A stretch of DNA of 33,731 bases, from contig JAGLRO010000133.1 of NCBI GenBank assembly GCA_023136245.1, forward strand, positions 1 through 33,731, written 5' to 3'. This stretch comes from Candidatus Heimdallarchaeota archaeon (GTDB lineage Archaea > Asgardarchaeota > Heimdallarchaeia > Heimdallarchaeales > Heimdallarchaeaceae). Made by a program: the position numbers and the translations under genes. Each line of letters starts with the position of its first letter. The first letter of the stretch is position 1. Positions 1-33,731 of the stretch are shown piece after piece. The notes under the pieces are model-generated. The model ran no database searches. It saw nothing but the letters and a program-made list of their open reading frames with translations, and was not told the DNA's origin.

Positions 1-114
1 ATTGGATCATCCATTGAGAACATTATTTTCGAGTAGTTAATTATCTTTTCTACTAGCGAAAAAAATTGGATATATGCGAAATCTTTAACACATAATAATT
101 CTAGAAAAGCTTGA

Positions 115-498
115 ATGACACTTAGAACATATGAGACAGATGATCCAGTATCTAGTGTGATGACAAAAGGTGTATTGTATATCAAATCATCCAAGAACCT
201 GAAAGAAGCAGCTTCAATTATGGCAGATTTTGATGTCGGATCTTTGCTTGTGTCAGATAATAGTAACCCAGTAGGAATCATTACAAGCAAAGATATTGTC
301 AAGATTCTAGTTCAAGAAAAAGAATTGAATAAGGTTAAAGTTAAAGAAGTAATGCAAACACCAATAATAAGAATTAAAGCTCATGAAACAATATCATCTG
401 CAATCATCAAGATGAAGGAACAAAAGATACACCATCTTATCGTTGTAGATGGAGACAAAATAATAGGAATGATCAATCCCCTGAATCTAATTGTATAG
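115..498 (+). CDS. CBS-domain pair protein (stand-alone)
   Basis: This 127-residue protein is almost entirely two tandem CBS domains, at about residues 9-67 and 73-127. The second halves show the typical pattern in which a glycine-isoleucine pair leads into a helix (VGIITSKDIV, and IIGMINPLNLIV at the end). CBS pairs usually bind adenine nucleotides or S-adenosylmethionine and act as energy or metabolite sensors for a partner protein. No catalytic domain is fused to it, so it must act on another protein that cannot be named from here. The ATG at 115 is chosen because the T-rich element at about 79-88 lies at archaeal TATA distance. It stands alone, with 90 bases to the next gene. Confidence 0.88.
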   Translation: MTLRTYETDDPVSSVMTKGVLYIKSSKNLKEAASIMADFDVGSLLVSDNSNPVGIITSKDIVKILVQEKELNKVKVKEVMQTPIIRIKAHETISSAIIKMKEQKIHHLIVVDGDKIIGMINPLNLIV

Positions 499-588
499 TA
501 TTTGAAAATTGATAAATCCACTTTCTCTTTTCTTTGATATATAGAGTTAAACTTTTGAGTTAGTAATTAGTTGTACTAATAAGATTCA

Positions 589-1701
589 TTGAGTGAAAAC
601 AAATTGGATGCAGACGAAATTTCATTCTCTCCAGATTCAGTTAGAAAGAAGCAGAAATTAAGAACAATTCTTACAACTATTGGTGAGAGTTTACAAACCG
701 TTTTCAAGAACCACATCTATGAATCAATAGGAGAGAGACCCTCCTTAATTTCTATTGATGATGTAAACTCAATTGAAAAAGGTACTTCGAAATCTAAAGT
801 TCATTTTGTTACCTATTATCTGAATACAGATATTGGAAAACAGTCTGTTAATCTGGTTGTGAAATTTTCAGCAGATGAAGTCAGATATGACAAAGAAATA
901 AAAAATTATAGTCTAATCTCATCCGTCCCTAGCAGATTTCCTGGTATCTATATTCCAAAAATTATTTACAAAAGTGCTCAAAATCGCTGTATTATCTACG
1001 AAGGAGTAACAGGGACAAGTTTTAGAGAAACACAATTAGATAAGAATTTCAAACACCAACTTGCAGGACAAACACTTTCAGCAATTCACGGAACAGATAC
1101 AGGTAAGTTTGTAATTGAACCATATAAGAAACTTATTTTATACCTTCTTTCAATTTTCAGTGAATCTTCTTTGGAAGAAGAAATAATTGAATTAATGCTT
1201 CCTTCTTTTAAGGCGTTAGAAAAAAGTTTTGGTGGAGCAACAATTTTTGGTGACTATCATCAGGGAAATCTAATGATTTCATCTGAAGTTACAGCTCCCC
1301 TGCAGGAGATAATCGAAGAATTTCCTCCAAAAATCAAAGTATACATAATAGATCCTGAATTTATCATGCCAGGTAGAGATAGATCAGAGGATATAGGAAC
1401 CTTCTTTGCCAAGCCTGCTATGAAAGAATATCGAAACTATAAAACACTCGATGAAACAAAAAAGAATGCACAAGCATTTCTTAAAGGTTATAATTTTGCT
1501 ACACATAAAATGGGAGCAGACTTCAACTTAATCGATCTTTACCCAGAAGGGATGACAATTGATTTTCATATCTCATCATATGTATTGTATGATACTAGTG
1601 AGAAAATTTTAGAAAAGCAGTTAGATTTGGATTCTGAAGAAGTACAACAGAACATAGAATTGCTAAGAAAAATATTAACAGAGAAACCTTTCTCCTTTTA
1701 A
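589..1701 (+). CDS. APH-fold small-molecule kinase, methylthioribose-kinase-like
   Basis: The 370-residue product has the aminoglycoside-phosphotransferase kinase fold. The catalytic loop reads GDYHQGN (residues 221-227, D222 as catalytic base), and the metal-binding segment reads IDPEF followed by a downstream DIG (D255 and onward). The combination of IDPEF, a glycine and DIG is typical of 5-methylthioribose kinase (MtnK) rather than of antibiotic kinases, so a sugar-phosphorylating salvage role is the better guess. A long N-terminal lobe (residues 20-160) carries the nucleotide-binding strands. The start is a TTG at 589. No other methionine-salvage gene is next to it, so the substrate is unproven. 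Confidence 0.75.
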   Translation: MSENKLDADEISFSPDSVRKKQKLRTILTTIGESLQTVFKNHIYESIGERPSLISIDDVNSIEKGTSKSKVHFVTYYLNTDIGKQSVNLVVKFSADEVRYDKEIKNYSLISSVPSRFPGIYIPKIIYKSAQNRCIIYEGVTGTSFRETQLDKNFKHQLAGQTLSAIHGTDTGKFVIEPYKKLILYLLSIFSESSLEEEIIELMLPSFKALEKSFGGATIFGDYHQGNLMISSEVTAPLQEIIEEFPPKIKVYIIDPEFIMPGRDRSEDIGTFFAKPAMKEYRNYKTLDETKKNAQAFLKGYNFATHKMGADFNLIDLYPEGMTIDFHISSYVLYDTSEKILEKQLDLDSEEVQQNIELLRKILTEKPFSF

Positions 1702-1736
1702 AGAAACGAATAATATCAACTTTCTTTTGCTTATTT

Positions 1737-2195
1737 TCATTTGATAAATGATTTCGAAAGTGCCCATTTTGTTCTAATGAAATTTAGTAATTCCAGAAAC
1801 AGTTTACTTTCCGATGTCGATATCAATTCCAATCCACTTGTGTGAGGATTATATGAAACAACTACAAAAAAGGTTTCATTTTTGTAATTTACTTCTACTA
1901 AAGCCGTAACACCTTCTATAACAGACAGATCTCCGAAGATATTGTTAATACTATGAAGTGTATTAATTATTTCCAACATGTCTCTTCCTGAAATCTGTTC
2001 TAGTATTATCATATCTGATTTAAAGCGGCCCATCGTTGTCGAGTCTACAAATATTTCTTCCAGATCACTTCTTCTTTCCTCTGGTATAAATTCAAACTCT
2101 ATCTGAAGGGTCTGTACATTCCCCAGATAGTTGATTCGTTGTAATTGATTCGCTAGATGATAAATTTCTGGTGAACTATCGGTTGGAAGAGTCAA
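1737..2195 (-). CDS. Hypothetical protein, 152 aa
   Basis: I do not recognise this family. The protein is a mix of predicted strands and helices with no membrane segment, no cysteine pairs and no signal peptide. An alternating pattern of hydrophobic residues near positions 95-115 (TALVEVNYKNETFFVVVSYN) suggests a small alpha/beta fold with a central antiparallel sheet, of the kind seen in roadblock-like or heterodimeric helper proteins, but this is only a shape impression. The start is a TTG at 2195, preceded on its own strand by a GAGTGAT stretch that fits the archaeal Shine-Dalgarno core at suitable distance. It converges with the kinase gene, leaving 35 bases between the stop codons. Confidence 0.6.
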   Translation of the reverse strand: MTLPTDSSPEIYHLANQLQRINYLGNVQTLQIEFEFIPEERRSDLEEIFVDSTTMGRFKSDMIILEQISGRDMLEIINTLHSINNIFGDLSVIEGVTALVEVNYKNETFFVVVSYNPHTSGLELISTSESKLFLELLNFIRTKWALSKSFIK

Positions 2196-2332
2196 AGAAT
2201 ATCACTCAGAAAAACATTAGATGATTCCAACAATATTAAATTTTCTACTAGCTCCATCAAATTGTGGGACATATATACCGTAATAATATGAGAAAAATAT
2301 CAATGAATAAAAGCAAACATCAATATTTTACT

Positions 2333-2400
2333 ATCGCGGATAGATTCCCTAGAAAAACTACAGTAATCGCGGATAAAATACTGAGATTGCTTTTATAAAA
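2333..2400 (+). promoter_or_regulatory. Promoter with two 10-bp direct repeats (possible operator)
   Basis: The sequence ATCGCGGATA occurs at 2333-2342 and again, without mismatch, at 2366-2375. The starts are 33 bp apart, about three helical turns. The repeats are GC-rich islands in very AT-rich DNA. A strong TATA-like element (TTTTATAAAA) follows at 2391-2400, and the winged-helix gene starts 42 bases further on. Repeats just upstream of a TATA box suit a DNA-binding regulator, perhaps the downstream winged-helix protein itself; that link is inference. Confidence 0.5.
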
Positions 2401-2441
2401 GTTCCACGTCCGTAACATATATACTGCAAGGGGATATAATT

Positions 2442-2657
2442 ATGGCAGCTGAAGAAATACCAGTTTCAGGAAAAAAACTTCTTTTCATTTTGGAAAAAAA
2501 GGGTCCACTTACCCAAAAGCAACTCATTAAAGCTTCTGCTATACCTGCAAGAACTGCAAGATATGCATTAAGAAGGTTAATTGAGTTGGGTTTGATTGTC
2601 AAGCGTAGTAATTTAAACGACATGAGAAGTGTCTTCTATTTTCTAGTTGACAACTAA
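2442..2657 (+). CDS. Small winged-helix DNA-binding protein
   Basis: The 71-residue protein is little more than one winged helix-turn-helix domain. A first helix (KKLLFILEKKG) is followed by the turn-helix segment LTQKQLIKAS and a recognition helix around ARTARYALRRLIELG, then a short wing ending in VFYFLVDN. This resembles the MarR/ArsR-type minimal regulators common in archaea. It has no sensor domain. The ATG at 2442 follows an AAGGGGA ribosome-binding stretch. A nine-T run follows the stop codon. It probably represses or activates a nearby promoter, possibly its own through the repeat pair at 2333-2375. Confidence 0.78.
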   Translation: MAAEEIPVSGKKLLFILEKKGPLTQKQLIKASAIPARTARYALRRLIELGLIVKRSNLNDMRSVFYFLVDN

Positions 2658-2668
2658 CACCATCTTCC

Positions 2669-2677
2669 TTTTTTTTT
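2669..2677 (+). terminator. Poly-T termination tract
   Basis: Nine consecutive T residues lie 12 bases after the stop codon of the winged-helix gene. Archaeal RNA polymerase terminates readily on such U-runs without a hairpin, so this probably ends the short transcript. Confidence 0.5.
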
Positions 2678-2757
2678 ATTGGTTGATTTTCGAATTTTTA
2701 TAAACTACTTTTTTGTTTATAGATAGATTTATTTTACTCATAACTAACATAAAAGTA

Positions 2758-3729
2758 ATGAGTAATGAAATCTGTGATCTTGCAATTGTAGGTCCAGGAC
2801 TAACTGGCCTTTCTGCAGCTGTTGCTGCTTATTGTAAAGATCCTAATCTTACAATCAAGATATTCGGGATTCCCTTCGATTCAAATACGGCTAAAAAAGG
2901 AGAGATAGAGAATATTCCTGGTATAAACAAGATTATTGGAGTTGACTTTATTCAACAATTAGTTGAACAAGTTGAGAGTTTTAACACAGAATTTGCAAAG
3001 AGTGAAATGGCATCTGAGGATTTTTCGCGAATCCTTTCAATTGGTGAAAATGTAACATCGATTATAAAGAAGGATTCGAAGTTTGAAATTACTACTGAAA
3101 ATGGAATAAATTCTGCAAAATCAGTTATAATATCTACTGGAATTCCAGAATTGAAGCACACAATAAAAGGAGAAGATGATTTATTACATAAGGGAGTATC
3201 GCATTGTGCGGTATGTGATGGAGCTCTATTCCGAGGAAAGAAAGTTTGTATAATTGGAGAAGGTAACACGGTTGCGAGAGGAGCTCTGTTTCTAAGAAAG
3301 TACTGTAGAAAAGTAACAGTACTCATTCCGTCCTCTGAATTGAAATGTGATTTGCGAAATTTGAGGAAGATTAAATCATCTCCGAATATTGTACTTAAAT
3401 TTAACATCCCTCTAGATTCTTTAGAGGTTTTTGGAACACAAATTGTTGAAGGTATTAAATATTCAGAAGAAGGAGAAAGTAAGGAGCTTTCAGTAAATGC
3501 CGTTTTTATTGAATTGAAAGATAAGCCAAATCTTTCTCTTCTAGAAGGTTTAGGTGTGGAAACAACAGATGAAGGTTTCATCCAAACTGATGAGAATAAC
3601 ACTACTAATATTGATGGATTATTTGCTGCAGGTACGATTAGAGGAGAAATTGATTATGCTGCTATACTGATGGGGGATGGATATAAAACGGGAATTTATG
3701 CAGTTGAGTATCTGAAAAAAAGAGTATGA
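2758..3729 (+). CDS. Thioredoxin-reductase-like flavoprotein with altered nucleotide site
   Basis: The 323-residue protein has the thioredoxin reductase layout. The FAD dinucleotide motif is GPGLTG (residues 12-17), the redox pair is CAVCDG (C150 and C153), and a second Rossmann motif is GEGNTVA (168-174). Known NADPH-dependent members have an HRRxxxR segment after the second Rossmann strand; here that place reads VLIPSSELK, so the 2'-phosphate-binding arginines are absent. The usual AAGD of the FAD site reads AAGT. The enzyme therefore keeps a disulfide centre but probably does not use NADPH in the standard way. The ATG at 2758 is preferred over an upstream TTG (2713) because the TATA box lies at about 2695-2703. 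The next gene is bshB, so a bacillithiol-linked role is possible. Confidence 0.85.
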   Translation: MSNEICDLAIVGPGLTGLSAAVAAYCKDPNLTIKIFGIPFDSNTAKKGEIENIPGINKIIGVDFIQQLVEQVESFNTEFAKSEMASEDFSRILSIGENVTSIIKKDSKFEITTENGINSAKSVIISTGIPELKHTIKGEDDLLHKGVSHCAVCDGALFRGKKVCIIGEGNTVARGALFLRKYCRKVTVLIPSSELKCDLRNLRKIKSSPNIVLKFNIPLDSLEVFGTQIVEGIKYSEEGESKELSVNAVFIELKDKPNLSLLEGLGVETTDEGFIQTDENNTTNIDGLFAAGTIRGEIDYAAILMGDGYKTGIYAVEYLKKRV

Positions 3730-3754
3730 CAGTTTTAGGCTAACTGTGGAATTA

Positions 3755-3764
3755 TTTTTAAATA
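3755..3764 (+). promoter_or_regulatory. TATA box for leaderless bshB
   Basis: The element TTTTTAAATA is centred about 25 bases upstream of the GTG at 3785. That spacing puts the transcription start at or next to the start codon, as in leaderless archaeal genes. Confidence 0.5.
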
Positions 3765-3784
3765 CTACAACGAGTAATTATTTT

Positions 3785-4435
3785 GTGAAGCTGTCTTTTA
3801 TATTTGCTCATCCAGATGATGAATCATTGAGTGCAGGTGGAACTATTGCTAAATATGCAAGTTCAGGTCACCAAGTAAGTACATTGTGTCTTTCTTCTGA
3901 TAAAGTGAGAAAAAATGAATACTTCAATGCTGTAAAAGTACTTGGGATTCAGAATTTCGAAATCTATGATTTTGATGATGTTTTAACCCATGAAAATGAA
4001 ATTAAAGAGAAACTAATTCAATATATTTTGAGAACAAAACCTGAAGTTATCATAACACATCTTGAAGATGATTATCATATAGATCATCGCTCTACTTACA
4101 AAATTGTTCGAGAAGGGGTTGAATGGGCAGCACACGAGACTCAGAACGAAAATCCACATCTTGTCTCAAAACTATATACTTCTGAAACAACAGTATTAAT
4201 ACCTAATCCTCATACACTTGTTGACATATCCAAGTATTATTCTAAAAAGGAAGAAGCCATAAAATGTTACAAATCACAACTTTACAAAGGAGGAGAGGAT
4301 TTCTATATTCGATTTCATAAATATCGTACTTTAATGAGAGGGACACAAGCATCTACACAATATGCTGAAGCATATCTGCAAATACCTTTGAAACGGAACA
4401 GTCCATTCTACAAACAGAAGCACTCGGAGCTCTAA
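3785..4435 (+). CDS. bshB: N-acetylglucosaminyl-malate deacetylase BshB (PIG-L/LmbE family)
   Basis: The 216-residue product is a zinc-dependent deacetylase of the PIG-L/LmbE family. The metal motif AHPDDE sits at the very N-terminus and the second histidine motif is HIDH. In the bacillithiol pathway BshB removes the acetyl group from N-acetylglucosaminyl-malate to give glucosaminyl-malate. PIG-L proteins act on several substrates, but bshA and bshC lie in the same window, which supports this assignment. The GTG at 3785 is chosen because family members begin directly before the AHPDDE strand and a TATA box lies 25 bases upstream; an upstream GTG at 3746 would overlap that promoter. The next gene starts one base after the stop, so the two are probably co-translated. 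Confidence 0.82.
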   Translation: MKLSFIFAHPDDESLSAGGTIAKYASSGHQVSTLCLSSDKVRKNEYFNAVKVLGIQNFEIYDFDDVLTHENEIKEKLIQYILRTKPEVIITHLEDDYHIDHRSTYKIVREGVEWAAHETQNENPHLVSKLYTSETTVLIPNPHTLVDISKYYSKKEEAIKCYKSQLYKGGEDFYIRFHKYRTLMRGTQASTQYAEAYLQIPLKRNSPFYKQKHSEL

Positions 4436-4436
4436 A

Positions 4437-5492
4437 ATGAATGAAGAAACATTTTCCCCTAAAATTCAACACTATATTGAGATTTTGCTTCCTTCAGAAA
4501 AGGAGACTTTTGAAAGAATAATATCATGCTATCAAAAAAAAGATCTTATTACTCAATGTTATGCCTTAGTAGAACTTCAAATTGAACTAAAAATATGGGA
4601 TGATTTTAATTCAATTATGGTAGAGCTAATTTCCGGAAAAACTGAGGAGGAAATTTCTCAAAATCCATACATTATGTATCTTTATGGTAGAAAAGAAATG
4701 ATTAATCTGAATCTATTCAAATCAAAAAGATACCTGAATCTTGCATTGAAAAATGTTGAAAGAGGGAATTTAGATAAATTAGATATAAAGATATTACTTG
4801 ATATTCTACTGGTATCTCTCTATGAGTTCATTTCTCAAAATGATGAAACAAGTTTAGATAAAAGTAAAAAGATTATAGAAAAATTAAAACATCAAATAGA
4901 TGGAACATCGCTGACAGATAGTCAGATGAAATTATTTGATAATCTCGAGAGCTATAGCAAGAAATTAGTCAAACCAAAAGAGAAAGTAGAGCTTAGGAAA
5001 GTAGTTCTTGAGATGCAAAAGATGATAATAGATTTAATGGATAATGTGAGATTCAGCGCTTTTAAAATTGGAGAAATCGACATAATTTCTCCAAATCAAC
5101 TTATTGTACTTCATAGATCGGGTATTCCTCTAAAACGATATGTAAGAGCTGAAAAAATAGTTGACGATATATTACTGTTTGGGGGGATGGTGAGAGCTGC
5201 TAAAGATATAATTTCAGAAGTTTTTAAGGGAGAAGTGGGAAAAGTAATGAAAATAGATTATGGTGAAGAAATTATTATACTTGCTGAGTTTGGTGAAAAA
5301 GAAACAGGTATAGTAATGATTACAAAGAAAGACACTTTTCATCAGAGAAGGTCATTACATGAATCAGTGAAGGAACTTAATAGAATCGAAATGGATCAAA
5401 ATATCCAAAAAGAAATTCCTGATTATACTGAAGAAATGATAGATGATATAATAACGAAATGGTTTGGGAGTGAATATTCTGGCGAAAAATGA
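4437..5492 (+). CDS. Hypothetical protein, 351 aa, helical N-half and longin/roadblock-like C-half
   Basis: I do not recognise the family. Residues 1-190 look like a helical repeat (TPR-like): many leucine and tyrosine positions and short helix-turn-helix units. Residues 200-320 look like an alpha/beta sensor fold: a strand reading LIVLHRSGIPLKRY, a long amphipathic helix (VDDILLFGGMVRAAKDIISE), then strands near EIIILAEFGE and TGIVMIT. This order of strand, glycine turn, helix and three strands is the pattern of longin and roadblock domains, which in Asgard archaea often pair with small GTPases. The gene follows bshB with one base between stop and ATG and has a GGAG in front of it, so it is translationally coupled. 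The domain reading is tentative. Confidence 0.72.
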   Translation: MNEETFSPKIQHYIEILLPSEKETFERIISCYQKKDLITQCYALVELQIELKIWDDFNSIMVELISGKTEEEISQNPYIMYLYGRKEMINLNLFKSKRYLNLALKNVERGNLDKLDIKILLDILLVSLYEFISQNDETSLDKSKKIIEKLKHQIDGTSLTDSQMKLFDNLESYSKKLVKPKEKVELRKVVLEMQKMIIDLMDNVRFSAFKIGEIDIISPNQLIVLHRSGIPLKRYVRAEKIVDDILLFGGMVRAAKDIISEVFKGEVGKVMKIDYGEEIIILAEFGEKETGIVMITKKDTFHQRRSLHESVKELNRIEMDQNIQKEIPDYTEEMIDDIITKWFGSEYSGEK

Positions 5493-5554
5493 TATATATA
5501 TACAAAAATATGAATTGGCGGACCAGGCAGGATTCGAACCTGCGACCAACTACT

Positions 5555-5579
5555 GTCTGCAATGAGTTTTTTACTCATA
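5555..5579 (-). other. tRNA-Arg(GCG) intron at 37/38, canonical bulge-helix-bulge
   Basis: The 25-base intron has a textbook bulge-helix-bulge. Exon bases CTGC pair with intron bases GCAG as the four-pair central helix; a three-base bulge GGT lies on one side and ACA on the other. Cutting after the second base of each bulge gives a seven-base anticodon loop. Inside the intron an ATGAGT/ACTCAT hairpin forms the inner helix. Confidence 0.85.
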
Positions 5580-5595
5580 CCGCAGGCAGCCACTC

Positions 5596-5625
5596 TAGGA
5601 TGTGGAATTTCTCCCAGCACCTTTC
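5596..5625 (-). other. Second tRNA-Arg(GCG) intron, in the D arm (ends approximate)
   Basis: Without removing this segment the D stem would have a G-A mismatch, and no anticodon stem can form with the 3' half. Removing about 30 bases joins the D loop ending in GGATA to GAGTG, giving a D stem of GTTC with GAGT and restoring A21. The sequence TAGA occurs at both edges, so the exact cut sites could slide by up to four bases. The insert contains a five-pair hairpin (TGGGA with TTCCA). Its bulge-helix-bulge is not canonical; a GGAT/ATCC pairing is the best central-helix candidate. Confidence 0.65.
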
Positions 5626-5751
5626 TATCCACTGAACTACTGGCCCTACAATGAATGTTTAAGTTATATCTTTATATTTTTCGATATAATGAATTCTAAG
5701 ATAGTATTCAATAAGAATGAAAAATTATATACGTTAACATGTTGAAATGAG

Positions 5752-6114
5752 TTAAACGAGAGGATTTATTTGATTATATCTTCTCATTATTTCTTTCTTT
5801 TCTTCAATCTCTTTTTCTGAATGAATAAGATCCCATACAGTTTTTTCCTCTAATCCATTTTTATCAAGAGTCATTACAGTTACTGAAGATATTATCTTAT
5901 CATAGAAAACTATTTTTCCATCTTTTGCTAGGTGATTAATTCCTTCCAAAATAGATTGATAATTTGTGAGAAGGTTATATCCACCCCACATTTTTTTCAA
6001 TAAGTCATCTATATGAATGCTTGATTGTTCATTAAGAATTTTCTCTAAGTGTTTCTCAAAAGAGTATTTTGCCGCTTCTTCTGCATCATCAGTTTCTCCC
6101 CATATTCTCGCCAT
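5752..6114 (-). CDS. Hypothetical protein, 120 aa, possible winged helix
   Basis: I do not recognise this family. The N-terminus (about 20 residues) is acidic and rich in alanine. The middle part has a helix, a short loop and another helix (IHIDDLLKKMWGGYNL, then a helix ending in EGINHLAKDGKIVFY), followed by hydrophobic strands near SSVTVMTLD. This order is compatible with a winged helix-turn-helix with a beta wing. The C-terminus is a charged helix rich in E and K. The ATG at 6114 is the only good start. It sits between the tRNA-Arg gene and RNase P RNA and is divergent from the latter. Confidence 0.55.
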   Translation of the reverse strand: MARIWGETDDAEEAAKYSFEKHLEKILNEQSSIHIDDLLKKMWGGYNLLTNYQSILEGINHLAKDGKIVFYDKIISSVTVMTLDKNGLEEKTVWDLIHSEKEIEEKKEIMRRYNQINPLV

Positions 6115-6212
6115 GTTACTTTCGCTAATCTGAGTCTATCGAACCTATTTAAACACCACAAAAAATCCGATTATTAATTTGAGTTGTCTTTGAGCAAACA
6201 TGATTATAGGTA

Positions 6213-6222
6213 GCTTTATCTA
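6213..6222 (+). promoter_or_regulatory. TATA box for the RNase P RNA gene
   Basis: A TTTATCTATA element is centred about 27 bases upstream of the first base of the P1 helix of RNase P RNA (near 6244), the usual archaeal spacing between TATA box and RNA start. Confidence 0.45.
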
Positions 6223-6240
6223 TAAGGAAATTACGTTTAA

Positions 6241-6526
6241 ATTTGGACGAAGCGAAAAGGCAACTTCGGCATTTGCTGAGGAACCTCCTGACTCCATAAA
6301 AGAGATGAGGATTTAAGTCCTCCACGCGAGAGTGTGGTTCTTGGAACAGAAACGACACGTCCTATATTCAGAGACAATGATGCGATAGAGCAATATAATT
6401 GCTTATTAATTTGCTGAGGAGAGTATAGGAAACGATGAAACGACCAAACATCTTGGAGCAAGCTTGAATAGGGTTCTATTTGGACCGGGTAAAGCGCTTA
6501 GATGAATGTTGCCAGGAAGGTCCTTG
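6241..6526 (+). ncRNA. rnpB: RNase P RNA, archaeal type
   Basis: This is the catalytic RNA that matures the 5' ends of tRNAs. The conserved core is easy to see. CTGACTCC lies in the 5' third, followed by a GAGGA/TCCTC hairpin. The strongly conserved ACAGAAACGACAC is at 6346-6358, and a GATGCG element follows. GGGTAAAGCGCTTAGATGAATG near the 3' end matches the last conserved region of archaeal RNase P RNAs. The ends close correctly: GGAC (6245-6248) with GTCC (6520-6523), and GGCAAC (6259-6264) with GTTGCC (6508-6513), fitting helices P1 and P2. The RNA is about 280 bases, at the small end for type A. An open reading frame entering from the next gene overlaps its 3' end but is not likely to be translated there. 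Confidence 0.92.
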
Positions 6527-6696
6527 ACGGCTTCCTTACAGAATCAGGGGTAATTTCGCATCGTCCAACTACAACATTTTTGAAAACAAAAAAAGCTAAT
6601 ACTTTCATAGTTTTCAATACAATTTTTGGGTCACTCGGTAACTTTATTATACTGCTTTTATTTGTTTTATTTGAGAAAAGAATAGAAGTGCATTCA

Positions 6697-8448
6697 ATGC
6701 TTATGAGGTTACTGTATAGTAGATATTTTATGTTTGGATTAGCCATTTCTATTGTTCTTTCATTTTCAGCACCAATGGTTGTTGGTTCATTAAACAGCGA
6801 AACCAGTCTCCCAACTAGCTCTCCAATTTACTTCTTAAACCAAGAAAATGCTACATTTGTATTTCTATTAACTTCAACTGAGATTGTAAGAGGAGAAAGT
6901 GATCTAATAATCGGTATTCAATTCACCTATGAAAACGGGACTTTCATTACAGATTCAGATATATATTTCAACATCACAAATCCTTCAGCAGAGTTAGTGT
7001 TTGAAAGATCCCTTTTAGTAAATACAACTGAGCTGTTTAATGAGACTGTTATTTGGTCAACTTTCAATAGTCAACCTGATGGAAATTATTCTGTTGTTGC
7101 TGTAGCGAATAGCACAACAACAGATCATTACATAATAAAAAGATCATTTAATCTAAATATTCTCCCCTCAGGTCGTGTTAGAATGTTCTTTCCTTCAAAT
7201 CCAGCATACATACAGCACAGTCAAAGTAATGACGTTAGGTGCTTGATAACAAATATTGGAGGGGAAACAGTAACAAATGTTACTGTAACCAATCAATTTG
7301 ATAAAACAGGGACACAAGGGTCTGTGATAATATCTCATTCTATATTAGATATTGCACTCACAGAAGGAACGACATATGAGGGTTTTATTAGTTTTTATCC
7401 TGATACCTATCTTTACCAGAAATATTCATTTTCAATTTCTTATAGAACAATTGCTGAACCAGAAATTGAATTAATTCTCTCTAGTGACCCAATAGAGATA
7501 ATTGTACCTCCAGATATATTGGTAGATAGCTATTTCTTACCTGAAAATGTAACAATGGGTCGACAATATTCAATGACATTTGATGTCAGAAATAATCAAA
7601 GTGAAGCGCTTAATATTGTTCCACACATTGAGTGTAATAATATTCTTTTCAGTGAAAGCATAAGTGAATCAATTGTAGTAAGTCCTGGGATTCATCATTT
7701 CTCTCTTACAGGAGATCCTCAAGAAGAAGGCAATGTTTTTTTATGGTTCTGGGTAGAACTAGAATGGGAAACAATTGCTGAAACAAAATGGTACTCCACG
7801 ATTCTTCCTTCAGTTATTCATCCAATATTAATCATTCCCAAAGATGATGGGATTGATATATTCAATCCAATTGTAATTTATGGAATAATCCTGGGGATGG
7901 TGTTATTAAGTGTCGCATACTTCTCAAGAGATATTGTGACAAATATAGCTAAAAGGGGGAGAGTCGCCTCAGAAAGTGCATTTGCTGAAGCATCTTATCC
8001 ACTGGATGCAGTAATTCTTGACGGCAGCAATATCGCGTGGGAAGAAAAGAATCTAGCAGATAAGCCAAAAATTAGTAATGTGGAAGCAATGATAAATAGA
8101 CTAAGTAGAGCTAATTTCGCTAAAATCATAACAGTAGCAGATGCTGCATTACGATATCAAATCGATAATCAAAAAAGATTGGATAGATTAGTTAAGGAAG
8201 GAGCGGTTAAAATGCTCCCAGCCAGAGTTGATGGTGATAAATTTATTCTTAGGCTTGCAGAAGAAGAAAATGCAATGATAGTGAGTAATGATATGTTTAA
8301 AGAATTTAGAGAAACAGCGCCTTGGATTGACCAAAGAAGAATACCCTATACAATACTTGATGATGAAGTTTACTTACATCCTACCTCAGCAAAATTGACA
8401 TCAAGAGATTTAAGCGAAGAAGAAGAAAATGAATCAGAATTCATCTAA
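6697..8448 (+). CDS. Membrane-anchored NYN (Zc3h12a-like) RNase with extracellular domain
   Basis: This protein (583 residues from the ATG at 6697) has an N-terminal signal anchor (a hydrophobic stretch around FMFGLAISIVLSFSAP). About 350 residues outside the cell follow, with NxS/T sites and Ig/CARDB-like beta strands. A single membrane helix lies at about 389-411, with a positive stretch (NIAKRGR) on its inner side. The cytoplasmic domain (about 435-565) resembles the NYN/PIN ribonuclease fold of Zc3h12a (Regnase): VILDGSN (D442), D482 in the next strand, DGDKF (D512, D514) and VSND (D532) give the acidic cluster that binds metal in this family. The predicted role is RNA cleavage controlled from outside. 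The reading frame runs upstream to 6502 inside rnpB; the later start is chosen because it gives the signal peptide. Confidence 0.83.
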   Translation: MLMRLLYSRYFMFGLAISIVLSFSAPMVVGSLNSETSLPTSSPIYFLNQENATFVFLLTSTEIVRGESDLIIGIQFTYENGTFITDSDIYFNITNPSAELVFERSLLVNTTELFNETVIWSTFNSQPDGNYSVVAVANSTTTDHYIIKRSFNLNILPSGRVRMFFPSNPAYIQHSQSNDVRCLITNIGGETVTNVTVTNQFDKTGTQGSVIISHSILDIALTEGTTYEGFISFYPDTYLYQKYSFSISYRTIAEPEIELILSSDPIEIIVPPDILVDSYFLPENVTMGRQYSMTFDVRNNQSEALNIVPHIECNNILFSESISESIVVSPGIHHFSLTGDPQEEGNVFLWFWVELEWETIAETKWYSTILPSVIHPILIIPKDDGIDIFNPIVIYGIILGMVLLSVAYFSRDIVTNIAKRGRVASESAFAEASYPLDAVILDGSNIAWEEKNLADKPKISNVEAMINRLSRANFAKIITVADAALRYQIDNQKRLDRLVKEGAVKMLPARVDGDKFILRLAEEENAMIVSNDMFKEFRETAPWIDQRRIPYTILDDEVYLHPTSAKLTSRDLSEEEENESEFI

Positions 8449-8545
8449 TATTCTCAATAAAAAGAATTAGAAGCATTATTTTTGATTTAATCTGTCGAAA
8501 CTGAGTCATTATATAGGTCTTTTTCTATAAGTGATATGAAGCTAA

Positions 8546-9262
8546 ATGAATGTGGACCAAAGTTTTAGAGATATGTCAATATTTGAATCTTATTCTCCTA
8601 TTAAACCACAAATTGACAATCTTCCACAAGATTACTTTTATAGCAATGACTATGATTATTTGACACTTCCAGAGGTCCAGTTATTATTGGCTTTATCAGA
8701 TTCTCAATTTTCTTATTCCTTTTCAGGACTAAGGAAAATGACATCACTACATCAACATCAGCTGAGTAAAGCTCTCAAGAGACTTCAAGATAGAGATTAT
8801 TTAATTAAGAGCGAAAACGGAACTTATGAATTGACAGATTCAGGAAGCAAATATACTCGAGAACTACTTAATGATCTTGTTAATAAAAAAGCAATTATTA
8901 TTGAAAGTAGTCGTTATTATACTAAAAGGAAGAAACTCAAATTTATCCCACCATTCGAACGTGAGACATTGGTAGACAATTTTGAAGGAAGATGGTTTGG
9001 AGATTTCAGATATCTTTATAAAAAAGATGCAAATCAAAACATAGAATTATGCTGGGAGGATAAAACCGGTAATAGAGTACACATTTACATAAATCAAGTA
9101 GGAGAAGTAGATGTGGAATATAGATCTTTGCAACCAGATTACTCAAATTTTCAAAGGATAACAAATTGGATAAGAAATGATGTTTCAAATCAAAGTGATG
9201 TTTCCATACACATTATTGAACAGGAAATAAGAGAAAACATGAATAAGATACCATACAACTAA
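8546..9262 (+). CDS. MarR-like winged-helix regulator, 238 aa
   Basis: Residues about 45-115 form a winged helix: a helix with LPEVQLLLALSDS, then the helix-turn-helix HQHQLSKALKRLQDRDYL and a wing ending in GTYELTDSG. This is the MarR/PadR style of DNA-binding domain. The last 100 residues form an unrecognised alpha/beta domain with many aromatic residues (GRWFGDFRYLY, then HIYINQVGEVDVEYR), perhaps ligand-binding or dimerising. GTGAT at 8531-8535 is the ribosome-binding site for the ATG at 8546. It lies 97 bases after the NYN-RNase gene on the same strand, so the two could share control, but a T-rich gap with its own promoter-like elements separates them. Confidence 0.75.
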   Translation: MNVDQSFRDMSIFESYSPIKPQIDNLPQDYFYSNDYDYLTLPEVQLLLALSDSQFSYSFSGLRKMTSLHQHQLSKALKRLQDRDYLIKSENGTYELTDSGSKYTRELLNDLVNKKAIIIESSRYYTKRKKLKFIPPFERETLVDNFEGRWFGDFRYLYKKDANQNIELCWEDKTGNRVHIYINQVGEVDVEYRSLQPDYSNFQRITNWIRNDVSNQSDVSIHIIEQEIRENMNKIPYN

Positions 9263-9324
9263 AAAAATGTGAAATCACTAACTATTTAAATTAAATATAC
9301 AAGAAGAAAAATTGAGGTAAATGC

Positions 9325-9987
9325 ATGAATAATCCAAATTTCAACAGGATGACAAATGACCCCACTATGGAACTCAAACATGGTACTACAACTGTTGCTC
9401 TGCAATTCAAGGGAGGTGTGGCAGCAGCAGCAGACCGAAGAGCTTCAATGGGTACTTTTGTAGCATCAAAGAAAGCTGAAAAATTACACGAGTTAAACAA
9501 GTTTACAATGGCGACAATTGCTGGAATGGTTTCAGACGCACAATATCTAGTAAATCTGACAAGAGCAAACATAAACCTATATGAACTTGGAAGAGGATAT
9601 GCACCAACAACAAAGATGGCTGGAAACCTACTAGCGTCAATAATGTATGAGCAGTATAGAAGTTATTTTCCTTACTGGGTTAACATGCTAGTAATTGGTT
9701 TAGATGATGAAGGCCCACATGTTTATACTCTAGATATGGCTGGTGGAATCGGTGATGAAGACTTCGCGTCTACTGGTTCAGGCTCTCCAGTTGCATACGG
9801 TGTATTAGAATCCCAATGGAAACAAAATCTAACTGAAGAAGAAGGTATTGCAATTGCCATAAAAGCACTTACTACAGCTATAAGCAGAGATTCTGCTACA
9901 GGTGATGGAATGGATGTTGCAATAGTCAACAAAAAAGGAATCAAAAGGCTTACACCTGAAGAAGTGAAAGCTGTTCAGGAGGCATAA
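9325..9987 (+). CDS. psmB: Proteasome beta subunit (catalytic)
   Basis: This is the N-terminal-nucleophile peptidase of the 20S proteasome. A 20-residue propeptide ends in HG, so processing exposes T21 of TTTVALQF as the nucleophile. The mature Asp17 (D37 in AAAADRR) and Lys33 (K53 in KKAEKL) are present, and the SGSP and SRDSATGDG segments near the C-terminus match the family. It is therefore an active subunit. GAGGTAA just before the ATG is the ribosome-binding site; an ATG four bases upstream is out of frame. The alpha subunit gene follows with two bases between them, so both come from one transcript. Confidence 0.96.
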   Translation: MNNPNFNRMTNDPTMELKHGTTTVALQFKGGVAAAADRRASMGTFVASKKAEKLHELNKFTMATIAGMVSDAQYLVNLTRANINLYELGRGYAPTTKMAGNLLASIMYEQYRSYFPYWVNMLVIGLDDEGPHVYTLDMAGGIGDEDFASTGSGSPVAYGVLESQWKQNLTEEEGIAIAIKALTTAISRDSATGDGMDVAIVNKKGIKRLTPEEVKAVQEA

Positions 9988-9989
9988 AA

Positions 9990-10646
9990 ATGTTAGGACC
10001 ACAATCAATGGGATATGATAGAACACCTATTATGTATTCTCCTGAAGGACGTATAATCCAAACTGAATACGCTAGAGAATCTGTTCGAAGGGGAAGCATT
10101 GCGATAGGCATTAAAAGTAAAAATGGTTTAGTTTTAGCAGGATTACTCCGAGTCGTTGATCTGGAAGAACCTGACCGGAAAATTCATAAAATTTCAGATA
10201 CAATCCAAGCAATTTTTGCAGGAGTAGCAGCAGATGGCCGAGTATTAATCAGTAGAGCTAGACTTGAAGCAGAAATATTTAGATTAACATATACTGTACC
10301 TATGGACCTTCGCGGTTTAGCAGTGAAAATTGGAGATTTAATACAAGTTTTCACACAACAAGGAGGTCTTAGGCCTTTTGGAGTTGGAATGTTATTTGGA
10401 GGAATAGATGAAACAGGTCCAAGCCTTCAATTTGTTGATCCAGGTGGTGGAGTAAAATCTTGTAAAGCAAAAGCAATGGGTGATGGTGACTCTGAAGCTA
10501 TAGTTTTTCTTAAGGAAAAATACAATGATGATCTAACCACAGCTCAAATGGTTGATATAGCCAAAGAAGCTATAAAGAAGGCCGCCAGAGATATTGAATT
10601 AACTGAAGAAAGCATTGCAATTGAAGTTATGCCTTATAAAGCATAA
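9990..10646 (+). CDS. psmA: Proteasome alpha subunit
   Basis: The N-terminus YDRTPIMYSPEGR, then IQTEYARESVRRGS, is the signature of alpha subunits, which form the gate rings of the 20S particle. The catalytic threonine context of beta subunits is absent. The lysine expected in the pocket that docks the C-terminal tails of the unfoldase is in the KIHKISD region. At 218 residues it is shorter than most archaeal alpha subunits (about 235-260), ending soon after the last strand and lacking the usual acidic C-terminal tail. A GGAGG at 9976-9981 inside the end of psmB drives its translation, so the two subunits are coupled. Confidence 0.95.
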   Translation: MLGPQSMGYDRTPIMYSPEGRIIQTEYARESVRRGSIAIGIKSKNGLVLAGLLRVVDLEEPDRKIHKISDTIQAIFAGVAADGRVLISRARLEAEIFRLTYTVPMDLRGLAVKIGDLIQVFTQQGGLRPFGVGMLFGGIDETGPSLQFVDPGGGVKSCKAKAMGDGDSEAIVFLKEKYNDDLTTAQMVDIAKEAIKKAARDIELTEESIAIEVMPYKA

Positions 10647-10660
10647 AATTTCCATTTCTC

Positions 10661-10680
10661 TTTTTTATTTTTCTTTTCTT
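10661..10680 (+). terminator. T-rich terminator after the proteasome operon
   Basis: A 20-base tract that is almost all T, broken by single A and C bases, begins 15 bases after the psmA stop codon. It is the most likely end of the psmB-psmA transcript. Confidence 0.5.
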
Positions 10681-10730
10681 TAATATAAATGTATAAATAT
10701 ATTTCAGCAGTAGATAGTTTCAGATTTTAT

Positions 10731-11768
10731 ATGAGAGTATATCGAACTGATGCAATGAAAATTGAATCAAAAGATTGGAAAATTGTCTGTGATAGTACAA
10801 ATTCTACTTTTCATCCTTTGGTGTTCTATAGTCATGCTCATTCCGATCACATTCCAAGAAAACTTCCTAAAACTGAAATTATTAGCTCTCATATAACTAA
10901 ATCACTAATCAAGAATTTTGTTAAAAATTTCTCTGAAACATCATTTTATGATTCTTACTCTATAGGTAATACTAGTTTTGAACAAAAATCTAGCGGTCAT
11001 ATAATTGGTTCCACTGCTTTGTTTATTGATTCTGATGAAGGGAAGGTAATCTATACAGGAGATGTATCCATCCGAAATAAAGGATTCTTGGATCCTTTCA
11101 AACCTGAGAAGTGTGATATATTAATTGTAGAAAGTACTTTTGGAAGTCCGGAATATGTTTTTCCCTCATACGAAGAAGAGATTAAGAAGACACAAGAGCA
11201 GATTTTGGAATACTTAGATAACAATGTACCTGTTGTTCTCATGGGATACGCTTTAGGAAAAGCTCAAATGCTTTATCATGCTTTTTCTGATCTATCTTCT
11301 AATGTTGTTTTACACGGTTCAAACTACAACATCAATTCTATTCTACAGTCTGAAAATATAGATCACTCGATTCAAGCAGCTTCCTATACTGAAGCTAAAG
11401 AAGATAATTTATTTACAAAGAAAGGAGATTGGATACTTTTTACACCACTAAAATCAGGAAGAGATCCTTTTTTCTCTTTTCTTAAAAACAAGTATGGAGC
11501 AAAACTCTTTGCGTTTTCAGGATGGTGCTTATCTTCTAATTATAAATACAGAATGAATGTTGACCATGCAATTACAATATCTGATCATGCAGATTATTCA
11601 GAGTTATTACAGATTTGTAGAGAATGTGATCCAGATCAAATATACACAGTATATGGTTATAGTGAAAGATTTGCTGGAGAATTAAGAAGAGAAGGATTCA
11701 CTGCATTTCCTCTTTCAAAACAGACAATTCTTGATTCTTATTTTAATAAATCAGTAAATAGTAATTAA
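10731..11768 (+). CDS. Metallo-beta-lactamase-fold nuclease, mRNA 3'-end-processing/ligase-associated type
   Basis: The 345-residue protein has the metallo-beta-lactamase nuclease motifs: HAHSDH (H35 to H40), SGHIIGS (H90) and YTGD (D111), which together hold the two metals. A further ISDHADY near the end matches the beta-CASP-type C-terminal histidine motif. The segment ILIVESTFGSP followed by MGYALGKAQ is typical of the COG1236-like exonucleases that act on RNA 3' ends or accompany DNA ligases. Whether the substrate is RNA or DNA cannot be told. The start is uncertain: a TATAAATA lies at 10692-10699, so ATG 10731 (or 10755) is preferred over ATG 10689. Its end overlaps the opposite-strand orphan by 18 bases. 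Confidence 0.85.
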   Translation: MRVYRTDAMKIESKDWKIVCDSTNSTFHPLVFYSHAHSDHIPRKLPKTEIISSHITKSLIKNFVKNFSETSFYDSYSIGNTSFEQKSSGHIIGSTALFIDSDEGKVIYTGDVSIRNKGFLDPFKPEKCDILIVESTFGSPEYVFPSYEEEIKKTQEQILEYLDNNVPVVLMGYALGKAQMLYHAFSDLSSNVVLHGSNYNINSILQSENIDHSIQAASYTEAKEDNLFTKKGDWILFTPLKSGRDPFFSFLKNKYGAKLFAFSGWCLSSNYKYRMNVDHAITISDHADYSELLQICRECDPDQIYTVYGYSERFAGELRREGFTAFPLSKQTILDSYFNKSVNSN

Positions 11769-12167
11769 ATCTTCTAAACTTTTCTCTTGATAAAGAATTT
11801 CATTTAGAAGAACTACTTGTATTGGAATATCACGTCTATCTAGAAAATCTCTAGCATTTCCACTAATTGAATTACAGATTAAAACTAATTTCTTCAGGTC
11901 AAGAGATTTAATTAGTTGCTCTAGTTGCAGAAGTTTATTTGTAGGAATTGTTCTTTTCCAGTTCATGGTTACAATTCCGATTTGGGGTCCTGTCAAATAG
12001 AAATCTAGTACATATTTTCTTCTCTCAAACTTGAAAGTTGCATTTTCTATGACAGATAGTTTTCTCGAATTTAGTTCATTTCGAAGTACATAGTTTATGA
12101 CTGATTCCTGAGTATCCATTATCGAAGAATCGTAATCTTCATTAAAAACAAGGCTTAATATCAGCAT
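11751..12167 (-). CDS. Hypothetical protein, 138 aa, nuclease-like fold possible
   Basis: I do not recognise this protein. The central part runs FERRKYVLDFYLTGPQ, then IGIVTMNWKRTI, then helices and a strand with KKLVLICNS. This resembles the order of core elements in PD-(D/E)xK nucleases, where an aspartate strand is followed by a strand ending in ExK; here the second motif reads NWK, so a catalytic acid would be missing. The fold is a guess from pattern only. The ATG at 12167 gives the longest form; an ATG at 12119 would be leaderless relative to a T-rich element at about 12145. It overlaps the preceding gene's end tail to tail. Confidence 0.5.
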   Translation of the reverse strand: MLILSLVFNEDYDSSIMDTQESVINYVLRNELNSRKLSVIENATFKFERRKYVLDFYLTGPQIGIVTMNWKRTIPTNKLLQLEQLIKSLDLKKLVLICNSISGNARDFLDRRDIPIQVVLLNEILYQEKSLEDLITIY

Positions 12168-12270
12168 ATTATTCTGGAAACATCAAAAAGCACACAGTAT
12201 TGACAAAAAAGACAAGACTAAAGAAAACTGGGAAAATGCAAAAAATGATTTTTGAAAGAAAAAAATCTAG

Positions 12271-14835
12271 CTACCCAAAGATATATTTCATCTCTTTTCT
12301 ATTTGAATATCTTGACAGAAGTCTATCAAAAAATGAAACATGCTTTTTCATCAAAAATCTTGGAATATCTGAATAAACAAACATAAAATCAACTTTTGTT
12401 CTGTCAATCTTAGTTGTTGTTTCTTTGATTTTATACGTAATCTTGCTCTTTGTAGCATCTACTAGAGTACAGGCAATTCCCGTCTCAATTTCTTCCTTTG
12501 TGAATATTATTACCGATTGACCAATGACAGATTTCAAGAGATTTGTCTGAATATCTATCTTGTCTTTTGAAAATCTAAGCAATACTGGGGGAAGATCAAC
12601 AAATAACTCACTACCCTTCAATTTAAGTTTCTTTGTTTTCTTTGCTTCATCTACTTCGAATGTAAACTCAGAAGATGATAAGCTATCATTCATCTTAAAA
12701 TCAAGTAATTTTGCCTTTCTATCTGCTCCTTCCATATAGAAGAATATATCTTGATCAATGAATTTATCAAAATATTTTAGTGGCTTACCTGTATAGTTCT
12801 TCTCGAAAGTTTCAGGATCTTCTTCTAATGATTCAAAAACGAAGACAGGTTTATTGTTTTTCTTTAATGTTTTCCAAGATTTTAATTTACCAATTTGTCC
12901 ATTTTTAAAGAGATATTTCTCATCTATTTTAGCATCATGAATTGTATAATCAGAGATTAGAATCTGATTTTCTTCTTCTTTATTTTTTACTCTTAAGAGT
13001 AATGGTTGGCAAATTGTATCGCTCACATGAACTCCAATAACATTACCTTCTACTTGATGATCAAAGATGTGGTCATATGCTACAATGCTTCTTCCTTCTA
13101 GAATTTTAAGAAGTTCATTCAGCTTTGTTATTTCTAGGAAAGATCTAACACCTTCTTCACCATAAAAATCATTATATTTTTCTGAAACTAATTCAGAGAA
13201 CTGTTCTCGTTTCTTTGTTAAATTTCTGATTGCTTTTTTCCTTAAGAAATTAGGCAATAATAACCAATATGGTAACAAAGCTCCTTTTATAGGGGATAAT
13301 TCATCATCCACTACTGCTACGATCCTATATGCTGTTCTTGGATGAGACATGAATATATTTGCAAACATATCCCACCTTCCAGGTCTATACATATGTCTGT
13401 ATAGTCTAATTGCTGCTTCTCCTCTAAATCGGAGTTTTTCTTCCTCAGTAAACTCTTTACCTGTAAGCAATTGAACATTTAAACCAAAATCACCAGCAAT
13501 TCCTTGATAAAAACCTTCGAGTTTATATAGTACTTGTGCTAGCTGGGTTCCGTATCCAGCCTTCTTCGTTTGAAGGTCAGCATCTCCCTCTAGTATTCTT
13601 ACGAAAATCAGAAGGAATGCAACTATCCCATAGCTTATCAAGAAATATATACCAAAAGGCATTAAGTCTTTGACAACTGCATAATCTAGAGTTGTTGCAG
13701 GTAAAAGAAATGCTTTTTTGATAATCATCTCCAATGAAGCTATTAACTGTAACCAAACAATATGGATTCTCTGATTATGGGCTAATTCATGTGCTACAAT
13801 TCCTCTGATATCATCATCAGTGAAATCATCTAAACTGGAAGAAATGAGTACTATCCTCTGATCAAAAAATGGTCCAAATGCCATAGCATTCAATATGGGA
13901 GCTTCAACGAATCCAGATTTGACATTTCTTTTAATTCCAAGTTGATTTTTTACTTCTTCAACCAATTTAAGAACTCTTTTATCATCTGTTTGTTTGATTC
14001 CAAGTAAGAAAGTTATCAGCCAGCCTGAAACAAAATACATTAGGAAAGATAATAAAATAACAATCTCCCAAGGTCCCAGAGAAAGGAAAATAACTCTTTT
14101 GACTATTAAAGCATCTGTTTTAGAAAGAATACTGAATATATCTAGGATGTAGGGATTTGATACTGCAAAGCCTCCTTCTAGACCTCCACGCATTATTATC
14201 TCTTGATTTGGATTACTCATAAATAGTGCATGATCATACAATCCAGGATAATTCCAAGTAAGATTATCGAAACCTTCAATGAAATTGCCTGTAGTCCATA
14301 AGACAAGATAAGCAAAAGCAAATAAGGTTAAATACAATATTTGTGGAGACATTAATCTACTTACTAAAACGAATTTCTTACCAAAGAAAATCAATGCCAT
14401 TATTAAGAAAACATAGATCATTACATTGTATGACCAACCAAGAAACCTTTGTTCTTTTTCACCAGTAACCATTTCGTATATTTTATCTCCAACTGTACCT
14501 ACCAGTAAAACGAAGTAAGTAGCAACTGAAGTTATCATTAATTCTCTCCACACCGGAGATTCACGTAATTGATAGGTTTGGTATAATGCTAAAACAAAGA
14601 AACTTAATGCTACTGCAAGTACCCAAGCACTCAAGAAAACAAGTACTAATCCAAATGTTAATCCGATAAATGCTAGCATCAAGTTTTCTGATGTAGTCCC
14701 ATGTTGTATTTTTGTTTTAATTTCTGATATAAGAAATAGCAAACCTAGTAATGCTATAACAAGACCAATTATTACAGTGATATCAAAGGAACTAATTTTG
14801 TTCCATATATCAATGAAAAAGTCAGTAGGAGACAT
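12271..14835 (-). CDS. M48-family membrane metalloprotease with large C-terminal extension
   Basis: The 854-residue protein is a zinc peptidase of the M48 (Ste24/HtpX) type. The catalytic HELAH is at 349-353, and the third zinc ligand lies in EGDAD (E416 with D420). Six or more membrane helices surround it: about 20-36, 52-84, 100-115, 137-151, 165-182, 250-280 and 393-413. M48 proteases usually have 290-450 residues, and the part after about residue 540 is extra: a soluble region of some 300 residues rich in beta strands and charged stretches that I do not recognise. A TATA-like ATTTAAA lies about 25 bases upstream of the ATG. Likely roles are membrane-protein quality control or processing of exported proteins. 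Confidence 0.88.
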   Translation of the reverse strand: MSPTDFFIDIWNKISSFDITVIIGLVIALLGLLFLISEIKTKIQHGTTSENLMLAFIGLTFGLVLVFLSAWVLAVALSFFVLALYQTYQLRESPVWRELMITSVATYFVLLVGTVGDKIYEMVTGEKEQRFLGWSYNVMIYVFLIMALIFFGKKFVLVSRLMSPQILYLTLFAFAYLVLWTTGNFIEGFDNLTWNYPGLYDHALFMSNPNQEIIMRGGLEGGFAVSNPYILDIFSILSKTDALIVKRVIFLSLGPWEIVILLSFLMYFVSGWLITFLLGIKQTDDKRVLKLVEEVKNQLGIKRNVKSGFVEAPILNAMAFGPFFDQRIVLISSSLDDFTDDDIRGIVAHELAHNQRIHIVWLQLIASLEMIIKKAFLLPATTLDYAVVKDLMPFGIYFLISYGIVAFLLIFVRILEGDADLQTKKAGYGTQLAQVLYKLEGFYQGIAGDFGLNVQLLTGKEFTEEEKLRFRGEAAIRLYRHMYRPGRWDMFANIFMSHPRTAYRIVAVVDDELSPIKGALLPYWLLLPNFLRKKAIRNLTKKREQFSELVSEKYNDFYGEEGVRSFLEITKLNELLKILEGRSIVAYDHIFDHQVEGNVIGVHVSDTICQPLLLRVKNKEEENQILISDYTIHDAKIDEKYLFKNGQIGKLKSWKTLKKNNKPVFVFESLEEDPETFEKNYTGKPLKYFDKFIDQDIFFYMEGADRKAKLLDFKMNDSLSSSEFTFEVDEAKKTKKLKLKGSELFVDLPPVLLRFSKDKIDIQTNLLKSVIGQSVIIFTKEEIETGIACTLVDATKSKITYKIKETTTKIDRTKVDFMFVYSDIPRFLMKKHVSFFDRLLSRYSNRKEMKYIFG

Positions 14836-14964
14836 ATTATCATTGGCTTTGAACTTTAAATACTTTAAAACCTTTTTCTTTCGAAAAGAAATGCAGGAAT
14901 ACTAATCAAAAAATCACTATAAACTTTAAAACACTTCCGGGAATCAGATGAATAACGAACTATT

Positions 14965-15325
14965 ATGATTCCCCTTCCGACCACTGTTGAATTCTCTGAA
15001 GGAAAATTCCAAATTAATCCTGATACTACAATCTTTGCTTCAAGTAATCTTTCTAAAATAGTGGGATATTTCTCAACTCTCCTCCAAAATTCAATTGACT
15101 ATGAGTTAGGGAGAGCAGAATCAGAAAATCAAAAGGATGCTATTTGTTTTAAATTGAACTCAAATCTAAAATAAAAAATATAAATCATTCTGGAAACGTC
15201 TCATAGTTTTTTTGAGAAGATTAGATGTTCTAGGAGTAAACTATGCAACTCCAGTTGAAATCAATCCAAGCATACTGAAGCGGTTGTTTCGGTTGAGAAA
15301 AACTTTCAAATGGCCAGAGATTTGA
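14965..15325 (+). pseudogene. Remnant of a GH20-type beta-N-acetylhexosaminidase gene
   Basis: The first 69 codons (14965-15174) begin IPLPTTVEFSEGKFQI, which is the start of the GH20b domain found at the N-terminus of beta-hexosaminidases (and of the related GH84 enzymes). After a stop codon, a different frame (15176-15325) reads KSFWKRLIVFLRRLDVLGVNY and ends after about 50 codons; RLDxLGVNY is typical of the extreme C-terminus of GH20 enzymes. The catalytic barrel of some 350-400 residues is therefore missing, while both ends survive in different frames. A third frame stays open to 15402 with a protein-like composition (MARDLITYSEQPLP). The gene is broken by internal deletion and frameshift. 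Confidence 0.68.
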
Positions 15326-15394
15326 TAACTTATTCTGAACAACCTCTTCCAAAAGAAATAAAAATTACATCTGGGCTATATAGCAAGAAGGTAA

Positions 15395-16099
15395 ATGTCT
15401 GATACAGAAAAGAAGATGAATATTCTAATAGAAGAAGCAAATGCAAATTATAATACTCAACGGTATAAAGATGCAGCTAGAACTTTTGAACACCTAATTT
15501 CTCTTGCCATCCAAAATGATGAACCGGAAGAAGCAATCTATTTTGCGTATCGCGCTGCAGACAGCTGGAAAAAAGGAAAAAATCCACAAAATCGAGCTCA
15601 AACTTTTGCAAAAATGGGGAGCTTAGCATTCAATTTTGGAGCTCAAATTGCTGAGCAATTTGCAATAAAAACCAAAAATATAGAAGAGAAAGCAAAATCT
15701 CTTTTCATAGCTGGTGAATGTTTATCTTATCTTCAGCCAGAGAAAGCAAAAGTACAATTTGAACAAAGTGTAGAGTTCTTCCAAAAACTAGCGGTAAAAG
15801 AGAAAGATACAACAAAGAAAGTTCAACATCTTCGAAATGCTCTAGAAGCAATAAGGATCTTGAAAAACAAGAAAAAGGAAAAAGCTTTGAAAATCAGAAT
15901 AGCAAACTTACATATCAAGATAGCTGAAACCAACGTAGCAAAGGAAAATCCTGAAAATATGCAAATCGCATTAAGATCATATGAAGATGCACTCGAATTA
16001 TTTAACGAGATAAAATCTAAGGAAGATATACAAATCATAACCAAAAAAATAGAACAATTAAAGCAAAACGCAGCTGAATATGATCCTTTTGCAACATGA
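15395..16099 (+). CDS. TPR-like helical protein, possibly SNAP-like
   Basis: The 234-residue protein consists of helix pairs with the spacing of TPR units: ANANYNTQRYKDAARTFEHL, then EEAIYFAYRAADSWKK, then a further unit at AKVQFEQSVEFFQKLA and one at ALRSYEDALELFNE. The strings of alanine, tyrosine and aromatic residues, without any catalytic motif, suggest a scaffold that binds other proteins. The fold of alpha-SNAP is of this type, but residue-level similarity is low, so that link is only a suggestion. The ATG at 15395 follows AAGGTAA. The C-terminus ends in an acidic and proline-containing tail (AAEYDPFAT). Confidence 0.72.
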   Translation: MSDTEKKMNILIEEANANYNTQRYKDAARTFEHLISLAIQNDEPEEAIYFAYRAADSWKKGKNPQNRAQTFAKMGSLAFNFGAQIAEQFAIKTKNIEEKAKSLFIAGECLSYLQPEKAKVQFEQSVEFFQKLAVKEKDTTKKVQHLRNALEAIRILKNKKKEKALKIRIANLHIKIAETNVAKENPENMQIALRSYEDALELFNEIKSKEDIQIITKKIEQLKQNAAEYDPFAT

Positions 16100-16214
16100 A
16101 GAAATTCCTTTATTAGTGCAAATTGCCAAATAGGTTAATATGCATGAATAGAATTATTTTTGAAAATATATTTGACAAGAAGATTCAAAAGATCAAAAAG
16201 GAAGAAGCTATTCA

Positions 16215-16291
16215 GGTCCCGTAGCTCAGCAGGATAGAGCGTTGGCCTCCTAAGTCAATGGTCGAGGGTTCGAATCCCTTCGGGACCGCCA
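16215..16291 (+). tRNA. tRNA-Arg(CCT), CCA encoded
   Basis: The cloverleaf is complete without an intron. Acceptor GGTCCCG pairs with CGGGACC, the D arm is GCTC/GAGC, and the anticodon arm is TTGGC with GTCAA around the loop CTCCTAA, so the anticodon is CCT and reads AGG. The T arm is GAGGG/CCCTT around TTCGAAT. The discriminator is G and CCA is encoded. A TATA-like element lies at about 16163-16175. Confidence 0.95.
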
Positions 16292-16333
16292 ACTTTCTAT
16301 AAAACGATATAATACTAAAATCTAGGGGATTGC

Positions 16334-16885
16334 ATGAATACATCAAAAGATACCTTTATTCCAGTATTTATCTGTAATTTACAAACTTGTAATCCCAAAA
16401 TTTGTACTGCTAGTCGTATTTTACAATTTAAGAAAGCTAAGGAAATTTCGACGAATAGAATACATTCATCTAGTATTGTATTAACTCCTTTCTCAGAAAC
16501 AGCATTATCACCAGAAGATCATGAAAAATCTGTGAATAACGGAATTATTGGTATAGATTGTTCATGGAATAACATTGAAGATGGAAGAAAAATTCTAAGC
16601 AGAGGGACAGGAAGGGCACTACCCTTCCTAATAGCGACAAATCCAACAAATTATGGTACACCTTCCAAATTAAGTACTTTAGAAGCGATTGCAGCTGCTT
16701 TGTTCATTCTAGGAGCAGAAGAGCAATATTATGAAATTTTATCCCTCGTTAAATGGGGAGAAGAGTTTCATCGAATAAATGAGAAATATCTTGTGGCTTA
16801 TTCAAAAGCTGAAAATAGCACAGAAGTCATTTTAGAACAAAAGAGATTCATAGATGAGTTATATGGAAATGAAACTGATTCTTGA
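16334..16885 (+). CDS. tsr3: rRNA aminocarboxypropyltransferase Tsr3
   Basis: The 183-residue protein matches Tsr3 (formerly DUF367), which transfers the aminocarboxypropyl group of S-adenosylmethionine to a small-subunit rRNA uridine (N1-methylpseudouridine in eukaryotes). Diagnostic segments are IGIDCSWNN (residues 72-80), RALPFLIATNPTNYGTPSKL (94-113) and the following helix LSTLEAIAAALFILG. The length is normal for archaeal members. GGGGATT lies before the ATG, and a TATA-like CTATAAAA sits at about 16297-16304. It follows the tRNA-Arg gene closely. Its last codons overlap the promoter region of bshA. Confidence 0.92.
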   Translation: MNTSKDTFIPVFICNLQTCNPKICTASRILQFKKAKEISTNRIHSSSIVLTPFSETALSPEDHEKSVNNGIIGIDCSWNNIEDGRKILSRGTGRALPFLIATNPTNYGTPSKLSTLEAIAAALFILGAEEQYYEILSLVKWGEEFHRINEKYLVAYSKAENSTEVILEQKRFIDELYGNETDS

Positions 16886-16897
16886 TTAATCCAAAAT

Positions 16898-16907
16898 TCT
16901 TTATAAG
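16898..16907 (+). promoter_or_regulatory. TATA box for leaderless bshA
   Basis: The element CTTTATAAGT is centred 27 bases upstream of the ATG at 16930, which places the transcription start at the start codon. Confidence 0.5.
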
Positions 16908-16929
16908 TGTGACAAAAAAAGAAAGCGTA

Positions 16930-18045
16930 ATGAAAATTGGTATTAACTGTTTCCCCACAGTTGGTGGTTCAGGAATCGCAGCTACACAATTAGCGTTTGA
17001 ACTAGCAAAAAAAGGACATGATATACATTTAGTCAGCTATGATACACCTTTCCTATTAAGAAGTATTAGACACCCAAATATAACATTGGATCTTGTTGAT
17101 GTCCTATCATATCCACTCTTTCGTGATATTGGAGCACCCTATACAATTCTTGCAGCTTCAAAATTAGTAAACTTATCGAAGAAATGGAATCTTGATATTC
17201 TAAACGTACATTATGCAATCCCAACTGGAGTATCAGCATACCTAGCAAAGCAAGTAACCGATACCCCTGTTGCAATCACAGCTCATGGTTCAGATATTCA
17301 TATTCTTGGCATTGATCCCTCGTATAATCCAATAGTCTCCCATGTCCTTCAGAATGTTGATGGTATATCTACGGTTTCAAAATATATGAAGAATGAAATT
17401 ATAGATAAGTTTGCTAGAAACAAGAATGTTGAAGTTATCTATAATCCAATTGATACAGAACGTTATAAGAAAATCGAGGGTCAAATCTGTGATTTTCGAA
17501 TGAAATACGAAACAAATTTCGCACATGTATCGAATTTTAGACCTGTAAAAGATACACCTTTTATTGTTGAAGCGTTTGCTGAAGTTGTTAAGCAAAAACC
17601 AAACATAGGATTAATTTTAGTTGGAGATGGACCTGAAAGAAAGAAATGTGAAGATCTAGCTAATAATTTAGGAATAGCAAGTCGAGTGATATTTCAAGGA
17701 GTAAGATCATATATCACACCAATTTATAATTGTGCAACTGCACTTCTTTCAGCGAGTAAGAATGAGAGCTTCGGTTTAACTTTAGCTGAAGCAATGGCAT
17801 GTGAAACTCCTGCAATAGCTCCGCGAATTGGAGGTGTTCCTGAAGTAATTGATCATGAGAAAAATGGATTCATCTATAAGTTAGGAGATAAAGAGAGTTT
17901 GGTTAGCTATATGATTCAACTCCTTGAAGACAGAGATTTGAAAGACTCAATGGGAGAAGAAGGTAGAAAAAAAGTTGTAGGAAACTTCAAAGGAGATATC
18001 ATTGCAGACCAATATGTAAATTGGTATAACAAAATTCTAGAATAA
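16930..18045 (+). CDS. bshA: N-acetyl-alpha-D-glucosaminyl L-malate synthase BshA
   Basis: This 371-residue GT4 glycosyltransferase starts bacillithiol synthesis by joining N-acetylglucosamine from UDP-GlcNAc to malate. The N-terminus KIGINCFPTVGGSGIAATQL matches BshA closely, including the GGSG loop that binds UDP. VSNFRPVKD and the C-terminal ESFGLTLAEAMACETPAIA (the E-x7-E motif of GT4 enzymes) and GGVPEVI follow. The strong N-terminal match makes BshA likelier than a general GT4 enzyme. The ATG at 16930 is chosen because of the TATA box 27 bases upstream; a TTG at 16882 overlaps tsr3. It runs toward bshC, whose stop codon is five bases beyond its own. Confidence 0.9.
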   Translation: MKIGINCFPTVGGSGIAATQLAFELAKKGHDIHLVSYDTPFLLRSIRHPNITLDLVDVLSYPLFRDIGAPYTILAASKLVNLSKKWNLDILNVHYAIPTGVSAYLAKQVTDTPVAITAHGSDIHILGIDPSYNPIVSHVLQNVDGISTVSKYMKNEIIDKFARNKNVEVIYNPIDTERYKKIEGQICDFRMKYETNFAHVSNFRPVKDTPFIVEAFAEVVKQKPNIGLILVGDGPERKKCEDLANNLGIASRVIFQGVRSYITPIYNCATALLSASKNESFGLTLAEAMACETPAIAPRIGGVPEVIDHEKNGFIYKLGDKESLVSYMIQLLEDRDLKDSMGEEGRKKVVGNFKGDIIADQYVNWYNKILE

Positions 18046-18050
18046 AAATA

Positions 18051-19673
18051 TCACAATCTAGAATTGATATATCCAATTCCTCCTACTGGAGAATCAGCAG
18101 AATAATATCTTTTGTATGAATTTAGGTAATCAGTTAATCCTGTTATTGAAGCCATGATAAACCATGGAAAACTTACTTCCTGCCATTGGTGGTTGCTATC
18201 GTACATACCAAACTGCCATGATTTGTATTTCTCGAAATCTTCTGTTGCTTTTCCATTAATTTGTTTAGCATGTAACATCTTTGATATGATTATGTCACAA
18301 AGTCTAATTGAAAATTCAAACAACTGTTCTTTATCTCTCTTTCTTCTTGCTTTAGCTATTGAACCTAAAGTTTGGAAGAATTCTTGTGAGAAGAGTGATT
18401 GTGCTTCATTTAATGATTCCTTAGTTAGTTTTTCAATCCAAGGAGTATTGTATAACATTCTTGTATATTTGACATAAATAGGAAACTGTAAACCAATTTG
18501 TCTAGTGGCAGGGATTACTTGTGCATTATAATTAATCTCTCCTGGACCCGATATTCTAACATACACTGGCAGAATTGTCTCCAAAAGAGCATGGTTAGTA
18601 TCTAAACGAGGTAAAAGTATGTTGGATAGAGATGTCAAGTTAAATTCATCTTTTTTTAAAGTAAAAGAATAATTTCTTTTCTCAATTGGGCATTCCCCAG
18701 TGAAAGTCAGATTTTCTTCATTCTCTTGACAGGATAAAGTGATTCTATAACCGTCATTTGGGCATTCATAGAAGAAGGGGGAATAATCATTTTTCTTTCT
18801 AGCAGTTGTTGGATTTAATCCTAATTCTCTAATCTTTTCAGTTGCTGAATTAAACTCATCTATGTACTTTTGTCTATTTTCAAGAAAAGGTAAATAACCC
18901 TCCAAAGTTAATTTTCGAATTTCCTCATGGGATGATGGAAGAAAAACTACACCCCAATCATTCAATATATTAGCTTGAATCCCCCAAATCAGAGTAACCC
19001 AGTCACCAATGTTTGTTGAAGCTCTATAGGTTTCTCTGAGAAAGGTTATGATATGTTCGACATTTTCTGCAAATAACTTATTCGAGCTTTTATCTATTGA
19101 GCTTTTAAATTCACTGAAAATATTCTTGATAATGGCTAGATTTTCTTCTATCCAATTGAAATCATCGGTTAGAATTGTTTTTGATACTATACCTTCGGTT
19201 ATATTATCCAAGTTTAGTGGTTTGCTTGCTGAAGATTGATTATTTGGAAGATGGATTGTAGATATCTCTGGTTGAATTCCATCATGAGTATTAACCAAAA
19301 AAACTGGAACAAGCTTACGGTTTTTTTGTTCACTTATTTTCGAAACATTTACAGCAGAAACAATTTTGTTTCCAACTATACCTGATCCACCAAATATAGT
19401 AGCTTGCTGTCCTGTAATTACAACCCCTTCATCCAAGTGTTCTATATGTTCTTTCACTTTAGGAGTTAAGATACCTAATTTCTTGTGATATCCTAGTAAA
19501 ATTTCTTTTAGTTTAACCATCTTTTCTGGATCTACCTTTTTGGAAGGTAGATTAATTGCTTCACTTACAACTTCTGAGTAATTCCTTGGAATCTTTCCAT
19601 AAAAATATGGAGCATCTGGAAAGTCGTGTTTATTCAATAAATAAGCCTCGTATAAGTCCCCAATGGTATCCAT
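18051..19673 (-). CDS. bshC: BshC, putative cysteine ligase of bacillithiol synthesis
   Basis: The protein (540 residues from ATG 19673) matches BshC, which is thought to add cysteine to glucosaminyl-malate as the last step. The family signature is VVITGQQATIFGG (GQQ at about 88-90), then KIVSAVNVSKI and PVFLVNTHDG, the Rossmann-like part. The second half carries FPIYVKYTRMLYN and a long helical C-terminus, as in bacterial BshC. Full length is expected (about 540). An in-frame ATG at 19691 is possible, but a TTTTTAAAA element lies 25 bases before ATG 19673, matching the leaderless spacing of the other bsh genes. It is on the strand opposite to bshA and converges with it. Confidence 0.88.
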   Translation of the reverse strand: MDTIGDLYEAYLLNKHDFPDAPYFYGKIPRNYSEVVSEAINLPSKKVDPEKMVKLKEILLGYHKKLGILTPKVKEHIEHLDEGVVITGQQATIFGGSGIVGNKIVSAVNVSKISEQKNRKLVPVFLVNTHDGIQPEISTIHLPNNQSSASKPLNLDNITEGIVSKTILTDDFNWIEENLAIIKNIFSEFKSSIDKSSNKLFAENVEHIITFLRETYRASTNIGDWVTLIWGIQANILNDWGVVFLPSSHEEIRKLTLEGYLPFLENRQKYIDEFNSATEKIRELGLNPTTARKKNDYSPFFYECPNDGYRITLSCQENEENLTFTGECPIEKRNYSFTLKKDEFNLTSLSNILLPRLDTNHALLETILPVYVRISGPGEINYNAQVIPATRQIGLQFPIYVKYTRMLYNTPWIEKLTKESLNEAQSLFSQEFFQTLGSIAKARRKRDKEQLFEFSIRLCDIIISKMLHAKQINGKATEDFEKYKSWQFGMYDSNHQWQEVSFPWFIMASITGLTDYLNSYKRYYSADSPVGGIGYINSRL

Positions 19674-19756
19674 AAGATAATAAGTAATCATTCTTTTAAA
19701 AATAATTACTTATATATCGAAAACATCACTAAAATAAATACAAGAGGTATTCAAAG

Positions 19757-20116
19757 ATGAAAAATCATAAAATTGTTCATATGGAAATCCCAGCTGACGA
19801 TATAATCAAAGCAAAAGAATTCTATGAGAAAGTATTTGATTGGAAAGTGAATGTTGAAACGGGATATGATGAATATGCATTTTTTAAGGATGCAGATGAT
19901 GGTATTGGAGGAGCTTTTCAAAAGTCAGATAAGAAACTAAGTGGAGAGATGATTCTCTACATTGAAGTTGATGACATACCTGCAGCTCTTGATGAAATTG
20001 AAAAAGCTGGAGGAAAAAATGTTCAAGAAAAAACTAAAATTTCTGATGAACACGGTCATTATGCATTATTCAATGATACTTGTAATAATTTGATGGGTTT
20101 GTGGTCAAAAAACTGA
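19757..20116 (+). CDS. VOC-superfamily (glyoxalase/bleomycin-resistance-like) protein
   Basis: The 119-residue protein has one vicinal-oxygen-chelate module pair. It starts KIVHMEIPADDIIKAKEFYEKVFDW, the opening beta-alpha-beta typical of the family, and repeats the pattern at ILYIEVDDIPAALDEIEKAGG. The end, HGHYALFNDTCNNLMGLW, provides the last metal-side strand. H8 and the glutamate after it are possible metal ligands, but whether it is an enzyme is not clear. Thiol-dependent VOC enzymes such as FosB and glyoxalase exist, and this gene lies divergent from bshC, so thiol-linked detoxification is a reasonable guess. AGAGGT lies before the ATG. Confidence 0.82.
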   Translation: MKNHKIVHMEIPADDIIKAKEFYEKVFDWKVNVETGYDEYAFFKDADDGIGGAFQKSDKKLSGEMILYIEVDDIPAALDEIEKAGGKNVQEKTKISDEHGHYALFNDTCNNLMGLWSKN

Positions 20117-20128
20117 GAGAAAGTTATC

Positions 20129-20153
20129 ATTTTTCTAAAATATATAGAAAAAT
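20129..20153 (+). terminator. AT-rich 9-bp hairpin after the VOC gene
   Basis: ATTTTTCTA (20129-20137) and TAGAAAAAT (20145-20153) are perfect inverted copies around a seven-base loop, 12 bases after the VOC stop codon. It could terminate or stabilise the transcript. The rest of the 270-base gap up to 20386 holds a repeated 11-mer (AAGAATTCTCT at 20155 and 20193) and a TATA-like TTTTTTAAAT near 20322; no other gene is visible. Confidence 0.4.
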
Positions 20154-20386
20154 AAAGAATTCTCTATTTTTGAGCTTGTTATAAGTATCTAGAAGAATTC
20201 TCTTGAATTGTAGCCATGAATCTATACTCTAGTTCCGACACAAATCTCAACAAATGCTTTTCATTTACAATTCCTTTTATTTTTTAGAAACTCTTTCAAT
20301 ATTTTATATGGAAGCTTACACAAATTTTTTAAATGAATAACTAGTAATGATACCGCAAGAAACAATTCTAAAGGTGAATATTAGAA

Positions 20387-20551
20387 ATGGCGAAAGAATG
20401 CCCCAAATGTCATAGCAGAAGTTTAAAAGAAGTGGAGGATAAATCAAAACCAATAGCATATTTCGGACATCAACCAATTTACAAAAAGAAAATTGTTTGT
20501 AAAGAATGTACTTATGAGTGGTTCGATGAAGGTGGAGCAGAAGCAGTTTAA
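20387..20551 (+). CDS. Small zinc-ribbon protein, 54 aa
   Basis: This short gene encodes 54 residues with two CxxC pairs: CPKC at 5-8 and CKEC at 38-41, the four ligands of one zinc ribbon. The intervening part is basic and ends in an aromatic YEWF segment. AAGGTGAAT, a strong match to the anti-Shine-Dalgarno, lies 8-16 bases before the ATG. Small zinc ribbons of this type are common in archaea and often bind RNA polymerase, ribosomes or another protein; the partner cannot be told. Confidence 0.78.
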   Translation: MAKECPKCHSRSLKEVEDKSKPIAYFGHQPIYKKKIVCKECTYEWFDEGGAEAV

Positions 20552-20645
20552 CACTAACTAGAACAAATTTCTTCCATCCTTTCTCCTCTTATATTTAAGA
20601 AATCTTAACTCGATTCTGTTTCTCAAATATCGAAGGTACAATCTT

Positions 20646-21731
20646 ATGAAAGTTTCATTTTTTTTAAAAAAATACCTCTTTCGAATTATTGTTATTCTCA
20701 TCATGATTGGAACACTGTTATACTTTTTTCTTCGTTTATGGCTAAAAGGAGAATTAGCTGCTACATTTCTTGCTTTTAGAAACACATTAATTTCTCTCTT
20801 AATATCTGCCTTCTTTCTAATGGTAGCAAGTCTTTTTGTGAAAGCTTACAGGTTTTATATCTTGCTGAAAGCTTCATCTGATGATTTAACATTCAAAGGT
20901 TTCCTCGTACCTTTCTTTGTTGGATATGGTTTTAGTACTTTAGGACCTCTTAAATCAGGAGAAATTGTAAGTGTTGAAATAAATAAAAGAACCATTTCTA
21001 TACCTCGTTCATCTTCTTTAGCAGCAATCGCTTTTTTCAGAATTTTAGATATGCTTTTTGTTTTAATCTTCTTTATTGTAGCTCTTGGAACAACCATCCC
21101 TAAAATCGACCCAATAAATATCATACTATATAGAGTAATTTTCTATTCTTCATTAGGAGCATCCACAATTTTATCGATTATTCTCTTCTTTCCTCCAGTT
21201 GGATTTTTTGCATTTAAGATCCTTAAAGGAATAGTTGGGAAAATATCTTCAAAAGGACAAAATTGGTTGGAAACGGTGGTTCATCCAGCTTTAGAAAACT
21301 ACTTTACAGCTTTGCAACAGCTGTACAAAAAGAAATTTGTTGCAGGAATAGTTGTACTAACTACAGTTCTAAGATGGATACTAGAATTCTACTCACTTAA
21401 GTTGACTATACTTGCATTTGGAAGTACAATTTCTTTTTTTGATGCTGCAGGAATATCTTCAATCACATTGTTAGCAGGTATAATTACACCTGCAGGATTA
21501 GGTACTGGGACTATCACAGCTCAAGCTCTTCTTGAGGGTCTTTCAACAATTACTCCTGCAATTGCTGCAGCTACTGTAATATTCCAAACATTAATTGGGA
21601 CAGGACTAACTTTGTCAGTCGCAGCATTATCTTCAATTTTCATTAAAGAAAAAAACATATTGCAAAAGGAGAAGATTGAAAAATCTCCAAAAGAAGAAAT
21701 CAAAGATTTAGAGAAGAATCAAGTTGGTTAA
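20646..21731 (+). CDS. UPF0104 / LPG-synthase-TM-like integral membrane protein
   Basis: The 361-residue protein is almost all membrane helices (about eight). It carries features of the UPF0104 family: FLVPFFVGYGFSTLGPLKSGE in the second quarter, FFRILDMLFVLIFF, and the glycine-rich ITPAGLGTGTITAQALL near the end, which matches the family's C-terminal P-x-GLG motif. Relatives are the flippase part of lysyl-phosphatidylglycerol synthase and archaeal polyisoprenyl-linked sugar or lipid exporters; transport of a lipid or glycolipid is the best general guess. The last 35 residues are a charged cytoplasmic tail. It converges with the metallophosphoesterase gene, 12 bases apart. Confidence 0.85.
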   Translation: MKVSFFLKKYLFRIIVILIMIGTLLYFFLRLWLKGELAATFLAFRNTLISLLISAFFLMVASLFVKAYRFYILLKASSDDLTFKGFLVPFFVGYGFSTLGPLKSGEIVSVEINKRTISIPRSSSLAAIAFFRILDMLFVLIFFIVALGTTIPKIDPINIILYRVIFYSSLGASTILSIILFFPPVGFFAFKILKGIVGKISSKGQNWLETVVHPALENYFTALQQLYKKKFVAGIVVLTTVLRWILEFYSLKLTILAFGSTISFFDAAGISSITLLAGIITPAGLGTGTITAQALLEGLSTITPAIAAATVIFQTLIGTGLTLSVAALSSIFIKEKNILQKEKIEKSPKEEIKDLEKNQVG

Positions 21732-21743
21732 TTTTCAACAATA

Positions 21744-22466
21744 CTAAATTCCTCGTCTGAGTCTATTTATCAGAAATGGATGAAAATTCAACTCTTCCAT
21801 TTTCTTACATGTAGTATCAACATCGTATTCTAAACGAACATGTTCGTACTCAAATTCCTTGCTCTTTTCATTTATTTTGAATATCATAAATGAAGCTAGT
21901 GGATCTTTATCCCTAGGTTGTCCAACTGAGCCAGGATTCAAAAGATGCTTTTGTTCATTGACAATATGGAGAGTTTTGTGTGTATGTCCAAGAAAGAGGA
22001 AATCAATTTCAGTAAATTCTCGTGTTATTTCAAAAAACATATTATAAGACCACGATGGAAGATTAGGGGAAACATAATCCCGTAAAGGTCTTCTTGGAGA
22101 ACCGTGAACGAACATTGCATTGCCTTCAGTTATGAAAAGCGGGAATATTGAGAAAAAGGGATGAGATCCCAGAAGTTGTATTTCATATTCTGTTAGTTGT
22201 TTTTTTGTCCAAGATAAAGATATTTTTGGAAGGGGATTAAAATGAGCAAAATTGTTTGTGAAAATTGCATAATCATGATTACCTACAACATGAATTTGAG
22301 CAATGTCTTCAATGATTTTAATGCACTCCTTTGGATCTGGACCATATCCAACTGTATCGCCCAAATAGATGATTATATCTGGAGAAGCATCATTTATGTA
22401 GTCTACTACAGAAATTAAGGCTTCTAAATTAGCATGTACATCAGAGAAAATTGCTAATGTAATCAT
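21744..22466 (-). CDS. YfcE/MJ0936-type metallophosphoesterase
   Basis: The 240-residue protein is a calcineurin-like phosphodiesterase of the small YfcE/MJ0936 branch. The metal motifs are in order: FSDVHAN (D9, H11), GDTVGYG, GNHD, VHGSP and GHTHK. The loop LLNPGSVGQPRD is typical of this subfamily. It cleaves phosphodiester bonds, but the natural substrate of the family is largely unknown. ATG 22466 is preferred over a start 24 bases upstream, because the protein then begins directly with the first strand (ITLAIFSDVHAN) and a T-rich promoter-like element sits about 25 bases upstream. Confidence 0.9.
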   Translation of the reverse strand: MITLAIFSDVHANLEALISVVDYINDASPDIIIYLGDTVGYGPDPKECIKIIEDIAQIHVVGNHDYAIFTNNFAHFNPLPKISLSWTKKQLTEYEIQLLGSHPFFSIFPLFITEGNAMFVHGSPRRPLRDYVSPNLPSWSYNMFFEITREFTEIDFLFLGHTHKTLHIVNEQKHLLNPGSVGQPRDKDPLASFMIFKINEKSKEFEYEHVRLEYDVDTTCKKMEELNFHPFLINRLRRGI

Positions 22467-22562
22467 CAATTTTTCACGTTGCAAGTACAAATATGCTATT
22501 CATATATTAAGATTTATACTTTGAATCTGAATATTGAAAAAAGAGAAAAGAAAAAGAACGAA

Positions 22563-24584
22563 TTAATCTGTTCTATACTTTCTTAAAGCAAACACTCCTA
22601 GTCCTACTAAGCCAATTGATATGATGAATACTATAAGGGATACATATTCAATCCTTATATTTCCACTAAGAATAGTTTCAATATACACCTCGATTAACTC
22701 TGTTTCATTGTACCCAAATCCACGTTTATGCATCCTAATTGAAATATCAACAAATTTAGCCTTCACACCTTCAGGAATTATCGATCCATTGAAGTTGATA
22801 CCATCTCCCATATCTGAGAGATTAGATATGTTTTTGTCTGTTTTTAATTCTTGAACTACAACCCACACCTTTACATTATCCTCAACAGTATCATTATCTC
22901 CATGTACGGTAATGTTAACATTTATCGCATCTCCTGTTATTACGGATTCTTCAAAAACATTGAAATTATCATAAGAGATAAGATTTTGTACATTGAGCAA
23001 CCATTGTATTTGATGAAGTAATAGGTATTTGTTACTTCTTTCAACTATAAAACTAGCATTGGCTATATCAGCAGAAGCACAGGCAATTAACTTACCTCCT
23101 CTTTGTAATTCAAGAGCTGCTTGAACAACAGCAGAATCGTTCAAAGAAAGATCATTGGTAGAATTAAATTCACCATCTTTATCAGAATCTATGAAGAAAT
23201 CTCCTGATATGTTGAGAGTATCGTATAAATCACCTTCTTGGAATTGGTAAATTCCTTCACCTATTCCATTTGTAAAGTTAATAGCAGTACCATAATAATC
23301 AAGGCTTGCAACAGTTTGGTTTGTGAAGTAGGTTGGTTGATCTATATATGGAAGGTTCACAATACTTTCTGGGTTGATGACTATAGAGGAATTTACAGCT
23401 GTATCTTTCGAATATAGAGGTGACGTATAGAATTCCATTCCAAAATTTCGAAGTAGTTCATTTAATTTTGCTTGAGTAGATACCGTTGCATCTCCAAGAA
23501 CTAGTAAACTACCTCCTGATGCTACAAATACTCTTAATGTTTCAATTTCGCTGTTTGTAAGAGAATTATGATAACCAATCAAAATAAAGAGGTCAACTCC
23601 TGCAATCCCATCAGTTCTGATCTCATAAACGTCACTAGTCCTGATGTATGTAGTGTTCATATCGTACGTATACAATATATTGTGAATGCTTGTGAAATTT
23701 TTCATTGCAGTAGTCGATGAATCATCAACATAAGTAATGATGTTTATATCTTCATAATTTTCTATATATGAAAAATAATCATATGTTGTGTCCAAACGAA
23801 AGCTTTTCCATGGAGTTATAGCTGCATCTAACCATGAGTAATTGTAGACTGCAGTTTTGTTTTCAAAAGCAAGGATAAGAAAATAGATTGATTCACTAGG
23901 ATACAGCTTAATATCATTACCTTCTTTGTCTCCTGAATTAAGCTCTTTAGCTATTTCTATTGAAATGACATGATCACCGAAATCATCCTTGACTGTACCA
24001 TTCACAACTGCTAAAGAATTTTCTGTTCCAGTAACATTAACATCTAAAACAAGAGAATTATTATATGTTCCATTAACGAATGAATCTTGAGCTCCTTTTG
24101 CTCTATAATTAATCGCGATTGAATCACCTGGACTTAGTTCTGTACCCAATGTTCCATCATCATTATTGTCAAATACAATTGAATACCAAGTGTGAGATTC
24201 ATTGTTATATGTATCTCCAACTGGGATGGTTGTATTAATTGGAACAAAGATTGGACTAATATAAGATATGCCCATGAATAAATGAGTATCATTTGCTTGA
24301 ACACGAATAGTCATAGTTCTATAGGGAGATCCAAATTCAGATGTTATTTTAGTAGAGTTAGACCATTCTCCTACATAGCTCTCTAAATTTCCATCTATTA
24401 TTGGAGGTGTACTGTTCAAGTAAACTGTGTTTTCTTGTAGTGAAGGAGGGTTAATATTGGCATTTTCACTTTCAGGAAAAGCAATAGTGTTTCCTAAATA
24501 ACTTGGTAAAACAAACCCGAAAACTATAGTTACAATAACTAATAGGAATCTTACTTTCTGTGTTCGCAATTTCGTATACTCCAT
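22563..24584 (-). CDS. Large cell-surface protein, DOMON/CBM9-like domain and C-terminal anchor
   Basis: The 673-residue protein has an N-terminal signal peptide (residues 12-36, FLLVIVTIVFGFVLPSYLG) and one C-terminal membrane helix (about 643-666) followed by RKYRTD inside, so nearly all of it is outside. Many NxS/T sites suggest N-glycosylation. Residues 60-250 begin PIIDGNLESYVGEW, the opening of CBM9/DOMON-like sugar-binding domains. Residues 280-400 look like a GATase-1-like domain of the ThuA/DUF4350 kind (LFILIGYHNSLTNSE, then GGSLLVLGD). The final part is beta-rich. It may be an S-layer-linked binding protein; there is no enzyme motif that I can name. Confidence 0.8.
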   Translation of the reverse strand: MEYTKLRTQKVRFLLVIVTIVFGFVLPSYLGNTIAFPESENANINPPSLQENTVYLNSTPPIIDGNLESYVGEWSNSTKITSEFGSPYRTMTIRVQANDTHLFMGISYISPIFVPINTTIPVGDTYNNESHTWYSIVFDNNDDGTLGTELSPGDSIAINYRAKGAQDSFVNGTYNNSLVLDVNVTGTENSLAVVNGTVKDDFGDHVISIEIAKELNSGDKEGNDIKLYPSESIYFLILAFENKTAVYNYSWLDAAITPWKSFRLDTTYDYFSYIENYEDINIITYVDDSSTTAMKNFTSIHNILYTYDMNTTYIRTSDVYEIRTDGIAGVDLFILIGYHNSLTNSEIETLRVFVASGGSLLVLGDATVSTQAKLNELLRNFGMEFYTSPLYSKDTAVNSSIVINPESIVNLPYIDQPTYFTNQTVASLDYYGTAINFTNGIGEGIYQFQEGDLYDTLNISGDFFIDSDKDGEFNSTNDLSLNDSAVVQAALELQRGGKLIACASADIANASFIVERSNKYLLLHQIQWLLNVQNLISYDNFNVFEESVITGDAINVNITVHGDNDTVEDNVKVWVVVQELKTDKNISNLSDMGDGINFNGSIIPEGVKAKFVDISIRMHKRGFGYNETELIEVYIETILSGNIRIEYVSLIVFIISIGLVGLGVFALRKYRTD

Positions 24585-24749
24585 TCGATTTATTAATGCC
24601 TAGCTTTTGCCTTTTTAAATTTTGTTTATGCATAGAAGAATGCAAGGTTTAATCGATAGAGTATTAACAAAATACTTATTTGACTGAGATGTACCTATAA
24701 CAAAGAAGCTAGTTAAGGCATTTAGAAAAGACTCCGGAGAAGAACAAAG

Positions 24750-25973
24750 ATGTCTGATTTAAAAAATAAACTCCTTAAGGATGAATATAGAGATGAGAAA
24801 GATGTCAGTAAATTTCCAGTTTTGGCTCTTCTCGATATTACTGAAGATGAATACAATTTTCTTAAGGGTCTCCAACTAGAGACAATAGAAAATCTTGCAA
24901 ATAACTGGAATGAACATTACGATAAAATTGCAAAGAAAATACCAAAGGAGAGAATCAATAGCTGGATAGCTGCTAGTAGATTGTTATCAATAGAGGAAAC
25001 TGAAAAAATTACGGCTGGAGCAAAAATAGTTATGGTTGGCATTGATAATGCTGGTAAAACATCTTTATCTATTGCCTTAAAACATAGAGGTGCCTTGTCT
25101 CAATTATTCCAAAAGTTGTATGCTTTAACTCCAACAAGGGGATTATTACGAAGTAAAATAGAAGTATTTGGAATGGATGTTCACTTACATGAATTAGGTG
25201 GGCAGAATATATATCGTGAAGATTACCTAAAGAATCCTCAACAATATTTTGTTGGAACTGATATAATTTTGTTTGTTATGGATGTGCAAGATAAAGATAG
25301 ATTTGAAGAAAGTTTTGAATATCTGAAGCAAATAACAAATGTAACTAATGCTTTAAAATTAAAAGTTCCTTGGAAAATATTCTTTCACAAATCTGATCCT
25401 GAATATGAATTAGATGAGAAAACAACAGAGATTTTTGGTTCTATTATTGACTATATGACTAAAAATTGTTCTTATTTTGATCCAGCAAGAGATCTTTTCA
25501 GAACCAGTGTAAAAATCCGTTCTTCAATACTTGGAGCTTTTTCGCACATGTTCCGAAAAATATCCCTAATTCAAGAAGGTGTAGATGAAGCAACTAAGAA
25601 TGTTGCTGAACAGTTGAAAGCTGATTTCTTTGGTTTGTATGACTTCAGGAGCAATGTTTGTTTTGCACAATTTGCATTAAAAGAAGAACTAATAGACATA
25701 GCTCATAATGCATATTATGAAGCGATAGAAACAATAGTAAATATGAGGGAACCTTTTTTGAGAATTCGAAGATATACACTGGATGAAGAAGTAAATGAAG
25801 TATTCATTCTTCGCGATCTAAGATTCGGAGGAGACCGCTATATTATGGCTATGCTTACGACGGATGAAGAAATGGCTAGAAACTTGGATCAGGATGCAGT
25901 TCAAGAAATCATCGAAGAGAAACTAAGAGATTGGATCGAATTCAGAGGATATGCTACTTTCCCAATTGAATAA
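24750..25973 (+). CDS. Arf-like small-GTPase domain protein with HhH N-terminus and extra C-terminal domain
   Basis: The 407-residue protein has three parts. Residues 25-85 form a helix-hairpin-helix-like segment (LDITEDEYNFLKGLQLETIE). Residues 90-265 are the GTPase: P-loop GIDNAGKTS (97-105), very close to the Arf GLDNAGKTT; switch I TPTRG (T129); switch II ELGGQ (148-152); base recognition HKSD (213-216) instead of NKxD, as in Rag-type GTPases; and TSV (252-254) as the fifth box. Residues 270-407 are an unknown alpha/beta domain of about 135 residues, perhaps roadblock- or longin-like. The key Lys and Gln are present, so it should bind and hydrolyse GTP. GGAG lies upstream of the ATG. It resembles Asgard Arf/Rag-type GTPases, but with a larger context. 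Confidence 0.88.
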   Translation: MSDLKNKLLKDEYRDEKDVSKFPVLALLDITEDEYNFLKGLQLETIENLANNWNEHYDKIAKKIPKERINSWIAASRLLSIEETEKITAGAKIVMVGIDNAGKTSLSIALKHRGALSQLFQKLYALTPTRGLLRSKIEVFGMDVHLHELGGQNIYREDYLKNPQQYFVGTDIILFVMDVQDKDRFEESFEYLKQITNVTNALKLKVPWKIFFHKSDPEYELDEKTTEIFGSIIDYMTKNCSYFDPARDLFRTSVKIRSSILGAFSHMFRKISLIQEGVDEATKNVAEQLKADFFGLYDFRSNVCFAQFALKEELIDIAHNAYYEAIETIVNMREPFLRIRRYTLDEEVNEVFILRDLRFGGDRYIMAMLTTDEEMARNLDQDAVQEIIEEKLRDWIEFRGYATFPIE

Positions 25974-26105
25974 GATTAGAACTTAATCTCCATTTCAGCA
26001 ATAACACTCTCTTTTATTGTTTCTAAAAAGAAATGAATTTTATATAACTATAAAAATAAATAAAGCATCAATAATTCTCTGTAATAATGAAAATTAGTGA
26101 AAACA

Positions 26106-26196
26106 GCCTCGGTAGCTCAGCCGGTCCAGAGCGGTGATCTCGTAATTACCTCGAGAAAGTCACAGGACGGGGGTTCAAATCCCCCCTGAGGCTCCA
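26106..26196 (+). tRNA. tRNA-Thr(CGT) with a 13-base intron, CCA encoded
   Basis: The acceptor GCCTCGG pairs with CTGAGGC (one G-T), the D arm is GCTC/GAGC, the T arm is GGGGG/CCCCC around TTCAAAT, the discriminator is T and CCA is encoded. The anticodon arm is GTGAT with GTCAC and the loop CTCGTA, then an insert, then A, giving anticodon CGT (26141-26143), which reads ACG. The insert at 26145-26157 is 13 bases and lies after position 37. Removal leaves a 78-base tRNA. TATA-like elements lie near 26038-26060. Confidence 0.93.
26145..26157 (+). other. tRNA-Thr intron (37/38), reduced bulge-helix-bulge
   Basis: Exon bases CTCG (26139-26142) pair with CGAG (26152-26155) as the four-pair central helix. 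AAA forms the three-base bulge on the 3' side and TAA opens on the 5' side. The inner helix is missing because only a six-base loop (TTACCT) remains, so this is a relaxed splice motif. The two tRNA introns at position 37/38 in this window are cut in the same way. Confidence 0.8.
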
Positions 26197-26251
26197 ATAT
26201 CATATCATTTCGTCTGAAACTTTAAATATTAGCATTTCTCAATTTTTCTGT

Positions 26252-27181
26252 ATGTCCTCTTATCTCTTCATTGTAAATCCAATTGCCCGTAATGGTGAAA
26301 TCGGGAAAATGTGGTCGAATGTTGAAAATGAAATTAAGAAACAAAATTTCGATTATTCAGTAGAATTCACAAAAGAACCTTTACATGCAATTGATATTGC
26401 TAAAACTAAAGGAAAAGATTTTGATGTCATTGTTGCTACAGGTGGAGATGGTACTGTTAATGAAGTGGCAAATGGTGTTTTTGAAATTGATGGTACTTTT
26501 GGAGTCTTACCTCTAGGAAATGGTAATGATTTTGCTTTTGGGCACAAATATGACAGAGACTATCGTAGAAGTTTAGATATTTTAAGAAAAGAAGTAACAC
26601 TTGATTTAGGAGTAGGTATTGCTCAAACTGAGGAAGATAAACGTTATTTTGTTAACATAGTAGATACAGGTGTAGGTGCAGCTATTTCAGTGTCTTCATT
26701 CACTGATGCTAAATGGTTGAAAGGATTTGTCAAATACTATTATCTTGCTCTCAAAGGAATAGCAAAATATAGAGTAGTCCCATCCAAAATAAGAATCGAC
26801 GATCATGATGAATTTAAAACAGATCTTGTTATAATGGCAGTTGGATTTGGTAATCGTTTTGGAGGAGGTTTCAATGTTTTTCCTGATAATTATGGGTTCA
26901 TGGATGATTTCGCTATTTGTATAGCTGGTGATGTAGGAAAAATGTATCAATTCTATTTGCTTAACGTATTGAAACCAGGAAAACATATAGGTAAGAAAGG
27001 AGTTCGATATCTACGTGGAAGGAAAATGAGTGTAGAAGTTGAAAAACCTCTGCCAGTAGAAGTTGAGGGTGAAATCGTTAGCTATGGTGCAACTAATATA
27101 GAATTTGAAATAGCTCCAAGACGTTTGAAAACCATAGTCTCTCAGGAATTAGTAGATCTTCAAAAAGAAAAATCAATCTAG
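26252..27181 (+). CDS. Diacylglycerol-kinase-family lipid kinase
   Basis: The 309-residue protein is a DagK/YegS-type lipid kinase. The nucleotide-binding motif ATGGDGTVNEVANG is at 62-75, followed by GVLPLGNGNDFA, both diagnostic of the family. A later FGGGFNVFPDNYGFMDDF belongs to the C-terminal beta-sandwich domain. It phosphorylates the hydroxyl of a lipid such as diacylglycerol or an archaeal lipid precursor; the substrate is not shown. The ATG at 26252 has a TTTAAATATT element 27 bases upstream, so it is leaderless. It lies directly after tRNA-Thr. Normal length for the family. Confidence 0.92.
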   Translation: MSSYLFIVNPIARNGEIGKMWSNVENEIKKQNFDYSVEFTKEPLHAIDIAKTKGKDFDVIVATGGDGTVNEVANGVFEIDGTFGVLPLGNGNDFAFGHKYDRDYRRSLDILRKEVTLDLGVGIAQTEEDKRYFVNIVDTGVGAAISVSSFTDAKWLKGFVKYYYLALKGIAKYRVVPSKIRIDDHDEFKTDLVIMAVGFGNRFGGGFNVFPDNYGFMDDFAICIAGDVGKMYQFYLLNVLKPGKHIGKKGVRYLRGRKMSVEVEKPLPVEVEGEIVSYGATNIEFEIAPRRLKTIVSQELVDLQKEKSI

Positions 27182-27255
27182 AATTCAGATATTCGGTTTT
27201 TTTCGAGAAAAAAATATTAAATGGTTTATGTATAAGTTCTACTGGTATACTATGA

Positions 27256-27753
27256 ATGTCAGATCATAAATACGGAGAGACTGTATTGCACGTCGGATTT
27301 ATTGTCAAGAACCTAACTAATAAAGAAATAAACACAAAAACAATTTTTGTCTCCAAAGAAGATAGAGAGATGTTTCCTAAAGAGGGAGTGTTATTCTTTA
27401 TAGAATCATATGATGAATTTTATGGAGGACATATCACAAAAAAAGGGGTGTTAACTGGTCTTGAAGACTGGTTTTCAAATACACCTATAAAAAATGATGA
27501 TACTGTAATTATTTCAAGATATTCAGAAGGGTATTTCTTAACTACAATATCAGAGATTGTTGAACAACGTGAACATTTCGATTTGGAAATGGAACGTATT
27601 TTTTCCCTAGAACCTGATGATATCTTATGTCCAAATTGTCGATACAATTTAGAACATGGGGGTAAGGGAACAAAAGAAAATTCATATATATTAAAATGTG
27701 CTAGATGTGGTTTTACCTTAGTAAAAAAGAGTGATTTTGATTTGCATGATTAA
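27256..27753 (+). CDS. Zinc-ribbon protein of unknown function, 165 aa
   Basis: Residues 1-115 form an unrecognised alpha/beta region, starting YGETVLHVGFIVKNLTNKEI. Residues 120-158 form a zinc ribbon with ligands C125, C128, C148 and C151 (CPNC and CARC). The first part has alternating strands and acidic turns, with no enzyme motif. A TATA-like TGTATAAG lies about 26 bases before the ATG at 27256, so the gene is near-leaderless. It stands between the lipid kinase and the longin gene on the same strand; 134 bases separate it from the latter, with their own promoter-like elements. Confidence 0.7.
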   Translation: MSDHKYGETVLHVGFIVKNLTNKEINTKTIFVSKEDREMFPKEGVLFFIESYDEFYGGHITKKGVLTGLEDWFSNTPIKNDDTVIISRYSEGYFLTTISEIVEQREHFDLEMERIFSLEPDDILCPNCRYNLEHGGKGTKENSYILKCARCGFTLVKKSDFDLHD

Positions 27754-27920
27754 TTGGACGAAACACATTTTTAACAACTTTTGAGATAGATTAATCTCGA
27801 TTTTTTATCACATATTTGATGCTAGATTCAATTCGTTTAGCTAGTTAAAAGTATCGAGGAGAAAATATCCAAGTATTATGTGCCTTTTTGTGTGTCAAGG
27901 ATTCTGTCCTCTTGAATTCT

Positions 27921-28532
27921 ATGTTACACAATTTATGGATTGCAAAAGATACAGGGGAATGTCTTTTTCATCGACGATATGGTAGCATAGAGCATGATGA
28001 GAATCTAATCACTAGCTTTCTGAGTGCAATTGAGATATTTGCACAGAATATTGATACTGGCTGCAATTTCTTACAAACTTCAAATTACAAATTTGTATAC
28101 ACAACAGGAGAACAGACAGTAACAGTTGCATGTATTGATAGTGATGACGATGAAGATATAATAAGACAAGATCTTTCATCTATTCAAGAAGAATTTCTGC
28201 ATAGATACTTACCTCAGTTAGTAGATTGGACTGGTAGAGTTGAACATTTTGCTAATATGAAAGATTTTGTGGATGAGCATTTGAAGAGATATAGTTCATA
28301 TTTAAGCGATTTTTCCAAATCAAAACTAGAATTAAATCCCCATTTTATTCGCAAGGAATTCAAAAAAGAATTCAGTGCTCAACAGGAAAAAATAATCTCA
28401 CTAATACATTACAAAGGTTCAGCAACAATTCAAGATATTGTTAAATTGATGAAATTAGATGAATTAGATGCGGAAAAAGCTGCAAAAGGTTTATTGTACA
28501 ACAATATTATTAGAAGTGTACAAAATTCATAA
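27921..28532 (+). CDS. Longin-like domain protein with C-terminal winged helix
   Basis: The protein from ATG 27921 (203 residues) begins MLHNLWIAKDTGECLFHRRY, the typical longin opening: a strand, a turn with a glycine, and a strand ending in an aromatic. A helix with NLITSFLSAIEIFAQ, and strands NYKFVYTT and VTVACIDSDDD follow, then a helix (LSSIQEEFLHRYLPQLV), which is the full longin order. Longin domains serve in eukaryotes as SNARE and adaptor parts that bind small GTPases, and Asgard archaea carry many. The last 50 residues (IISLIHYKGSATIQDIVKLM) look like a winged helix. ATG 27921 is chosen over TTG 27888 because longin domains start within a few residues of this strand. No clear ribosome-binding site is visible. 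Confidence 0.72.
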   Translation: MLHNLWIAKDTGECLFHRRYGSIEHDENLITSFLSAIEIFAQNIDTGCNFLQTSNYKFVYTTGEQTVTVACIDSDDDEDIIRQDLSSIQEEFLHRYLPQLVDWTGRVEHFANMKDFVDEHLKRYSSYLSDFSKSKLELNPHFIRKEFKKEFSAQQEKIISLIHYKGSATIQDIVKLMKLDELDAEKAAKGLLYNNIIRSVQNS

Positions 28533-28622
28533 AGCAAGACTGTTTTTTCAAATTCTTTTATCGATGAGTTTTTTAAATATGTAGATTTATTTTTCATGAT
28601 TGTAAAATCTTGTTTAGTGATA

Positions 28623-29039
28623 ATGATGCAGATTATAACAAAAATGTTGAAATTTGACACTAGGGGGGAAATAGATATAGTAGATTTATCTTCAAAATTT
28701 GAAGAATATGTTCGAGAATCAAAAATCAAGAATGGTATTATTATTGCAAATGTAATCGGGTCTACAGGTGCTTTAACAGCTATTGAATATGAATCAAGAG
28801 TACTAGATGATTTTAGGAAGATACTAGAAAAACTTGTTCCTAAAGGAGCAGGATACAAACACGATTTAATTGATTCTAACGCTCATTCTCATTTAAGGGC
28901 ATCCATCATAGGTCCTAGTTTAGCAATTTCAATACAAGATGGGAGACTGCAGCTAGGTACATGGCAACAACCTGTTTTCGTGTGTCTTGATGTTCGTTCA
29001 AGATCTAGAAAAGTTGCCATTACAGTCATGGGAGAATGA
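28623..29039 (+). CDS. YjbQ / UPF0047 family protein
   Basis: The protein of about 138 residues matches the YjbQ (UPF0047) family, some members of which show thiamine-phosphate synthase activity in vivo, although the true role is unclear. Marks are the N-terminal GEIDIVDLSSK, the strand IIIANVIGSTGALTAIEYE in its archaeal GST form, and the C-terminal NAHSH (metal-like histidines), LQLGTWQQPVFVCLD and RSRKV. The start could be ATG 28596, 28623 or 28626; family members begin near MQIITK, so 28623 is used. The next gene begins 7 bases after its stop, so they form an operon. Confidence 0.87.
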   Translation: MMQIITKMLKFDTRGEIDIVDLSSKFEEYVRESKIKNGIIIANVIGSTGALTAIEYESRVLDDFRKILEKLVPKGAGYKHDLIDSNAHSHLRASIIGPSLAISIQDGRLQLGTWQQPVFVCLDVRSRSRKVAITVMGE

Positions 29040-29046
29040 ACTCAAA

Positions 29047-29289
29047 ATGGCTGAACCCTTTGTTATTATTAGATGTAATAAGTTACAATGTGGGAGATTT
29101 ACTTATTGTAAATCTAGCCAAAAAACAAAAAAATGTCCTTATTGTGGAAAAAGGCTGAAGGTTGAAAAAGAACGTCAGAGATTTGCTAAAACAACAATTG
29201 AAGCTAGAAAAATGGTTCAAGAATTTAACAAAAGACTTGGAAAAATAACTGAACCCAGCTGGTACAAATCTGAAAATGGAACTGAATGA
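29047..29289 (+). CDS. DUF1922-type zinc-ribbon protein, 80 aa
   Basis: The protein starts MAEPFVIIRCNKLQCGRFTY and continues KTKKCPYCGKRL, the signature of DUF1922 archaeal zinc ribbons, with metal ligands among C10, C15, C30 and C33 and an extra C21. A helix rich in K and E (ARKMVQEFNKRLGK) follows. Family members are conserved in archaea but have no assigned function. ATG 29047 is chosen because the sequence upstream belongs to the yjbQ-like gene and family members start with this strand. It is translated from the yjbQ-like transcript. Confidence 0.85.
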   Translation: MAEPFVIIRCNKLQCGRFTYCKSSQKTKKCPYCGKRLKVEKERQRFAKTTIEARKMVQEFNKRLGKITEPSWYKSENGTE

Positions 29290-29375
29290 TTAAATCTAAT
29301 TTTATCTTAAGAAAGATGAAAATGAGTAGAGTAGGGAGAGTCAAAATGTTTTTTTACTAACTTTTGTATGATTAG

Positions 29376-31643
29376 ATGATGTTAATTTCGAAAGAGACTC
29401 TAGCTTTGTTAAGTGGTTCTCCATTTACACAATTTGTTTTGATGGAATTAGAAAGGGAACGAATTTACCAATCTTTTATACAAATTGACGATCTTGATGA
29501 AATCAGTCAGGTTTGGTTGAGTTTTTCGCAATTTTGTGCTGAATCACTTTCGAATGTATCATCGCTTTCTAAGTTATTATATCAAAGATATCTAGACGAA
29601 TGGACACGAGACAAGGATCAAATAGAATCGGATGCAGATAGGAAGAAGAATCTAACCTTCAAAATCGAGAATCTTCAGGAATTTCAGATGGAATTAGCGA
29701 TACTTATGATTGTATATGCTGACATTGCCAATACAGGTATTTTCGATTCTCCAGCAGCAACTGAATATTGTAATGCTTTCATTGAAGGATATAGCATATT
29801 AAATAGTATATCACAAACATATTTTGATTCTACACATCCAAAATCATCGAGAATAGAAGAAGTAATGCTAACATTTTTACTACTTAATCAGAAACAACAA
29901 ATTGTTCACCTTTTAGAAGAATCAAGTCAAGAAGAAGATAACAAGAGATTTCTGGAAGAAAAAGGTTCTTTTGAACTTGCTCAAGCTGAATTTGACATTT
30001 CATTCACAACACATTTCTTGAAACGTTTAGGAAAAGATTGGTGGTGGAGAGATCCAATTGCATCTCATTTTGCTTTTGAGAGAAGTTTGAATCATTTAGA
30101 ACTTGCTTTAGATGCATATCAAAAACTACCCGAAGATCTCGAATTGAAAGCTAGTATGATTGAGGTCAGCAAAATACCACTGAATCAAGCATTGCGAAAC
30201 AATGAGTTAATTGATCATTATCTTCGCTTGAGTTATGAAGCTGCAAAAAATAATAGTTATAGAGCAAGTGTTGAATACTTGAATTTAATTTTAGGTTTGG
30301 AAAAAGAAGCACTTGAAATCATATCAAAAAATACAGATAGAAGCGAGAGAAACCTTAAATTTATGGAGAGCATAATCAAAAAAGAAAAAATTCACACGTT
30401 TTTACATGGTATATCTGAGCTAGCTGCAAAAACATCAAGTTTAATTCAAATGATTTCGACTTCAGAAAAAAAGGAAATTCAAAAGTTAATAAAACAAATA
30501 GAAGAAATTGTCAACAGACCGAGCTTGAAAGTTAACATAAATTATGTAAGTAGTTTACCTTTTGTCTATTTGAATTATGTTCAAGAATTTAAAATTGCAA
30601 TTTTAGAAAATAAACCACACTCTGAAGCATTGAAAAGAGCTGAGTTAAATTTCAGTCGTTTTATAGAAAGGTTGGAATATGCAACCACCGATATTGCTGA
30701 AGAGCTTATGAAACTAGAAAAGAAAGGAAAGAGAATCAAATTAGAAACAATTGTACATCTTCTCGAAAATATAGAGAATATAAAACTTTCTGCCTACTTC
30801 TTACCAAAAACAGAGAATAAAGTATACATCATAAAGGATATTGAATGTTTAGAATTTATTGCCAATGCTTTACATTTAGAACAATATTGTTTGGAAAAAG
30901 AATCAAACGAAGTTTTGGATTTGATTTTCCATGCAAAAGCACATTATTATTCAACAAAAGCATTAGAAATTTCTCAACTAAGCAGTAAGTCTATCATTAG
31001 TAAAGAATGGGTCGAAAAAAGATATAGTCGAACCTTCATTCAAGGACAAGATATAGAATTAAGGCTTTTTGAACTAACAAGACAATATCTCTTTTTGAAT
31101 ACAGTAATAGATAAAGTAGCTCAAAGCTATAAATTGGCTCTCTCTTCAGAATCTTCAGTCAGGGAGAATTATGCAGTAATTATAAACAACTCCTTTAATC
31201 AATTTGGTTTGTTCGATGCAATAAACTCAAGAATTTCTGATGACTGTAAAGAACTATTATATCACAAAGAAAATTTCTCCACGGAAGGTTCTGGAATAAA
31301 TTGGAAAACAATTACTATTAAGAAGCATCTTGCTGATGCTTTAGTCGATTTTCTTGAAGCTACAAAAAACGCAATTCTTGGATTTGGTGCTAGTAGGAAC
31401 AAAGAAAATTATAAATCTGCATCCTACCTCAATGATGCTGCCAAATTGGCTAAAAGTGCAACTGAAATCCTTCAAGCAGTCGCTGGTGATGAATCATCTT
31501 TTGCTCAACTAGCTAATACAACTTATGAGTATAGTATTTTACTAAAGGAACTAGAAAGAAAAGCAAGAGATTCCAAGAAGCTACAACAACTACCAATAGA
31601 TCAAATCTTTAGTGTTCTTAAGCAGTTAACTTTTCTATCTTAA
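29376..31643 (+). CDS. Helical orphan, 755 aa
   Basis: I do not recognise this protein. It is predicted to be almost wholly alpha-helical, with few glycines and prolines, and has many alternating leucine, glutamate and lysine positions. TPR-like units are visible in places, for example FERSLNHLELALDAYQKLP and AKAHYYSTKALEIS, and coiled-coil-like stretches lie near IEKKEIQKLIKQIEEIV. There is no membrane segment, no zinc cluster and no nucleotide-binding motif. The size and composition suggest a scaffold or adaptor. The start is an ATG at 29376 or 29379. The following gene has its own promoter, so it is probably its own unit. Confidence 0.75.
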   Translation: MMLISKETLALLSGSPFTQFVLMELERERIYQSFIQIDDLDEISQVWLSFSQFCAESLSNVSSLSKLLYQRYLDEWTRDKDQIESDADRKKNLTFKIENLQEFQMELAILMIVYADIANTGIFDSPAATEYCNAFIEGYSILNSISQTYFDSTHPKSSRIEEVMLTFLLLNQKQQIVHLLEESSQEEDNKRFLEEKGSFELAQAEFDISFTTHFLKRLGKDWWWRDPIASHFAFERSLNHLELALDAYQKLPEDLELKASMIEVSKIPLNQALRNNELIDHYLRLSYEAAKNNSYRASVEYLNLILGLEKEALEIISKNTDRSERNLKFMESIIKKEKIHTFLHGISELAAKTSSLIQMISTSEKKEIQKLIKQIEEIVNRPSLKVNINYVSSLPFVYLNYVQEFKIAILENKPHSEALKRAELNFSRFIERLEYATTDIAEELMKLEKKGKRIKLETIVHLLENIENIKLSAYFLPKTENKVYIIKDIECLEFIANALHLEQYCLEKESNEVLDLIFHAKAHYYSTKALEISQLSSKSIISKEWVEKRYSRTFIQGQDIELRLFELTRQYLFLNTVIDKVAQSYKLALSSESSVRENYAVIINNSFNQFGLFDAINSRISDDCKELLYHKENFSTEGSGINWKTITIKKHLADALVDFLEATKNAILGFGASRNKENYKSASYLNDAAKLAKSATEILQAVAGDESSFAQLANTTYEYSILLKELERKARDSKKLQQLPIDQIFSVLKQLTFLS

Positions 31644-31746
31644 AAATTTCTTTTAATAGAAAAAGACCATTTTTGGCAAAATAGACACAATCTATTTATC
31701 GAGATTCTTGCGAAATTTTTTAAATTACTCCGTAAAGCAAATGATA

Positions 31747-32601
31747 ATGACTAATCTTCCCATGAATGAAGAAACATTAGAAGAACTACACTCAGCTTTT
31801 GAAATCATAAAACAAAGTCGTGGAGAACCAGATCCGGAATTGGATCAATATTTCATCTCTGAAGAATCTAGCTTTCAAAAAGCTTGTTTATTAGAACCTG
31901 AACAATACACAGGTAAAAGAACAATTCTTTTAGGAGATATGGATTTTACTTCGCTTTTTATTGGATTATTATCTAAACCAAGAGATTTAGCTGTTCTGGA
32001 TATTGATAAAAGATTACCTGAAATAATCTTTAGAATGAAATTTGATTTTAAAATCAAATCAATTCGTTTTGTGAACCACGACATACGTCTCCGAACAATT
32101 GCAATTCTAAAACACCAATTTAATTACATATTTCTTGAACCTCCAATGACAGAAGAAGGTCTGGAGCTAGGTTTATCTAGAGCAGTACAATGCGCTAAGA
32201 AAGAATCAGATTCCCGGATATTTCTTTCATTTGATTTTAAGGAAAGAAAAAAAATCTTAATTGATGAATATATTCAAAAAATGAATCTGGAGATTATTGA
32301 CGTAAAGAAGGATTTCAATAAGTACGATTATTCGACACCACTGAACAAGAAAACATCAGATCTGTACACCCTCCAAGTTCGTGAAGATTCAGTCGAAACT
32401 ATACCACACCATTATCCTGGACCTACTTACTTTAGAGAAAGTAATAGCTTTCCTCAACCATATAGATGCAAATGTGGAAAAGTAATACAAATCGGAGAAG
32501 AGGGAGAATTTACATCAGTAGAAGAGTTGCAAAGTAAGGGATGTCCAAGCTGTCAATACAATGAAGATTTTCTTTATAACTCAAGTATTCAAATCGAATA
32601 G
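31747..32601 (+). CDS. Divergent BpsA-like (branched-chain polyamine synthase) protein with zinc cluster
   Basis: The protein (284 residues from ATG 31747) follows the fold of BpsA/DUF43: YDQ-type entry at ELDQYFISEES, then TILLGDMDFTS, LAVLDIDKRLPEIIF, VNHDIRLR and FLEPPMTEEGLELGLSRAV. In standard BpsA, which joins aminopropyl groups to spermidine in thermophiles, the corresponding motifs are GDDD and DPPYT. Here they read GDMD (63-66) and EPPMT (131-135), so key acids are changed. The C-terminus adds a CKCG/CPSC zinc cluster (C241, C243, C266, C269). Polyamine synthesis is thus uncertain; it may be a relative with another job. A TTTTTTAAATTA element lies 26 bases upstream of ATG 31747. Confidence 0.72.
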   Translation: MTNLPMNEETLEELHSAFEIIKQSRGEPDPELDQYFISEESSFQKACLLEPEQYTGKRTILLGDMDFTSLFIGLLSKPRDLAVLDIDKRLPEIIFRMKFDFKIKSIRFVNHDIRLRTIAILKHQFNYIFLEPPMTEEGLELGLSRAVQCAKKESDSRIFLSFDFKERKKILIDEYIQKMNLEIIDVKKDFNKYDYSTPLNKKTSDLYTLQVREDSVETIPHHYPGPTYFRESNSFPQPYRCKCGKVIQIGEEGEFTSVEELQSKGCPSCQYNEDFLYNSSIQIE

Positions 32602-32651
32602 TTAATATTTGTTAATTAGATTAACAGAACAGAAAGAATAGTAGTGATACA

Positions 32652-33017
32652 ATGTCCAATTCAAAAGAGAAAAGAACCATTTGTGCATTGTGTGAGAAGG
32701 ATTTAAACTTATCGAGCCAGATTCTTCTAAATGGATGTCCATATTGTGGTTCTTTCAAATTCAAGACTTTCCGAGACTTATCTGATGAAGAAGAAAAGGA
32801 ACAGGAATTAGAACTAATTGTTGAGAAAGAAATAGAAGATACTGATATTCAAGAAGGGTTAGAATCAATTCGATTAACAAGTGACGGGGTTTTTGAAGTG
32901 GATGTTAATAAATTACTATCTGATTCAAAAGAGGAAAAACCTATTGTAAGCAGAAATAAAGATGGTTCTTATTATATAAAATTCCAATCAACTAAAGATA
33001 AAGAAGAGAAGAAATAA
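32652..33017 (+). CDS. OapC/DUF2072-type zinc-ribbon protein
   Basis: The 121-residue protein begins with a four-cysteine zinc ribbon (C11, C14, C29, C32; CALC and CPYCG) of the form found in the archaeal Zn-ribbon family COG3364 (DUF2072). An acidic linker rich in E and D (residues 44-68) and the conserved LESIRLTSDGVFEVDVNKLL follow. The role is unknown; these proteins are widespread in archaea. GTGAT before the ATG at 32652 is the ribosome-binding site. It precedes the Rpb5 gene by 63 bases, on the same strand. Confidence 0.8.
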   Translation: MSNSKEKRTICALCEKDLNLSSQILLNGCPYCGSFKFKTFRDLSDEEEKEQELELIVEKEIEDTDIQEGLESIRLTSDGVFEVDVNKLLSDSKEEKPIVSRNKDGSYYIKFQSTKDKEEKK

Positions 33018-33080
33018 AAAACTCTCACTTTTCAATAAATTTTAAATTCATAGAATAAAAAGGACAGCGAGGTAACTTCC

Positions 33081-33731
33081 TTGATCACTAAAGAACAACA
33101 AGCTAAAGAAAACAGAATTATCAAAGGAGTAAAGGAAATTTTAGAATTCAGAGGTTTTGCCATAAAGAAGACAGGTGAAGATGATGATTTTTTGGACGTT
33201 TATGCTGATAAGAAATCTGAAGGAGGAGAAAAGATAACAACTATTGCTAGATTTCCTAAAAATCCCCAGATTGGAGTAAAAACTATAAGAGTATTAGGTA
33301 AACTTCAAACCGAAGAGGAGATTGATGAAGCGCTTCTTATTGCTGAAGCACCTTTAACTCATTATGCTAAAAAAGAATCTGTAAAACTTGGTATTGAGAT
33401 TATTAGCAGTTCAAATCCACTTTTTAATATATTTGATCATGAATTAGTTCCATTTCACCTTAAACTAAATTCAAGAGAGATTAAATCGTTTTTGACTAGA
33501 TATCAAATCGCAAAACATCAAATTCCAAAAATCCTTGAAACTGATGCAGCAGTTAAAGCAATTCAAGCAAAACCAGGCGATGTTATTAGGATTGTAAGGA
33601 ATCCTGAAATGGGTGATCAAGAATCATATTATAGAGTTGTAATAAAATCTTCATCTAGACTCAGATTAACTGATATTGTTCCTGTAAAGAGAAAAGCCAA
33701 GACTACAGCAAAGGCAAAAGTAGAAGCTAAG
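33081..33731 (+). CDS. rpoH: RNA polymerase subunit Rpb5/RpoH with N-terminal jaw-like domain (partial, 3' end outside window)
   Basis: The frame is open from a TTG at 33081 to the window edge (217 residues so far). GAGGTAA at 33069-33075 marks the start. Residues 119-195 are the assembly domain shared by archaeal RpoH and eukaryotic Rpb5: HELVPFH (120-126), then RYQIAKHQIPKI and AIQAKPGDVIRIVRN. Archaeal RpoH is usually only this domain (75-85 residues). Here about 118 residues precede it, with helix NRIIKGVKEILEFRGF and the strand GVKTIRVLGKL, which recalls the GVKTMKTF region of the jaw domain of yeast Rpb5. A lysine-alanine-rich tail follows the assembly domain. The protein belongs to the core RNA polymerase; rpoB and rpoA would normally follow downstream. 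Confidence 0.88.
   Translation, partial: MITKEQQAKENRIIKGVKEILEFRGFAIKKTGEDDDFLDVYADKKSEGGEKITTIARFPKNPQIGVKTIRVLGKLQTEEEIDEALLIAEAPLTHYAKKESVKLGIEIISSSNPLFNIFDHELVPFHLKLNSREIKSFLTRYQIAKHQIPKILETDAAVKAIQAKPGDVIRIVRNPEMGDQESYYRVVIKSSSRLRLTDIVPVKRKAKTTAKAKVEAK

Follow-up and report, generated by a model that had tools for sequence, protein, structure and literature searches.

The eukaryotic NYN ribonucleases are the described proteins most comparable to the domain reported here. ZC3H12A-D (Regnase/MCPIP) have an NYN/PIN fold together with a CCCH zinc finger, KHNYN carries an NYN and a KH domain, and PRORP, the protein-only RNase P, has a related NYN/PIN-type nuclease and a PPR domain. In layout, two membrane ribonucleases of other folds are also relevant. 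IRE1 (ERN1) has an extracytoplasmic beta-rich region, one transmembrane (TM) helix and a cytoplasmic part with a kinase and a KEN RNase. RNase Y, a membrane-tethered RNase on the inner face, is a KH-HD protein that is anchored N-terminally and lacks an ectodomain. To our knowledge, no archaeal transmembrane receptor with a terminal RNase has been described, and a literature search, which covered part of the literature, found no paper on the protein reported here.

The NYN active site has been described as a tetra-Asp arrangement, formed by D443, D524, D525 and D543 in KHNYN and by D195, D279, D280 and D298 in ZC3H12B (PMC12709174), while D225 and D226 are the catalytic Asp residues of Regnase-1 (PMC4772114). 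The canonical second Asp is Regnase D225, equivalent to KHNYN D524 and ZC3H12B D279 (PMC4772114, PMC12709174). Activity of the Regnase-1 PIN domain requires a weak head-to-tail dimerisation (Kd ~1e-4 M), P212 and R214 are required for both dimerisation and activity, and the active site receives K184 and R214 from the second chain (PMC4772114).

The window, that is the whole stretch of 33,731 nucleotides analysed here, is a single contig from a 2.27-Mb Asgard assembly. It encodes a 583-aa protein in which an NYN domain is predicted to follow a signal segment, a beta-rich ectodomain and a TM helix (Table 1). The NYN domain family is known; its union with signal, ectodomain and TM segment was found in one Heimdallarchaeia-level order.

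Table 1. Positions of the NYN gene, its predicted protein segments and its neighbours in the window.
Feature	Position	Strand	Evidence and remarks
RNase P RNA gene	6248..6563	+	RF00373, 159 bits, E=1e-45; directly 5' of the NYN gene
TATA-like box, conserved	6644..6656	+	About 45 nt 5' of the NYN start codon; footprint TTATTA in 9 aligned loci
Gene for membrane-anchored NYN (Zc3h12a-like) putative ribonuclease	6697..8448	+	583 aa; PF11977 E=3e-17; 16 aligned orthologues; 28 genomes of the order
Predicted signal peptide or signal anchor, residues 1-30	6697..6786	+	Hydrophobic 11-29, KD 2.14; AF2 helix 3-24
Predicted extracytoplasmic region, residues ~50-384	6844..7848	+	Three beta-sandwich domains with N-glycosylation sequons; AF2
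Predicted single TM helix, residues 392-410	7870..7926	+	KD 2.29; AF2 helix 391-420
NYN putative ribonuclease domain, residues 436-561	8002..8379	+	PF11977; D442, N445, D482, D514, N531 and D532 invariant in 28 membrane members
Winged-helix protein gene	8546..9262	+	MarR_2 E=6e-4, under cut-off; conserved promoter-like box GTCATTATA just upstream (footprint)
Proteasome beta gene	9325..9987	+	PF00227 E=6.5e-53; conserved neighbour
Proteasome alpha gene	9990..10646	+	PF00227 E=2.1e-43, PF10584; conserved neighbour

Reading Frame and Start Codon

The protein was 47-58% identical across the 16 orthologues of the alignment, and a search of NCBIfam returned no family for it. Its frame extends open upstream to an ATG at 6502 (a 648-codon frame), which was rejected as the start; it falls within the RNase P RNA gene and is without conservation. 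The orthologues begin at the Met equivalent to 6697, after a conserved GAATAGAAGTG-like stretch. The start at 6697, as set in the first-pass annotation, is therefore correct, given the Met position of the orthologues, the conserved DNA just before it and the location of the upstream ATG inside the RNase P RNA.

Ectodomain and Membrane Topology

Both hydrophobic segments (residues 11-29 and 392-410) were present in every complete orthologue except L024, in which the N-terminal segment scored under the threshold. The residues S410-R411-D412, directly after the TM helix, were invariant in the alignment of family f1 orthologues and are followed by a basic flank. In the full-length AF2 model, the blocks from residue 50 to 380 were all beta, mostly with pLDDT of 77-93, and their strand groups fit three consecutive sandwiches. 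The middle sandwich gave a CARDB match at residues 168-236 (E=0.004), under the Pfam cut-off. Complement, macroglobulin and central-apparatus proteins matched the full-length model in Foldseek at a TMq of about 0.16; these are generic matches of tandem Ig-like repeats, and no function was inferred from them. Neither a ligand-binding site nor any other feature of a sensor was identified in the ectodomain, which counts against control of the NYN domain from outside.

N-glycosylation sequons, summed over 32 frames and compared with shuffles, numbered 329 at ectodomain positions against 168 expected, whereas the cytoplasmic part had 16 against 32 expected, with depletion in the NYN domain. Sequons were not enriched in the soluble relatives among the scored frames (L006, L058, L081). 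Basic residues sit before the first hydrophobic segment and after the second, i.e., on the inner side. These counts and flanks argue for a topology with the beta region outside and the NYN domain inside, and the ectodomain itself is presumably glycosylated. An outside beta-rich region, one membrane helix and an inside RNase domain had been proposed in the first-pass annotation; AF2, hydrophobicity, sequons and Pfam all predict this arrangement, and the TM segment is conserved in the orthologues.

The same annotation had called this architecture IRE1-like, with an RNase fold of its own. The layout is indeed that of IRE1 by prediction, with an extracytoplasmic beta-rich region, one TM helix and a cytoplasmic RNase-type domain, and the fold does differ. 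However, Pfam gave only the NYN match and the weak CARDB match, hence no kinase domain, and the KEN RNase (PF06479) had no match in the protein, and none above its cut-off in any of the 228 Asgard genomes. Any likeness to IRE1 is therefore confined to layout, for which "IRE1-like" is a fair analogy.

The NYN Domain and Its Putative Active Site

The C-terminal domain matched PF11977 (RNase_Zc3h12a) in Pfam with E=3.1e-17 and 63.2 bits, against a curated cut-off of 23. The NYN segment of the full-length AF2 model was poor, probably because the alignment was too uniform in that part; modelled alone from 18 sequences, the domain reached a pLDDT of 84.4 and a pTM of 0.79. The top 23 Foldseek matches of this domain model were all ZC3H12A, ZC3H12B, ZC3H12C or KHNYN, with TM-scores of 0.65-0.76 by query length. 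ZC3H12B (E 8e-9) and ZC3H12C were the best PDB matches, Regnase-1 and KHNYN also stood among the 23, and PRORP2 ranked below them (6.5e-6). A profile built from 32 Asgard NYN domains matched ZC3H12C at 7.6e-16, KHNYN at 2e-12 and PRORP2 at 5e-10. By profile and modelled fold, the domain is a Zc3h12a-like member of the NYN family with one canonical metal ligand altered, in agreement with the Regnase-like assignment made earlier.

With ZC3H12A-D the protein shares the NYN/PIN fold, D442, D514, D532, N445 and a basic residue at the R214-equivalent position. It differs in its signal, ectodomain and TM segment, in having Gly at the D225 position and Asp at 482, and in lacking the CCCH zinc finger. 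The Pfam search found no such finger near the NYN domain, the 648-codon frame holds two Cys, and the protein is for this reason not a Regnase proper. KHNYN and related eukaryotic NYN RNases share the NYN domain and are the next-best structural matches; unlike KHNYN, the window protein lacks a KH domain, spans the membrane and has an incomplete tetra-Asp. The soluble archaeal NYN proteins (~350 aa, and TPR-NYN proteins in Asgard) share the D482-type pattern, with NYN identity of up to 40%, but have no signal, ectodomain or TM segment.

In the alignments, D442, D514 and D532 correspond to the first, third and fourth tetra-Asp ligands of Regnase and KHNYN, whereas the second position (Regnase D225) is Gly513. 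D482 aligns with the Pro of the ZC3H12 VPAW stretch, i.e., outside the canonical tetra-Asp, yet it is among the six residues invariant in all 28 membrane members (Table 1), whose NYN identity to the window protein goes down to 44%. D512 varied, being Asp in 19 of the 28. The "full set" of acidic residues read from the sequence at first is thus only partly canonical: D442, D514 and D532 match ligand positions, D482 is conserved at a non-canonical site, the second ligand is replaced by Gly and D512 is not conserved. In the Regnase-matching domain model, D442 and D482 coincide with beta strands or follow them directly, D514 is the beginning of a helix and D532 comes soon after a short strand. It is plausible from this model that the four acids share one site, as had been supposed, and D482 may stand in for the ligand missing at Gly513.

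The loss of a canonical ligand counts against an RNase reading, and the domain might instead serve as an RNA-binding or scaffold domain and not as a nuclease. Because the remaining three tetra-Asp residues, the two Asn and D482 do not vary among 28 divergent members, this is extremely improbable, and the conserved residues point to RNase activity of the domain.

Among 109 Asgard NYN domains, Asp occurred only at the 482 position in 61, only at the 513 position in 45, at neither in 3 and at both in none, so that 106 of the 109 have Asp at exactly one of the two. Twelve further relatives, about eight from outside the phylum and the rest Asgard, comprised 11 of the D482 type and one with neither. 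An alternative active-site arrangement is indicated, in which D482 would replace the D225-type Asp, and which is widespread among archaeal NYN proteins. On the tree, two to three changes suffice for the exchange between the two positions; repeated coevolution was considered and rejected, the pattern being mostly shared descent. The Asgard NYN domains (L001-L144) fall into two old active-site types, and the eukaryotic Regnase pattern matches just one of them.

Genomic Neighbourhood

In the window's family, the gene order RNase P RNA, NYN, winged helix, proteasome beta and proteasome alpha was largely fixed, as was the following order of a metallo-beta-lactamase gene, a small ORF (-) and an M48-type peptidase gene. 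The first-pass annotation had placed the gene directly after the RNase P RNA gene and before a winged-helix regulator. The former holds in 15 of the 15 family loci with enough upstream sequence (the window and 14/14 others). The latter adjacency is likewise conserved, but it does not imply a shared operon: a conserved promoter-like box of its own precedes each of the two genes, NYN and winged-helix, which are thus probably separate transcription units. For the same reason a single operon of NYN, winged-helix and proteasome genes was unsupported. The RNase P RNA gene also appears to be a transcription unit separate from the NYN gene. Such a setting among proteostasis or RNA-decay genes hints at a joint function but does not prove one.

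The constant RNase P RNA neighbour and the PRORP2 matches would fit a factor for tRNA or RNase P-related processing, with an NYN domain akin to the PRORP nuclease. This is very improbable, because ZC3H12 and KHNYN outscore PRORP in both profile and Foldseek comparisons, and the 583-aa protein had no Pfam match to a PPR domain or to the PRORP nuclease domain PF16953. Moreover, genes for RNase P RNA and for the Rpp29 subunit are present, the NYN gene has its own promoter-like box, and RNase P RNA was not adjacent to NYN in the loci of families f2-f4 tested.

In the other families, a membrane NYN copy of f2 (L048) is divergent from the proteasome alpha and beta genes, a PAC2-family gene adjoins the membrane NYN gene in f3 (L069), and a PIN-like gene is close to it in f3 and several f4 loci. 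These PIN-like proteins of ~610 aa (L050:334-2154, L069:159-2021, and similar in L051, L070 and L074) are weakly similar to members of the RNA ligase partner family.

Several other features of the window were recorded. The winged-helix protein has an uncharacterised C-terminal half and a fixed position between the NYN and proteasome genes. The metallo-beta-lactamase nuclease-like protein after proteasome alpha (10689-11768) resembles a ligase-associated exonuclease (TIGR04122 E 2.5e-42, under its cut-off). An 854-aa M48/M56-type metallopeptidase (HtpX/BlaR1-like; 12271-14835, -) is conserved near the proteasome genes. A 128-nt Rfam tRNA match of 38 bits (5519-5646, -), for which ARAGORN makes no call, is possibly an intron-containing tRNA; relatives have an ordinary tRNA nearby.

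Possible Mode of Action

The reading we prefer, and to which we give an even chance, is that of a membrane-tethered endoribonuclease that acts on RNA at the inner face of the membrane, with clustering driven by the ectodomain as its probable means of control. The signal segment would export about 350 residues of glycosylated beta-sandwich domains, while the TM helix and a basic linker of about 25 residues would keep the Regnase-type NYN domain at the inner face, where it would cleave RNA via metal ions bound by D442, D514, D532 and probably D482. The ectodomain would set this activity, the state of the envelope or surface bringing chains together.

In the profile alignment, Regnase-1 P212, R214 and K184 correspond to P508, R510 and R486. 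The R510 position was R or K in 27 of the 28 membrane members and Gly in 64 of 93 other NYN proteins; R519 and R548 were invariant in the 28, all of which have a basic residue at the R538 position. Given this basic equivalent of Regnase R214 and the dimerisation that Regnase requires, clustering in the membrane could turn the NYN enzyme on through dimerisation. By analogy, the natural substrates may be membrane-near RNAs, e.g., mRNAs of secreted and membrane proteins. This guess is weakened by RNase Y mutants, in which the stabilisation of mRNAs showed no correlation with where their protein products are located (PMC11313650).

The main rival, which is strong and a real possibility, is a constitutive membrane-tethered RNase, in which the TM segment merely places general RNA cleavage and the ectodomain is structural or contacts the S-layer, with no signalling. 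RNase Y provides the precedent (PMC11313650, PMC7029143), being tethered and working without a sensor domain (PMC11313650). The gene order, with RNase P RNA and the proteasome genes as neighbours, is housekeeping-like, and close orthologues were 87% identical in the NYN domain against 40-56% in the ectodomain; this stronger constraint on the NYN domain also fits the preferred reading. A plain tether, however, would have no need of ~350 residues of folded ectodomain, which are kept in all four families. The window protein, if an RNase, is like RNase Y in acting from the inner membrane face; it differs in its unrelated fold and its ectodomain, and Pfam found neither KH nor HD domains. If it served only as a tether, the protein would still be an archaeal counterpart of the membrane-bound RNase Y, built on an unrelated fold.

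Beyond the preferred clustering-controlled enzyme lies a doubtful but more specific proposal, an IRE1-like receptor RNase that arose independently in Heimdallarchaeia from a Regnase-type NYN domain. Surface or envelope stress would cluster the receptor, NYN domains would dimerise and cut membrane-proximal mRNAs, and the neighbouring proteasome genes would represent the protein-side arm of that response. If the RNase were controlled from outside, the protein would be a convergent counterpart of IRE1, and a one-protein path from the cell surface to RNA decay would exist in a lineage near the ancestor of eukaryotes.

Distribution

PF11977 was present in 95 of 228 Asgard genomes. The survey of these genomes suggested in the first-pass annotation recovered the full membrane architecture in 28, all among the 36 genomes of the window's order and spread over all four of its families; none was found in the other 192. 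The genomes of the order without the gene are incomplete assemblies, and a few members are cut by contig ends (e.g., L010, L012, L169). In one genome of family f2 the membrane gene is present as two diverged copies (L048, L049). With its fixed synteny and presence in 28/36 genomes, the gene behaves as a core gene. No membrane architecture was found in 165 non-Asgard archaeal genomes, where the retrieved NYN relatives were soluble proteins without a TM segment (~350-aa, short single-domain and ~515-aa proteins).

A receptor-like layout, together with the antiviral restriction by animal NYN RNases such as KHNYN (PMC12709174), might suggest a defence receptor, in which a virus met at the cell surface would set off RNA cleavage along with dormancy or death. 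It is very improbable, as the gene sits in a conserved locus of fixed synteny, unlike mobile defence genes, and no relatives were found in three scans of viral contigs or in the plasmids scanned. Assignment to a defence system was rejected, there being no PADLOC match.

Other NYN-containing architectures were also observed. Two genomes of the window's order encode ~570-aa proteins with a degenerate NYN-like C-terminus (L164:969-2678 and L165:808-2508), which matched the archaeal NYN profile with E of 3e-11 and 5e-10, respectively, the former without a Pfam match. In L029, L047 and L064, which come from further Asgard genomes (a Lokiarchaeota record among them), TPR repeats are fused to NYN, and in an Asgard genome a 1334-aa helicase of the superfamily 1 type (AAA_11/AAA_12; L057:3860-7861, -) carries NYN at its C-terminus.
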